Positions 1 to 64,000 of a stretch of DNA of 64,000 nucleotides are shown in pieces (position 1 is the first letter of the stretch; each line of letters starts with the position of its first letter). A program made the translations under genes and the position numbers. Origin of the DNA: Methylotenera sp. (GTDB lineage: Bacteria > Pseudomonadota > Gammaproteobacteria > Burkholderiales > Methylophilaceae). The notes under the pieces were generated by a model, which was not told the DNA's origin, did no database searches, and saw only the letters and a program-made list of their open reading frames with translations. The DNA lies in NCBI RefSeq assembly GCF_029946165.1, contig NZ_JAQSDZ010000001.1, positions 352,442 through 416,441 of the forward strand. Direction: 5' to 3'.

Positions 1-368
1 GTTCTATAACCCACTTCTAAGCGACGCACTTCTTCCATATTCACTACAGTCGCTTTTTCAATAGGGTACGGTAAATGCCAGCGTGGACCAGGCTCTGTAG
101 CCTCATCAGTCATTTCACCAAAACGCTGAACCACGCCTTTTGAACCTGAATCCACCATATAAAATCCAGTAGCAAGCCATATCAAGACTATAACAGCGAT
201 AATTGGCAGGATAGGAAAGTTTATGTTTCCACCATTCGCATTTACAGGTTGATTACCACCGCCTTTGCCGAACATATTATTTATCTTGCGGCTTAAATCA
301 CGCATCACTTGATCTAAATCTGGTGGACCTTCATTATTGCGTTGCCACCATCCGGGAAATTTAATCAT
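1..368 (-). CDS. hflK: FtsH protease regulator HflK, N-terminal part (truncated by window edge)
   Basis: Reverse-strand translation MIKFPGWWQRNNEGPPDLDQVMRDLSRKINNMFGKGGG...IWLATGFYMVDSGSKGVVQRFGEMTDEATEPGPRWHLPYPIEKATVVNMEEV matches HflK; located downstream of hfq-hflX. Not in the ORF track because it runs off the window. Confidence 0.93.
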   Translation of the reverse strand, partial: MIKFPGWWQRNNEGPPDLDQVMRDLSRKINNMFGKGGGNQPVNANGGNINFPILPIIAVIVLIWLATGFYMVDSGSKGVVQRFGEMTDEATEPGPRWHLPYPIEKATVVNMEEVRRLEVGYR

Positions 369-470
369 TTAAAACTCCAAAGAAACTTAATCATACAAAT
401 ATATTTAAAGCTAAAATTCACCACATAAGGCATTTCGAGTTGCATTCAACTCAACGCCATAAATTGACGA

Positions 471-1607
471 CTAGGCATAAGCGCTCTCTTCAGTGCTTAG
501 TTTCTGCAAATATTGGCTATGTTCCGCCATGGCCAATCTTAACAAATCCATTCCTTCACCTGTTATAGCCGATGCATGTATGGATGTGATTCTACCATAT
601 TCGTCTCGGCTGATAGAGGGCGGTAGACCGACTCTGTCAATTTGATTGTGTACTAAAATCTGCGGCACATTGGCTGCACCGATTTCCAGCAACACTTTAT
701 TAACTTGGGCAATTTGCTCGTCGCGGTTTGTACTTGCAGTATCGACGATATGCAACAACAAGTCTGCTTGAGCGGCCTCTTCCAAGGTTGCCCCAAATGC
801 CTCAACCAAAGCATGTGGCAAATGCTTAATAAATCCAACTGTGTCGGAAAGTACGACAGAACCAGCTTCTGCGATAAAAATTTTGTGTGTGGTGGTATCA
901 AGTGTGGCAAATAATTGGTCAGCAACGTAAATATCTGCCTTGGTTAAGCGATTAAACACTGTAGATTTACCCGCGTTGGTATAACCAACCAACGAAACGG
1001 TCATCACATTAGAACGCTTACGCGCTCTGCGTTGCATACCCCTTTGTGCTTTAAGCTTAATGAGCTTTTCACGCAACTGCTTAACGCGTATACGCAACAT
1101 ACGACGATCTAACTCCAACTGCGTTTCGCCAGGACCGCCACGAACACCAATACCACCTTTTTGACGCTCCAAGTGTGTCCAACCTCGCACTAAGCGCGTA
1201 GACAAATGTTCTAACTGCGCCAATTCAACTTGTAATTTACCTTCGTGACTTTGCGCACGCTGACTGAATATATCTAGAATTAAACCAGTTCTATCTACCA
1301 CGCGGGCTTTCAGCAAGCGTTCCAAATTACGCTGTTGCGAGGGAGATAAATCATGATTAAACACTGCAATATTAGATTCACTGGCCTGCATCATCTGCGC
1401 CAACTCATTTGCTTTACCACTTCCAATAAAAAGCTTGGCATCTGGTGTAGCGCGCTTACCTTCAATTGTGCCGCGTACAGACAAGCCCGCGCTAATGCTG
1501 AGTTGACGAAGTTCGTTTAAGCTTTCTTCGTAATCATTATCGCCAAAATCAACACTCACCATAATGGCGGCATCGCCGCCACTCGGTCTTTCAAACAGAT
1601 CTTTCAA
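471..1607 (-). CDS. hflX: GTPase HflX
   Basis: Characteristic GxxxxG-linker domain (QKGGIGVRGGPGETQLELDRR), G1 GYTNAGKST, DTVGFI; hfq-hflX-hflK synteny. Confidence 0.96.
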   Translation of the reverse strand: MKDLFERPSGGDAAIMVSVDFGDNDYEESLNELRQLSISAGLSVRGTIEGKRATPDAKLFIGSGKANELAQMMQASESNIAVFNHDLSPSQQRNLERLLKARVVDRTGLILDIFSQRAQSHEGKLQVELAQLEHLSTRLVRGWTHLERQKGGIGVRGGPGETQLELDRRMLRIRVKQLREKLIKLKAQRGMQRRARKRSNVMTVSLVGYTNAGKSTVFNRLTKADIYVADQLFATLDTTTHKIFIAEAGSVVLSDTVGFIKHLPHALVEAFGATLEEAAQADLLLHIVDTASTNRDEQIAQVNKVLLEIGAANVPQILVHNQIDRVGLPPSISRDEYGRITSIHASAITGEGMDLLRLAMAEHSQYLQKLSTEESAYA

Positions 1608-1628
1608 CGGTTAATTTACCAGTCCTGA

Positions 1629-1865
1629 TTAAGCTTCATCTTCTGGCAAGGTAACATTCACCATGCGCGCTGGCACGATGGTTGAAATAGCGTGCTTATA
1701 CACCATTTGAGTGACAGTATTTTTAAGCAAAATCACGTATTGATCGAAGGAATCAACTTGACCTTGTAATTTGATGCCGTTAACGAGATAGATGGATACA
1801 GCGACATGTTCTTTGCGTAAAGCGTTAAGAAATGGGTCTTGTAACATTTGCCCTTTTTGAATCAT
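1629..1865 (-). CDS. hfq: RNA chaperone Hfq
   Basis: [65 protein letters not shown] is canonical Hfq. Confidence 0.98.
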
Positions 1866-2068
1866 GATGTCTCCTATTGCTTGGAGTTAAATAAAAACTA
1901 CGTAGCACCAGCTGTATTACTGATGTTACCCTTGTTGTGATTCAGTTCATGTAAATTCGTTCTATTTTTCTATCAAAATATTCGAAATTTCTAAACCACT
2001 TATTGAATATGAGGTGATAGGCTGAAATTTCAATAGCTATTACCAATTTTCATATGAAATTTAAGGCG

Positions 2069-3478
2069 CTATTTAAGCGCTGCTTCAATTCTAGCCAAAA
2101 CTTCATCCTTACCTAACAGCGCCATTACTTGATCGATACTTGGTGATTGTGCAATACCAGTGAGCATGACACGCAGAGGCATCGCCACTTTAGGAAATTT
2201 TAGCGCGTTACTAGTCACAGCGGCTTCAATCTCATGATGAATCGCCTCTGCTTGCCAATCGATGCCACTTAATGCGTTTACTAGATTAGCTAAAATAGGC
2301 TTTATTTCAGCGGTTAAATGCTTTTCAGCGGCGGCTTGATCAATCACAGGGTTCTGATAAAAATACGCGATACTGGCGGCCAACTCATTTAAGGTATTTG
2401 CACGCTCTTTATATAAATCCAGCACTGCAGATAAAGCTGGTTGCTCACTTACTGTAATGCCGAGTTTAGCCAAGCGCTTAGTAATATCCTTAGCCAAATA
2501 TGCGTTATCAGCCTGCTTGATATAATGAGCATTCAACCAATTCAATTTCTCAGTATTGAATTGCGCGGCAGATGGAGTGATATGCTCTAAATCAAACCAC
2601 TCAGCGAACTGTTGTTTACTGAAAACTTCTTCGTCACCGTGACTCCAACCCAAACGGGCTAAGTAGTTAATTACCGCTTCTGGTAAATATCCGTCATCGT
2701 CATATTGCATCACGCTCACAGCACCGTGGCGCTTAGAAAGCTTTTGCCCATCATTACCTAAAATCATTGATAAATGCGCATATTGTGGCACCACGATTTT
2801 TGCATCTATCTCTGCCAGTGCATTGAGCATATTGATTTGGCGCGGCGTATTGTTCACATGGTCATCACCACGAATTACTTGGGTAATGCCCATGTCACTA
2901 TCATCAACCACCACACAGAAGTTGTAAGTAGGCGTACCGTCAGCACGTGCGATAATTAAATCATCCAGCTCAGCATTAGCGATTTCAATACGCCCTTTCA
3001 CCATATCATCCCAAGCGACTGTTCCGTCCACAGGGTTTTTAAAGCGAATAGTCGGTGCAACATCTGCTGGCGGTGTAGGTAAGACCTTTCCAGCTTCTGG
3101 ACGCCACTTTCCATCATATCGTGGCTTTTGTTTATTGGCCATTTGTTGCTCACGCAAGGCATCAAGCTCTTCACGACTAGAGTAGCAATAATAGGCACTG
3201 CCCGCATCTAACATGGTCTGAATCACTTCTTTATAGCGATCCATACGTTGCATTTGATAAAAAGGGCCTTCGTCATAATCCAACCCTAACCAGTGCATAC
3301 CATCTAGTATTGCTTGGACAGCCTCTGGCGTGCTACGTGCCACATCGGTATCTTCAATACGCAGAATAAAATCTCCGCCATGTTTCTTAGCGAAAGCCCA
3401 CGAAAATAAGGCAGTACGAGCACCCCCAATGTGTAAAAAACCAGTGGGGCTAGGAGCAAAACGAGTACGAACAGTCAT
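2069..3478 (-). CDS. gltX: Glutamate--tRNA ligase
   Basis: [20 protein letters not shown] (HIGH) and KLSKRHGA (KMSKS-like) motifs; start placed at internal ATG ([13 protein letters not shown]), three codons after the track start. Confidence 0.96.
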
Positions 3479-3698
3479 ATTTAACAATAGTTTACATTAA
3501 TAATAAAACGATTATTTTATCATGCGATGGTAGTTAGCTCTTAAGTAATCAGGTTTATATCTTCTACAATTCGCAAACTTATACTTTCTAAGCCAGTAAA
3601 TCAAAGTTAAAGAATTAATAAATTCTGGCACACAACTTGCTGTTAATAAAATATATTCATATTGAATCTTTAATCTAAGTATATAAAGACATATTAAA

Positions 3699-5417
3699 AT
3701 GAAATTTTTTAAAAAAATATTTAATAGTTCTCCACAGCCTAAGGTCGAAGTAGCCTTTGCTTGGGGCAAAGAAGTCGATGGTATGGATGATTTGTCGGCC
3801 ATTGAATTCGCAACACTACAATTCAATGCTGATTTTAAAAAAGATGTTTTTAAAGATGAGCAAAATTTAGAAGCTCTATTTGTCATTGACGAAAAAATAC
3901 ACATTATTGTCGAGAGAATCACATCCCACTATATCAATATCGAACATTTGAGTATGGATATGGAAGAACGTATTGCCAATTCAGTATTTTTATATCATCG
4001 CCAAATTTATCTAATATACAACACTCTCATTGATAATTTAGCACCCCTCCAACCGCAATCATTAACTGTAATGTTGGCGCGCGCCATGAAGAATGCAACA
4101 CAAATGATTAAATGGCGCTTTTACAATTATCAAAGCGCCCCAGCCAATGTTTGGTTGCAATTATCTAAACTTTATTTAGTAGCTGAAAAACAGATTTTGC
4201 TTGAGGAATATGTACGACCTTATCCTGAACAAGAAATCACCACATTAGCTTCCGCCTATATTCAAGCTTGCATGCTCGGCAGCTTAGAAAGCTTAAGCTT
4301 TCAGCGTAAACAAATTGAGTTGGTAAGCCAAATGCTAGCCCGTTGGACGCCTGATATTCATATCCAAAGCTCATACGATGAAAATAAACATCAATTCTAT
4401 ATGGATACTTTGAGTGATGTAGCTGCCAAACACATTAGAGATTCCAAACCTTTACCGAGTTATCGTTATTGGTGCTTTGATAGTGTAAATCTAAAGATTG
4501 AATTAGGCCTTTCACTGATTGAATACAAAATCGTACCTAAACAGCAAGAAATGAAAGATATTATTAGCAACCAGTATGCTGCGCTAACGTTAGAAGTTAT
4601 AAAAAACGAATGGTCGCGTAGTGAATTTAAACGTCAACGCAGATCAGTTGAGCGCGTGAAAACATCTAAATACGCCATTACTACTTACGGCTTTGAAGAC
4701 ACTTGCTATGACATCAGACAAAATGAATCATTGCGTATTCAACGCCGTGGAAAATCTTATCAAGGCAATAAGTCATTTGATGAGCTATTTGCTTTACAGT
4801 CTTTGAGTCCAAATCTTAATAACCCTGAAGTTATTTACTTAGACTTAGGTGAAACCTCATCCAAAGTCATTGACGAATCCCCTAAAGGGTTCGGGATGTA
4901 TATCAAAAAGCTCGCAAGTGAAGTGAGTTTAGGCATGTTAATAGGCGTGACATTGAGTGACCAAAAAGACACCACCTATATTGGTTTGATTCGCAGCATA
5001 AAGAATATCGTTGGAAACGAGCTACATATTGGCATTGAGTTGTTAAGTACTAATGCTGTTTGTTTAGTAGCGCACAACGTGAGCGCTGATGCCAGCAATG
5101 CTAAAAGCTCCGATGAAAATAGTTTAGTAGCGATTAAACCAATTGAACTAAACAAACAGGAGAACTTTAATAGTGTTGTGAGCGATGCTGGTTTTACCTG
5201 TTTATATCTACCCAGAGAATTTACAACTCCTCAGCATGACTCAATGCAGCTTGAGTCCTTAATAATACCAAAGCTGCATTACAACAAAAATGATACTTAT
5301 AAAATCAATATTTCTGGTACTGAAATATTAGTCAAGTTTACCGAAGCCTTGGAACATCATGAAAACTGGTTACGTGTTATTTACACGCAAGTCATTGAAA
5401 GGAAAATGGCAGCTTAA
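3699..5417 (+). CDS. Hypothetical protein (572 aa), possibly PilZ-related C-terminus
   Basis: Long intact ORF with no recognised family; C-terminal region resembles cytoplasmic c-di-GMP/PilZ-associated proteins only weakly. Confidence 0.75.
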   Translation: MKFFKKIFNSSPQPKVEVAFAWGKEVDGMDDLSAIEFATLQFNADFKKDVFKDEQNLEALFVIDEKIHIIVERITSHYINIEHLSMDMEERIANSVFLYHRQIYLIYNTLIDNLAPLQPQSLTVMLARAMKNATQMIKWRFYNYQSAPANVWLQLSKLYLVAEKQILLEEYVRPYPEQEITTLASAYIQACMLGSLESLSFQRKQIELVSQMLARWTPDIHIQSSYDENKHQFYMDTLSDVAAKHIRDSKPLPSYRYWCFDSVNLKIELGLSLIEYKIVPKQQEMKDIISNQYAALTLEVIKNEWSRSEFKRQRRSVERVKTSKYAITTYGFEDTCYDIRQNESLRIQRRGKSYQGNKSFDELFALQSLSPNLNNPEVIYLDLGETSSKVIDESPKGFGMYIKKLASEVSLGMLIGVTLSDQKDTTYIGLIRSIKNIVGNELHIGIELLSTNAVCLVAHNVSADASNAKSSDENSLVAIKPIELNKQENFNSVVSDAGFTCLYLPREFTTPQHDSMQLESLIIPKLHYNKNDTYKINISGTEILVKFTEALEHHENWLRVIYTQVIERKMAA

Positions 5418-5446
5418 CTCTTTAATTTCAGAGTTAAACTGCCATT
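5405..5446. terminator. Bidirectional terminator-like hairpin between convergent genes
   Basis: aatggcagcttaactct (5405-5421) pairs with agagttaaactgccatt (5430-5446), one mismatch in 17; left arm overlaps last codons/stop of the upstream CDS. Confidence 0.7.
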
Positions 5447-5469
5447 CTAAATGATTCACTGATATTTAG

Positions 5470-6912
5470 TTATTTAGCCTGATTCTGCACTTCAGCTTGC
5501 CAACCACCACCTAGTGCTTTAAATAAGCTTACGGTAGCCGCTAATCTAGCCTGACGACTTTGCACATACGTTAATGCTGAGTCGTTATAGACACGTTGTG
5601 CATCCAACACATCTAAGTAAGCGGAGTAACCTGATTTATAGCGATTCTCAGATACGTCTAACGCCTTTTTCGCTGCGACTCGGCCTCTATTAAGCGCGTC
5701 TTCACGTTCAGTATTTTGACGTAAATCTACTAAGGCATCGTTCACTTCTTTAAAGGCAGTTTGTATTGCGCCTTGATAGCTCGCTAAAGCTTGCTTTTGC
5801 TTCGCACTTGCCTGATCCACGCGAGAATTAAGTTTACCTGAGTCAAATATCGGCAAATATAAACCTAACCCACCAGTCCAAATTCGTGACGCTGACTTTA
5901 AAATATCGCCTAACTCCAAAGACTCGCCCCCTAAACCAGCGGTGAGTGAGATAGTTGGATATAAAGCTGCCTTAGCCACACCAATATTAGCATTTGCAGC
6001 AATCATTTGCTGCTCAGCTTGAGCCACATCTGGCCTAGCTTCTAATAGACTAGAAGGCAGGCCAGCTGGCGGCGTAGGTGGAATTGGTAAGGATTGAATG
6101 TCAGCACTCGCGACATTGAGACCTAAATCACCAGTCAGTATCGCTAATTGATGCAAAATCAATGCCCTTTGTCGACTTAATTCTGCCAATTGAGCACTAA
6201 GGTTTGCACTCGCAACCTCGGCCTGATAAACGTCTAAAGCTGAGGCAACGCCACCTTCTAAACGGCGTTGAGTCAAGCCTAAACTAGATTCACGACTTTT
6301 CAAGTTCTCTTGAGTAAGCGTGATTTGTGTATCTAAACTACGCAGCGTTAAATAATTATTTGCAACTAAACCTGATAATGAAAGGGCAACCGTATCTTTA
6401 GCATAGCGAGTTGAGAGTATTTGCGCACGGGCTGACTCTTTCGCTCGACGTATTTTCCCCCAAAAATCAATCTCGAATGAGGTACCAAGCTGTGCTTTGA
6501 AATTATTGCGAGGATTCACCAACACAGGATTTCCGCCCAGCTCACTGACGCGGGATCGATTTGCGCCCGCATTCAAATCCACTTGTGGGAGTGTGGCAGC
6601 GCCAATTTCCCTCGCCAAAGCATCGGCCTCTTCTATGCGGGCAACTGCAAGTTTAATATCCGTATTACTTTGTAAAGCTTTGCTTACTAACTCATTCAAA
6701 AGCTGATCTTGATAAGCAGTCCACCAAGTCGTGGAGACTTTGCTTTGAGCCTGATCCGCCTGCTCTGAGTACTGGCTAGGCAATGCCAATTGTGGACGCT
6801 CATAATCTGGCCCTACCGATTTACAAGCAGAAAGCAAAGCCATGGGCACTAGTAAACAAATAAGTTTCATTTTAAAAAGGTTTTTCTTATCCAAAATTAA
6901 ATTTTGCATCAC
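5470..6912 (-). CDS. RND efflux system outer-membrane lipoprotein (OprM/NodT family)
   Basis: Lipobox LLSACKSVGPDYERP and TolC-like repeats; overlaps the end of the RND pump gene. Confidence 0.93.
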   Translation of the reverse strand: MMQNLILDKKNLFKMKLICLLVPMALLSACKSVGPDYERPQLALPSQYSEQADQAQSKVSTTWWTAYQDQLLNELVSKALQSNTDIKLAVARIEEADALAREIGAATLPQVDLNAGANRSRVSELGGNPVLVNPRNNFKAQLGTSFEIDFWGKIRRAKESARAQILSTRYAKDTVALSLSGLVANNYLTLRSLDTQITLTQENLKSRESSLGLTQRRLEGGVASALDVYQAEVASANLSAQLAELSRQRALILHQLAILTGDLGLNVASADIQSLPIPPTPPAGLPSSLLEARPDVAQAEQQMIAANANIGVAKAALYPTISLTAGLGGESLELGDILKSASRIWTGGLGLYLPIFDSGKLNSRVDQASAKQKQALASYQGAIQTAFKEVNDALVDLRQNTEREDALNRGRVAAKKALDVSENRYKSGYSAYLDVLDAQRVYNDSALTYVQSRQARLAATVSLFKALGGGWQAEVQNQAK

Positions 6913-9900
6913 ACTGTCTCCAGCTTATTTAGGTCTGTTTCAACATGGCCGTGATGACGTACATGCTTGCCAGATAACCAAGTAAAGAACAATGGGATGA
7001 ATATTGTTGCGACAAATGTTGCCAATATCATACCGCCGAATACGCCAGTACCCATTGAACGTCGCGCCGCAGCACCCGCACCAGAAGCAAATACCAACGG
7101 TACGATGCCTAGTACGAACGCCATCGATGTCATGACAATGGGTCTAAACCGCATTCTCGCAGCCTCAAGCGCAGCTTGCGCTACAGGCATACCAGCTTCC
7201 ATTTTCTGGCTCGCAAACTCCACAATCAAAATTGCATTTTTCGCCGCTAGGCCAACTAGCGTAATCAAACCAATTTGAAAGTAAATATCATTTGGCATGC
7301 CGCGTAACAACACCGCTAACAATGCGCCCGCTAAAGCAAATGGCACAGCCATAATCACAGCCAATGGTAATGCCCAAGTTTCAAACTGAGCAGCAAGAAT
7401 CAAGAACACCATAATAATGGCAAATCCAAACGCCATAATTGCTGCGGAACCTGTTCGTTTTTCTTGGTATGCTTGTCCTGTCCAAGCGATTTGGTAACCA
7501 TCTGGTAAGTTTTTTGCAGCGACTTCCTCTACCATCTTAATCGCTTCACCAGAACTAATACCTGGCGCACCACCCCCTAAAACTTTAGCTGAAAGTAAGC
7601 CGTTGTAGCGTTCTAGTTGCTCAGCACCCACAATGTTGCTGACTTTACTTAAAGCCGAGAGCGGTATCATTTTGCCAGCATTGGAGCGAACATACACTTT
7701 GCCTAAGTCTTCAGCCTTCATGCGATATTCCGCCTCAGCCTGTAACTGGACTCGGTAAGTACGACCAGACTTATTAAAGTCATTCACGTATAAGGAGCCC
7801 ATGGTACTTTGCAATGTGGCGTAAATATCAGCGACTGGTACACCTTGTGAAATCGCTTTAGCTTCATCCACCTCAACAAATAATTGCGGCACAGTTGGAC
7901 GGAAGAAGGTATTAATACCAGCCAGCTCTTTTTCCGCTTTTAATGCATCGACAAAGCTATTCACTACCGTTGATAAGTGCATTGGGTCAGTATCACTGCG
8001 GCTTTGTACGTATACCTCAAAACCACCTGAACTACCTAATCCACGAATCGCTGGTGGATTAAAAGCAATCGCCATACCATCAGGTTGCTGCATTCCGATA
8101 CCAAACAATTTGCCAACGATGCCTTCTGCAGTGGTTTGGCGATCAGCCCAATCAGTCAATCGAACAAACATGGTTGCTGCACTGGTTTTATTGCCGCCAC
8201 CGATTAAGTCAAAGCCATATACCGCAAATTCATGCGCTACTGCTGGATCTTTTGCAATCTCGGTACGTACCGCTTGAGTAGTTTTAGTGGTTCGACTCAA
8301 GGTTGCACCGTCAGGCATAATCACCGCAGTCACAACGTAGCCCTGATCTTCAGCAGGTACAAAACTACCAGGAACCGTTCTAAGTAAAACAATCACCACA
8401 AGTATAATTGCACCAAAAACCAGTGAGCCAATAAACTTATGATGCAAGGTTAAATCCACTGTTTTTGCATAAAAGTTAGTTAATTTTGAAAAACCACGAT
8501 TAAACGGTTTAAAGAAGGCTGATTCTTCATGTACCGATTTGAGTAATATTGCACATAATGCAGGAGTTAATGTCAGCGCTACAAGGCCAGAAATCACCAC
8601 CGCTACTGCAACAGTCACCGCAAATTGACGATACATTTCTCCTGCAATACCACCTAAGAAAGCCACTGGTACGAATACTGCACAAAGAACCAGAACAATC
8701 GCAATCACGGCACCCGATACTTGCTCCATAGATTTAATGGCTGCAGAAATCGGCGACAGTTTTTCCTCTGACATTAGCCGCTCAACGTTTTCCAGCACCA
8801 CAATCGCATCATCCACCACAATCCCGATGGAAAGTACCATCGCAAACAAAGTTAGGGTGTTGATAGAAAAACCGAACATCCACAAGCCTGCAAATGTACC
8901 AATCAACGAAATAGGCACTGCAATAAGTGGAATTAAAGTCGCACGCCAGCTTTGTAAAAACAGAAACACAACTAGCACAACCAACACCATCGCCTCACCT
9001 AAAGTTTTTACAACTTCAATGATTGAAGACTTAACAAAGTCACTGGTATCGTAAGGAACTTCCCAATCCACCCCTGCTGGAAAGCGTTGTTTAAGCTCGG
9101 CCATTCTCTCTTTAATAGATTCTGCTGTATCAAGCGCATTAGCACCCGTCTGTAAGAAAATTGGAATTCCCACACCTGGTAAACCATCCAAAGCAGTACG
9201 TACGTTATATGTTTGTGAACCTAACTCGATACGTGCCACATCTTTAAGGTATAGCACGCCGCGTGGGCCATCTGCACGGATGATAATATCGCCAAATTCG
9301 TTAGGATCTATCAAACGACCTTTAGCCGTAACCGTATAAACCAATTGCTGGGTAGAAGGGGATGGTTCCTGACCAATTTTACCCGCTGCGTATTGGGCAT
9401 TTTGTACTTGAATAGCATTGGCAATATCAGTCGTTGTCACACCTAGTTGCGCCATACGATCAGGCTTTAACCAAATACGCATAGAGTAATCTTGCGCACC
9501 AAAAATGTTAGCATCGCCAACGCCTTTAATACGCTTAAGTTCATCTAAAACATTAAGCGTAGCGTAGTTACTTAAATAAAGTGGATCATATTTCTTTTGT
9601 TTATCGGTCAACATCACCACTAATAAAATGTCGTTAGAGCGTTTTTGCACCACTAAACCCGTTCTACGTACTTCATCTGGCAAACGCGGTAAGGCAATAT
9701 TCACGCGATTACTCACGTTGAATGTCGCCTGATTAATATCTGTACCTACTTCAAACGTAGCAGTAATGGTTAAAGTACCGCTGGAGTCGGCGCTAGAATT
9801 AAAATACAGCAAGCCTTCGACACCACTTAATTGCTCTTCAATTGGTGCAGCCACTGTTTTAGATAATGTATCAGCACTTGCACCGGGGTAAGTGGCAGTA

Positions 9901-10034
9901 ATTAGCACTGTGGGAGGTGCAATTTGTGGATATTGCGCCACTGGCAACTTCATTGCCGCTGCTAAGCCTGCCAGTACGATGATGATAGACAAAACGCTGG
10001 CAAAAATAGGCCGGGTGATAAAAAATTTGGTCAT
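6909..10034 (-). CDS. HAE1-family RND multidrug efflux permease (AcrB/MexB-like)
   Basis: 1041 aa; MTKFFITRPIFASVLSIIIVLAGLAA...PVAQYPQIAPPTV, GGIAGEMYRQFAVTVAVAVV typical of AcrB family. Confidence 0.96.
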   Translation of the reverse strand: MTKFFITRPIFASVLSIIIVLAGLAAAMKLPVAQYPQIAPPTVLITATYPGASADTLSKTVAAPIEEQLSGVEGLLYFNSSADSSGTLTITATFEVGTDINQATFNVSNRVNIALPRLPDEVRRTGLVVQKRSNDILLVVMLTDKQKKYDPLYLSNYATLNVLDELKRIKGVGDANIFGAQDYSMRIWLKPDRMAQLGVTTTDIANAIQVQNAQYAAGKIGQEPSPSTQQLVYTVTAKGRLIDPNEFGDIIIRADGPRGVLYLKDVARIELGSQTYNVRTALDGLPGVGIPIFLQTGANALDTAESIKERMAELKQRFPAGVDWEVPYDTSDFVKSSIIEVVKTLGEAMVLVVLVVFLFLQSWRATLIPLIAVPISLIGTFAGLWMFGFSINTLTLFAMVLSIGIVVDDAIVVLENVERLMSEEKLSPISAAIKSMEQVSGAVIAIVLVLCAVFVPVAFLGGIAGEMYRQFAVTVAVAVVISGLVALTLTPALCAILLKSVHEESAFFKPFNRGFSKLTNFYAKTVDLTLHHKFIGSLVFGAIILVVIVLLRTVPGSFVPAEDQGYVVTAVIMPDGATLSRTTKTTQAVRTEIAKDPAVAHEFAVYGFDLIGGGNKTSAATMFVRLTDWADRQTTAEGIVGKLFGIGMQQPDGMAIAFNPPAIRGLGSSGGFEVYVQSRSDTDPMHLSTVVNSFVDALKAEKELAGINTFFRPTVPQLFVEVDEAKAISQGVPVADIYATLQSTMGSLYVNDFNKSGRTYRVQLQAEAEYRMKAEDLGKVYVRSNAGKMIPLSALSKVSNIVGAEQLERYNGLLSAKVLGGGAPGISSGEAIKMVEEVAAKNLPDGYQIAWTGQAYQEKRTGSAAIMAFGFAIIMVFLILAAQFETWALPLAVIMAVPFALAGALLAVLLRGMPNDIYFQIGLITLVGLAAKNAILIVEFASQKMEAGMPVAQAALEAARMRFRPIVMTSMAFVLGIVPLVFASGAGAAARRSMGTGVFGGMILATFVATIFIPLFFTWLSGKHVRHHGHVETDLNKLETV

Positions 10035-10160
10035 ATTAACTCTCGTTTAAACTTGGTTTAATCTTGGTTCATTCTTGGCTAAATACTTTAGTGCTCTAGT
10101 TGAAGCATTATGATATTCAGCTTTAAGAATAAGTATTATTCATTTAAGTATCATTTTGAC

Positions 10161-11393
10161 TTATTTTGCAGCTGCTGCTTTAGGCTGTTCTGCTGGCGCT
10201 GCAGGCGCTTCGCCCGCAGGATGTGGAGCAATAGCAGCACCAGGACGCAATTTAATGACATTATCAACAATCACTTTTTCACCAGTTTCTAGACCGCTTA
10301 ATACTACCCAGTCTGAACCTACCCAGTTACCCACAACAATCGGTTTAATAGTGGCTTCATTTTTATCATTCGCCACGTAAACAAATTTGCCTTGGTCATT
10401 AGTTAACACTGAAGTTTGCGGCACCACAAACACGCCATCTTTGTGCCCTGTAGTTACACGTACGCGTACAAACTGTCCTGGTAATAAACTTTTATCAGGA
10501 TTTTCAAATGTTGCGCGTAATTGTTGTGTACCAAGTTGAGGATCTATTCCACTTGCAGCAAAGTTCAATTTACCTTTTGCCGGGAACTCCTTACCATTTG
10601 GCATAATAAGCGCTACTTCTTTTACGGTAGATGGCGATAAATGTCCGCCCAATTGCGCCAATTCACTATCTGACAAACTAAAACGTACCCAAATTGGGCT
10701 TATTTGGCTCACTTTGGTTAATAGACTTGTATTGGCACTCACCAATGCCCCTTCTGAAAACTCAAAGCGCCCAGCAATCCCAGACAATGGTGAAGTCACT
10801 GTTGTATAAGATAAGTTTAATTCCGCCTCGCGAACACCTGCCTCGGCTTGCGATAAAGCTGCACGTGCAACCGTATTGTCAGAACCCGCATTATCAGCCT
10901 CACGTTTACTAATAGACTGTGACGCAAGTAAACCATCTAAACGAGTTGCTTCTCGCTGAGTTTGCTCGACAAGTGCTTGCTGTTGAGCTAACTGAGCCTT
11001 AGCATTTGAAAGCGCAATTTGAAAAGGCACAGGGTCTATCAAAAACATAGCCTGACCTGCTTTAATAACAGAACCTTCCTCAAATAGCTTCTTAAGTAAA
11101 ATACCACCAATGCGAGGGCGTATTTCCACTTCTTTTGCACCTTCCGTTTGAGCTACAGCTTCAGCACTAATGGGCACGCTAGTTGTCTTTAACTCAATCA
11201 CACTAACAGGCATGGCTGGCATTCCGCCAGCAGTTGGCGCAGCTGGATCATTTTTCTTACCACAACCATTTAAAGCTAAGCCAACCATCAATACGATTGC
11301 AGTAAGCTTAACTTTCCCTGAAAATGATTTTGTTTTTAATAAATGTATTTGAGGGTGTTGCTTCGCGACGTTGAATAACATTATTGGCTCCAC
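10161..11393 (-). CDS. RND efflux periplasmic adaptor (AcrA/MexA-like membrane fusion protein)
   Basis: MPVSVIELKTTSVPISAEAVAQTEGAKEVEIRPRIGGILLKKLFEEGSVIKAGQAMFLIDP; upstream of RND pump. Confidence 0.94.
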   Translation of the reverse strand: MEPIMLFNVAKQHPQIHLLKTKSFSGKVKLTAIVLMVGLALNGCGKKNDPAAPTAGGMPAMPVSVIELKTTSVPISAEAVAQTEGAKEVEIRPRIGGILLKKLFEEGSVIKAGQAMFLIDPVPFQIALSNAKAQLAQQQALVEQTQREATRLDGLLASQSISKREADNAGSDNTVARAALSQAEAGVREAELNLSYTTVTSPLSGIAGRFEFSEGALVSANTSLLTKVSQISPIWVRFSLSDSELAQLGGHLSPSTVKEVALIMPNGKEFPAKGKLNFAASGIDPQLGTQQLRATFENPDKSLLPGQFVRVRVTTGHKDGVFVVPQTSVLTNDQGKFVYVANDKNEATIKPIVVGNWVGSDWVVLSGLETGEKVIVDNVIKLRPGAAIAPHPAGEAPAAPAEQPKAAAAK

Positions 11394-11566
11394 TGATTGA
11401 ATTGATTTGTGTTTATTTATTGCTTGCTAATTGACTGTTTAACTAAATTGATGGCGGAATTAAATCACCGCTCATTATTTCATTTAGTTTAACTGTTTAG
11501 CCAATTTCATCTATACCAATGATTAATATAGCATTTCTATCATTGAGTATAAAATTTCACTTGCTT

Positions 11567-11607
11567 ACATTCTTGTTTGTATGTATATTATATACAAACA
11601 AGAATGT
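11567..11607. promoter_or_regulatory. Long inverted repeat, candidate TetR-family operator
   Basis: acattcttgtttgtat (11567-11582) / atacaaacaagaatgt (11592-11607), perfect 16-bp arms with 9-bp spacer, in the divergent efflux/TetR intergenic region. Confidence 0.8.
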
Positions 11608-11694
11608 ATGTATATATATTTTACAAATATTTAACAAATGATTTGGGTTAACTAAATTGTATTAAGTAAACTACTTAAATAGCGAGAAATTTAA

Positions 11695-12315
11695 ATGGTT
11701 AGAAAAACTAAAGAAGATGCAGAACTCACAAGAAAACGTATTATTAACTCTGCGCGCGCTGTATTCTTAGCTCGCGGTGTAAGCCGATCAACTCTAGAAC
11801 ACATTGCTACGCATGCAGAAGTCACACGTGGCGCTGTATATTGGCATTTTAAAAACAAAACTGAAATTTTTCATGCTATCCGTGATCAAGTGTTTCTGCC
11901 CCTCATCGATCGCATGGACGACTCTCTGACCCTAGCTAGCGATGAAGACCCTCTCACACAAATCGAAAATAGCCTTTGTCTAACCATAGACGACCTCAAT
12001 AACAACATCGAAATGCGTCAAACATATGAAATCATGATGATTAAGTGCGAATATGTCGACGAGTTCTCTTTAGTTCTGCAACAAATCCTCAATAACTGCT
12101 CTAGTATTACAGGCAAAATCCAACTCGCCTACGAACGCGCAGGAAAACAAGATCTACTCGCGTGTAAACACACACCGCTTGCGCTTGCGCTTGATACTCA
12201 CTTATTTTTTGGCGGTTTATTGCATATGTGGGTCAAAGACGCGGATGGGTCCATGTTTAGGCATCAAGCAAAAGACCTCATCAAATCACATATCAATTTA
12301 CGCAGAAAACAGTAA
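11695..12315 (+). CDS. TetR/AcrR-family transcriptional regulator of efflux operon
   Basis: MVRKTKEDAELTRKRIINSARAVFLARGVSRSTLEHIATHAEVTRGAVYWHFKNKTEIF; divergent from RND operon. Confidence 0.93.
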   Translation: MVRKTKEDAELTRKRIINSARAVFLARGVSRSTLEHIATHAEVTRGAVYWHFKNKTEIFHAIRDQVFLPLIDRMDDSLTLASDEDPLTQIENSLCLTIDDLNNNIEMRQTYEIMMIKCEYVDEFSLVLQQILNNCSSITGKIQLAYERAGKQDLLACKHTPLALALDTHLFFGGLLHMWVKDADGSMFRHQAKDLIKSHINLRRKQ

Positions 12316-12351
12316 AAAAACAGCAAATCACTTGTTAATCGTTAAGCATGA

Positions 12352-12380
12352 CTATATTATCAATCAGACAGATAATATAG
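12352..12380. repeat. Perfect 10-bp inverted repeat after the tetR-like gene
   Basis: ctatattatc (12352-12361) / gataatatag (12371-12380), 9-nt spacer. Confidence 0.6.
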
Positions 12381-12419
12381 AGCCAAATCACTGAGGCTAC
12401 TTGTAAGCTTGGAGGCGAT

Positions 12420-12761
12420 GTGAAAGTACAAATTGGCGAAATTTACGGTAAGCAAACTTCCGCTAGATTTGTGATGTATAACGTAATAAAAGTTAGTCAA
12501 TCGCCAGCCTCTTTGCAAAACCTAGTTACATTGCAAAACATCGACAATCCATTAAGCTTGTTTGAAATTACTACACAGAAACTCGTAAGTTCAGGTTATA
12601 TACGCCTCAGCCAAACACCATTCATCGACTTAGAAGCAACTACACCAAAACGGCGCAAAGCATCTAAAAAACCTACACGCTGCCCACTTACCTTTGACTT
12701 TTTAGAAGAGCGCGCCGATAGTCAGCGCCCTGCTCCAATTCATCAAGACTTATTCGCTTAA
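12420..12761 (+). CDS. Hypothetical protein (113 aa), GTG start
   Basis: Intact ORF with upstream ggaggcgat ribosome-binding-like sequence; no recognised family. Confidence 0.6.
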   Translation: MKVQIGEIYGKQTSARFVMYNVIKVSQSPASLQNLVTLQNIDNPLSLFEITTQKLVSSGYIRLSQTPFIDLEATTPKRRKASKKPTRCPLTFDFLEERADSQRPAPIHQDLFA

Positions 12762-12770
12762 ATTTCGCAA

Positions 12771-13319
12771 TTAAGCTTTTGCTGCAAATTCAGCTACACG
12801 TATTCCCAACAATTTAGCGGTTTCCAAATCGCCCTGATTAACTTCATCTGGAGAAGAATCACTTGGCGAAGTCATTAATGCACCAGCAAAACCACCTAAA
12901 AAGTTAACATCGCCATGCTTAGACGCCTTAGTATTTGCTGGCATTAAGCCTGTTCCAACCCAAACACCAGAATGCTGCATTGCAAGTGTGAATAAATATT
13001 GAATAGTAGAAAACTTATCGCCGTTCATTGACGCAGAATTAGTAAATCCTGCATAAATCTTATTTTTCCAAACTTGGGTAAACCACCTTTTAGAGCTGGT
13101 ATCTGCAAACTTTTTAAATTGCCAACTCACCGAACCCATATATGTGGGTGAGCCCATAATAATCGCTTTAGCAGCATCTAGCTTAACCCAATCGGGTTCA
13201 GCAATATCGCCATTAGCATCGATAGTAATCAAATCAGCTTTAGCGCCTTCAGCCACTGCTTCTGCCTGTTTTTTTGTGTGTCCATAACCACTGTGGTAAA
13301 TCACTACTACATCGCTCAT
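12771..13319 (-). CDS. Flavodoxin-like / NAD(P)H:quinone oxidoreductase (WrbA-like)
   Basis: MSDVVVIYHSGYGHTKKQAEAVAEGA...IIMGSPTYMGSVSWQFKKF flavodoxin fold motifs. Confidence 0.88.
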   Translation of the reverse strand: MSDVVVIYHSGYGHTKKQAEAVAEGAKADLITIDANGDIAEPDWVKLDAAKAIIMGSPTYMGSVSWQFKKFADTSSKRWFTQVWKNKIYAGFTNSASMNGDKFSTIQYLFTLAMQHSGVWVGTGLMPANTKASKHGDVNFLGGFAGALMTSPSDSSPDEVNQGDLETAKLLGIRVAEFAAKA

Positions 13320-13542
13320 TATTGATTCTCCTAGTTTAGGTTCATTAAGTCTGATAATTTCATTTACATCACTTCGATGTCTGTCTGTTAGCCAACAAAT
13401 GACTATATTGTTATTTAACGATTTTTAATTAACGGTTTCTTAATTAACGAAGCAAAGTATAATCACAATAGTCACTTAAAGTAAGTAGGCACCAAAAACA
13501 CATATAGGCACCTTTTGTATACTATAGAGATTGAGGTTAAAC

Positions 13543-13935
13543 ATGGACGGATTCGAGAATTTAGTCAGTGAACATCATGCATGCGCATTTAATGCCGACT
13601 GCCCAACACGCCTGATACTTAATAGAATTGCGGATAAGTGGACAGTGCTCGTCATGATATTGCTAGAAGGTGAAACCAAACGCTTTAGCAATTTACAGCG
13701 GGAAATTGGAGGAATATCCCAAAAGATGCTCACACAAACACTGCGCGGATTAGAACGAGATGGCTTAGTCAGCAGAAAAGTATATGCAACCGTACCGCCA
13801 AAAGTTGAATATGCCCTCACGCCGTTGGGACATACGCTTAAAGTCTTGCTTTACGCAGTTAAAACTTGGTCTGAAACTAACATTCAAGAAGTGCTGGCGG
13901 CGCAACAAGATTACGATCAATTGAATTTGAAATAA
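13543..13935 (+). CDS. HxlR-family transcriptional regulator
   Basis: CPTRLILNRIADKWTVLVMILLEGETKRFSNLQREIGGISQKMLTQTLRGLERDGLVSRKVY is the HxlR signature; start taken at ATG 13543 rather than the TTG of the track. Confidence 0.93.
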   Translation: MDGFENLVSEHHACAFNADCPTRLILNRIADKWTVLVMILLEGETKRFSNLQREIGGISQKMLTQTLRGLERDGLVSRKVYATVPPKVEYALTPLGHTLKVLLYAVKTWSETNIQEVLAAQQDYDQLNLK

Positions 13936-14021
13936 AAAGTTAGACTCAAATATTTGCCCAGAAACCTAGTGGATATTAGCTCGCAGAGCATATATACAAT
14001 TACCCAAACAGCATGGTTTTG

Positions 14022-14216
14022 ACCTTCAATCCCCTACTACCGCGCCGAGCAGCGCAAGCTTTATGGGAGTTTTCGGCAAGCGGCTGTTTGAGCGTTAGCG
14101 AGTTTCCGCTTGCCGCCCATGAAGCTGAGCAGCGCAGGTGACAAGCGGTAGGGGGTGCTTTTTGTTTGGTTACTTTATTTTGGGCAAGCAAAATAAAGTA
14201 ACTCGCCTAGAGGCGA
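14022..14216. repeat. Highly palindromic intergenic repeat element
   Basis: Outer cccctac/gtagggg, inner cggcaagcgg/ccgcttgccg and agctttatggg/cccatgaagct arms, followed by perfect 14-bp stem gttactttattttg (14169-14182)/caaaataaagtaac (14189-14202) and tcgcct/aggcga. Confidence 0.8.
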
Positions 14217-14311
14217 ATAGCATTATGAATAAACAAGCAGAACCTAGATTAAGAATGCTGAATCAAAAATTTTAGTTTAATCTGAGTTTGAATAGAAGTT
14301 ACGGCGGGTTA

Positions 14312-14833
14312 TTAATACTTCGCATATATCTCGGTTAATAAATGCAAAGCCTCATTGCGTTTTGATCTATCGTAACTATCAAGATCAACTTTTAGATTTC
14401 TTCTCTTTAACTCATCACCATAAGATAAAGAGTTCCCACGACTGTTGGTTAAATATCTATGCTCATTTTCTGCATCCCATCTTCTTTCAGCGGCACTTTG
14501 CTGATTATGCATGTCTATATTTAACTCTCGAAACCTAATCTCTTTCTCATATGCTGACATTCGGCTAGCTATTGACTCGCTATTAACTTCGTTAGAATTT
14601 TGAGTAGTCACATTTTTTTGAGTTATTTTTTGTGTAGTTATTTGCCTTCTCAACCCAGAGTTATCGATGACATTCGGTTCAACAATAACCTCTCCGCCTT
14701 TCATACTGGAAGAGCAAGGGGCTTCTGAATATATGATTTTATTTTGTGAATTTACACATTTATAAATTTGAGAAAAAGCAATTTGAGGCAATAGCGAGAT
14801 AACTGCAATTAAAAAATACTGTAACCGCATCAT
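14312..14833 (-). CDS. DUF4124-type periplasmic protein
   Basis: Signal peptide followed by QIYKCVNSQNKIIYSEAPCSSSMKGGEV, typical DUF4124 start. Confidence 0.8.
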   Translation of the reverse strand: MMRLQYFLIAVISLLPQIAFSQIYKCVNSQNKIIYSEAPCSSSMKGGEVIVEPNVIDNSGLRRQITTQKITQKNVTTQNSNEVNSESIASRMSAYEKEIRFRELNIDMHNQQSAAERRWDAENEHRYLTNSRGNSLSYGDELKRRNLKVDLDSYDRSKRNEALHLLTEIYAKY

Positions 14834-14882
14834 TTGTCCAATTCCATAAATTTTAAGAGTTAATTCATTCCAGTGTTAAGTT

Positions 14883-16232
14883 CTACCCGCGTGGTGGCCC
14901 ACCCCTCAAATCATGACCATCCGCACTATAAATCTCAACTTCAACGAAATCACCTGGTGTTAAACCATCAGCGTCTTCCATATACACCACACCATCAATC
15001 TCTGGCGCGTCGGCTTTAGTACGCCCTATCGCTTCAACATTCCCTTCAGAATCTTGCACAATTTCATCGACTAATACAGTTTGAATACTGCCGATTTTGT
15101 TGTGTAATTTAGCCGCGCTAATGCGCTCTTGCACGGCCATAAAGCGGCTTAAGCGCTCTTGCTTAACTTCTTCTGGCACTTGGTCTGGCAGCTCATTGGC
15201 TTTTGCGCCATCCACTGCGGAATACGCAAAACAGCCTACTCTATCCAATTGCGCTTCTTCTAAGAAGTCTAGCAACATTTGAAAGTCATCTTCCGTTTCA
15301 CCTGGGAAGCCTGCAATGAAGGTACTACGCACAGTAATATCCGGACAGATTTCGCGCCATGCTTTAATGCGAGCAAGGTTATTCTCCGCATGTGCTGGGC
15401 GTTTCATAGCTTTTAAAATACGTGGACTGGCATGCTGAAATGGCACATCCAAATAAGGCAGAATCAAGCCATCTGCCATTAAAGGAATCACTTCGTCCAC
15501 GTGCGGATATGGGTAAACATAGTGCAAGCGCGTCCAAACGCCCAAGTCGCTCAAACTTTGGCAGAGCTCTGTCATGCGTGTTTTTACGGGGCGGCCGTTC
15601 CAAAAACCTGGGCGATATTTAACATCTACGCCATAAGCAGAAGTATCTTGTGAGATGACTAAAATCTCACTCACCCCAGCTTTGACTAAGTTTTCAGCCT
15701 CGTTTAACACTTCGCCAATTGGGCGGCTGACTAAATCACCGCGCATGCTTGGAATAATACAGAAGCTACAACGGTGGTTACAGCCTTCTGAAATCTTTAA
15801 ATATGCATAATGGCTTGGTGTTAGGCGGATACCTTGTGGTGGGACTAAATCGATAAATGGCTCGTGCAATTTTGGCAAATTAGCATGCACGGCTGTCATC
15901 ACTTCTTCTAATGCATGCGGCCCGGTAACAGCTAGCACGCTTGGGTGCGCAGCTTCCACCACGCCTTTTTTCGCGCCTAAGCAGCCAGTCACAATCACCT
16001 TGCCATTTTTGGCAATCGCTTCGCCAATAGCATCTAGCGATTCTTCTACCGCGCTATCAATAAAGCCGCAGGTATTAACTACCACTAAATCGGCATCTTC
16101 ATAACTGCCAGAAATTTCATAGCCTTCTGCACGCAATTGGGTGAGAATACGCTCTGCATCTGAGCCCGCTTTAGGGCAACCGAGAGAGACGAAGCCAACT
16201 TTTGGATTTGATAAACTCATTATAAAACTCAC
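14883..16232 (-). CDS. rimO: Ribosomal protein S12 methylthiotransferase RimO
   Basis: [24 protein letters not shown] and [15 protein letters not shown] radical-SAM CxxxCxxC. Confidence 0.96.
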
Positions 16233-16258
16233 ATTTCTAATTTAAATAGGGTGAAACT

Positions 16259-16301
16259 AAAATTAAAACGTCTAGACATATAGTGACGATGTTTTAATTT
16301 T
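16259..16301. repeat. Inverted repeat in divergent intergenic region upstream of rimO
   Basis: aaaattaaaac (16259-16269) / gttttaatttt (16291-16301), extended by gtc/gac internally. Confidence 0.6.
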
Positions 16302-16313
16302 TTAAAAATTTAT

Positions 16314-16556
16314 ATGTACATTATTGCAATTGCTTGGCTTTATGTCGTCACATTAATGGCGGCTTCCGAAAAAACGTTAACGGCTGGACTACTTACCTTT
16401 GTATTTTATGGCTTATTACCTTGCGCTTTACTACTTTGGATATTGGGTGTTAACCATAGACGCTTCAAAAAACATCAACAGTCTTTACAACAAGAATTTT
16501 TACTCGAGGAAGAAGTGAGCAAGCAAGATAGTGCTGACACCAATCGAAATCAGTAA
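16314..16556 (+). CDS. Small membrane protein (80 aa), hypothetical
   Basis: Two predicted TM segments plus charged tail; overlaps the convergent ZIP transporter by 57 bp. Confidence 0.65.
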   Translation: MYIIAIAWLYVVTLMAASEKTLTAGLLTFVFYGLLPCALLLWILGVNHRRFKKHQQSLQQEFLLEEEVSKQDSADTNRNQ

Positions 16557-17405
16557 TACTTGCGCAATGGTGGCTTTTAATTCTGTGCGTTTGTGCAAAC
16601 CTGGAATTAAATCTGCCACTGCCACGTAAAGCAAACTTGATGCCGCTAAAGCTAAAATAACAGGAATCCAGCTTTGCACATATTGCAACGCAAAGTAAGC
16701 AATCAACCCGCCGACCATCGTCGCCACGCTTGAAACCAAGTTGAAAATTAAAGCCTGTTTTTTTGTGTAGCCTGAATGTAGCAATATTAGGAAATCACCC
16801 ACTTCTTGCGGAATTTCATGCGCGATAATCGCCAATGCTGTTACTACCCCAAGCTTAATATCCGCTGTAAATGCGGCAGCTATCAAAATACCATCAATAA
16901 AATTATGAAAAGTATCGCCTATCATAATCATTAAGCCGCTTCTGCCGCCATCGTGTGAATGAGAATGGCTGTGTACATCGCTAAGTAAAATAGTTGGTTG
17001 TTGTGCATTAACAGCGCGATATTTGGCGCCGCCTTCTTTTTCTGGGTGTGTGACTGGGCAATTCTCTTCGGTATGTACCGCATGTACTTCGCAATGGTCG
17101 CCGTGACAATGGCGCCAAATGACCAATTTCTCTAATACAAAAAATAACAATAAGCCAAATAATAGCGTTGCTGAAACTGTTTCCACGCTACCTGCAATAC
17201 TAAATGCATGCGGCAAAATCTCTAAAAATACTGCACCTAACATAGCGCCAATCGCATAGCTCACCAACATAGGCACCCATGAAATGCGAACGTTGAGTGC
17301 AAACAATGCAGCCAAACAAACGCTTAATATTCCGCCCAATAAACTGGATAGAACAATCCAGCTTAGTACAGATAACGGTGCAGAATTAATAGCGAGGTTT
17401 AACAT
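16500..17405 (-). CDS. ZIP-family metal transporter
   Basis: His-rich loop DVHSHSHSHDGG, MIGDTFHNFIDGILIAAAF and AHEIPQEVGDF ZIP motifs. Confidence 0.92.
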   Translation of the reverse strand: MLNLAINSAPLSVLSWIVLSSLLGGILSVCLAALFALNVRISWVPMLVSYAIGAMLGAVFLEILPHAFSIAGSVETVSATLLFGLLLFFVLEKLVIWRHCHGDHCEVHAVHTEENCPVTHPEKEGGAKYRAVNAQQPTILLSDVHSHSHSHDGGRSGLMIMIGDTFHNFIDGILIAAAFTADIKLGVVTALAIIAHEIPQEVGDFLILLHSGYTKKQALIFNLVSSVATMVGGLIAYFALQYVQSWIPVILALAASSLLYVAVADLIPGLHKRTELKATIAQVLLISIGVSTILLAHFFLE

Positions 17406-17568
17406 AGAGTTTTAAATAAGGCTTAAAAGGTGATCTAAACAAACTAACGAAGTGTGCATTATACTGAATATATACAAGCAAAGTCTTAGTCGTATTTGAT
17501 TGCTTGTTAAAACCTTAATCACCCCAACATAATGCGATATATCAATCAATTAGCACAATTAAATTTAC

Positions 17569-18360
17569 ATGATGAAAACCGCTGAAAATATCACGCGCAT
17601 GCCAGCCATCTTTATTGGGCACGGCAACCCCATGAATGCGATAACAGACAATCCATATCGTGAGGCTTGGCTAGCTTTGGGTAAGCGCTTGCCTAAACCA
17701 AACGCAATACTATGCATTTCCGCACATTGGCAAACGCGCGGCACACAAGTTTGTGCAGTAGAAAATCCACAAACCATCCATGATTTTGGCGGTTTCCCAG
17801 CAGAGCTATTCGCTCAGCAATACCCTGCGCCAGGCTCGCCTAAATACGCAAAAATGCTCTGCGATTTATTTCCTGCCAATCAAATAACCAGTACATTAGA
17901 TTGGGGTTTAGATCATGGCGCTTGGACAGTTCTACAATCTCTTTTCCCTGAAGCTGACGTGCCAGTTTTTCAGCTTAGTTTAGATATGAATCTAAACTTT
18001 GCGCAACATTTCAAGCTGGCCAAGCAATTAGCTAGCCTACGTGAACAAGGCGTAATGATTATAGCTAGCGGCAACATCGTGCATAATTTGGGCAAACTCG
18101 ACATGCAAGGCAAAACGGCTGAATGGACTATTGCATTTGATGATTACATTAAAAAAGCGCTGGAATCAGAAGAAGAGACCGCATTAATAGATATAGCTCT
18201 CGCAGGCGACTCAGCAAGATTTGCAGTGCCTACAGATGAGCATTACTTGCCTTTGTTGTACATTGCCGCAGTTAAGCATGCCAACGACAATATGCAATTC
18301 TTAACAGAAAGTTTTGATTTAGGTGCTTTGAGTATGCGTAGCGTAATTTACAGCAGTTAA
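17569..18360 (+). CDS. DODA-type extradiol ring-cleavage dioxygenase (LigB/YgiD-like)
   Basis: MPAIFIGHGNPMNAI...ILCISAHWQTRGTQV...HDFGGFP family motifs. Confidence 0.92.
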   Translation: MMKTAENITRMPAIFIGHGNPMNAITDNPYREAWLALGKRLPKPNAILCISAHWQTRGTQVCAVENPQTIHDFGGFPAELFAQQYPAPGSPKYAKMLCDLFPANQITSTLDWGLDHGAWTVLQSLFPEADVPVFQLSLDMNLNFAQHFKLAKQLASLREQGVMIIASGNIVHNLGKLDMQGKTAEWTIAFDDYIKKALESEEETALIDIALAGDSARFAVPTDEHYLPLLYIAAVKHANDNMQFLTESFDLGALSMRSVIYSS

Positions 18361-19130
18361 TTATCTAGCCAAATCAAACTAGCCATGCGACCAGTCACAT
18401 TATCTCGCCTGAATGAGAAAAAGCGCGCTTCATCGGTATAAGTGCAGAAATCCTCATTAACGCTACCGCCGTAAATTTGCGTAACGCCCACATTTTTTAA
18501 GCGTTGCTGCGCGATTAAATACATATTGCAAAGCCACTTTTGGTTTTCTTTATGGTCGCCGTGCGGCTTGAATGCTTGCTCAGCATGAGAATCATGCTGC
18601 ATAAATTGCTGCCTGACTTCTTCGCCCACTTCAAAAGCATCGGGGCCAATCGCAGGGCCAAGCCAAGCTAAAATCTCGCTTTTTTCAACGGGAAGTTTAT
18701 TAACTGCCGCTTCAATAACACCATCACACAAACCGCGCCAACCTGCATGTACAGCTGCAACCACCGTTCCAGCCTTGTCACACAACAATACAGGCAAACA
18801 GTCTGCCGTCATCGTGACGCAAACCACGTTCGCTTGAGTGGTAAACGCCGCATCAGCATTTTGCAAACAAGTGCTTTGTGCAGCGTCAATTACTTCAACG
18901 CCGTGCACTTGATTCACCCACACTGGCTCACTAGGTAAATATGGACTTAATAATTGACGATTTTTGGCAACGGCGATCGCATCATCACCAACATGCGCAC
19001 CTAAATTCAAACTCGCATAAGGGGCCAAGCTAACGCCACCTAAGCGAGTTGTTTGCAATGCCTTAACATTGGCTGGTGCAGGCCAGTTTGGGACTATGAA
19101 ATTTAAATCAGGAAAATGCAAATCAGACAT
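18357..19130 (-). CDS. pgeF: Peptidoglycan editing factor PgeF (YfiH/laccase-domain family)
   Basis: LQTTRLGGVSLAPYASLNLGAHVGDD; VHAGWRGLCDGVI; downstream of rluD. Confidence 0.94.
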   Translation of the reverse strand: MSDLHFPDLNFIVPNWPAPANVKALQTTRLGGVSLAPYASLNLGAHVGDDAIAVAKNRQLLSPYLPSEPVWVNQVHGVEVIDAAQSTCLQNADAAFTTQANVVCVTMTADCLPVLLCDKAGTVVAAVHAGWRGLCDGVIEAAVNKLPVEKSEILAWLGPAIGPDAFEVGEEVRQQFMQHDSHAEQAFKPHGDHKENQKWLCNMYLIAQQRLKNVGVTQIYGGSVNEDFCTYTDEARFFSFRRDNVTGRMASLIWLDN

Positions 19131-19135
19131 AGCAT

Positions 19136-20227
19136 TTACTCTTCGTCTTCGAGTTCCAAATCATCATCTTCATCAAAGTCTTCATCGTCCTCATAATCTT
19201 CATCAGAAAGATAAGGCTCAGAACTAAACTCAAACTCTTCTTCATCGTCGTTACGTGGATCTTCATGACGCATGGCTTCTAGCAAAGCTTTCATATCATC
19301 GGCCAGCTCAATTTGCCATTCCATAAACTCATTAGTAGCTGGGTGCATTAAACCAAGCTTAATCGCATGTAAGGCTTGTCTGTTGAATTGACTGACTTCA
19401 TCACGTAAAGTTTGTGTCATCACGCGGATAGGAATAATCCCACGGAAGCCATACACAGGGTCACCCACGATAGGCGCTTTTAACGACTGCATGTGTACGC
19501 GAATCTGATGGGTACGGCCTGTTTCCAAATTACAACGCAAATAAGTTTGCACTGAAAAACGTTCTAATATTTCATAACGCGTAATGGCTGGCTTACCCAT
19601 GCGATTAAGCGCCATTTTTGTACGTGAACGCGGGTCACGACCAATGGCTTGATCTACCACGCCGTTACGCCATAACTGCCCCCAGACAATAGCGCGATAT
19701 TCACGCTTCACTGTACGCGCCTGCAACTGGCGAACTAAATTAGTTTGTGCAGCTAAGGTTTTTGCTACCACTAATATGCCGCTAGTGTCTTTGTCTAGCC
19801 TGTGCACAATACCAGCGCGCGGCACATCTTTTAATTCAGGCGCATGAAATAAAAGTGCATTGAGTAGCGTTCCGCCCCAATTTCCCGCGGCAGGATGCAC
19901 TACCATACCGGCAGGCTTATTAATGATTATGATATGATCATCTTCGAAAACGATGTCCAGCGGAATATCTTCTGCCACATAAGCGTAGTTTTCTGGTTTT
20001 GCTTGTACTTGCACAATCACCTGCTCGCCGCCCCACACTTTGGTCTTAGAGGTGCTTGGTAAATTGTCTACAGTGACCAAGCCTTCTTTAATCCAAGTTT
20101 GTAAACGTGAACGTGAATGTTCAGGCAACATGCGTTGCAAAGCAACATCTAAGCGTAATCCGCCTAAATCATTTGAAATAGTTAGTGTAAGAGTATTATT
20201 AAGAGGTTGTGGAGTAGCGTCTGTCAT
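19136..20227 (-). CDS. rluD: 23S rRNA pseudouridine synthase RluD, with acidic C-terminal tail
   Basis: GIVHRLDKDTSGILVVAKT catalytic motif; divergent from bamD; C-terminus EEEFEFSSEPYLSDEDYEDDEDFDEDDDLELEDEE. Confidence 0.94.
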   Translation of the reverse strand: MTDATPQPLNNTLTLTISNDLGGLRLDVALQRMLPEHSRSRLQTWIKEGLVTVDNLPSTSKTKVWGGEQVIVQVQAKPENYAYVAEDIPLDIVFEDDHIIIINKPAGMVVHPAAGNWGGTLLNALLFHAPELKDVPRAGIVHRLDKDTSGILVVAKTLAAQTNLVRQLQARTVKREYRAIVWGQLWRNGVVDQAIGRDPRSRTKMALNRMGKPAITRYEILERFSVQTYLRCNLETGRTHQIRVHMQSLKAPIVGDPVYGFRGIIPIRVMTQTLRDEVSQFNRQALHAIKLGLMHPATNEFMEWQIELADDMKALLEAMRHEDPRNDDEEEFEFSSEPYLSDEDYEDDEDFDEDDDLELEDEE

Positions 20228-20267
20228 CGGTTATAATTATTACTAATTTCTTAAAATAGGTTTCGGC

Positions 20268-21077
20268 ATGAAGTATATCTTAATTTTAATGTTCGCCTTG
20301 TTAATCAATGGTTGCGCTATATTTGGTGCCCCAACAGAGTTGGATGATACAAAAGGCTTAACTGCGGAACGTATTTACCAAATGGGTTCCGAGAAAATGC
20401 GCGATAAAGACTATGATAAAGCCATTCTCTATTTTGGCAAGCTAGAATCTCGCTATCCCAATGGACGCTTCGCAGCCCAAGCACAGCTTGAAATAGCATA
20501 TGCTCACTTTAAAAAACAAGACCCAGTCTTATCTGTTGCAGCCGCTGATCGCTTCATTAAACTACATCCTAATCATCCTAACGTTGACTATGCTTACTAT
20601 CTAAAAGGTTTAGCGGTATTTAACGAACGTGGCGTTATTGAAAAACTCACCAAACAACAAATTAGCGATCGTGATCCACGTTCATTACGTGATTCTTTTG
20701 TGACCTTTAAAGATTTAGTCACACGTTATCCAAATAGCAAATATGCAAAAGATGCAACGCAACGCATGGTTTACCTTTCAAATAGTTTATCAGAGCATGA
20801 ATTAGATGTAGCTAATTACTACATGAAACGCCAAGCTTATTTAGCCGCAATTAATCGTTGTAAATATGTGTTGGAATACTACCCACAAACTCCAGGTGTT
20901 GAGCAGGCTTTAGTCACTATGGTTAGCGCTTATGATTTAATGGGCTTAGATGACCTTAAAAAGGATACCATGCGCATTTTAGAAACAAACTACCCAAAGA
21001 GTGCACTATTAGGTAAGGGAGCACCTACAGACGAACGCGTATGGTGGAAGTTTTGGGAAAGCATGTACACAAAATAA
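20268..21077 (+). CDS. bamD: Outer membrane protein assembly factor BamD
   Basis: Lipobox INGCAIFG, TPR-like region, divergent from rluD. Confidence 0.95.
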   Translation: MKYILILMFALLINGCAIFGAPTELDDTKGLTAERIYQMGSEKMRDKDYDKAILYFGKLESRYPNGRFAAQAQLEIAYAHFKKQDPVLSVAAADRFIKLHPNHPNVDYAYYLKGLAVFNERGVIEKLTKQQISDRDPRSLRDSFVTFKDLVTRYPNSKYAKDATQRMVYLSNSLSEHELDVANYYMKRQAYLAAINRCKYVLEYYPQTPGVEQALVTMVSAYDLMGLDDLKKDTMRILETNYPKSALLGKGAPTDERVWWKFWESMYTK

Positions 21078-21104
21078 TATTCTTAATGAACTTTTTAAGA
21101 ATAT
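21077..21104 (+). terminator. Hairpin downstream of bamD
   Basis: atattcttaa (21077-21086)/ttaagaatat (21095-21104), perfect 10-bp arms. Confidence 0.5.
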
Positions 21105-21119
21105 GTACAACAAAAAGGC

Positions 21120-21452
21120 ATGGATTACTTTAAAAAATTGCCTGAATCCGTTCGGTCACCCTCTGGCTTAGAATGGATTTTGCTTAAAAAAATACCTAGA
21201 ATATTTTTAATAACCGCCTTTGTGCCTTGTGCCGTGATATTAAGCCTGTATTTATGGAATGATGTATTAAATGCAGAGCAATTAAAAATTGTTTTTCAAT
21301 GTCTAGGCGTGCTATTTAGCATTTGGTTTTTTATTGGTGCTCTAACTATTGGCTGCATACTAGTCATATTAATGAAAGGGCCAGCTTACGTAGCTGACCC
21401 TTATGAACTCCCCACAGAGAACGAATCTCTTGAAAACAATACAAAGCTATAG
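21120..21452 (+). CDS. Hypothetical small membrane protein (110 aa)
   Basis: Two hydrophobic segments; no family recognised. Confidence 0.65.
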   Translation: MDYFKKLPESVRSPSGLEWILLKKIPRIFLITAFVPCAVILSLYLWNDVLNAEQLKIVFQCLGVLFSIWFFIGALTIGCILVILMKGPAYVADPYELPTENESLENNTKL

Positions 21453-21463
21453 CTAATAAAAAT

Positions 21464-21925
21464 TTAGCTCTGAAATTTTGCAATCTCTCCTGGTTTTCTC
21501 AGCATTTTATCAACTTCACCTAGGTGTAACTCTTCTTGGTATATCATTTCACGCGCATATTCTTCTAGCATCACAGATTCACCCTCAACTAGTTTCAATA
21601 AAGTTTTATAAGCATTGAGTGCAATGGTTTCGTGAGCGAGAGATTCTCGCAGAATATCACCAATGTCATGATTATGCGTTTCTAGTAATGGTCCAATTGA
21701 AAGCGAAGGATGAGCGCCTAAATGGGTGATTAACTCGCCTGCTTTGTCAGCATGAACCAGTGACTCTGCAGCTTGACTACGTAACCAGGAAACAATCGGT
21801 ATACGGTTATATCCAAACACCATTAAGGCATAGTGTGTATAACGCACTACACCAGCTAGTTCTAACTCTAAGATTGTATTTAATGCTTGGGTGACTGGGG
21901 TAGAGACATCGTGGTCTGTGGTCAT
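21464..21925 (-). CDS. Bacterioferritin/ferritin-like di-iron protein
   Basis: LNTILELELAGVVRYTHYALMVFGYNRIP...AAESLVHADKAGELITHLG...ARE-MIYQEELHLGEVDKMLRKPG with E-ExxH metal ligands. Confidence 0.88.
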   Translation of the reverse strand: MTTDHDVSTPVTQALNTILELELAGVVRYTHYALMVFGYNRIPIVSWLRSQAAESLVHADKAGELITHLGAHPSLSIGPLLETHNHDIGDILRESLAHETIALNAYKTLLKLVEGESVMLEEYAREMIYQEELHLGEVDKMLRKPGEIAKFQS

Positions 21926-22269
21926 TTTTTTCTCCTAAATCTGGGATTTTGAGTTTTAATGCGCTAAGGTTAACAGTGTATCGCAAGTTACAACAGCTTG
22001 CAGAACTGCGAATGGTTCGCAGGCTTAGTATCAATCAAATAAATGAAGCAACTAACTATTGATTATACTTATGACTCTAAGTAATTTAGATTAATTAAAT
22101 CGAAATGACTTTGTCGAAGGTATGTCATGTTTAAGTGCCAAGTAATGAGTCCGAATATTCACAAAAAAGTGAAACGAAAATAAAGCTAATAAAATGCCGT
22201 CAATAATCAGTGCGTCCCTAAAACTTTCTCTCGAGTTGTAGGTTAACTGAAGGATGTTAACCAATTTTA

Positions 22270-23724
22270 TTATCGTTTTTTTGCGCTTCTATCTTTATCT
22301 TCTACTTCTTTCTTTGCCTTTAATTCAGCACGATGTGCAGTTTTACGGCGTCGCATACTGACGATACCTTCACCAGGTTTACGTTTATCTTCGTCCTCAG
22401 CAAATGGATTGCTGCCTTGCTTGTACTGCACACGTAATGGCGTGCCTGAAAGCTGGAATGTCCTACGAAAAGTCTTTTCTAAGAATCTTGTATAAGCGTC
22501 TTTTACGCCATCCACATGATTACCATGCACCACCACGATAGGTGGATTGCTGCCACCTTGATGCGCATAACGCAACTTAGGTCGTATACCTTTACTAATC
22601 GGCGGCTGGTGCTGTTGTAAAGCATCAATTAACACTCGTGTGAGCTGTGGGGTTGCAAGCTTAGCAAACGCAGCTTTAAAGGCAATATCCACAGATTTAA
22701 ATAGCTCTGGTAGACCTTTTTTGCGTAACGCAGAAATATAGTGAAACTCAGCAAAGTCTAAGAACATTAATTTACGGTCAATTTCTCGTTTAACCCAATC
22801 GCGCTCTTCTTCTTTTAAGCCATCCCATTTATTAATAGCGACGACTAATGCACGACCAGCATCCAAGATATATGCAGCAACGTGGGCATCTTGCTCGGTA
22901 ATACCCTCTTGCGCGTCCACGACCAAAATAACCACATTAGCCTCTTCAATAGACTGAATGGTTTTAATCACGGAGAATTTTTCAATCGCTTCTAAAACGC
23001 GACCACGCTTACGCACACCCGCGGTATCAATCAAGGTGTAGTGTTTACCATTTTTTTCTAAATCAATCGATATTGAATCGCGCGTTGTACCAGGCTCATC
23101 AAATGCAATCACACGGTCTTCACCAAGCAAGGCATTCACAAGCGTAGACTTACCTACGTTAGGACGACCGACAATTGCCACTTTAGGAATTCTGTCGCCA
23201 GTTTGATCTAACTCTGGCTCTTCTTCCTCTTCATGGAAACTCTCCAGTGCCAAGTCAATAATATCTTTCACACCTTCGCCATGCGCAGATGAAATTGACA
23301 ATGGATCACCCAAGCCTAGTTCATGAAATTCCGCACTGACAACCGCCTTGTTCATACCCTCAGTTTTATTCACTGCGAGTAACACTGGGCATTTGCTTCT
23401 GCGAAGACGATTAGCAATCTCCATATCCTGCGGTGTTGCACCTTGGCGACCATCGACCAAAAAGATAATCACGTCAGCTTCATCAATCGCCAATAATGTT
23501 TGAACTGCCATGGCTTTGAGAATGCCGCTATCTGTATTTGGCTCAAAACCACCAGTGTCTACCACTAAATATGGCTGACTAGCACCGATGCCGCGACCAT
23601 AGTGACGGTCGCGCGTAAGCCCTGGCAAGTCTGCGACTAATGCGTCACGACTCTTTGTCAGTCGATTAAATAAGGTAGATTTGCCGACATTGGGTCGACC
23701 AACCAAAACAACGGTAGGTAACAT
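22270..23724 (-). CDS. der: Ribosome biogenesis GTPase Der (EngA)
   Basis: Two GTPase domains (GRPNVGKST twice) and KH-like C-terminus. Confidence 0.98.
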
Positions 23725-23810
23725 ACGAGCCTTCTAATAATTACTTTGAGCCAGATAGCGCATTGGCTAAGGCCTTTAACTTTTCTATTTCATCAATGCT
23801 AATGCGGCAT

Positions 23811-25001
23811 TCATTTAATCTGAATTGCATAAATGCCGCCATCATGTGTTTGTGCTAACACGGTAGTGCTATTGATTGAAGCCATTATTGGCATAATCTG
23901 ACTATTATTAGTCTTAATTCTTGAGGCTATGGCACCATCATCACGGCTTAAAAAGTGAACATAACCTTCAACATCTCCCACTGCAACTAAACTACCCATG
24001 GGCAATGGCGCAGATAATCTGCGATTCTTAAGTGCAGCTTGTCGCCAAAAAGTCTTGCCTGTACTGTAATCTAGTGAATAAACCGAGCCCATGGCGTGTG
24101 AAACAAATATACGACCATCTTCTGCATTAATACCAGATAAGCTGGATATATCACGGTTCCAAACTACTCGGCCAGATGTCCTATCAATCGCAGCAATTTT
24201 ACCTTGATATGCAACAGCATATACGAGCGGCCCATCTACGACTGGTAAGCTTGTAATATCTGCAATACGTTCGATCTCTGTAACGCCTTTAGGTTGAGCG
24301 ACCGAAGCTTCCCATAATAGTTTGCCGTTATCGGCACGTATCGCAATGAGTTTACCACCACCAAAACCTGCGTATACAGCACCGCCATCTACTACTACAC
24401 CTGCACTACTACGTAAGGTAAGTGCTGGACTTGTCCGATCATAAACCCATTTTCGGCTACCATCATTGGCGTTAATGCCGTAAATACGGCTATCACCCGT
24501 GCGAGCGATTACAACGCCATCAAAATACTTTGGTGCACTTAATATTTCGCTGCTGAGTTTAGACTTCCATTGCAGCTTGCCTTCAATATCATAAGCGTAA
24601 ACCACACCTTTTTGAGTGCCGACTAATACTAAACTGCCGCCTACACCAACACCACCTGATAACTTTTCACCAGCATTTACACGCCAGACTTGTTTACCAT
24701 TTGTAGCATCGAATTTAATAACTTCACCATTGGCACTTGCCGCGTAAGCATAACCAGCTTCAACTACTGGCGAAAATTGAAAGTCTTCAGTCGGTCCGAT
24801 TTTAGCTTGCCATAAAAGTTGGGTTTTCGCTGTTTCTTTTATCTCCACTAAAGGATCGGGCGCATCAGCAGCTTCTCGGCCAAAAATTCTGTCAGACACA
24901 TCCGTTTTAAGGTCTGAGATTGTGCTGCATGAGGTAACCAGCAATAGGCTTGTTAAGGCCAACAGGTTTAGTGATGCTTTTTTAAATTGATATAAAGACA
25001 A
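23811..25001 (-). CDS. bamB: Outer membrane protein assembly factor BamB
   Basis: Lipobox LVTSCSTI; PQQ-like beta-propeller repeats; between der and yfgM. Confidence 0.95.
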   Translation of the reverse strand: MSLYQFKKASLNLLALTSLLLVTSCSTISDLKTDVSDRIFGREAADAPDPLVEIKETAKTQLLWQAKIGPTEDFQFSPVVEAGYAYAASANGEVIKFDATNGKQVWRVNAGEKLSGGVGVGGSLVLVGTQKGVVYAYDIEGKLQWKSKLSSEILSAPKYFDGVVIARTGDSRIYGINANDGSRKWVYDRTSPALTLRSSAGVVVDGGAVYAGFGGGKLIAIRADNGKLLWEASVAQPKGVTEIERIADITSLPVVDGPLVYAVAYQGKIAAIDRTSGRVVWNRDISSLSGINAEDGRIFVSHAMGSVYSLDYSTGKTFWRQAALKNRRLSAPLPMGSLVAVGDVEGYVHFLSRDDGAIASRIKTNNSQIMPIMASINSTTVLAQTHDGGIYAIQIK

Positions 25002-25039
25002 TGCAATGCTCCAGCTTATTTATATGCGCCTGTTACTTA

Positions 25040-25085
25040 AGAACGTGCTTTAGATACTTTAGAGAACGTGCTTTAGATACTTTAG
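25040..25085. repeat. Perfect 23-bp tandem duplication upstream of bamB
   Basis: agaacgtgctttagatactttag at 25040-25062 and 25063-25085, identical. Confidence 0.9.
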
Positions 25086-25091
25086 GCTAAT

Positions 25092-25715
25092 TTAACCTAG
25101 CGCTTCCAGTTTTTGCTGAGTCAACGCGCGGAATTTACCATGTTGATCCAATTTAGCTAACGCTTCTTGATAGGCGGTTTTAGCTTCTGAACTCTTACCT
25201 AAACTCACCAAAACATCACCTTTAAGATCCGCAAATAAGCCATCAAATCCAGTATCATGTGGCGCATTTAAGAGCTTTAAAGCACCCTCAAAATCTTTTT
25301 CTTCAGCCAAAATGTTAGCTAACTGCAAGCTAGCTAAAGCGCTAATAGAGGTTTCTTTTGCATTTTTAATAGCCCAGTCTAATTGAGCTTTTGCACTTTT
25401 AGCATCATTTGCTTCATAATTGGCTTTAGCAGCAAACAAGGCTGCACGACCTGCATAAGGTGTTCCAGCAAACTTATCCATCAATACGGCTGATTTAGCC
25501 TGTATAGATTTCAAGTCTTTTTCATCAGTAATTGAGAGCTCTTGATACTGTGTTGAAGCCTCAACTGCTTGTTTATTTTGGTAATAATTCCAACCCTGAT
25601 AAGCGGAATAAGCGACTAGTGCGCCAATCACTAGCGTACTAATCATCTTGCCGTTTTGTTTCCACCAAGCTTTTAGCTCATCAATCTGCTCTTGCTCTTC
25701 TAAATCGTATGCCAT
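25092..25715 (-). CDS. YfgM-like tetratricopeptide ancillary SecYEG protein
   Basis: MAYDLEEQEQIDELKAWWKQNGKMISTLVIGALVAYSAYQGW; hisS-yfgM-bamB-der synteny. Confidence 0.92.
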   Translation of the reverse strand: MAYDLEEQEQIDELKAWWKQNGKMISTLVIGALVAYSAYQGWNYYQNKQAVEASTQYQELSITDEKDLKSIQAKSAVLMDKFAGTPYAGRAALFAAKANYEANDAKSAKAQLDWAIKNAKETSISALASLQLANILAEEKDFEGALKLLNAPHDTGFDGLFADLKGDVLVSLGKSSEAKTAYQEALAKLDQHGKFRALTQQKLEALG

Positions 25716-25759
25716 TGCTTTTCCTAATATTCTCTAAAACCAATTAATTGAATCAAACT

Positions 25760-26563
25760 TTAAGCATTGACTGCCTTTTTACCAGGGATGGCCGCCAACA
25801 GATTCTGCGTATATTCATGCTGGGGATGTTGATAAATATCTTCAACCTTACCCTGTTCCACCACTTTACCGCCATTCATCACGACAATATCATCAGCAAT
25901 ATGGCGCACTACACGCAAATCATGACTGATAAATACATAACTCAATGCCATTTCTGCTTGTAACTCTTTTAGCAGCAACAGTATCTGCGCTTGTATTGAA
26001 ACATCTAACGCTGACACAGGCTCATCACACACCACTACCTTCGGCTGTAATACTAAGGCTCGCGCAATTCCAACACGCTGCCTTTGCCCGCCTGAAAACT
26101 CATGCGGATATTTCTGCATATCAGCTTCGGTCAAGCCCACGCGTTTGAGCATCGCAATCACTTTTTCTTGCTGTTCTGCAGAGTTACCAAGCTGATGAAT
26201 CAGTAAACCTTCACCTACAATCTCACCCACACGCATGCGCGGGTTGAGCGAGGCAAATGGATCTTGAAACACCATTTGCAAATTTTTACGCACCGAACGT
26301 AAGTCGCCACCACTTAATTTGGCCAAATCTTGGCCAGCAAAAAGCACTTCACCACTATCTAAGGGTTGCAATTGTAACAGACAACGTGCCAACGTGGATT
26401 TACCGCTACCAGATTCACCGACAACAGCGAGGGTTTTACCTTCTACTAAGCTCACGCTTACATCATCTAAAGCCTTTACCAAGGTTGTGCCAAAGCCAAA
26501 CTTGCCGCTACGCTGCGTATAGGTTTTCACTAAGTTGTTAGCTTGCAGAATGATATTGCTCAT
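25760..26563 (-). CDS. Peptide/nickel-type ABC transporter ATP-binding protein (OppF/DppF-like)
   Basis: GESGSGKSTLARCLL Walker A, LSGGQRQRVGIARAL signature, VFQDPFASLNPRM. Confidence 0.93.
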   Translation of the reverse strand: MSNIILQANNLVKTYTQRSGKFGFGTTLVKALDDVSVSLVEGKTLAVVGESGSGKSTLARCLLQLQPLDSGEVLFAGQDLAKLSGGDLRSVRKNLQMVFQDPFASLNPRMRVGEIVGEGLLIHQLGNSAEQQEKVIAMLKRVGLTEADMQKYPHEFSGGQRQRVGIARALVLQPKVVVCDEPVSALDVSIQAQILLLLKELQAEMALSYVFISHDLRVVRHIADDIVVMNGGKVVEQGKVEDIYQHPQHEYTQNLLAAIPGKKAVNA

Positions 26564-27456
26564 GCGGCTTTACCCTCGTTTAACCAAGCATAATCAATCG
26601 GCTTAAGTGGCTTTTTACCTTCTGCATCTGGCACGCAATCTAGCAACGCTTTGGTATATGGATGTTGCGGATTACCTAGTACTTCATCTTTAGTGCCAGA
26701 TTCAACAATCTCGCCTCTAAACATCACCACAACATTATCCGCAATATCCGCTACCACACCAAAATCATGCGTAATAAATAGCATTCCCATATTCATGCGC
26801 GTTTTTAGCTCATCAAGCAATTTAAGTATCTGCGCTTGCACTGTAACATCTAGCGCCGTAGTTGGCTCATCGGCAATTAATAAGCGGGGCTCGCAAGCAA
26901 TACTCATCGCAATCATCACACGTTGGCGCTGACCACCAGAAAGCTCGTCAGGATAACTGTTCGCGCGACTTGGAGGTATGCCAACCATGGTTAATAGACT
27001 GGCAACTTTAGCTTTTAAAATGTCGCCCTTTAAGCCTAAATGGGTCGTTAAGCTTTCACCTATTTGATAGCCTACTGTGAGCACTGGGTTCAATGAAGTC
27101 ATAGGCTCTTGAAAAATCATAGCGATTTTTGCGCCTCGAATTTTTCGTAAGCTTGCTTCATCAAGCTTAATTAAATCTTGTTCGCCTGAATTGTTATTCA
27201 ATAGAGCATCGCTAAAGATGACTTTGCCAGAGCTTAATTGCAATTGTTTAGACAACAAACCCATCACAGACAAAGCCGTTAAGCTTTTGCCACTGCCAGA
27301 CTCACCTACTACGCAAGTTGTTTTTCCCGCAGAGATGCTAAAACTTACATCGTTAACCAATAAGCGCGTTGGCATTTTTCTCGCTGAAATGCTCACATGC
27401 TGCAATTGCAATAATGGACTAGCTTCTTTCATTTCAGCGGTCATTTTTTCGCTCAA
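26560..27456 (-). CDS. Peptide/nickel-type ABC transporter ATP-binding protein (OppD/DppD-like)
   Basis: GESGSGKSLTALSVMGL, IFQEPMTSLNPVLTVGYQIGE, ELSGGQRQRVMIAMSIA. Confidence 0.93.
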   Translation of the reverse strand: MSEKMTAEMKEASPLLQLQHVSISARKMPTRLLVNDVSFSISAGKTTCVVGESGSGKSLTALSVMGLLSKQLQLSSGKVIFSDALLNNNSGEQDLIKLDEASLRKIRGAKIAMIFQEPMTSLNPVLTVGYQIGESLTTHLGLKGDILKAKVASLLTMVGIPPSRANSYPDELSGGQRQRVMIAMSIACEPRLLIADEPTTALDVTVQAQILKLLDELKTRMNMGMLFITHDFGVVADIADNVVVMFRGEIVESGTKDEVLGNPQHPYTKALLDCVPDAEGKKPLKPIDYAWLNEGKAA

Positions 27457-27514
27457 TGTTGAATACCAATGGGGGTTATTTATAGCTTATCAAAGCACTT
27501 GGCAATTGCAACAC

Positions 27515-28825
27515 CTAACCAAGTGCCGCAGTTAAATGTTCAATAGCTTGCTCAATACTACATTGTTGCTGTTCACCTTTTATTGTGGCGAGCATAGGTT
27601 TTAGTGTTACTTGCTTGTTTGCCACTTCCTCATCACCAATGATTAACGCAAACTTAGCTTGGCTTCGATCTGCTTTTTTCATTTGCGATTTAAAACTACC
27701 GCCACTAGCATGCAGTATCACTTGAATATTGGTATTGCGTAACTGTTCGGCGATGCTAAATGCGACTTGTTCTGCTTGTTCACCTACATTAACTAAATAC
27801 ACATCTGGTGCATCATCGGCGGTAATTCCGTACTCTTGCATTAGCAAAAATACACGCTCTAAGCCAATACCAAAGCCGCAAGCTGGTGTTGCGTCGCCGC
27901 CCAATCGTTCGACTAAAGCATCATAACGCCCACCACCAGCAATCGTACCTTGCGCGCCTAATTTTGTAGTCACCCACTCAAAAACAGTGCGATTGTAATA
28001 ATCCAAACCGCGCACTAATCGCGCATTCACTATGTAAGCCACGCCAGCTGCATCCAATAGTTTACACAGACCATCAAAATGCGCACGGGTTTCATCACCT
28101 AAAGAATCAATCAGCTTTGGTGCAGCTTCGCACATGGCTTGCATACGTGGGTTTTTGGTATCTAAGATGCGTAACGGGTTTGTATGTAAACGACGTTTCG
28201 CGTCTTCATCTAGCAAATCAGCATGTTGCTCAAAATACGCAATGAGCACTTTGCGATATTCCAAACGCTCATGCGCATCGCCTATGCTATTGATTTGTAA
28301 CTCAACATCAGCGATCCCTAGCTCGCGCCAAAGTCTCGCTAGCAATACAATTTGCTCAGCATCTACTTGCGGGCTATCAAAACCAAAAGCTTCCACACCA
28401 ATTTGGTGAAACTGACGCTGACGACCTTTTTGTACATTCTCATGTCTAAACATCGCGCCGCTATACCAAAGCCTAACTGGCCCGTTGTAGGTTAAATTGC
28501 TTTCCACAACAGCACGAACACAGCCTGCCGTTCCTTCTGGACGCAATGTCAGCTTGTCGCCATTAAGCGCATCTTCCCAAGCGTACATTTCTTTTTCAAC
28601 AATATCCGTATGCTCACCTACTGAACGCACAAACAACTCGGTAGATTCTACCAAGGGCATGCGAATGTTTTTATAGCCGTATTTGCCTAATACACGGCGT
28701 GCTGCGTCCTCAAGCTTAAACCACAACGGTGTAGCTTCAGGCAATATGTCGTAAAAACCTTTAATACTTTGGAATTTTGTGGCTTTAGTTTTTGTTTGCA
28801 TGTTTTTTGTTGATTGATCAACCAT
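27515..28825 (-). CDS. hisS: Histidine--tRNA ligase
   Basis: FQSIKGFYDILPEATPLW; GTAGCVRA; LVRGLDYYNRTVFEW. Confidence 0.97.
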   Translation of the reverse strand: MVDQSTKNMQTKTKATKFQSIKGFYDILPEATPLWFKLEDAARRVLGKYGYKNIRMPLVESTELFVRSVGEHTDIVEKEMYAWEDALNGDKLTLRPEGTAGCVRAVVESNLTYNGPVRLWYSGAMFRHENVQKGRQRQFHQIGVEAFGFDSPQVDAEQIVLLARLWRELGIADVELQINSIGDAHERLEYRKVLIAYFEQHADLLDEDAKRRLHTNPLRILDTKNPRMQAMCEAAPKLIDSLGDETRAHFDGLCKLLDAAGVAYIVNARLVRGLDYYNRTVFEWVTTKLGAQGTIAGGGRYDALVERLGGDATPACGFGIGLERVFLLMQEYGITADDAPDVYLVNVGEQAEQVAFSIAEQLRNTNIQVILHASGGSFKSQMKKADRSQAKFALIIGDEEVANKQVTLKPMLATIKGEQQQCSIEQAIEHLTAALG

Positions 28826-28861
28826 AGTTCACTACTTCAATGACTTTTTAAGGGTAGCTAT

Positions 28862-30178
28862 TTAGTTAATAGCTTGAATAGAGATTGTTTTTTGTGTGGC
28901 TTTTACTTTAGGCAGATTAACGTGCAGCTTGCCACCTGCAGCATAATGCGTTTGTACATAATCCTCGACAATCGCTTGAAACTCTTGAGCGATGTTATCG
29001 CCTTTGAGTGTAACGGTTTTTTCGCCGTCCACAAACACGGGTGCAACTGGCGTTTCACCTGTACCTGGCAAACTAATTCCGATATTGGCTAACTTGGATT
29101 CACCCGGACCATTCACCACGCAGCCCATTACAGCCACGCTCATGTTTTCAACTCCAGCATATAGGCCGCGCCATACAGGCATTTGATTACGCAAATAGCT
29201 TTGAATTTGCATGGCAAGTTCTTGGAAATACGTTGAAGTCGTACGGCCGCAGCCTGGGCAGGCAGTCACTAATGGAGTGAATGAGCGTATGCCCATCGTT
29301 TGCAAAATTTCTTGCGCGACAATCACTTCTTTTGTACGGGATTCGTTAGGTTCTGGCGTAAGTGAAACGCGGATGGTATTGCCTATACCTTGCTGTAAAA
29401 GCAAGGCCAGCGCAGCGGTGGATGCAACAATTCCTTTTGAACCCATGCCAGCTTCAGTCAAACCCAAATGCAAGGGATAATCGCTACGTGTTGCCAGTTC
29501 AGCATAAACTTTCACTAGATCTTGCACATTGCTCACTTTGCAAGAAATGATGATTTGATTAGGCGACAAACCCAACTCAACGGCCTGTGCGGCACTTTCA
29601 AGCGCGGACTGTATCAATGCCTCACGCATTAAGGCTTCTGAGGATAATGGCTCAGCTAACTTAGCATTATCATCCATCATTTGCGCCATTTTAGCTTGGT
29701 CTAAACTACCCCAATTAACGCCAATGCGCACCGCTTTTTTATAATGTACTGCAGCTTCAATCATGGAGGCAAACTGCTCATCACGCTTAGAGCCTTTACC
29801 CACATTACCTGGGTTAATACGGTATTTGGCTAATGATTCAGCACAATCAGGATAAGCCGCGAGTAATTTATGACCGTTATAATGGAAGTCACCCACCAGC
29901 GGCACATTGCAGCCTAAGGCATCCAAACCACGACGAATATTACCCACTTGCGCAGCGGCTTCTGGCGAGTTAACGGTGATCCGCACAACTTCACTGCCCG
30001 CTTGCCATAACTCAAATACTTGCTTAATGGTTGCCTGCGCATCAGCAGTATCAGTATTCGTCATACTTTGTACAACAACCGGGCTAGCGACAGTGCCAGC
30101 CAAACCACCACCCACAGGCACATGACCAATCATGACTTGCAGAGTATTACGTGCGGATTTAAGTAAAGAAAGACTCAA
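28862..30178 (-). CDS. ispG: 4-hydroxy-3-methylbut-2-enyl diphosphate synthase (flavodoxin)
   Basis: [55 protein letters not shown]. Confidence 0.97.
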
Positions 30179-30181
30179 TGG

Positions 30182-31306
30182 TTACTCCAAGGTTAGGCGA
30201 GCAACATTACTTTTAGTTTTATCGCTCAAATCAACATTCTGACCTGAAAATGTAAGCTTGGTTGCCTTTGCATTGCCAATCAGCATTTTAAAAGGAGGCA
30301 AGCCGTTGAAGCCATCTTCGCTATTCGCTTTTAACATTTTTTCATAGACGACTTCGCCATGCTTATCGGTGATGCGTACCCATGTTTGTTCTGTCACCGC
30401 AATATTCACGCTTTTAACTACTGCGGCAGTTACGCTATTTGGCTTTAGACCATTATTAGCTAGTTCGGGCGCTTTCGCATCCGTAGCACTTGCTTTAGCA
30501 CTCGCTGTGGGCGGCGTTGTTTTTGCGGCATTTTCTTTAAACGTATTGAAGTCTACAGCCGCCTCTTTTGGCATCTGAAGATTTTGTGTGGTAACCATCG
30601 AGCCACTCGACTGTTGTGTTTGTTCAGGTCTAGTAACAGCGGCACTCGCGGTAGCTTGATTGGGCATAACCTGACTGGGGATTGCTGTTACATCGCCATT
30701 TACTTCGGCAGGCACATTCTCGGCAGCTTCCGCGTCAACGGTATCAGTTTGTGTTACACGCTCCGCTTCTGGCAAGGCAACTTCTGGCAGCATAGCAACC
30801 TCTGGCACCATTGCTTCTATCGGGGTGTTAACAAGATCTTCCGCCACCTTATTCATTGGCTTCTGCATATAATTAATATAGTAAAACATAGTGGCAGTAG
30901 CAAGTAACACTAAACTAAACAGCAATAAATACTTTAGTAGAGAAGAAGAACCACCCTTACCTGGCATCACTTGGTTCATAGAGGTTTTTACAATTAAGGT
31001 GCCCGGGGTAACGTCTGGCATACGTACACGATAGCTCGCTAACAAAGGCTCGGCATCTAACTCTAAATAACGTGCATAGTTACGTATAAAACCACGTGTA
31101 ATCGCTGCTGGAGGTAAACTAGAAAAATTATTATTTTCTAAAGCCTCAATTTGCTTAATACTAAAACGCAAATTATTTGATACGTCTTTTAATGATAGAT
31201 TTTTTGCATTCCTAGCGTCAAAAAACACCTCGCCTAATGGCGCAAAACCTATCATCTCCACCTCTGTAAAGTTTGCTACAGCTTCGTCCGCCATGTTATT
31301 TTCCAC
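30182..31306 (-). CDS. rodZ: Cytoskeleton/cell-shape protein RodZ
   Basis: N-terminal HTH (LSLKDVSNNLRFSIKQIEALENNNFSSLP), single TM, C-terminal DUF4115-like domain; upstream of ispG. Confidence 0.92.
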   Translation of the reverse strand: MENNMADEAVANFTEVEMIGFAPLGEVFFDARNAKNLSLKDVSNNLRFSIKQIEALENNNFSSLPPAAITRGFIRNYARYLELDAEPLLASYRVRMPDVTPGTLIVKTSMNQVMPGKGGSSSLLKYLLLFSLVLLATATMFYYINYMQKPMNKVAEDLVNTPIEAMVPEVAMLPEVALPEAERVTQTDTVDAEAAENVPAEVNGDVTAIPSQVMPNQATASAAVTRPEQTQQSSGSMVTTQNLQMPKEAAVDFNTFKENAAKTTPPTASAKASATDAKAPELANNGLKPNSVTAAVVKSVNIAVTEQTWVRITDKHGEVVYEKMLKANSEDGFNGLPPFKMLIGNAKATKLTFSGQNVDLSDKTKSNVARLTLE

Positions 31307-32069
31307 TCTCTAATAACTTAGCTTGCATAGAATTTGGATACTGGCGTCTTAATTGTAAAGCGTAACTAGCTTCAGCATCCTTGCCACCAACAATGCGCTC
31401 AATCTGAATGCCCAACCACAACACTTCCGGTCCTGGTCTGCTTAACATCACAGTTTGTAAAGTTTTCTTTGCCGCAATTGCATCATTACGTTTAAATTGT
31501 AATGAGGCTAGTTGGTAGGCCGCCACTTGCGAAAGTGGCTCAATTTGCAAAGCTTGTTGTAGATAATTCTCTGCGCTTACTAGATTATTTTTACGCACAG
31601 AGCAAATAGCTGCATTGGTATAAGCCATAGCAGGCGTGGCATAGAGCGGGTTTTTAAGCGCCGCTAAAAACTGTGCAATGGATTCATCCACTCTATTTCT
31701 AGCACATAAAAAACTACCATAATTATTATGCGCTTCGGAATTCAATGGCTCTAACTGAATTGCCTTTTTAAAATTCGCATCAGCTACATCATCTTTGCCA
31801 AGTTCGGCGTTCACTAAACCTAACCCATTGTAAGCTGGAGCAAAAGTAGGATCAATTTTAATAGCAACATTGAATTCTTCTAAAGCAATTTCTAATTGTT
31901 TTTGCTGAAAATAAACTGAACCCAAATCAGCATGAGCGCGTGCGCGAGATTTTGTATTTTCAGTGTCTTTATCTTGCTGTTGCTGATTGGCACACCCAGC
32001 ACCAAACAAACCAATCGCCAATAACGTAAACAATAATTTTAAAACACCTAATTTCATCTCTGGCCTCAT
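31296..32069 (-). CDS. pilW: Type IV pilus biogenesis/stability lipoprotein PilW (PilF), TPR
   Basis: Lipobox [12 protein letters not shown] repeats, rlmN-pilW-rodZ synteny. Confidence 0.92.
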
Positions 32070-33169
32070 TCAGCAATTACAATTGGAATTCTATTTGCCG
32101 TACGTTTAGTTTTATCTAATACCTTACCCGCCAGCTGACCACATGCGGCATCAATATCCTCACCACGCGTTTTGCGTACCGTCACCACATAACCTGCTTG
32201 CATGAGAATATCGCGAAACACTCGAATATGGCTAGCTTTAGATGTATCGTAGCCACTGTTCGGAAACGGATTAAATGGGATTAAATTGAATTTGCATGAT
32301 ACGTTTCTTACTAAATCCAGTAACTGATGCGCATGTTCAACCGTATCATTCACGCCATCCAGCATCACATATTCAAACGTAACGAAATCGCGCGGCGCTT
32401 TTTCTAAATAACGATTACACGCAGCCATTAACTCTTTAAGCGGATATTTTTTATTGATAGGCACAATCACATCGCGTAGCGCATCGTTAGGTGCATGCAA
32501 GGAAACGGCTAATGCCACAGGACAATCTTCTTTTAACCTATCCATCGCTGGCACCATGCCGCTGGTTGACAGCGTCACGCGGCGGCGGCTTAAGCCATAG
32601 GCATTATCATCCAACATAATTTGCATGGCAGTGACTACGTTATCGTAGTTTGCTAGCGGCTCGCCCATGCCCATCATTACTACATTACTAATGATACGAT
32701 CATTTGCAGAAAGCAAATCGTATCCACTTTCTTGTCTCAGCGACTGGTTAGCAATGGCTAGCTGGCCAATAATCTCTGAAACACTTAAATTTCGGTTAAA
32801 TCCTTGACGGCCTGTACTACAAAATGTGCATTCCAACGCGCAACCAACTTGGCTTGAAATACACAAAGTACCGCGATCATCCTCAGGGATAAACACGGTT
32901 TCAATGCTATTAGCAGTGTCAGCACCAATCAACCACTTACGCGTACCGTCATTAGATACTTGCTCTAACTGCACCGTTGGTAAAGTAATTTCGGCTTCTA
33001 AAACCAACTTCTCGCGTAATACTTTGGCAATATCAGTCATCTGCTCAAAATCATGCACACCAAAATGATGCATCCAACGCATTAACTGCTTGGCACGAAA
33101 AGGCTTTTCGCCTTGTTCCGCGAACCATTGCGCCAGCTGTGGCTGATTGAAATTGAGCAAGTTGACCAA
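32066..33169 (-). CDS. rlmN: Dual-specificity RNA methyltransferase RlmN
   Basis: [41 protein letters not shown]. Confidence 0.97.
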
Positions 33170-33189
33170 AATTGTTTTACCTTTACATC

Positions 33190-33312
33190 AAATAATTCAA
33201 GCTTCTAAATTAGGCAAGGCGTGAATAAAAAATAATGACGCGGCATACATGAAGTATGTAAGGAATTATTTTTTATTCGCAACGCAGCATAATGACGAAG
33301 ATTGAATTATTT
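33190..33312. repeat. Nested inverted-repeat element (copy 1) between rlmN and ndk
   Basis: Outer stem aaataattcaagcttc (33190-33205)/gaagattgaattattt (33297-33312), 15 of 16 paired; inner stem gaataaaaaataat (33223-33236)/attattttttattc (33255-33268), perfect; core acgcggcatacatgaagtatgtaag. Confidence 0.85.
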
Positions 33313-33714
33313 ACCGAAGAAATAGGCGATTTCGATTGCAGCATTCTCTGCTGAATCTGAACCGTGTACCGCGTTAGCATCAATGCTTTCAGCGAAATCA
33401 GCACGAATCGTACCGGCAGCCGCTTCTTTTGGGTTAGTAGCGCCCATTAAATCACGGTTAACTTGAACAGCATTTTCGCCTTCAAGCGCTTGAATCATCA
33501 CTGGGCCTGAAATCATGAATTTTACTAAATCAGCAAAGAATGGACGCGCAGCGTGAACAGCATAAAAGCCTTCAGCCTCAGCTTGAGTCAATTGCGCCAT
33601 TTTGGCTTCAACAACTTTTAAACCTGCGTTTTCAAAACGCGTAAGTATTTTACCGATTACATTTTTTGCCACTGCATCAGGTTTGATGATAGAAAGCGTA
33701 CGTTGAACAGCCAT
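33307..33714 (-). CDS. ndk: Nucleoside diphosphate kinase
   Basis: [43 protein letters not shown]. Confidence 0.98.
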
Positions 33715-33950
33715 AACAACTCCATTAAATTAACTTATTGAAAAGAACGATAAAATACCATTTTTAGCGATTTTAATAAACCATCATTTTAATCATTCGA
33801 ACATACAAATCCTTAAAAATTGCAAATACTTTGGAAATCGCATACTAATGCAATGCAGGACATGACAATCCCTCAACTTTAAAAACAAATCTGCATTTAC
33901 CTGCTTAATTGTTGTTTCAATTTTGTAACAATGTGGCAAAATGATAACTA

Positions 33951-35174
33951 ATGAAACCATCAATCAATACAACGTTACCAATAATGTTTTGCTGCCCCGC
34001 CTGTGGTTTGCTCTGCGATGATTTGGAATTAAATTCAACATCTCCTCTAAGCATCAAAAATGCTTGCGTTAAAGGGGTTAGCTTTTTCGAGAAAGCTTTT
34101 GCTGAAAGCAGTTCTAAACCTAGCGTGGCTGGAAAATCTACCGATTTAAACACTGCGACTCAAGCGGCGGCTGACATTCTACGCAAGGCAAAGCATCCTT
34201 TATTTGCAGGCTTAGGCACTGAGGTGCAAGGCATGCGCTCAATGATGCGCTTGGCAGAGAAAGCTAGCGCCACACTAGATCATATGCATTCCGAAGGCAC
34301 TGTGCGGAACACTTTGGCGATGCAAAATAGTGGCTGGCAAACAACAACGCTGACTGAAGTCAAAAATCGTGCCGATGTAATTTTGGCGATTGGTACTGAT
34401 ATTGTAAGTAGCTGCCCGCGTTTTTTTGAGAAATTAGTTTTGAATACTGACACTTTATTCAACAAACCTAAACCTGAAATCATGTATTTAGGCCTTGCTG
34501 AAGAATCTGTTAAATTACCGGAAATCATGAACGCACTGAATGCGCTCATGAATGCCAAGAATCCTCTGAATAAAAAAGCTGATAATGACTTAATTGGCGG
34601 CGTAACAATCGCGTCACTTAAACAAATTTTAGAAAAATTAAAAGCTGCAAAATATGGCGTAGTGGTTTGGTCGGCAAGCTCCTTAAAGTTTCCGCAGGCG
34701 GAACTCACCGTTCAAAGCATAACTCAACTTATTTCTAAATTAAATGAAACGAATCGTGTTGCGGGTTTACCACTTAACTCTGGTGATGGCGACTCTAGCG
34801 TCAATCACACGAGTACTTGGTTATCAGGCTACCCCACTAGAAATCGCTTCGTGAATGGTCATGCTGAGTATGACGCTTATCACTTTTCTACAAAACAACA
34901 ATTAAACAGTAGCGATGCATTATTATGGGTGAGCACGTTCAATGCGCATCAGCCACCGGCTTGCGATGCACCAATCATTGTTATAGGTCATCCTGATATG
35001 CAGTTTGAAAAGCAGCCAGATGTGTTTATTCCAGCAGGTATTCCGGGCGCTCACCACACAGGCACGATGTTTAGAATGGATAGCTCCGTGGCTATGCCGC
35101 TTAAAAAATTACGCAATAGTGAGCTTCCTAGTTTAAGTGACGTCATCAGCCAAATCGAGGCGAAACTAGCATGA
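33951..35174 (+). CDS. fhcB: Formyltransferase/hydrolase complex subunit B (FhcB; tungsten formylmethanofuran dehydrogenase B homolog)
   Basis: MFCCPACGLLCDDLEL N-terminus, GLGTEVQGMRSMMRLAEKASATLDH; immediately precedes fhcA. Confidence 0.92.
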   Translation: MKPSINTTLPIMFCCPACGLLCDDLELNSTSPLSIKNACVKGVSFFEKAFAESSSKPSVAGKSTDLNTATQAAADILRKAKHPLFAGLGTEVQGMRSMMRLAEKASATLDHMHSEGTVRNTLAMQNSGWQTTTLTEVKNRADVILAIGTDIVSSCPRFFEKLVLNTDTLFNKPKPEIMYLGLAEESVKLPEIMNALNALMNAKNPLNKKADNDLIGGVTIASLKQILEKLKAAKYGVVVWSASSLKFPQAELTVQSITQLISKLNETNRVAGLPLNSGDGDSSVNHTSTWLSGYPTRNRFVNGHAEYDAYHFSTKQQLNSSDALLWVSTFNAHQPPACDAPIIVIGHPDMQFEKQPDVFIPAGIPGAHHTGTMFRMDSSVAMPLKKLRNSELPSLSDVISQIEAKLA

Positions 35175-36847
35175 TTACACTTCTTAAAAACGGCAGAATT
35201 TATGACCCAACCTCGGGTAAAGATGGTGTGGTTCAAGATATTTATATCAAAAATGGTCGCATTATTGCCAAACCTAGCTCTACTGAAAAAATCACACAAA
35301 CTTACGACTTAACTGGCAAAGTAGTGATGGCGGGCGCAATTGATATGCATAGCCATATTGGTGGCGGCAAAGTCAATATTGCTCGAATGATGCTGCCAGA
35401 GTATCAAGAAACTAAAAAATACACCGAGCCTGAAGCGCATGTTTGTTCGCCGAGTTGTAGCCATAATGCTACGCCTAGCGCAACCGATACGGGTTTCCGT
35501 TATATAGAAATGGGTTACACAGCGGCTTTTGAACCAGCGCTCATGCCTGTGAATGCACGCCAAACTCATCTAGAAATGGCCGATACGCCAATGATAGATA
35601 AAGGCGGTTATGCCATGCTAGGTAATGATGATTACTTTTTGCGCATGCTCACGGCAAAAAAAGATCAAAAAGCCATTAATGACTATGTGGCATGGATACT
35701 CAATGCTACGCAATCAATCGGCATTAAAGTGGTGAACCCAGGCGGCATTAACGCATTCAAGTTCAATCAACGCAGATTAGATTTAGACGAAAACAATAGC
35801 CACTACCAAGTTACCCCACGTGAAATATTAAAAAGCCTAAGCACCGCTGTGCATCAGCTTGGCATTGCCAAACCTTTGCATGTACATTGCAATAATTTAG
35901 GAGCAGCAGGTAACTTTCAAACTACGCTAGATACCATGAGCGCATCTGATGGCTTGCCTATGCATCTCACGCATATACAGTTTCACAGCTATGGCACAGA
36001 AGGCGATAAAAAGTTTTCATCCGCCGCTGCGCAAATCTCCGAAGCCTTGAATAAAAACAAACATATTACTGCCGATGTTGGTCAGATTCTATTTGGCCAA
36101 ACGGTCACCGCATCAGGTGATAATATGATGCAGCAGTTGAATGCAAAACATGCCAATCCAAAAAAATCCGTCATTATGGATATTGAATGTGATGCAGGTT
36201 GTGGCGTGGTGCCGTTTAGATACAAAGACCAAAACTACGTCAACGCTTTGCAATGGGCAATTGGACTAGAAATATTTTTATCGGTTGAAGACCCTTGGCG
36301 CATTTTCTTAACCACTGACCATCCAAACGGCGCACCATTTACCAGTTATCCACATTTGATTCGTTTATTAATGGATAAAACCTTTAGGAACGAAGCCTTT
36401 GCCAAACTGAATTTAGACGCACAAGCCATGAGCAACTTAACTTCGCTGGATCGCGAATACAGCTTATACGACATTGCCATTATGACGCGTGCAGGTGCAG
36501 CCAACCTCATTGGTTTAAACGACCGCGGACATTTAGGCGTTGGTGCAGGTGCAGATATTACGATTTACACAGATCAAGCCGACCGTGAAGCGATGTTCGC
36601 TAAACCTGATTATGTATTCAAAGATGGTGAGTTAGTCGTAAAAGACGGCAAAGTGGCTAAAGTCGTTTGGGGTGCAACACATACCGCCAAACCGGCTTTC
36701 GACATTGCCGTAGAAAAAGATTTAAAAGATTATTTTGATAAGTATCACACCATGCAATTGGATAGTTTTAAGATGAATGATGATGAAATAACGAATGATG
36801 GACGTGGTAGCATTATTGTCCATGAAAATAAAAAAGCCTCTCACTAA
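35171..36847 (+). CDS. fhcA: Formyltransferase/hydrolase complex subunit A (FhcA)
   Basis: Amidohydrolase fold: VVMAGAIDMHSHIGGGKVNIARMMLPE...FLTTDHPNGAPFTSYPHLIRLLMD typical of FwdA/FhcA. Confidence 0.95.
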   Translation: MITLLKNGRIYDPTSGKDGVVQDIYIKNGRIIAKPSSTEKITQTYDLTGKVVMAGAIDMHSHIGGGKVNIARMMLPEYQETKKYTEPEAHVCSPSCSHNATPSATDTGFRYIEMGYTAAFEPALMPVNARQTHLEMADTPMIDKGGYAMLGNDDYFLRMLTAKKDQKAINDYVAWILNATQSIGIKVVNPGGINAFKFNQRRLDLDENNSHYQVTPREILKSLSTAVHQLGIAKPLHVHCNNLGAAGNFQTTLDTMSASDGLPMHLTHIQFHSYGTEGDKKFSSAAAQISEALNKNKHITADVGQILFGQTVTASGDNMMQQLNAKHANPKKSVIMDIECDAGCGVVPFRYKDQNYVNALQWAIGLEIFLSVEDPWRIFLTTDHPNGAPFTSYPHLIRLLMDKTFRNEAFAKLNLDAQAMSNLTSLDREYSLYDIAIMTRAGAANLIGLNDRGHLGVGAGADITIYTDQADREAMFAKPDYVFKDGELVVKDGKVAKVVWGATHTAKPAFDIAVEKDLKDYFDKYHTMQLDSFKMNDDEITNDGRGSIIVHENKKASH

Positions 36848-36867
36848 TTTTAAAACGAGAAACCAAA

Positions 36868-37527
36868 ATGAGTAGACTGTACGGAGAACAACATCGCAAA
36901 CTGCAAGATGAGTTTGGCACACGAGGCATGGCTGACCGTGTAGAAGAGCTGGTTTGCAGAACTGAGTTTGATGATGGTGCTAAAGGCTTTATCTCTAGCG
37001 TCAATATGTTCTTTTTATCTACAATCGACCATCAAGGTCGCCCAACCACATCATACAAAGGTGGCGATGCAGGCTTAGTAAAAGTGCTTGATGATACGAC
37101 TTTGATATTCCCAAGTTACGATGGTAACGGCATGTTTTTCTCGATGGGAAATATCACTACCAACCAAAATGTCGGCTTACTATTTATTTCTTTTGAAACG
37201 CCTAATCGCCTGCGCGTGCAAGGCACTGCAAGTATTTCAAAAGACCCTGTTTTAATGGCACATTACAAAGAAGCAGATTTTGTTGTTACTGTAAAACTGT
37301 CTGAATTTTGGCAGAACTGTCCAAGATATATTCCAAAAATGGAAATCGTGCGCGACTCACGTTATGTCCCACGCGAGCATTGCGAAACACCATTAGCAGG
37401 CTGGAAACAACTAGATTTAGTACAAGATATTTTGCCTGAATCCGATGCTAAAAAAGCCAAAGAAATTGGCATTATTCCCATTGAAGAATGGGTGGGTAAA
37501 ATTATTTCAGGCGCGCCTGATGCTTAA
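36868..37527 (+). CDS. Pyridoxamine 5'-phosphate oxidase-family FMN-binding protein inside the fhc cluster
   Basis: GFISSVNMFFLSTIDHQGRPTTSYKGGDAGLVKVLDDTTLIFPSYDGNGMFFSMGNITTNQNVGLLFI split-barrel flavin-binding motif; 20 bp after fhcA, 34 bp before fhcD. Confidence 0.88.
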   Translation: MSRLYGEQHRKLQDEFGTRGMADRVEELVCRTEFDDGAKGFISSVNMFFLSTIDHQGRPTTSYKGGDAGLVKVLDDTTLIFPSYDGNGMFFSMGNITTNQNVGLLFISFETPNRLRVQGTASISKDPVLMAHYKEADFVVTVKLSEFWQNCPRYIPKMEIVRDSRYVPREHCETPLAGWKQLDLVQDILPESDAKKAKEIGIIPIEEWVGKIISGAPDA

Positions 37528-37561
37528 CCAATTAGACGCTTAATTATTTAATAGATAACTC

Positions 37562-38470
37562 ATGATTATTAACGGTGTACAAATAGATGAAACCTTTGCT
37601 GAAGCATTTAATATGCGCGGCACGCGCGTTATCATTACGGCTCAAAATCTAAAATGGGCATATCACGCCGCAAATGCCATGACAGGCTTTGCAACCTCAG
37701 TGATTGGTTGCGGGGTAGAAGCTGGTATTGAACGTGAAATGACCGAAGAAGAAACGCCAGATGGCAGACCAGGCGTGAGCATTTTGATGTTTGCCATGGG
37801 CAGCAAAGTATTAATGCAGCAGCTTGAAACCCGTATGGGACAATGTATACTCACCTGCCCTACTGCTGCGGCGTTTTCTGGCATCGATAGCGATGAAAAA
37901 ATTAATCTAGGTAAAAACTTACGCTTTTTTGGCGATGGTTTCCAAACATCTAAGTTGATTTCAGCCAAACGCTACTGGCGCGTGCCAGTGATGGATGGCG
38001 AATTTTTATGCGAAGAAACTACTGGCATGGTGCGCGCAATTGGCGGCGGCAACTTCTTGATTTTAGCCACATCACAGCCAGCAGCGCTTGCCGCGGCAGA
38101 AGCCGCCATCACTGCAATGAAAAAAATCCCTAACGTGATTATGCCTTTCCCTGGCGGCGTTGTTCGCTCAGGCTCTAAAGTGGGTAGCAAATATAAAACC
38201 ATGTTTGCCTCCACCAACGATGCATTCTGCCCAACACTAAAAGGTGCAACTAATACAGAATTATCGCCCGAAATCGAAAGCGTGATGGAAATAGTGATTG
38301 ATGGCATTGGTTTTGATGACATTGCAGAGTCCATGCGCGTTGGCATACAAGCCATTTGCGATTTAGGTGAAACAAGCGGCGTGAAACGTATATCAGCAGG
38401 TAATTACGGTGGGAAACTAGGCCCTCATCATTTTAAATTGCACGAAATTATGGGTGGCAACTCCTTATGA
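37562..38470 (+). CDS. fhcD: Formylmethanofuran--tetrahydromethanopterin formyltransferase (FhcD/Ftr)
   Basis: MIINGVQIDETFAEAFNMRGTRVIITAQNLKWAYHAANAMTGFATSVIGCGVEAGIE is canonical Ftr. Confidence 0.97.
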   Translation: MIINGVQIDETFAEAFNMRGTRVIITAQNLKWAYHAANAMTGFATSVIGCGVEAGIEREMTEEETPDGRPGVSILMFAMGSKVLMQQLETRMGQCILTCPTAAAFSGIDSDEKINLGKNLRFFGDGFQTSKLISAKRYWRVPVMDGEFLCEETTGMVRAIGGGNFLILATSQPAALAAAEAAITAMKKIPNVIMPFPGGVVRSGSKVGSKYKTMFASTNDAFCPTLKGATNTELSPEIESVMEIVIDGIGFDDIAESMRVGIQAICDLGETSGVKRISAGNYGGKLGPHHFKLHEIMGGNSL

Positions 38471-39270
38471 CCCAACTTACCTTCACACTTAAACAGCCAT
38501 TAACGCACTCACTTGACTGTTCTCAGTTAACGCCTGACCTATTAAAAGGTTTAAACATTAACCAAATAGGGGCAATCGCATTACATGGTCAACGCGTTTC
38601 TGATTTATTTGAGATGAGTGGCGATGATACTGAAAACATTGTATTCAAAAATAGCAGTCAGTTTTTTGATAATGTCGGCAAAAACATGACCTTAGGAAGT
38701 ATCACTTTAGAAGGTGATGCTGGCGCCTATTTAGGCTTTGGTTTAAAAAATGGCACCATCCATTGCACAGGCAATGCGCAAGCTTTTGCTGCATGCAATA
38801 TGGTTAGCGGCTTACTCAAAATTGACGGTAACACAGGTGACTTTCTTGGTGGCGCTTCTTCAGGCTTACGCAAAGGTATGCGCGGCGGCACTGTCATTAT
38901 TAAAGGCAATGCTGGCGACCGCGTGGGCGACCAAATGCGTCGCGGCTTAATTCTCATTGAAGGCAATGTCGGCGACTACTGTGCCAGCCGTATGATTGCG
39001 GGCACCATTGGGATACTTGGCAACGTTGGAGAATATGCCTGCTTTAACATGAAGCGCGGCACATTATTACTGACCAAACTGCCAAAATTGCATGCAACTA
39101 TACAAGACTGCGGCAGCCATACTTTGCCATTTTTAAACCTAATGTTTAAATCTTTCAAACCATTCAACACACAATTTTCTAATATTGAAACAAAGCGCGT
39201 ACAGCGCTTTGTAGGTGACGCAGCCTGTAGTGGCAATGGTGAGATTTTATTAGTTTCTCACTCGTCTTAA
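38467..39270 (+). CDS. fhcC: Formyltransferase/hydrolase complex subunit C (FhcC)
   Basis: Repeated G-x-x-G beta-helix repeats (IHCTGNAQAFAACNMVSGLLKIDGNTGDFLGGASSGLRKGMRGGTVIIKGNAGDRVGDQMRRG) as in FwdC/GltB C-terminal domain; 4-bp overlap with fhcD. Confidence 0.94.
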   Translation: MTQLTFTLKQPLTHSLDCSQLTPDLLKGLNINQIGAIALHGQRVSDLFEMSGDDTENIVFKNSSQFFDNVGKNMTLGSITLEGDAGAYLGFGLKNGTIHCTGNAQAFAACNMVSGLLKIDGNTGDFLGGASSGLRKGMRGGTVIIKGNAGDRVGDQMRRGLILIEGNVGDYCASRMIAGTIGILGNVGEYACFNMKRGTLLLTKLPKLHATIQDCGSHTLPFLNLMFKSFKPFNTQFSNIETKRVQRFVGDAACSGNGEILLVSHSS

Positions 39271-39337
39271 TGCACATTTAAATAATTTTACGGTCTGATG
39301 ATAAAATACCGTTTTATTACAGTTCATTATCAAAAAA

Positions 39338-40273
39338 ATGTCTAAGTATTTAACCGCCGCGCTTTATAAGTTTGTCAGTTTACCCAATTACAAATCTTTG
39401 CAAGCGCCAATTCTAGAAGCCTGTATCAGCAACAACATAAAAGGTACGCTACTTCTTGCTGAAGAAGGCATTAATGGCACGATTGCTGGCTTGCCACAAG
39501 ACATACACAACTTGCTGGATTTTTTGCGTTCAGATGCAATATTTGACAATCGCTTTGCCGATTTAGAGCACAAAGAATCATTTGCTAGCGAACATCCGTT
39601 TTACCGTATGAAGGTTAAACTCAAAAAGGAAATTGTTACGCTTGGTGTGCCTGGCGTTAGTCCAACGAAGAAAGTTGGCACTTACGTTAAACCTGAAGAT
39701 TGGAATGCGCTGATTTCCGACCCAGATGTGATTCTGATTGATACACGCAACGATTACGAGGTTGATATCGGTACGTTCAAAGGTGCAATTGACCCTAAAA
39801 CCACGACTTTCCGTGAATTCCCAGAATACGTTACTGAACATTTTGACAAAACCAAACATAAAAAAGTCGCTATGTTTTGTACAGGCGGTATTCGTTGCGA
39901 AAAAGCCTCTTCATATATGATAGATCAAGGTTTTGAAGAGGTTTTTCACCTGCAAGGTGGCATTCTAAAATACCTAGAAACCGTGCCAGAAGCTGAAAGT
40001 ATGTGGGAAGGCGAATGCTTTGTTTTTGACCAACGTGTAGCCGTTAAGCACAATTTGGAAGTCGGTGAGTTTGACCAATGTTACGCTTGCCGCCATCCAC
40101 TATCACCTGCCGAAATGCAAAGTACTCAATACACGGCTGGCATCTCTTGCCCTTATTGTTACGACAAGTTAACTGAAGAAAAAAAAGCAAGTTTAACTGA
40201 GCGACAAAAACAAGTGATTCTCGCCAAACAACGAGGCCAAATGCATATAGGTGAAAAGCAGAAAAATAACTAA
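39338..40273 (+). CDS. trhO: tRNA uridine(34) hydroxylase / rhodanese-like TrhO (YceA)
   Basis: [27 protein letters not shown]-like; [16 protein letters not shown] rhodanese loop. Confidence 0.93.
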
Positions 40274-40276
40274 GAA

Positions 40277-40945
40277 ATGAACAAATCTCATGAGAAAGAA
40301 GCCATCCGCGCATATTTAAAGCTTTTACAGGCTAAGGGTGCAACTACCAATGTGCTGTATAAGCACTCTTTATTTTTAGACCAACTGGCTGAATCGCTTG
40401 CTGGTAAATCTCTTGAATCGGTAATCTACAGCAAGGTGGTGGATAACGTGTTGAAAGCAACGCCTGAAGAAGATTGGCATACCAATCTTAATACCGCTCG
40501 TGAATTTTATCCATTTTGGATGAATGACATTAAGGCGATTGCTGCCTTTAATTTAAACTATGGTTTTGATGTTTCCGGAATTCAATGGAAACCACTCACA
40601 ACCTCATTAAAAATATTGATCGATAGTTTGAACTCAGAAAGTTTTGATACTGCTGAAAGTTGGCCGTTAAAAGCTTATACGCAAGCCATGCGCGATCAGG
40701 GTGCAGATAAATCACTGGTAGATACACGTATCAAACTTGCTAAAGTGATGGTAATTCGCTTACGTGATGCGCCAATAAAGAACCATAAATCTTATCGTAC
40801 CGCGGCTGATTTAACTTTACCGCTTTTTAAGATGGTAGAAGCTAAACAATTGTTTTTATTGGTAGTAAGGGAGTTTTATAATTTTTGGACTGGCAACCCA
40901 AATGCAGCCAACATGTTACTGAATGATGAGTCTACGTATAATTAA
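40277..40945 (+). CDS. Conserved hypothetical protein (222 aa)
   Basis: Intact ORF 4 bp after trhO; no named domain recognised. Confidence 0.75.
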   Translation: MNKSHEKEAIRAYLKLLQAKGATTNVLYKHSLFLDQLAESLAGKSLESVIYSKVVDNVLKATPEEDWHTNLNTAREFYPFWMNDIKAIAAFNLNYGFDVSGIQWKPLTTSLKILIDSLNSESFDTAESWPLKAYTQAMRDQGADKSLVDTRIKLAKVMVIRLRDAPIKNHKSYRTAADLTLPLFKMVEAKQLFLLVVREFYNFWTGNPNAANMLLNDESTYN

Positions 40946-40962
40946 CGCTGCTTAAGCAAAGA

Positions 40963-42213
40963 TTAATTGGACTTTCGCGCAAGTAGTACATAAGTTTCTA
41001 CCAATCCCTTGCCTTTCACATCTACAGTCATCTGTTCTGAAAATTCATAAGCGTCTTTTAACAACGCTTGTGTTTCACGCGTTACTTGTATGCAGTTAGT
41101 TTTACAAGTACTTTCCATTCTGCTGGCCAAATTGACGGTATCACCCCATAAATCATAACTAAATTTCGTGCTGCCAATCACCCCTGCAACCACTGGGCCA
41201 GTATGAACTCCAATGCGCATATTCAAATCGATGCCTGTTTTAACTGCTACTTCCTGTAGCGCAACCTTCATGTCAAATGCCATTTCTGCAATCCGATTCA
41301 CATGATCTGTATGCATGATAGGCGCGCCAGAAATAACCATATATGCATCGCCGATCGTCTTAATTTTTTCGACTTGATATTTTTCTGCCAACTGGTCAAA
41401 TTTTAGAAATACTTGTGATAACAAGTCAATTAATTGCAAAGCCGGCATTTTTTCTGAAATCTGCGTGAAGTTAACTAAATCAGCGAACATGACGGTCACA
41501 GATTCATAATGGTCAGCAATGCGCATATCATTAGCTTTTAGACGCTCAGCAATAGCAACCGGAAGAATATTGAGCAGTAGTTTTTCTGACCGTGCTTGCT
41601 CTAACTCTAATGAAATCATAGCGCGCTCTTTTTGAGCCTGAAAATAACGCAGAACCCCATACAAGATTGAAGCCGTACCAGTAATATTCATCAGAAAAAA
41701 TGCATCTTTTAACGTGGTCGGAATTGGCATAGCGTTGCCCGCGAAATAATGATTTAGCTTCCACGAAATAAAAGCTAACCCTATAAATAATAAAAACCAA
41801 GGGGTGGATTGGCGCGTACCCAAAATCATTAAAGCGCCTACTGGTGACAATATCGCCCATATTGCCACACCACTGGAAGCAGCAAAGCCACCAATTGCCC
41901 ATTGCATGACAAAAGGCATAACTAACAGCATGACCAATTGTGTAAACGTAAAGTATTCGAAGCGCTTGAGTCGATAGAATAAGAACAGGCTAACGTATGA
42001 GATAACAAGGTAAAAATACGGCACTGCTGCAATAATAGCGTAACCTTCACCTAGGCTTGATAAGGTAAATATCCAGAAAATACAAACAATACTCTCTGCA
42101 ATCACCAATAACGACATAATCGATCGGCCCAGTGATTCAGGCGTAGGCGTGGAAAATCTGCGCCAAAACTCTCGCGTTAATACAGATGGGGCAGCAACTA
42201 AAATATCCGTCAT
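40963..42213 (-). CDS. Membrane-bound class III adenylate/guanylate cyclase
   Basis: N-terminal TM helices; VTVMFADLVNFTQISEKMPALQLIDLL...IKTIGDAYMVISGAP...RIGVHTGPVVAGVIGSTKFSYDLWGDTVNLASRMES. Confidence 0.94.
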   Translation of the reverse strand: MTDILVAAPSVLTREFWRRFSTPTPESLGRSIMSLLVIAESIVCIFWIFTLSSLGEGYAIIAAVPYFYLVISYVSLFLFYRLKRFEYFTFTQLVMLLVMPFVMQWAIGGFAASSGVAIWAILSPVGALMILGTRQSTPWFLLFIGLAFISWKLNHYFAGNAMPIPTTLKDAFFLMNITGTASILYGVLRYFQAQKERAMISLELEQARSEKLLLNILPVAIAERLKANDMRIADHYESVTVMFADLVNFTQISEKMPALQLIDLLSQVFLKFDQLAEKYQVEKIKTIGDAYMVISGAPIMHTDHVNRIAEMAFDMKVALQEVAVKTGIDLNMRIGVHTGPVVAGVIGSTKFSYDLWGDTVNLASRMESTCKTNCIQVTRETQALLKDAYEFSEQMTVDVKGKGLVETYVLLARKSN

Positions 42214-42469
42214 ATTTGGAGGTGTTTTTCTATTTTTAACTAGAGTATACCAATATACTGCAGCTCAAGTACTATAGCTTAAGATGAAGTCTTTTTCTAG
42301 ACTAGCGTATCAATACTGCGAGATTTCCGTAGCTTAGCGGTCAACACCAAATTCCAAGTTAAATTATGGTGGCCTTCATAACCGCACATAGAATTATGCA
42401 CAATTGGGCACTTTTAGCATTTCTGCAAGTCATTTAACCAATGAATCTACTTTCCTAATGGAGTCTATT

Positions 42470-43072
42470 ATGGTCACAGCGTCACAAACTTTACGCGATA
42501 TTAATAACATGGAAAATCAACCGGCCGACCTAAAAGTTTCAGCTCTGATTTTAATTGACATTCAAAACACCTATCGACGTGGGTTAATGCAACTTACAAA
42601 TGTAGAGCCCGCTATTCTTGAAGCACAAAAATTATTAAAAATCGCACGCGAGCTTAAAATACCAGTCATACATATTCAACATGATGCTGGGGTAGGTTCC
42701 CCTTACGACATTTCCGCTGATATTGGGGCAATAGCTTCTGAAGTTGCACCAATAGCTGGGGAAAAAGTGATTGTTAAAAACTACCCTAATGCATTTATCC
42801 ACACCACTTTAGATGCCGAGCTTAAATCTCTTGGCATTAAAAATATCGTATTGGCTGGTTTCATGACACATATGTGTGTGAACTCAACTGCGCACGGTGC
42901 ATTTAATTTAGGTTACGCATCAACAATTGTTGCCAGTGCGACTGCAACCCGACCACTAGTTAGTACAAATGGCAAAGTATTAACTGCTGAAGAAGTACAT
43001 CTTGGCGCACTTGCCTCATCACGAGACTTATATGCTGTGGTAGTAGATGATATTAATGGATTAAGAAAATAA
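42470..43072 (+). CDS. Isochorismatase-family cysteine hydrolase
   Basis: SALILIDIQNTYRRG...VLAGFMTHMCVNSTAHGAFNLGY; ATG at 42470 preceded by aatggag favoured over track start. Confidence 0.88.
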   Translation: MVTASQTLRDINNMENQPADLKVSALILIDIQNTYRRGLMQLTNVEPAILEAQKLLKIARELKIPVIHIQHDAGVGSPYDISADIGAIASEVAPIAGEKVIVKNYPNAFIHTTLDAELKSLGIKNIVLAGFMTHMCVNSTAHGAFNLGYASTIVASATATRPLVSTNGKVLTAEEVHLGALASSRDLYAVVVDDINGLRK

Positions 43073-43317
43073 CTTCATTAATATAATTTATATAATATAT
43101 AAGACATATAAAAATGTTTACCAATTAGTAACATTTAGCTTGATTTGCTAGCCTCTAAGGTTTATTGTTTAGTTCGCACTGATCTTTCAAACCCTTTATT
43201 TACAAGGGTTCTTCGTGGATTAAGTTAACTTTTAGACATAATAAAAATAGCAACCAAGCAATGCGGTTTTTCAGATAGAAATACTATATTAACTACAGCA
43301 AAACTAGAGGAGTCGGC

Positions 43318-44838
43318 ATGAGTTTAGATTTATTAAAAGGTATGGGCGTTACAATCCCTTATAAAGCAAAGTACGATAATTACATTGGCGGCAAATGGGT
43401 AGCACCTGTAAAAGGTCAATATTTTGACGTCATTACGCCTATTACTGGGAAAAACTACACACAAGTTGCACGCTCTAGCGCTGAAGATATTGAGCTGGCT
43501 TTAGATGCTGCACACGCAGCAGCAGACGCATGGGGTACAAAATCGACGACTGAACGCTCAAACATTTTACTCAAAATTGCTGATCGCATAGAAGCCAATC
43601 TTGAATTAATTGCCACTGCTGAAACTATTGACAATGGCAAACCAATTCGCGAAACAATGAATGCTGACATTCCATTAACTGCTGATCATTTCCGCTATTT
43701 TGCTGGTGCAATTCGTGCGCAAGAGGGTGGCATTAGTGAAGTGGACAACGACACGGTTGCTTATCACTTTCATGAACCATTAGGCGTTGTAGGTCAAATT
43801 ATTCCATGGAATTTCCCGATTCTAATGGCGGCCTGGAAGCTGGCTCCAGCTTTAGCTGCAGGTAATTGTATTATATTAAAACCAGCGGAATTTACACCCG
43901 TCAGTATTTTAATCTTGATGGAAGTGATTGGCGATTTATTACCTCCAGGCACTGTAAACATTGTGAATGGTTATGGTCGTGAAGTTGGTGCGCCATTAGC
44001 CAATAGCAAACGTATTGCCAAGATTGGCTTTACTGGCTCTACCGCTACAGGCCGTGCAATTGCAACCGCTGCAGCGAGTAACTTAATCCCTGCAACATTA
44101 GAGTTAGGTGGCAAATCACCTAATATCTTCTTTGCCGATATTATGGATGAAGATGATGCGTTCTTTGATAAAGCCATTGAAGGTTTGGTATTGTTCGCCT
44201 TTAACCAAGGTGAAGTTTGTACATGCCCTTCACGCGCAATCATTCAAGAATCCATTTACGATAAATTTATTGCACGCGTGCTTGAACGTGTAAAAGCCAT
44301 TAAACAAGGTAGTCCATTAGATTCAAGTACTATGCTTGGCGCACAAGCATCAGAAGACCAAATGAACAAAATCATGAATTACATTGATATTGGCAAACAA
44401 GAAGGTGCTGAAGTACTCATTGGTGGTAACCGCAATGTATTAAAAGGTGATTTAGAAGGTGGCTATTACATTGAGCCAACTTTACTTAAAGGTCACAACA
44501 AAATGCGCGTGTTCCAAGAGGAAATTTTTGGCCCAGTGTTAGCAGTTACTACCTTTAAAGATGAAGCAGAAGCGTTAGCGATTGCTAACGATACAATCTT
44601 CGGTCTGGGTGCTGGTGTGTGGACTCGCAATGGTACTGTTGCTTATAGAATGGGCCGTGGTATTAAAGCTGGTCGTGTCTGGACAAATTGCTACCACGCC
44701 TACCCTGCACATGCAGCATTTGGCGGTTACAAAGAGTCTGGTATTGGTCGTGAAAACCATAAAATGATGCTGGACCATTACCAACAAACTAAGTGCTTAT
44801 TAGTGAGCTACAATCCTAATAAATTAGGATTCTTTTAG
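43318..44838 (+). CDS. NAD-dependent aldehyde dehydrogenase (AldB/ExaC/AcoD-like)
   Basis: [61 protein letters not shown]. Confidence 0.95.
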
Positions 44839-44894
44839 TAAACTATTCAAACAGACTAATAGTCTACTAGTTTAATCGCTAGTAATTTCAGTAC

Positions 44895-44930
44895 AATAAA
44901 GGGCGAGTTTACTCGCCCTTTATTTTTTGC
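44895..44930 (+). terminator. Rho-independent terminator after aldehyde dehydrogenase
   Basis: aataaagggcgagt tt actcgccctttatt followed by ttttt; perfect 14-bp stem. Confidence 0.92.
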
Positions 44931-44971
44931 TAACTGAGGAAATGGTCAATTAAGATTTGGAGCTTTAAAAT

Positions 44972-45394
44972 ATGGATACACAAACTGCGGAACGTCCAGC
45001 AACTGTGAATGAAGCCGAGAAAAACAGTCGCGTTTCAGCCACACCAAGTGCGTTAGCACTGATTCATAGACTCACAGCTGAGTTTGGCCCAATCGCATTT
45101 CTACAATCGGGCGGATGTTGCGAAGGAAGTGGTCCAATTTGTATGCCAGTTAACGAGTTTAACCCTAGTGCATCAGATGTTATTTTGGGGGAATGGCAAG
45201 ACGCAACATTTTATATGGGCAATAGTCATTTTACTTTTGCGGAAAATATGCATACGATTTTGGATGCGACGCCTAATTCTAGTGGATCATTTTCACTAGA
45301 CTGCGGCACAGGTTTCGCCTTTATTACCAGTGGTCGATTGTATTCTGAAGAGGAACTAGCTAGTTTGCCGCCCGTCAAAAGAGTTGGGCTTTAA
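44972..45394 (+). CDS. DUF779 protein associated with aldehyde dehydrogenase
   Basis: FLQSGGCCEGSGPICMPVNEF...GEWQDATFYMG DUF779 signature; adjacent to AldB-type ALDH. Confidence 0.92.
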   Translation: MDTQTAERPATVNEAEKNSRVSATPSALALIHRLTAEFGPIAFLQSGGCCEGSGPICMPVNEFNPSASDVILGEWQDATFYMGNSHFTFAENMHTILDATPNSSGSFSLDCGTGFAFITSGRLYSEEELASLPPVKRVGL

Positions 45395-45403
45395 TAAAGA
45401 ATC

Positions 45404-45428
45404 TTTAGCCTTGATAAGTAAGGCTAAA
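45404..45428 (+). terminator. Hairpin downstream of DUF779 gene
   Basis: tttagcctt (45404-45412)/aaggctaaa (45420-45428), perfect 9-bp stem. Confidence 0.55.
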
Positions 45429-45451
45429 CAGACTCCTTATTAATCACTCAA

Positions 45452-46123
45452 TTAAAATCCTAAGCTATCTAATAAATCGTCGACCTGCTCTTGGCTTGCC
45501 ACAACATCTACTGCGGTAGGATCAATCTGCGGACCATTCAATAATGTTGCTTTGTCATCGACCTCTTTTTTAGCCGTCGTTGGTGAAAAATCTATGAGCA
45601 CTTGGACTAACTGTTTTTCTAAATCTTGAGCTAGCCCTGTGATTTTCTTGATGACTTGGCCTGTCAAATCTTGAAAATCCTGAGCCATCATAATATCCAT
45701 CAACAAAGCTTTAGTTTCAGCGGTATTTTTAGCTGTCAACGTCAGAAATTCGAGGGTTTCATCCGCGATTTCATTATATTCGCTTTTTAATGAAGGCTTT
45801 GCTAATAAGGCTTTCAAGTGTTGCTCTAACGTTAATGCCCCGCTTGCTAATTCAGCTTGTAGCGGCGTAGCTAAATCAGTGGCATTTAAAACACGCTCTG
45901 CGGCTTGTTCAGTCATGCGAGATACATAAGCTAAGCGGTCACGAGCATCTGGAATGTCTTGTGCGACTTGCTCAAGAATTTTCTCTAGACCCAAACCTTG
46001 CAAACTGTCATGCAACAATCTAGTCACATGGCCAATTCGATTAAGCATCTCGTCACTTTGGTTAGCAACTGGCATGGATTCAACATGCGTTGCTTGCTGC
46101 TGTAAAGACTCGCTGTTCATCAC
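45452..46123 (-). CDS. cheZ: Chemotaxis phosphatase CheZ
   Basis: Helical; IMMAQDFQDLTGQVIKKITGLAQDLE motif and C-terminal EQVDDLLDSLGF CheY-binding peptide. Confidence 0.95.
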   Translation of the reverse strand: MMNSESLQQQATHVESMPVANQSDEMLNRIGHVTRLLHDSLQGLGLEKILEQVAQDIPDARDRLAYVSRMTEQAAERVLNATDLATPLQAELASGALTLEQHLKALLAKPSLKSEYNEIADETLEFLTLTAKNTAETKALLMDIMMAQDFQDLTGQVIKKITGLAQDLEKQLVQVLIDFSPTTAKKEVDDKATLLNGPQIDPTAVDVVASQEQVDDLLDSLGF

Positions 46124-46521
46124 TAAGCCCCTGCTTTTTCAAGCTTCTCAAATATTTTAGATAACTTCTCATCCAATGTTGCTGCTGTAAAGGGTTTAAC
46201 CACATAGCCATTGGCACCCGCCTGTGCGGCCGCAATAATGTTTTCTTTTTTAGCTTCTGCAGTCACCATTAACACTGGCAAATGTTTCAATTCAGGGTCT
46301 GCTCTAATCTGTTGCAACATGGTCAAGCCATCCATGTTTGGCATATTCCAATCCGATACCACAAACTCGAATCCACCACCTTTAAGCTTACTAAGCCCGA
46401 CAGCTCCGTCTTCAGCTTCATCTACATTGGTATAACCAAGTTCTTTCAATAAATTTCTAACGATCCTGCGCATGGTTGAAAAATCATCCACCACAAGAAA
46501 CTTTGTATTTAGGTTGGCCAT
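46123..46521 (-). CDS. cheY: Chemotaxis response regulator CheY
   Basis: [33 protein letters not shown]...[12 protein letters not shown]...[10 protein letters not shown]. Confidence 0.97.
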
Positions 46522-46703
46522 GCATTACTCCATTAAAAATAGTCGTTCATAGAATTCGAAATCAGCCTCAAATTCATAAATGACTTATTCTGATTCTATT
46601 TTTCATTCATTATTACTTACTTTAACTTAAGTTTTATTCAAGAATAGCGGCATTAAACTGACCTTTATCCTCATAACTTATTACATCAGCTCATTTTTTC
46701 ACA

Positions 46704-47774
46704 TTACACACGTAACGCGCGTGAGCTATTAGCAATAAGATAATTGAGCACTAATTTGGGTAAATCATTCAAATGTGCTACTTCATCTACACCGCCATAC
46801 GCAACTGCTTCTTTAGGCATGCCATATACTACACAGCTTTCTTCATTTTGAGCATAGTTGTAGGCGCCAGCTGCTTTCATTTTTGCCATACCCGCCGCAC
46901 CATCTTTCCCCATGCCAGTTAAGATCACGCCAATCACGTTCTTACCTGCAAATTCTGCTGCTGAGTCGAATAAGACATCGACTGAAGGCTTATGTCGGTT
47001 GACTGGCGCTTCATCACTTAGCTGCGTGACATAATTGGCGCCACTTCTAGCCAATAACAAGTGTTTATCACCAGGTGCAATATAGGCGTGACCCGGCAAA
47101 ATACGCTCACCGCCTGCCGCTTCTTGAACCGAAATCTGGCATAGTGAATCTAGGCGATTTGCGAATGATTTAGTAAAGCCAGCAGGCATATGCTGTGTAA
47201 TTAGAATGCCAGGGCAGTCTGATGGCATTTGCAAAAGGAATGATTTAATAGCCTCGGTTCCACCTGTAGAGGCGCCTATAATCAAAAGCTTCTCGCTACT
47301 GATTAATGGATTACGCAAGGGCGCAGGCGCGGTTCCACTAGTTTGACTTGTGGCATGTCGTTGCAAAGTCGCGACCCTTGCTTGAGATGCCGCACGAATC
47401 TTGTCCGCAATAATTTCGGTATATTCGAGCATGCCTTCAGTAATTGACATTTTAGGCTTAGTCACGAAATCTATTGCGCCAAGCTCAAGTGCGCGCATGG
47501 TGATTTCTGAACCACGTTCAGTTAATGTAGACACCATAACTACGGGCATTGGACGCAGACGCATTAATTTCTCTAAAAAGTCTAAGCCATCCATCTTTGG
47601 CATTTCTACATCCAAAGTAAGGACATCGGGATTTAACTGTTTAATCATTTCACGCGCAATTATTGGATCAGGTGCGGCGCCCACGACTATCATGTCCCGC
47701 TGACTATTGATAATCTCAGTTAATAGACTACGAATTAATGCTGAGTCATCAATAACAAGAACTCTAATTTTCAT
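46704..47774 (-). CDS. cheB: Chemotaxis response regulator protein-glutamate methylesterase CheB
   Basis: Receiver domain plus [16 protein letters not shown] and [13 protein letters not shown] catalytic domain. Confidence 0.97.
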
Positions 47775-47817
47775 ATTTTTTTCTCTTTTTTCTGAGAGTT
47801 TTTATTTAATTGAATTA

Positions 47818-48426
47818 TCAAAATAAATCAATTTCACCGCCTACATCAGCCACTTTCAGCTTGCTTGCGTAAGCCTCTTCACGTTGGACTAAAGTATCGT
47901 TATGCATATTTTTAAGCTTTTTGACTAGCACTCTGCCAGTTTTTGGAAAGTAATAAACTTTTCTTGGATAAATATCTAATAAGTCTTCGCTAATCACTCG
48001 AATACGTTCTTCTTTTAAAAATTTACGCACGAAGATTGCGTTGCGGTCACCCACATTCATAGTGGTGAAGCTTTTTAGAACATTTCCTCCGCCAAAAATC
48101 TTCGCTTCTAAGTTCTCTCTACGCGCGCCATTACGCAACAATTGATTAATCAACACCTCCATAGCGTAGGTGCCATAGCGCATAGACTCTGACACGGGGC
48201 TGTCTTTATCGGCTGCAGCGCTATCAGGCAGCATAAAGTGATTCATGCCGCCAATACCAGTGACGCTGTCTCTTATGCAGGCTGAGACACACGATCCCAA
48301 TACTGTGACAATCACCATGTCTTGGTCAGTATAGTAATACTCACCGGGAGATATTTTCGCGGCGTTACAGTCAAAAGTACGATCGAAATAGAGTGTGGTA
48401 GAAACCTCCTCTTGAAGCATACTCAT
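47818..48426 (-). CDS. cheD: Chemoreceptor glutamine deamidase CheD
   Basis: VTVLGSCVSACIRDSVTGIGGMNHFMLP catalytic Cys/His motif. Confidence 0.96.
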   Translation of the reverse strand: MSMLQEEVSTTLYFDRTFDCNAAKISPGEYYYTDQDMVIVTVLGSCVSACIRDSVTGIGGMNHFMLPDSAAADKDSPVSESMRYGTYAMEVLINQLLRNGARRENLEAKIFGGGNVLKSFTTMNVGDRNAIFVRKFLKEERIRVISEDLLDIYPRKVYYFPKTGRVLVKKLKNMHNDTLVQREEAYASKLKVADVGGEIDLF

Positions 48427-49319
48427 ACAATTCTTTCTTTTGCCTGATTTGGAGTACGTTTAATTGTTTTCGCATCGCTTAATTCATACACAGTCTTTCC
48501 ACGCAGATGGAAATCGTTAGATACGTAAAGAAAGTTCTCTGAATGCCCTGCAAACAAGATTGCGTGTGGCTTCATCAATGGTACGAAATGACTCAAAATT
48601 TTGGTTTGTGTAGGTTTATCAAAATAAATCATCACATTTCTGCAAAAAATGGCATCAAATGGCTCACCTAAAGTCCATTGTTCATCTAGCAAATTCAATT
48701 GCTCGAAAGTAATCAAACTACGTAGTTCATTGCGCACGCGCACTGAACCCTCTTGCGCGCCTGTACCTTTTTGAAAAAACTGTTTGCGACGTTCGTCCGA
48801 CAGTTTGCTTACTCGCTCGTATGGATAAACGCCACGTGAAGCAGTAGCAAGCACATTAGTATCAATATCCGTTGCAATAATCTCTACAGGCGGCTTCATA
48901 GTGCCAAATGCTTCGCATGCTGTCATTGCAATGGTATAAGGTTCTTCGCCTGTAGAAGCAGCAGAGCACCAGATTCGGATTGGCTTTTTAAGGCTAACTA
49001 AATGTTCAGCCAGTATGGGGAAGTGATGTTCTTCACGAAAAAATGAAGTGAGGTTTGTTGTGAGTGCATTAGTGAAAGCTTCCCATTCTTCTGGGTTGTT
49101 TTCATTTTCAAGATTATCAAGATATGTTTTAAATGAATCAAAACCAACTGTGCGCAATCTACGACCTATACGGCTATAAACCATGTCTGACTTAGCTTCT
49201 GAAAGTGAGATGCCTGCATGCTGATAAATGAGTTTGCGAACTCGACTAAAATCATTATTAGTAAAGTCAAATTCTCGATCATTCTGCACGTCTGTAGTCG
49301 ATTTCTCTTTAAACATCAA
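48423..49319 (-). CDS. cheR: Chemotaxis protein methyltransferase CheR
   Basis: IRIWCSAASTGEEPYTIAM; IFCRNVMIYFD; ILFAGHSENF. Confidence 0.97.
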   Translation of the reverse strand: MMFKEKSTTDVQNDREFDFTNNDFSRVRKLIYQHAGISLSEAKSDMVYSRIGRRLRTVGFDSFKTYLDNLENENNPEEWEAFTNALTTNLTSFFREEHHFPILAEHLVSLKKPIRIWCSAASTGEEPYTIAMTACEAFGTMKPPVEIIATDIDTNVLATASRGVYPYERVSKLSDERRKQFFQKGTGAQEGSVRVRNELRSLITFEQLNLLDEQWTLGEPFDAIFCRNVMIYFDKPTQTKILSHFVPLMKPHAILFAGHSENFLYVSNDFHLRGKTVYELSDAKTIKRTPNQAKERIV

Positions 49320-49420
49320 AGACTTTCGTTAAAGTTGGAGCAAACCTAACCGCTGTATAGCAAGTGACAATCACTTGCTATACATTGAGCAGGGGTTGTT
49401 AATGGCTAACTTACAACTAC

Positions 49421-50110
49421 TTAAGTAGATGACTTACGGTCACGCATCTCATTTAGCGCAACATCAGCGATATCAACTTCAGGTTCTTTGGCAATATTTG
49501 GATTACGATTTTTCATTTGCTCAATTGCTTTTGTGCTTAAAGCATCAGCCGCACGTCTATTGCGCTCTTCTTTACTTTTTGCAGCAAATGGATGAGATGT
49601 GTCTTGATAAATTTTTAATAATTCAGCGGCTTTTGGTTCACGGTTTACGGCATTCTTAATCGCCATTTTGGTCGCTTCATAATTCCAATCCTGAATGCGA
49701 TCGTCCATGTCAGCAGATTGGTCAATAAATACACCAATACAGATAAACACATCATCAGCTTCTTCTACTGGAATCGTGCCATCAGCTACGCAATCCATCA
49801 CCGCCATTGAAATGCCACGTTGAGCTGGGCCAAACATTTGTAAAGATTGTTTAGTGTTTCTTAATGTAACTTTGTTAAACATAACAGTGTTTGGTTTCAC
49901 CATAAGATTTGGCGCAACAATAGCTAATAAGCCGTTTACGCCTTCTTTTTGGTCGGTTAATGTGCGACAGAAAGCATCTTCTGCTGGGCTACCACGTGGG
50001 CCAATAATCAAATCAATATGTGCTACATTTTTAAGATCTAAACCACTACCATCTGGACGATCTTCAATCACTAACGCTTCACCAATTAAAACACGATCAA
50101 TTACAGCCAT
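49421..50110 (-). CDS. Formaldehyde-activating enzyme (Fae) homolog, extended (229 aa)
   Basis: VAHIDLIIGPRGSPAEDAFCRTL...LLAIVAPNLMVKPNTVMFNKVTLRN...MFGPAQRGISMAVMDCVADGTIP...NYEATKMAIKNAVNREPKA matches Fae; extra loop after GEALV and about 50-residue C-terminal extension; start at ATG 50110 with aggag RBS. Confidence 0.9.
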   Translation of the reverse strand: MAVIDRVLIGEALVIEDRPDGSGLDLKNVAHIDLIIGPRGSPAEDAFCRTLTDQKEGVNGLLAIVAPNLMVKPNTVMFNKVTLRNTKQSLQMFGPAQRGISMAVMDCVADGTIPVEEADDVFICIGVFIDQSADMDDRIQDWNYEATKMAIKNAVNREPKAAELLKIYQDTSHPFAAKSKEERNRRAADALSTKAIEQMKNRNPNIAKEPEVDIADVALNEMRDRKSST

Positions 50111-50504
50111 TTTTATTCTCCTGAATATAAAATTATTACTGCTCAAATACGGCATCGCAGAAAGGCGTTGCCAATTACTTCTCTAAATTAAGCTACTGCA
50201 TTATTGCAATATGCCCAAATTCGTTATATCTAGTTAATCAAATAAATTGAGATGATTACATCCTCCATTATGACGATATGTTAATGAATCGTATCTTTGG
50301 AATAAACAGGTAAAAACCGTTTAAATCTAATGCCTCTCATAAGAACACTTTAAGTAAGTTCAACTAAACCAAATAATGAAAAACTAACCATATCTAAGAA
50401 TGGCAAACCATCTCATCGAAAGCCTGATTTTTATCTAGCTCATTGGTGACAATATTTGTAAAGTTAGCCATCTAAAATAGGTTTAAACTTTAGCGTGATG
50501 GTAT

Positions 50505-50530
50505 TAAAAAAGGGCATATTCTGCCCCTTT
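50505..50530 (-). terminator. Rho-independent terminator of argG
   Basis: Reverse strand aaaggggcagaatatgcccttttttaat; GC stem and U tract just after argG stop. Confidence 0.8.
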
Positions 50531-50533
50531 CAA

Positions 50534-51754
50534 CTACTGTCTATTTTTAAGATTAGCTGCTATCCGTAACCTTAGTGCATTCAGCTTAATAAAGCCGCCC
50601 GCATCTTTTTGGTCATATGCGCCTTTGTCATCCTCAAAGGTAGCAATTGTAGAATCAAACAATGAGTTAGTTTTACTATCACGTCCAACGACAATCACAT
50701 TGCCTTTGTAAAGTTTAATGCGTACCCAACCATTCACGGTACTTTGTGTGTGATCAATTAAGGTTTGCAGTGCAACGCGCTCTGGACTCCACCAATAGCC
50801 GTTGTAAATCATGCTGGCGTAGCGCGGCATTAAATCATCTTTTAAGTGCGCAACTTCACGGTCTAAGGTAATGCTTTCAATCGCACGGTGCGCTTTAAGC
50901 ATGATGGTGCCGCCTGGCGTTTCATAACAACCACGTGATTTCATGCCCACGTAGCGATTTTCCACTAAATCTAAACGACCGATACCGTGTTTGCCGCCAA
51001 TGGTATTAAGATGCGCCAAAAGCTCGTGCGCCTTCATTGCTTGACCATTCAAGCTAACAGGGTCGCCATTCACATATTCAATATCTAGGTATTCCGCAGC
51101 ATCTGGCGCTTTTTCAGGGCTAACACTCCAACGCCACATTGACTCTTCAGCTTCTGCCGCAGGATTTTCTAAATGACGACCTTCGTATGAAATATGTAGC
51201 AAGTTAGCATCCATAGAATATGGGCTGCCACCTTGTTTATGTTTCATATCGACTGGAATGCCATGTTTTTCGGCATACGCCATCAATTTTTCACGGCTAA
51301 GTAAATCCCACTCGCGCCAAGGAGCGATAATTTGAATGTTTGGATTAAGCGCATATGCACCTAATTCAAAACGCACTTGGTCATTACCTTTACCTGTTGC
51401 GCCATGTGAAATAGCATCAGCATTGGTTTCACGGGCAATTTCAATCAAGCGCTTTGCAATTAACGGACGTGCAATTGACGTACCTAATAAATACTCACCT
51501 TCATACACGGTATTAGCGCGGAACATTGGGAACACAAAATCACGCACGAACTCTTCGCGCACATCATCGATGTAAATTTCTTTTACGCCTGCTGATTTAG
51601 CTTTTGCACGTGCTGGCTCTAACTCTTCACCTTGACCTAAATCAGCGGTAAATGTAACGACTTCACATTGATACTCATCTTGCAGCCACTTCAAAATCAC
51701 TGAAGTGTCCAAACCGCCCGAATATGCCAATACAACTTTGTTTACTTTACTCAT
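50534..51754 (-). CDS. argG: Argininosuccinate synthase
   Basis: [44 protein letters not shown]. Confidence 0.98.
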
Positions 51755-51766
51755 TACTTCTAATCC

Positions 51767-52075
51767 TTAATCCGTAAATAATTCCAACGCCACTAAAAAG
51801 CTCAAACTTACCATCATTACCATGCCAAATATAAAAAATCTATCCGCATAAAGTTCGGCCTTCACTAACTGGTTTTTATGTCTAATTGACCAATAGGACA
51901 ACATCATGCTGACTAAAAAGAACAGACTATCAATGGCTAATAAATCATCTGCCCAAGATGAAATGTTTTTTTTAGGCGCTAGCTGTATAACAGAAATAAC
52001 CGTCATACAAACACCAATCATGGTCGCTGATGCTGGCAATATATGGCTTGAAAGGCTAATTTCCTTTTTATCCAT
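51767..52075 (-). CDS. Small membrane protein inserted between argF and argG
   Basis: 102 aa, three hydrophobic segments; ATG directly abuts argF TAG stop (translational coupling likely). Confidence 0.65.
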   Translation of the reverse strand: MDKKEISLSSHILPASATMIGVCMTVISVIQLAPKKNISSWADDLLAIDSLFFLVSMMLSYWSIRHKNQLVKAELYADRFFIFGMVMMVSLSFLVALELFTD

Positions 52076-52996
52076 CTATGCACTTTCTCGACCTAATAGC
52101 AAATACTCCATTAATGCTTTTTGTACATGCAGGCGATTCTCGGCTTCTTCCCAAACTACCGATTGCGTGCCATCAATCACATCAGCAGCCACTTCTTCAC
52201 CCCGATGCGCTGGCAAACAGTGCATAAACAACGCATCTTTTGCAGCAATACGCATCATGTCGCCATCGACTTGCCAATCAGCAAAGTCACGTAAACGCTC
52301 TTCATTTTCAGCTTCAAAACCCATGCTTGTCCACACGTCTGTGGTCACTAAGTCAGCACCTTTTGCAGCCTCCATTGGGTCAGCAAACTCTTCATAATGA
52401 TCATTCCCATACAAATTAGCACGTTCAGCTTCAACTTCGTAACCTGGGGGCGTAGAAACGTGGACGTTGAAATCCAGCACTTCGGCAGCCTGCAACCACG
52501 TATTACACACATTGTTGCTATCACCAATCCAAGCCACTGTTTTACCTTGAATCGAACCGCGGTGTTCTATGAAAGTGAAGATGTCAGCCAAAATTTGGCA
52601 TGGATGATACTCGTTGGTTAAACCGTTAATCACTGGCACGCGAGAATTAGCCGCAAAACGCTCGATAATTTCTTGCTCAAATGTACGAATCATCACGATG
52701 TCACTCATACGCGAAATCACTTGTGCAGCATCTTCTACAGGTTCACCGCGGCCTAATTGCGAATCGCGCGTATTGAGATAAATCGCAGAGCCGCCGAGTT
52801 GATGCATGCCGGCTTCAAACGACAAACGCGTACGTGTGCTGGCTTTTTCAAAAATCATCACCAATGTACGGTCTTGCAAAGGCCAGTATTGCTGATAAGT
52901 TTTGAACTGTTTTTTAATCACATGAGCGCGTTCGAAAACATACTCGAGCTCATCACGATTTAAGTCATTGAATTGTAAAAAATGTTTTATTGCCAT
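52076..52996 (-). CDS. argF: Ornithine carbamoyltransferase
   Basis: IFEKASTRTRLSFEAGMHQLGG; MHCLPAHRGEEV. Confidence 0.97.
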   Translation of the reverse strand: MAIKHFLQFNDLNRDELEYVFERAHVIKKQFKTYQQYWPLQDRTLVMIFEKASTRTRLSFEAGMHQLGGSAIYLNTRDSQLGRGEPVEDAAQVISRMSDIVMIRTFEQEIIERFAANSRVPVINGLTNEYHPCQILADIFTFIEHRGSIQGKTVAWIGDSNNVCNTWLQAAEVLDFNVHVSTPPGYEVEAERANLYGNDHYEEFADPMEAAKGADLVTTDVWTSMGFEAENEERLRDFADWQVDGDMMRIAAKDALFMHCLPAHRGEEVAADVIDGTQSVVWEEAENRLHVQKALMEYLLLGRESA

Positions 52997-53056
52997 AATG
53001 GGTTACCGCAGTGGTTTTTACTCTAAATTCTATTGTACTTATAACTGTTTAAACTT

Positions 53057-54238
53057 CTAACTATTTAAAAAAGCTTTAATGAGGGCCGATAGTCGTTGCA
53101 CCAACTCATTTGCTTCAGCTTCGTTCATGACCAATGGCGGCAACAAACGCACCACTTTATCAGCGGTCACGTTAATCAGCATTTTCTCTGCCAAGGCGAT
53201 GCTTACCAACTCGCCACATGGCCTGTCTAGCTCAATGCCAATCATCATGCCAGCATTACGCACAACAACCACACCTTTAGTCTCTTTAAATTCAGCATTA
53301 AAACCTTCACGAATCAAATTGCCGATTTTTTCTGCATTATCCAGCAAACCCTCTTCTTCGATTATATTCAAAGTCGCTAAGCCAGCGGCAGTGGCTAATG
53401 GGTTGCCGCCAAAAGTTGATCCGTGTTTACCATAAGTGAACACTTCTGCCGCTTTACCGCTAGCCACACACGCACCAATCGGCACACCTGAACCTAGACC
53501 TTTTGCAAGGCTCATCACATCAGGTTTGATATTTGTGTGCTGGAACGCAAACCAAGTGCCAGTGCGGGCAATGCCTGTTTGCACTTCATCTAGCATTAAC
53601 AGCCATCCATGCGCATCACAAATTGCCCGTAATTGTTCTAAATAGCCACTTGCATCTTTAGGAATATTAATACCGCCCTCGCCTTGCACTGGTTCTACTA
53701 AAATGGCGACTACATTAGAGTGGCGAGAAGCTACCTGTTTAACCGCCTCAATATCATCATAAGGCACACGCACGAAGCCACTCACTAGCGGCTCAAAACC
53801 TGCTTGCACTTTGCGATTACCCGTCGCAGAAAGGGTTGCCATCGTGCGGCCATGGAATGATTTATCCATCACGATAATTTCAGGATTAACAATCCCTTTG
53901 TTATGCCCGTAAAATCGGGCTAACTTAATGCTGGCTTCATTGGCTTCACAGCCAGAGTTGCAGAAGAATACTTTATCCATGCCTGAAATTTCACAAAGCT
54001 TGTCAGCTAAAGCTTCTTGCTCGGCAATGTGATAATTATTTGACACATGAATGAGCTTGCTCGCTTGCTCGCTAATCGCTTTTACCAATTTAGGATGCGA
54101 ATGACCCAAGCCATTAACCGCAACGCCAGCAAGCGCATCTAAATATTTATCTCCTTTATCATCGTACAACCAAATGCCATCACCCTTAACAAAGGTAACT
54201 GGCTGACGTGAATAAGTATTCATTAAGTGATTTGGCAT
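53057..54238 (-). CDS. argD: Acetylornithine aminotransferase
   Basis: GDKYLDALAGVAVNGLGHSHPKLVKAI; LMLDEVQTGIARTGTWFAFQH; upstream of argF. Confidence 0.94.
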   Translation of the reverse strand: MPNHLMNTYSRQPVTFVKGDGIWLYDDKGDKYLDALAGVAVNGLGHSHPKLVKAISEQASKLIHVSNNYHIAEQEALADKLCEISGMDKVFFCNSGCEANEASIKLARFYGHNKGIVNPEIIVMDKSFHGRTMATLSATGNRKVQAGFEPLVSGFVRVPYDDIEAVKQVASRHSNVVAILVEPVQGEGGINIPKDASGYLEQLRAICDAHGWLLMLDEVQTGIARTGTWFAFQHTNIKPDVMSLAKGLGSGVPIGACVASGKAAEVFTYGKHGSTFGGNPLATAAGLATLNIIEEEGLLDNAEKIGNLIREGFNAEFKETKGVVVVRNAGMMIGIELDRPCGELVSIALAEKMLINVTADKVVRLLPPLVMNEAEANELVQRLSALIKAFLNS

Positions 54239-54467
54239 AAAGGCTTACTGTAATTTGAAAATATGTAGTTAAAAATACTGGAATTAAATTTTATTCTTTA
54301 ACCCAGCGAGATTAGCCGAAAACCTCGTTATTGGCAAGTTTTAGCAGATAAAACCACACGATAAAACCCATTTACTCCTACAATTATTTTTTGAAAAAAT
54401 TGTAAATTTAGGCAAAAATCGCGGGCTTGAAATTCACCTACTAACTTTTACAGCCTTCGAGTGCGCC

Positions 54468-55571
54468 ATGGCTCCGCCAAGTTTAGATACTCAATCATTA
54501 ACTCAAACCCAGCTACCCGTTGCGTGGTATGTTGACGCTGATATTTACGAACTTGAGCAACAGCTCATCTTCGCTAATGCGCCACAATACTTTGGCCACG
54601 AACTCATGGTACCTGATGTAGGAGATTACCATGTGCTTCATTGGACTGGTGAAGCTAAAAGTTTGATACATCAGCAAGGTGAAATTAGTGTCATCAGTAA
54701 TATATGTCGTCATAGACAAGCCATCATGCTAAAAGGCCACGGCCACACTAAAAACATCGCTTGCCCTTTACACCGCTGGACATATAACCTAGAAGGCCAA
54801 TTATTAGGCGCACCGCATTTTAAGGAAAATCCTTGCTTGCATTTAGAAAATCAGCCTTTAAAAAATTGGCATGGCCTGCTATTTGATAGTAAACGTGATA
54901 TTGCCAAAGACCTTGCTAAGCTCGGCTGCAAACAAGATTTTGACTTTACTGGCTTTAAGCTTGACCGGGTGATGGTGGATGAATACAACTTCAACTGGAA
55001 AACATTTATTGAAGTGTACCTAGACGATTTTCACGTGGGCCCTTTTCATCCTGGGCTGAATCAATTTGTTGATTGTGGTGCATTGAACTGGGAGTTTGGC
55101 GATGAATACAGCGTGCAAACTGTAGCATACAGGCATCCAACTAACGCCATAGACTCAGCGATTTACCAGCAATGGCACAATCAAATATCACAATACCAAG
55201 CTGCGGCAACACCCAAATATGGTGCTATTTGGATGGTCTATTATCCGTTTTTGATGATGGAATGGTATCCTAATGTGCTGGTCGTATCGCATATCATTCC
55301 TCGTGGTGTAGAGGCTTGTACTAATGTTGTGGAATTTTACTACCCTGAAGATATTGCTTTATTTGAACGCGAATATGTCGCGGCACAACAAGCTGCCTAT
55401 AATGAAACTGCGGTAGAAGATAATGAAATTTGCCAACGCATGCATGATGGTCGCCGCGCCTTGTTCGCTCAAGGAATTGATGAACGTGGCCCTTATCAAC
55501 ACCCCATGGAAACTGGCCTTGAACATTTTCATATTTGGTATCGCAAACAACTTAAAAAGTATGTCACTTAA
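54468..55571 (+). CDS. Rieske-type aromatic ring-hydroxylating oxygenase alpha subunit
   Basis: Rieske ligands CRHRQAIMLKGHGHTKNIACPLHRWTYNLEGQL; catalytic-domain DDFHVGPFHPGL. Confidence 0.9.
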   Translation: MAPPSLDTQSLTQTQLPVAWYVDADIYELEQQLIFANAPQYFGHELMVPDVGDYHVLHWTGEAKSLIHQQGEISVISNICRHRQAIMLKGHGHTKNIACPLHRWTYNLEGQLLGAPHFKENPCLHLENQPLKNWHGLLFDSKRDIAKDLAKLGCKQDFDFTGFKLDRVMVDEYNFNWKTFIEVYLDDFHVGPFHPGLNQFVDCGALNWEFGDEYSVQTVAYRHPTNAIDSAIYQQWHNQISQYQAAATPKYGAIWMVYYPFLMMEWYPNVLVVSHIIPRGVEACTNVVEFYYPEDIALFEREYVAAQQAAYNETAVEDNEICQRMHDGRRALFAQGIDERGPYQHPMETGLEHFHIWYRKQLKKYVT

Positions 55572-55580
55572 ACATCTCTC

Positions 55581-56498
55581 GTGAAGCAATCAAACAAACA
55601 CTCCTCTATATTTAAACTCCCAAATCTAGGTAGCTTGTGGATGCTGGTAGCCGCTTTGGGCTTTGCCATCATGGGTGCTTTGGTGAAGGTCGGCACACAA
55701 AAATTTAGCAGCAGTGAATTGGTATTTTACCGTTCCATATTCGGCTTAATCGTCATTTGGCTATATATAGCAGTCAACAAACTACCATTAGCTACGCCAG
55801 TCCTATTTAAGCAAATGTCACGCGCTGTGGTTGGCTTTGTTTCGCTGGTATTATTTTTCTATGCGATTGCACATTTACCTCTTGCTACGGCCATTACGCT
55901 CAACTACACCTCGCCTTTATTTTTGGCACTATTTACGCCATTTTTATTGCATGAAAGACCTAAAAAGGTTTTATTTATTGGGTTAATCATTGGCTTTATT
56001 GGCGTTAGCCTGCTACTTAAACCTAGTTTCACCAGTGCAGATTGGTTAGCTGGCGGCATAGGTTTACTTTCTGGCATAGGCGCGGCATTGGCTTATATAC
56101 ACGTTAAACAATTAGGAAAAGCCAATGAACCAGATTGGCGAACTGTTTTCTATTTCACACTTATTTCAACGATTGGCGCTGGTTTATGGATGCTTTTTGA
56201 TCATTTTCACACGATTGAATGGCAAGATTTACCCGTTCTGCTTGGCTTAGGTTTTTCTGCAACGATTGCGCAACTAGCCATGACACGTGCTTACCGAACT
56301 GGCAATACGCTCGTTGTAGCGAGCTTAGCTTATGTCACAGTGGTATTAGCGAGTTTATTCGGCGTCCTCTGGTGGAATGAGCATTTAAGCCTAGATGCTT
56401 GGATTGCAATCGCGCTCATTATCATCAGCGGTGTAATTAGCGTGCGCACTACTCAGACTCAATCAGTTAGTATTAATGACAATAAAACAGTCAGTTAG
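55581..56498 (+). CDS. EamA/DMT-family transporter
   Basis: Ten hydrophobic segments, two EamA-like halves; GTG start 9 bp after the Rieske gene. Confidence 0.88.
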   Translation: MKQSNKHSSIFKLPNLGSLWMLVAALGFAIMGALVKVGTQKFSSSELVFYRSIFGLIVIWLYIAVNKLPLATPVLFKQMSRAVVGFVSLVLFFYAIAHLPLATAITLNYTSPLFLALFTPFLLHERPKKVLFIGLIIGFIGVSLLLKPSFTSADWLAGGIGLLSGIGAALAYIHVKQLGKANEPDWRTVFYFTLISTIGAGLWMLFDHFHTIEWQDLPVLLGLGFSATIAQLAMTRAYRTGNTLVVASLAYVTVVLASLFGVLWWNEHLSLDAWIAIALIIISGVISVRTTQTQSVSINDNKTVS

Positions 56499-56563
56499 CC
56501 GTTTTAATTTACTGGACAATCTCATTATTCAGCAGTAATCTAGCCCTCCCACATTAACAACAC

Positions 56564-57199
56564 ATGCGTCTTATGGCACATCAAAGCATGATTAGATGGT
56601 CGACATTAGCCAGAGGGCTAACCATAGCATGGTTAGCTTTTACTCTTTGCGGCTGTGTGGGCGGCGCTATTGCACATCAAATTGTGCAATCAATGTTGTT
56701 GCATGGTGCCGATAGAATGACCGCAGCCGCAATCGACGCACATGAAGAAAAGCAAAAAATAGCGGCACAAAACATGCCGCTTAAAGATACCACGCCAGAC
56801 AAGTTCGACATTGCATTTATGAGTACAGGCTTTAGTGAAGTTACACCCCAAATTGAAGCTTTACCTTCGCAAGAAGCATTCAGCGAAGAGAAGCCTGTTC
56901 AATTAATGGTTGAGAGCAAGTTAATTCAAGTCGAAGTATGGAGCTTGCTGATAGGCGATGAAAAGCAACAGTTTCTTGAAGATGCAAAGAAGCAAGGTTC
57001 CACCGATTTACCTCCAGATAATGAATGGCAACAAAGCCAAGTTGCGATCGGTGCAACTGGCAGCAACAAGTTAACCAAACAAGAAGTCATTACGTTTTTG
57101 ATACCCGCAGAAATTGGTAAGTTACATAGCGGTTCTAAAGCGCTGGTCGAGCAATCTACCGCTGGGAAATTGAGCGTAGCGCGCTACGCCGTGAATTAA
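56564..57199 (+). CDS. Hypothetical lipoprotein (211 aa)
   Basis: Signal with lipobox-like FTLCGC; no family recognised. Confidence 0.7.
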   Translation: MRLMAHQSMIRWSTLARGLTIAWLAFTLCGCVGGAIAHQIVQSMLLHGADRMTAAAIDAHEEKQKIAAQNMPLKDTTPDKFDIAFMSTGFSEVTPQIEALPSQEAFSEEKPVQLMVESKLIQVEVWSLLIGDEKQQFLEDAKKQGSTDLPPDNEWQQSQVAIGATGSNKLTKQEVITFLIPAEIGKLHSGSKALVEQSTAGKLSVARYAVN

Positions 57200-57215
57200 A
57201 TAAACAGTTAAGCAA

Positions 57216-57854
57216 CTAAGCGTCTAGCAAACCACTGCGCATAGCAATCAGCGCGATTTCAGCCGAATTATTTGCATTCAATTTTTGTTTGATATTGTAA
57301 AGATGCGTACCTACAGTACGCGGACTTAAAAACAAAGTTTCGGCAATTTCATTAGTAGTTTTACCTTTTGCCAACGCCATAAACACTTCAAACTCGCGTG
57401 GTGACAGCACATCAACAGGATTTTGATCGCCTGACAATTGCTGTATCGCCATTTGTTGCGCGACACTTGCCTCTAAATACTTCTTACCAGTCGCGACTAT
57501 ACGAATGGCTTTAATCATCTCTTCAGCAGCACTGCGTTTAGTTAAATAACCCATCGCTCCAGCATTTAATACACGCTTAGGATGTACAGAATCTTCATGC
57601 GCGGACAGTACCAGAATTTTGGCTGAGCTATCTTTGGCTAAAATCCGCTCAATCGCCTCTAGGCCACCAATACCGGGCATTGTAATATCCATCACTACAA
57701 CATGAGGTTTAAACTCTACAAAACGCTGTATGGCCTGCTCGCCGCTCTCGGCCTCTGCGATGACTTTAATATCGGCATCTGACTCTAACAGCATCTTAAA
57801 CCCCATGCGCACTACGGCGTGATCGTCGACTAACATTACATTGATTAAGCTCAT
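57216..57854 (-). CDS. NarL/FixJ-family response regulator
   Basis: MSLINVMLVDDHAVVRMGFKMLL...VLSPREFEVFMALAKGKTTNEIAETLFLSPRTVGTHLYNIKQKL. Confidence 0.95.
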   Translation of the reverse strand: MSLINVMLVDDHAVVRMGFKMLLESDADIKVIAEAESGEQAIQRFVEFKPHVVVMDITMPGIGGLEAIERILAKDSSAKILVLSAHEDSVHPKRVLNAGAMGYLTKRSAAEEMIKAIRIVATGKKYLEASVAQQMAIQQLSGDQNPVDVLSPREFEVFMALAKGKTTNEIAETLFLSPRTVGTHLYNIKQKLNANNSAEIALIAMRSGLLDA

Positions 57855-57895
57855 ATTTTATCCATTGTCTTTATTTTAATATTAGTTTTTAAAAC

Positions 57896-59257
57896 CTAAG
57901 CTAAGGCCTGCAATGCTTGCGGTATGTTAATGTAGAGAGTTGTTCCTTGATTCGGTTCAGAAGTGATAGTAAAACTACCATGAAAACCCTGCACTCGCTC
58001 GCGCATGCCTAGCAAACCAAAGTGTTGGGTTTGGTCAACCATTTCTATATTCATGCCCACCCCATTATCTTTAATCGTGAGTGCAATGTTAGCTATCTCA
58101 GTATTTTTGACATCAGCCAATACCGCCAACTTAATATCAATAATGCTTGCCTGCGCATGTTTCAGTGCATTATTAATAGCCTCTTGCACGATGCGATAAA
58201 TATTAATGTTCAGCGTCTCACCCAGCTTATCCAAATTACCTTCCAAGCTTAGATTAATTTTCATTTCTGGATGAAGATTTTGCCAATAATACACCGCATC
58301 CTTTAGTGTTTCAGAAAGCCCGAGGTTATCCAGCGCGCCTGGACGCAGTTTACGAACAATATTGTGCATACCGTCATAAATCTGATTGGCGGCTGAAACG
58401 ATTACTTGCGCATTACTTGAAATATCCGGGGATTTTTCTTTGGTCTTATTGGCAATGGCTACCGCAAATGTCTTAATCGCTGTCACATATTGACCTAGCT
58501 CATCATGCAATTCTCTGGCTAGACTTCGACGTTCATCTTCGATATGACTTTGAATAAGATGGGTTAATTGGCGATTTTCTTCTAACTGACGTTCAGCAGC
58601 GAGTGATTCTGCCATGCGATTTAGGCTATGCCCGATGCGATCAAATTCGGGCAAGGTGAAAGTGGGCAATCGTGTGCTTAAGTCGCCTTTTTCCATGAGG
58701 TTAATTGAGGCTAGAATACGATTTACAGGTCTAAGAGAATGGCTTAACAATGCATAAACTAAGACATTGAGCAGCACGAAAAAAATCAAACCGACCCACA
58801 TCAACTGACTAAAACCCGCCCAAGCTTCACGAATAGAACCTGCCGCACTTGATGAAACAACTAAAGCACCATAGCGGATTTTACGTACCACGGTCTCAGT
58901 TTTAGGGGCTACCAATTTAACAAACCATTCTGGCGGGAGAACATTAGTTTTAAAGGTAGATTCTGGCGATTCATAAAGTAGATTGCCGCGAATATCATAG
59001 AGCATGATATGGCTACTACGCACGTATCCCAAAGATTGCAGAAAGCTTTCTAATACCTTATGCGTCGGCCCGTATTCAGGGTTGAGCGCAGAACTGATAA
59101 TCACGGTATCAAGTAACTGCACCGTCACGCGGCTTGCTGCCTCTACGCGCTCACGAATAGAAATTCTGGTGTCGTTAACTAAAATAGTGCCCACAACCAA
59201 AATAAAGGCTAGCGAAAGCAGCGTAATCAATAAATTTAAACGGAATTTTAAGCTCAT
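57896..59257 (-). CDS. HAMP-containing sensor histidine kinase (HisKA_3/NarX-like)
   Basis: Two TMs, HAMP, RRSLARELHDELGQYVTAIKTFA HisKA_3 motif, HATPase_c. Confidence 0.94.
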   Translation of the reverse strand: MSLKFRLNLLITLLSLAFILVVGTILVNDTRISIRERVEAASRVTVQLLDTVIISSALNPEYGPTHKVLESFLQSLGYVRSSHIMLYDIRGNLLYESPESTFKTNVLPPEWFVKLVAPKTETVVRKIRYGALVVSSSAAGSIREAWAGFSQLMWVGLIFFVLLNVLVYALLSHSLRPVNRILASINLMEKGDLSTRLPTFTLPEFDRIGHSLNRMAESLAAERQLEENRQLTHLIQSHIEDERRSLARELHDELGQYVTAIKTFAVAIANKTKEKSPDISSNAQVIVSAANQIYDGMHNIVRKLRPGALDNLGLSETLKDAVYYWQNLHPEMKINLSLEGNLDKLGETLNINIYRIVQEAINNALKHAQASIIDIKLAVLADVKNTEIANIALTIKDNGVGMNIEMVDQTQHFGLLGMRERVQGFHGSFTITSEPNQGTTLYINIPQALQALA

Positions 59258-59367
59258 AATAGTTATAAATTAGAGTTTAGTGAGTGTTATTGTCATGGCA
59301 AGTTAACATGTGTAGAGTTTAACAACATTAATTCAATCACCATATAGTGTTAATCACTAAACTTTAT

Positions 59368-59416
59368 ATGCAAACTTTCTATACAAACTTTGGATACAAA
59401 TCACCTGATACAAACG
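59368..59416. promoter_or_regulatory. Four phased direct repeats upstream of dhaL
   Basis: atgcaaact (59368), atacaaact (59381), atacaaatc (59394), atacaaacg (59408): 13-14 bp spacing. Confidence 0.6.
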
Positions 59417-59420
59417 ACAT

Positions 59421-60050
59421 ATGAAAACAGAATTCATCATAGAAGCAGCACTAGCGATTCAACAAACCATTTTAGCCAATGAAAGCACATTGGAGTCGCT
59501 AGACCGCGAAATTGGGGATGGCGATCACTACATTAATATGAAACGTGGTGCGACCACCGTTGCTGAAATGCAAGCCGATTTGGCGCCACTAAAACCTGAT
59601 GAAGCCTTAAATAAAATCGGCATGAAGCTACTCAGCACTATCGGCGGCGCTTCTGGGCCATTACTGGCGAGCTTTTTCATGAGCATGGCTAAAGTACTTA
59701 AAGAAAATGGCGATGAATCAAACTTAAAAATTGCCGCAGCTTTTGCTGGCGGCGTACAAGCTATTATTCAACGCGGCAAAGCTGGCATTGGTGAAAAAAC
59801 CATGCTGGATGTGCTAATTCCAGTTTCCAACGAATTTGTACTATTAGCCACGCAAAACTGCGATGTTAAGTTGATATGCGCAACACTCATCCACACTGCC
59901 GGACAAGGCATGCTTTCAACTAAAGACTTAATCGCCACCAAAGGCCGCGCTGCAGGCTTAGGTGAACGTGCAATTGGACATATAGATCCAGGCGCAAAAA
60001 GCTGTCAGTTAATGATAGAAACGGTATGTAAGTTAGCATTAGCAAAATAA
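59421..60050 (+). CDS. dhaL: Dihydroxyacetone kinase subunit DhaL
   Basis: LDREIGDGDHYINMKRGATTV; GGASGPLLASFFMSMAK; Dak2 family. Confidence 0.93.
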   Translation: MKTEFIIEAALAIQQTILANESTLESLDREIGDGDHYINMKRGATTVAEMQADLAPLKPDEALNKIGMKLLSTIGGASGPLLASFFMSMAKVLKENGDESNLKIAAAFAGGVQAIIQRGKAGIGEKTMLDVLIPVSNEFVLLATQNCDVKLICATLIHTAGQGMLSTKDLIATKGRAAGLGERAIGHIDPGAKSCQLMIETVCKLALAK

Positions 60051-60061
60051 GGGGTAATCAC

Positions 60062-61066
60062 ATGAAAAAATTCATCAATAAGGTCGACAATATTTTAGTT
60101 GAAAGCCTATCTGGCTTTGCTAAAGCGCATGATGATTTGGTAGAACTTCACCTTGAAACTAACTTCTTAACACGTGCCAACAAGGCACAAAACAAAGTCG
60201 CCATTATCTCTGGCGGCGGCTCTGGACATGAACCACTTCATGCAGGTTACATTGGTTACGGCATGCTTGATGCTGCTTGCCCAGGCCACGTTTTCACCTC
60301 CCCAACCCCTGACCAAATGCTCATGGCGGCCGAAGCTGTGCATGCAGATAAAGGTATTTTATTTATTGTTAAAAATTACGCAGGTGACGTGATGAACTTT
60401 GAAATGGCAGCAGAAATGTTGCCGTTTGAACATGCCACAGTGTTAACAAGTGATGATTGCGCAGTGGTGAATAGCACTTACACCACAGGGCGCCGCGGTG
60501 TTGCTGGCACCGTGATTGTGGAAAAGTGTGTGGGTAGCTTGGCAGAAACTGGTGCTGACTTACAAGCTTGCAAAGCCCTAGGCGACAAAGTCAATAAGCG
60601 CACTGCTAGCATCGGCGTAGCACTCACCAGTTGTACCGTACCTGCGGCTGGGCGCCCTACTTTTGACATTAATGAGTCAGAAATTGAAATGGGCGTTGGT
60701 ATACACGGCGAACCTGGACGCAGGCGCGAAGCCATGCGCCCAGCCGATGAAATTATCGGCGATTGCGTTGAAGCGATTTTGATGGACTTTAAAACAAGAC
60801 AATTGCAGCCTACTAAAAAACATGAAGCCTTGCTACTTATTAACGGTTTTGGCGCAACGCCGCTAATGGAGCTTTACCTCATCTACAATACCGCCGCTAG
60901 ACTTTTCAACCTGCACAATCTTGAAATTTCACGTTCACTCGTTGGCAACTACACAACCGCTTTAGATATGGCCGGCGCTTCCATCACCTTGTGTTTATTG
61001 GACGATGAAATCAAACAACACTGGGATAGCCCAGTGCATACCGCCGCGTTGAGATGGGGTAAATAG
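60062..61066 (+). CDS. dhaK: Dihydroxyacetone kinase subunit DhaK
   Basis: KVAIISGGGSGHEPLHAGYIGYGMLDAACPGHVFTSPTPDQM; Dak1 family with covalent-binding-His region GIHGEPG. Confidence 0.95.
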   Translation: MKKFINKVDNILVESLSGFAKAHDDLVELHLETNFLTRANKAQNKVAIISGGGSGHEPLHAGYIGYGMLDAACPGHVFTSPTPDQMLMAAEAVHADKGILFIVKNYAGDVMNFEMAAEMLPFEHATVLTSDDCAVVNSTYTTGRRGVAGTVIVEKCVGSLAETGADLQACKALGDKVNKRTASIGVALTSCTVPAAGRPTFDINESEIEMGVGIHGEPGRRREAMRPADEIIGDCVEAILMDFKTRQLQPTKKHEALLLINGFGATPLMELYLIYNTAARLFNLHNLEISRSLVGNYTTALDMAGASITLCLLDDEIKQHWDSPVHTAALRWGK

Positions 61067-61076
61067 GCGCTGTTAA

Positions 61077-61895
61077 CTAACTTAAGAACCTGCTTTTCAA
61101 TGCTTCTAAGTTAAGCTCTTTTAATATCGCCTCTAATCGCTCTTGTGCATTCTTGCGTGGCTGACCAGTGTATTTGGCAATAATCAGCTCATTTTTCATA
61201 GAATGCTCCCAACCGACTAACTCTGTTACCGTCAGTTGATAACCAGCGGCTTCTAGCTGTAAACAACGCAACACATTGGTGATTTGGCTGCCAAACTCTC
61301 GGGTGTGAATCGGGTGACGCCAAATTTCGCTTAGGGGCGTTTTGCCAAAGCTTTCATTTTTATGCTGACGTAACACCTCTGCCACTTCTGCCTGACAGCA
61401 AGGCACCAACACCATGTACTTGGCTTTCTTCTTTAGTCCAAACTGAATCGCATCATCCGTGGCGGTATTACAGGCATGCAGCGCTGTGACTATATCTACC
61501 GTGTCGGGCAAAGTATTAGAAGTAATGGATTCTTCCACACTTAAATGCTGAAAACCCATACGCTCAAAATGCAACTCTTCTGCAAGTTGGCGTGATTTTT
61601 CAACCAATTCAGCACGCGTTTCTATACCTACCACTTGCCCAGCGGCATGTTGTTTAAGCAATAAATCATACAAAATAAACCCCAAATACGACTTACCAGC
61701 ACCGTGATCGACCATGGTTGGATTGGGATTTTTTGCCAATACCTCATTAAACAACGGCTCAATAAAATTCACCAAATGGTAAACCTGTTTGAGCTTGCGA
61801 CGACTGTCTTGGTTAAGTTTCCCGTCACGCGTCAAGATATGCAGCGCTTTAAGTAGCTCGATAGATTGGTTAGGCTTTATTTCAGGTATTTGCAT
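61077..61895 (-). CDS. SAM-dependent methyltransferase (class I; rRNA/tRNA small-molecule MTase-like)
   Basis: TMVDHGAGKSYLGFILYDLLL...VVGIETRAELVEKSR...VTALHACNTATDDAI...VLVPCCQAEV. Confidence 0.85.
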   Translation of the reverse strand: MQIPEIKPNQSIELLKALHILTRDGKLNQDSRRKLKQVYHLVNFIEPLFNEVLAKNPNPTMVDHGAGKSYLGFILYDLLLKQHAAGQVVGIETRAELVEKSRQLAEELHFERMGFQHLSVEESITSNTLPDTVDIVTALHACNTATDDAIQFGLKKKAKYMVLVPCCQAEVAEVLRQHKNESFGKTPLSEIWRHPIHTREFGSQITNVLRCLQLEAAGYQLTVTELVGWEHSMKNELIIAKYTGQPRKNAQERLEAILKELNLEALKSRFLS

Positions 61896-62002
61896 GTGCG
61901 TATTTTAAGCCATAAACGCAAAACTAAAGATAAACTCAGATAAAAACTTGATTTGTAGTACTCAATGTTAAAATACGCTTCAATGCACCATATTTAATGC
62001 CT

Positions 62003-62126
62003 CGAAAATTAAAAAAGTCCAAGCAAAACGAGGCGCAAAATAATTTTAAGCACGCAGCATATGTTTTATATGTAAGTGATTAAAATTATTTTGCAACGAT
62101 GTGTTGTGACGAATTTTTTAATTTCG
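62003..62126. repeat. Nested inverted-repeat element (copy 2) in divergent intergenic region
   Basis: Outer cgaaaattaaaaaagtc (62003-62019)/gacgaattttttaatttcg (62108-62126); inner perfect 15-bp gcaaaataattttaa (62035-62049)/ttaaaattattttgc (62080-62094); core acgcagcatatgttttatatgtaag. Confidence 0.85.
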
Positions 62127-62281
62127 TTTCATCATCAAGAGATGACGAGGCGACAAGCCGCAGACAGTACGACTAGTACGGCAAGCCAGTATTTGGCTTG
62201 TCCGTGGAATATACGAGCTAAAGCTAGTTATTCACACGCCAAGGCGCAGGCAACAAAGTCAGAATTGATGAGGAGATGAAA
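62127..62281. repeat. Nested inverted-repeat element (copy 3, divergent/composite) directly upstream of ylqF
   Basis: Outer tttcatcatcaa (62127-62138)/ttgat-gagga-gatgaaa (62265-62281); inner gacaagcc (62152-62159)/ggcttgtc (62195-62202); core gcagacagtacgactagtacggcaag. Confidence 0.65.
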
Positions 62282-62284
62282 TAA

Positions 62285-63229
62285 ATGGCAATCCAATGGT
62301 ATCCGGGTCACATGACCCAAGCACGCAAAAAAGCCGAAGAAACAATGGAATTTATGGACATTGTGATTGAGGTGCTGGATGCGCGCGTGCCTGAAGCGAG
62401 CCATAATCCCGTGATTAACGAAATGCGTTTATTTCGTCAGCGTCCTAACTTAAAAATACTCAACAAATCTGACTTAGCTGACCCTAAAGCCACCGAAGCT
62501 TGGCTAAATTACTTTAATCGCCAACCCAATACCAAAGCGGTTGCGCTTTCGTGTAAAAAACCTGGCGAAGCCAATAAAATTCTAAGACATTGTTTAGCGC
62601 TAACACCGCACCGTGGCTCACACTTAAAGCCATTGCGCATGATGATTATGGGCATTCCTAATGTGGGTAAATCAACGCTGATGAACGCCCTGCTTAACCG
62701 CCGTGTCGCCAAGGTGGGTGACGAGCCAGCCGTGACCAAAAGTCAGCAACGCTTTGACATTAGTGAAACCATGAGTATTACCGACACGCCCGGCATGATG
62801 TGGCCGAAAATTCAATACGAAAGCGACGGCTACATGCTGGCCGCCAGCCATGCGATTGGTCGCAATGCGGTGATTGATGAAGATGTGGCAATATTTCTAG
62901 CCGACAACTTACTTAAAACCTACCCTGCACTTATCAATGCACGCTACAAACTAGATACCATGAAACATGAAGGTGGATTTTTAGATGTGCTAAAAATGGA
63001 CGGTGTAGATTTACTCGAAGCCATTGCTAAACGTCGCTCATATAAACGCCACGATGGTTTATGGGATATGGAAAAAACTGCCGTGGCATTTTTAACCGAT
63101 TACCGTAGCGGCGCGATTGGCAGAATTAGCTTAGAGACGCCATTAAGCCGCAGCGAAATGATGCAAGCATTTGAGCCGAATGTTGTGGATGATGCGGCTT
63201 CTGATGTAAATGAGGACGAGACGAGTTAA
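62285..63229 (+). CDS. ylqF: Ribosome biogenesis GTPase YlqF (RbgA)
   Basis: MAIQWYPGHMTQARKKAEETM; circularly permuted G motifs NKSD ... [12 protein letters not shown] ... DTPGMMWP. Confidence 0.95.
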   Translation: MAIQWYPGHMTQARKKAEETMEFMDIVIEVLDARVPEASHNPVINEMRLFRQRPNLKILNKSDLADPKATEAWLNYFNRQPNTKAVALSCKKPGEANKILRHCLALTPHRGSHLKPLRMMIMGIPNVGKSTLMNALLNRRVAKVGDEPAVTKSQQRFDISETMSITDTPGMMWPKIQYESDGYMLAASHAIGRNAVIDEDVAIFLADNLLKTYPALINARYKLDTMKHEGGFLDVLKMDGVDLLEAIAKRRSYKRHDGLWDMEKTAVAFLTDYRSGAIGRISLETPLSRSEMMQAFEPNVVDDAASDVNEDETS

Positions 63230-63300
63230 TCTACCAAAAAGTTAGCAGTCACTTTAATTTTGATTAAATTAGGGAATCAATGGAGTCCGACCCATTGATT

Positions 63301-63888
63301 TTAGAGTCTATGTTTACGTATATGATTAAGAAGGTAGGTTGAGCCATCCGCTTTTTTTTGTTGTAATGCTTCAATCATTACTAATGTGTCCGAAAGTGAA
63401 TTATGAATCACTGGCCTATTTAAACTAAAATGCTTAGAAATAGCATCTAAAGATCGCCCACCTATTTCGTCCGGCCAGTCAATATCCCTACATGAACAGC
63501 CCCAAGTTGGTTGAGCATCACTCATGAAGCTAAGCATACGTTTATCAAACGCTGCGTTATGAGCTACGATTAGATTTGCGACCTCAAACATGGTAACCAG
63601 CTCTTTAAGATCAAATTCTTTATTTTTCACTTGATAGTCTGATATTCCATGCACTTGATATGCGCCTTCAGTAATCACGCATGAAGGCTCTCTCAACCCA
63701 TAATATCTTGCAATTTCTTTCAATATTACGCCGTTTCTAGTATCCACTTCTGCCAATACAGCACCAACACTAATTGGCTGGTCACTTTTACTTAAACCAG
63801 TCGTCTCGGTATCAATAAACAAGATATTTACTATATTTGATAAGGGGTTAATTGAGACATTAATTCCAAAATCACTTCTTTTAGACAC
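63301..63888 (-). CDS. 3'-5' exonuclease (DnaQ/RNase T-like)
   Basis: ILFIDTETTGLSKSDQPISVGAVL ExoI motif; LIVAHNAAFDKRML; HNSLSDTLVMIEAL. Confidence 0.88.
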   Translation of the reverse strand: MSKRSDFGINVSINPLSNIVNILFIDTETTGLSKSDQPISVGAVLAEVDTRNGVILKEIARYYGLREPSCVITEGAYQVHGISDYQVKNKEFDLKELVTMFEVANLIVAHNAAFDKRMLSFMSDAQPTWGCSCRDIDWPDEIGGRSLDAISKHFSLNRPVIHNSLSDTLVMIEALQQKKADGSTYLLNHIRKHRL

Positions 63889-63947
63889 TTGCTCTCTAAT
63901 TGTAACGCCAGTTTCAGCTATTCCATTCGCCTGTATGAAAAATTTAA

Positions 63948-64000
63948 GGGGCTGTAGTAGATTAGCATAAATGTTATGCTAAATAAATGAAGCTAAGTCA
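63948..64000 (+). mobile_element. Possible left end of an insertion sequence (IS1595-like?) running off the window
   Basis: ggggctgtagtag at 63948 followed by ttagcata/tatgctaa hairpin and an ATG (63987) opening MKLS...; only 53 bp visible. Confidence 0.4.

Follow-up and report, generated by a model that had tools for sequence, protein, structure and literature searches.

A nested hairpin upstream of ylqF in Methylotenera sp. raises the question of how two arms stay complementary when their letters differ from copy to copy. The DNA analyzed, which we call the window, is a stretch of 64,000 nucleotides from contig NZ_JAQSDZ010000001.1. From the letters alone, the first-pass annotation had described at positions 62003-62126 a second element sharing its core with another copy but not its stems. 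It had offered two accounts: selection on structure, or a copying process that rebuilds the second arm from the first.

The nested element (c2) is present in the 5′ leader region of ylqF, on the plus strand. Its outer arms, 62006-62019 and 62111-62124, are 93% complementary, and its inner arms, 62035-62053 and 62076-62094, are 95% complementary. The inner stem is variable in sequence and covaries. Internal loop 3 has CAA at 62020-62022 (TAA in the usual form) opposite GAC at 62108-62110. Internal loop 1, assigned by column conservation, has C-GA-G-GC at 62029-62034 on the 5′ side and AA-C-GAT-G (consensus AACGCAG) at 62095-62101 on the 3′ side. Loop 2 and the apical hairpin occupy 62054-62076 (GCA-GCATAT..ATATGT-AAG). 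Covariance model R1, of which c2 is a training member, matched it at 62006-62125 with an E-value of 2e-30, and the core model R3 matched 62020-62110 with an E-value of 3.3e-18. The element is longer than first described. Degenerate terminal repeats, AATGCCTCGAAAATT...AATTTTGAGGTATT, were seen outside the marked stretch in the ylqF orthologues of related species (L167-L169, L184, L185), which places the start of c2 near 61996 and its full extent at 61996-62126.

The site before ylqF is occupied by c2 in seven species of the genus. In the same orthologues (L167-L169, L184, L185) the right terminal repeat GAGGTATTAAATG is the ribosome-binding site of ylqF, so that the end of the mobile element now belongs to the start of the gene. 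A probable sister element lies in tandem with c2 on the plus strand, at 62126-62283, as judged from its sequence and from orthologues L170-L172, L175, L176 and L181. It is also nested, with outer arms ATTTCGTTTCATCATCAA...TTGATGAGGAGATGAAAT and a loop of AC-GA-G-GC facing GC-AA-C-AAA-GT, and its loop 1 motif, GACGAGGCG...GGCAACAAAGTC, is the same as that of c2. The GAGGAG that precedes the start codon of ylqF comes from the right end of the sister element. The sister element lies outside the reach of the R3 model. In many species of the genus, the position of c2 before ylqF is taken by the sister element or a variant.

The other copy in the window (c1) lies at 33192-33311 on the plus strand, between rlmN and ndk. 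Both of these genes are on the minus strand, so c1 is antisense to the operon. It was matched by R1 with an E-value of 1.3e-35, c1 being one of the six copies from which R1 was built. At ndk-rlmN, 14 or more other species of the genus carry an orthologue of c1, whereas in several species (L158-L163 and others) the gap is empty of the element. On this comparison c1 is an old insertion, and its target duplication is not visible at ndk-rlmN. The terminal repeats of c1 are lost, and c2 has degenerate ones that can still be recognized in its orthologues; by their sequences both window copies are old. A relic at 16259-16302 on the plus strand (R1, E-value 2e-4) consists of the outer stem alone and has no inner hairpin. 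It shares its flanks with an intact orthologue (L094 in genome G013), and therefore the inner hairpin was deleted in this genome.

In this genome R1 scored 14 or more copies at E<1e-14, including copies absent from the training set, a result well beyond what chance would give. The junctions that had been reported for c1 and c2 (AGGCG, ACGCRGCATA..TATGTAAG, GCAACG and TGACGAA) are real, and the further copies carry them too. Some relatives have dozens of copies, with at least 57 in G051, a genome of the same order. The element is thus not confined to two instances, and its stems covary. That the stems are unrelated in sequence holds between genera and families. It does not hold within the genus, where most copies share an inner stem of the GARYAAAAAAT type and c2 is among the divergent ones. 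In some copies (L144, L146, L149, L151, L185, L019, L024, L025) the left internal loop is interrupted by a different hairpin repeat, CCCGTTAAGGGCATCACC...GTGCGATAAG. The insertions occur at two orthologous sites, as if the left loop were a preferred target. An alternative left module, considered for L019, L024 and L025, was rejected when orthologues showed the second repeat inserted into that loop.

Intact members in relatives are 141 bp long, start with GGGCACCTCTA, end with TAGAGGTGCCC and are mostly intergenic. Among the 60 copies that have both terminal repeats, 53 are 141 or 142 bp long and 35 have identical flanking 4-mers, compared with 5.9% in a mismatched-pair control. G051 also carries several copies of an insertion sequence of ∼1.33 kb with the same 16-bp ends, of which 3/6 have identical flanking 4-mers as judged by eye. 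The ORFs of this insertion sequence match NCBIfam transpos_IS5_4 (E-values 8e-47 and 2e-28) and Pfam DDE_Tnp_1. Likeness between the two is confined to the 16-bp ends, and the interior of the small element is not derived from the insertion sequence. These sequence data show a family of MITEs that would be moved in trans by an IS5-family transposase with a 4-bp duplication. The contrast with MITEs that had been drawn for this locus does not stand: the elements are MITEs, and their terminal repeats and 4-bp duplications match an IS5-family insertion sequence. A single half-protein query found no matching transposase in the genus itself. In the copy at L100 (330-1390), the G051 transposase is split over two ORFs that overlap, a sign of a frameshift that may be programmed or due to decay.

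From the outside inwards, the family is built of the terminal repeat and outer helix, loop 3, a helix of 4-6 bp, loop 1, the inner helix, loop 2 and the apical hairpin. Loop 3 is TAA facing GAC, and loop 1 is AA-G-GC facing AA-C-GCA. Loop 2 is the loop 1 motif inverted, GA-C-GCA facing AA-G-GA. In 58 diverse sequences, loop columns hold 1.9-2.0 bits and inner-helix columns 0.02-0.6 bits. Helix columns are paired in 92-99%, and the inner helix in 92% of cells. In the genus-level set, two-sided change was observed in 33/42 pairs, and 343 two-sided cells compare with 94 after shuffling; none of 500 shuffles reached the observed value. In the phylum-wide set of 58 sequences there were 496 two-sided cells against 156 shuffled and at most 117 with the partners slid, and the 95.4% of cells that are paired fell to 32-48% after sliding. 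The core set agrees with both. At the orthologous ndk-rlmN (c1) and ylqF (c2) sites, too, pairs have changed together in place: helix 2 shows AT to GC and TA to CG, and the inner helix AT/TA/GC. Therefore, the constraint persists after insertion. On these alignments, the pattern is the one expected when a three-dimensional structure is conserved and its helices are free to vary.

If these were ordinary MITEs, the structure would merely be left over from an ancestor that was palindromic, the shared letters would reflect common descent and the pairing would simply not have decayed yet. Most inner stems can be aligned within the genus, as this account expects. However, inner-helix columns hold ∼0-0.6 bit and yet 92% of their cells are paired across unrelated families, whereas decay should break pairs before it randomizes them. 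The phylum-wide covariation contradicts the account, and RNAfold and the outer palindromes give no sign of an alignment artefact. We regard it as very improbable.

Mismatches differ between the strands. With strand-symmetric scoring, G-U outnumbers A-C by 72 to 18 in the family (p 8e-9) and by 31 to 10 in the distant members (p 0.0015). These counts take the sequences as independent, and the distant set, drawn from different genera, is the safer of the two. The pair adjoining loop 2 is G-U in 50/58 distant sequences. The excess of G-U over A-C, ∼4:1, means that one strand, the plus strand, is the structured one. Together with the conserved G-U pair and the invariant loop letters, it leads us to infer that the plus strand is under structural selection, most likely as RNA rather than as single-stranded DNA. 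In the c1 orthologues the G-U excess is absent (6:3 by symmetric scoring, 6:6 by events), in a small sample. The missing asymmetry could mean that both strands matter there, that arm-to-arm correction helps, or that the sample is small. It may be the mobile lineage, and not the resident copies, on which strand selection acts.

The arm-regenerating process proposed earlier can be weighed here. Complementarity would be kept by quasi-palindrome template switching at replication, one arm being rewritten from the other under little or no selection. On the family tree, two-sided changes are commoner than one-sided ones (139 Watson-Crick to Watson-Crick, 62 to G-U, 18 to A-C), though such tree counts are rough on short mobile elements. 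A-T/T-A flips, which are impossible through a G-U intermediate, are common, and the resident orthologues are compensated with no strand asymmetry. However, template switching should erase mismatched internal loops, yet near-invariant loops flanked by perfect stems persist throughout the phylum. It also predicts no strand asymmetry, which does not match the family-wide G-U excess. The process is not needed to explain the data, though it may have contributed, and as the main cause we consider it rather unlikely. Selection on structure, the other account, is supported by covariation above all shuffles and slid controls, by the near-invariant loops, by the strand-specific tolerance of G-U and by compensation in place.

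The hairpin might instead work as single-stranded DNA, with the plus strand folding and being recognized during replication or transposition. REP/RAYT and integron attC systems operate through single-stranded DNA hairpins and provide a precedent. Strand-specific structure that is found family-wide and not in resident orthologues is what selection acting only during mobility would leave. Against this, the ends and the 4-bp duplications are of the kind left by a DDE (IS5) transposase, which works on double-stranded ends; an unsystematic look met no HUH or tyrosine enzyme with the family, and the constraint clearly persists in resident copies. We judge a DNA-level role unlikely. The idea of attC sites or IS200/IS605 ends was dropped in view of the 4-bp duplications and the DDE type of the ends.

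Old copies lie antisense more often than sense relative to co-directional neighbours (33:16 and 13:7), whereas the recent G051 copies have no orientation bias (5:9); these counts are small and based on simple ORF calls. Purifying loss of sense copies, if the plus-strand hairpin is costly in mRNA, would produce an antisense bias. The bias does not fit a simple benefit in sense mRNA. We therefore favour a plus-strand hairpin that acts post-transcriptionally, and have little confidence in any one enzyme. The position of the copies bears on another account, in which they would be mainly bidirectional transcription terminators or insulators kept for shielding neighbouring genes. They are intergenic, in many cases only tens of bases away from a stop codon, and have A/T-rich inner stems. 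However, many lie between co-directional operon genes (c1, ndk-rlmN) or in 5′ leaders (c2, ylqF). Fixed internal loops are unnecessary for termination, and the distant members have GC-rich stems and no T-runs. A terminator function as the main role is improbable.

A core-only model found the architecture in at least 46 of 250 genomes of the order and at least 41 of 369 genomes of the class. A broadened core-only model found it in at least 111 of 399 Pseudomonadota genomes. The distant members were reached with iterated models, R1 to R2 to R3, and such iteration is prone to drift. Their outer palindromes, which are absent from the model, scored a median of 14.5, compared with 6 in mismatched flanks. 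This self-complementarity is independent support that the distant matches are genuine, and these members also fold as predicted with RNAfold. Their stems, the outer ones included, are unrelated between genera and families. Their terminal repeats are quite different as well (AACAGGCTGTTGAAAAAC, AGAACCTGTTCACGATCTC, TCCGGATAAGAAATGAATTTAAAAC and others). One core combined with several putative types of transposase end is the most surprising point, and it is shown as a pattern. The same core with different terminal repeats implies that the core outlived changes of the mobilizing transposase, by a route that we infer. At one locus (L134), the superfamily members at 1501-1583 and 1846-1938 are ∼260 bp apart and oppositely oriented.

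Rfam had been suggested as a place to look for an existing family, and it held none. Rfam 15 (4227 models) gave no match in the window at the gathering threshold and, at E-values up to 0.1, no match at the element in 15 loci. Searches of open-licence papers by terms and sequence strings found no description of the element; one in a subscription journal or an ISfinder entry is possible. MITEs and structured repeats as such are known. The novelty, as read from these alignments, is a superfamily that is set by its loops and the lengths of its helices, whose sequence is not conserved, and that would span the phylum with several types of terminal repeat.

The reading that we prefer, at a probability of roughly 0.68, is a transposase-mobilized MITE superfamily with a structured, probably RNA-level core. 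Accordingly worded for this locus, c2 would be a non-autonomous copy whose ends were recognized in trans by an IS5-family transposase and which inserted with a 4-bp duplication. Between the ends, one strand is predicted to form a long hairpin with near-fixed internal loops: TAA/GAC, then [AA]G[GC] / [AA]C[GCA], and that motif once more, turned round, beneath the apex. Its helices, as the aligned copies show, change freely while pairing holds. The plus strand was most likely selected as RNA, which would arise when transcription from nearby promoters reads through. By a weak analogy with ERIC, the RNA hairpin may act post-transcriptionally, in processing or stability, and so limit or tune what the insertion does to flanking genes. 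Found with quite different terminal repeats across the Pseudomonadota, the core would have survived changes of the mobilizing transposase.

A wider proposal is tentative: the core could be an RNA module that rides MITEs of several transposase families, with ERIC as one twig and one common molecular partner. Ends would then be exchanged and helices drift completely, and loop motifs and helix lengths would persist, which we hold as a possibility only. Equally speculative is that the partner is a ribonuclease or an RNA-binding protein, which would account for the loops as well as for the bias in orientation.

Because families of bacterial repeats are delimited, and looked for, by their sequence, one defined by shape alone would be split into many unconnected species repeats or missed. 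The fixed loops hint at a common cellular partner that is open to search. If the unification is true, the hundreds of datable copies make the family a natural experiment in compensatory evolution.

Compared with known systems, the family resembles IS5-family MITEs in general, which have terminal repeats and a 4-bp duplication matching an IS5_4 transposase. Unlike them, it has an interior that is not derived from the insertion sequence and whose own structure is conserved. Correia/NEMIS, YPAL, RUP and bcr1 are likewise small and intergenic, with terminal repeats and hairpin transcripts (PMC2229807, PMC3733652). They are defined by conserved sequence, and were set apart from the family by description. 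REP/BIME/REPIN repeats, tagged with GTAG or CGTC, are also palindromic and intergenic with unpaired conserved letters (PMC3733652), but they are 20-40 bp long and tied to RAYT tyrosine transposases, whereas the family is 141 bp long with DDE-type ends. Length and DDE-type duplications speak against membership in REP/RAYT. The BRE repeat of Bordetella and other Betaproteobacteria is a beta-proteobacterial repeat associated with an sRNA; it is ∼90 bp long, 69% GC and often tandem (PMC3110155), and was compared with the family by description only.

ERIC (IRU, RU-1), a 127-bp element of Enterobacteriaceae and Vibrionaceae, is also close to the family. Like the family, ERIC is a small, intergenic, MITE-like element with one long imperfect hairpin, and two of its internal loops, TAA/GAC and AAGGCG / (C)AACGCA, recur with order and strand unchanged. 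Its core, CCCCAGGAGCTTAC...GTAAGTGACTGGGG, is absent from c1 and c2. ERIC has 7-bp terminal repeats with TA termini (PMC2229807), in contrast to the 16-bp IS5-type ends and 4-bp duplications of the family, and its inner helix pairs in a shifted way. When R3 was applied to seven ERIC loci of E. coli and Klebsiella, six matched in register, with 28.7, 25.3, 17.3, 11.6, 10.6 and 9.8 bits, each as the top place within its own locus; the seventh gave a partial match. Two Klebsiella copies reached E-values of 4e-6 and 3e-5 in 3.5 kb, which are rough values. The narrower model R2 gave 3.0 bits on one ERIC locus (L224). Because the E-values are rough and R2 gives 3 bits, we grade ERIC as a probable, not a proven, distant relative. 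If the unification is true, ERIC, used in typing for three decades and of an origin that is not known, gains relatives in dozens of genera. The hairpin shape has relatives throughout the Pseudomonadota, to which the classic ERIC repeats of gut bacteria may belong. ERIC is reported to alter mRNA stability in an orientation-dependent manner through an RNase E site (PMC2229807, PMC10969869), and by analogy this effect would be the best lead for the function of the element here.
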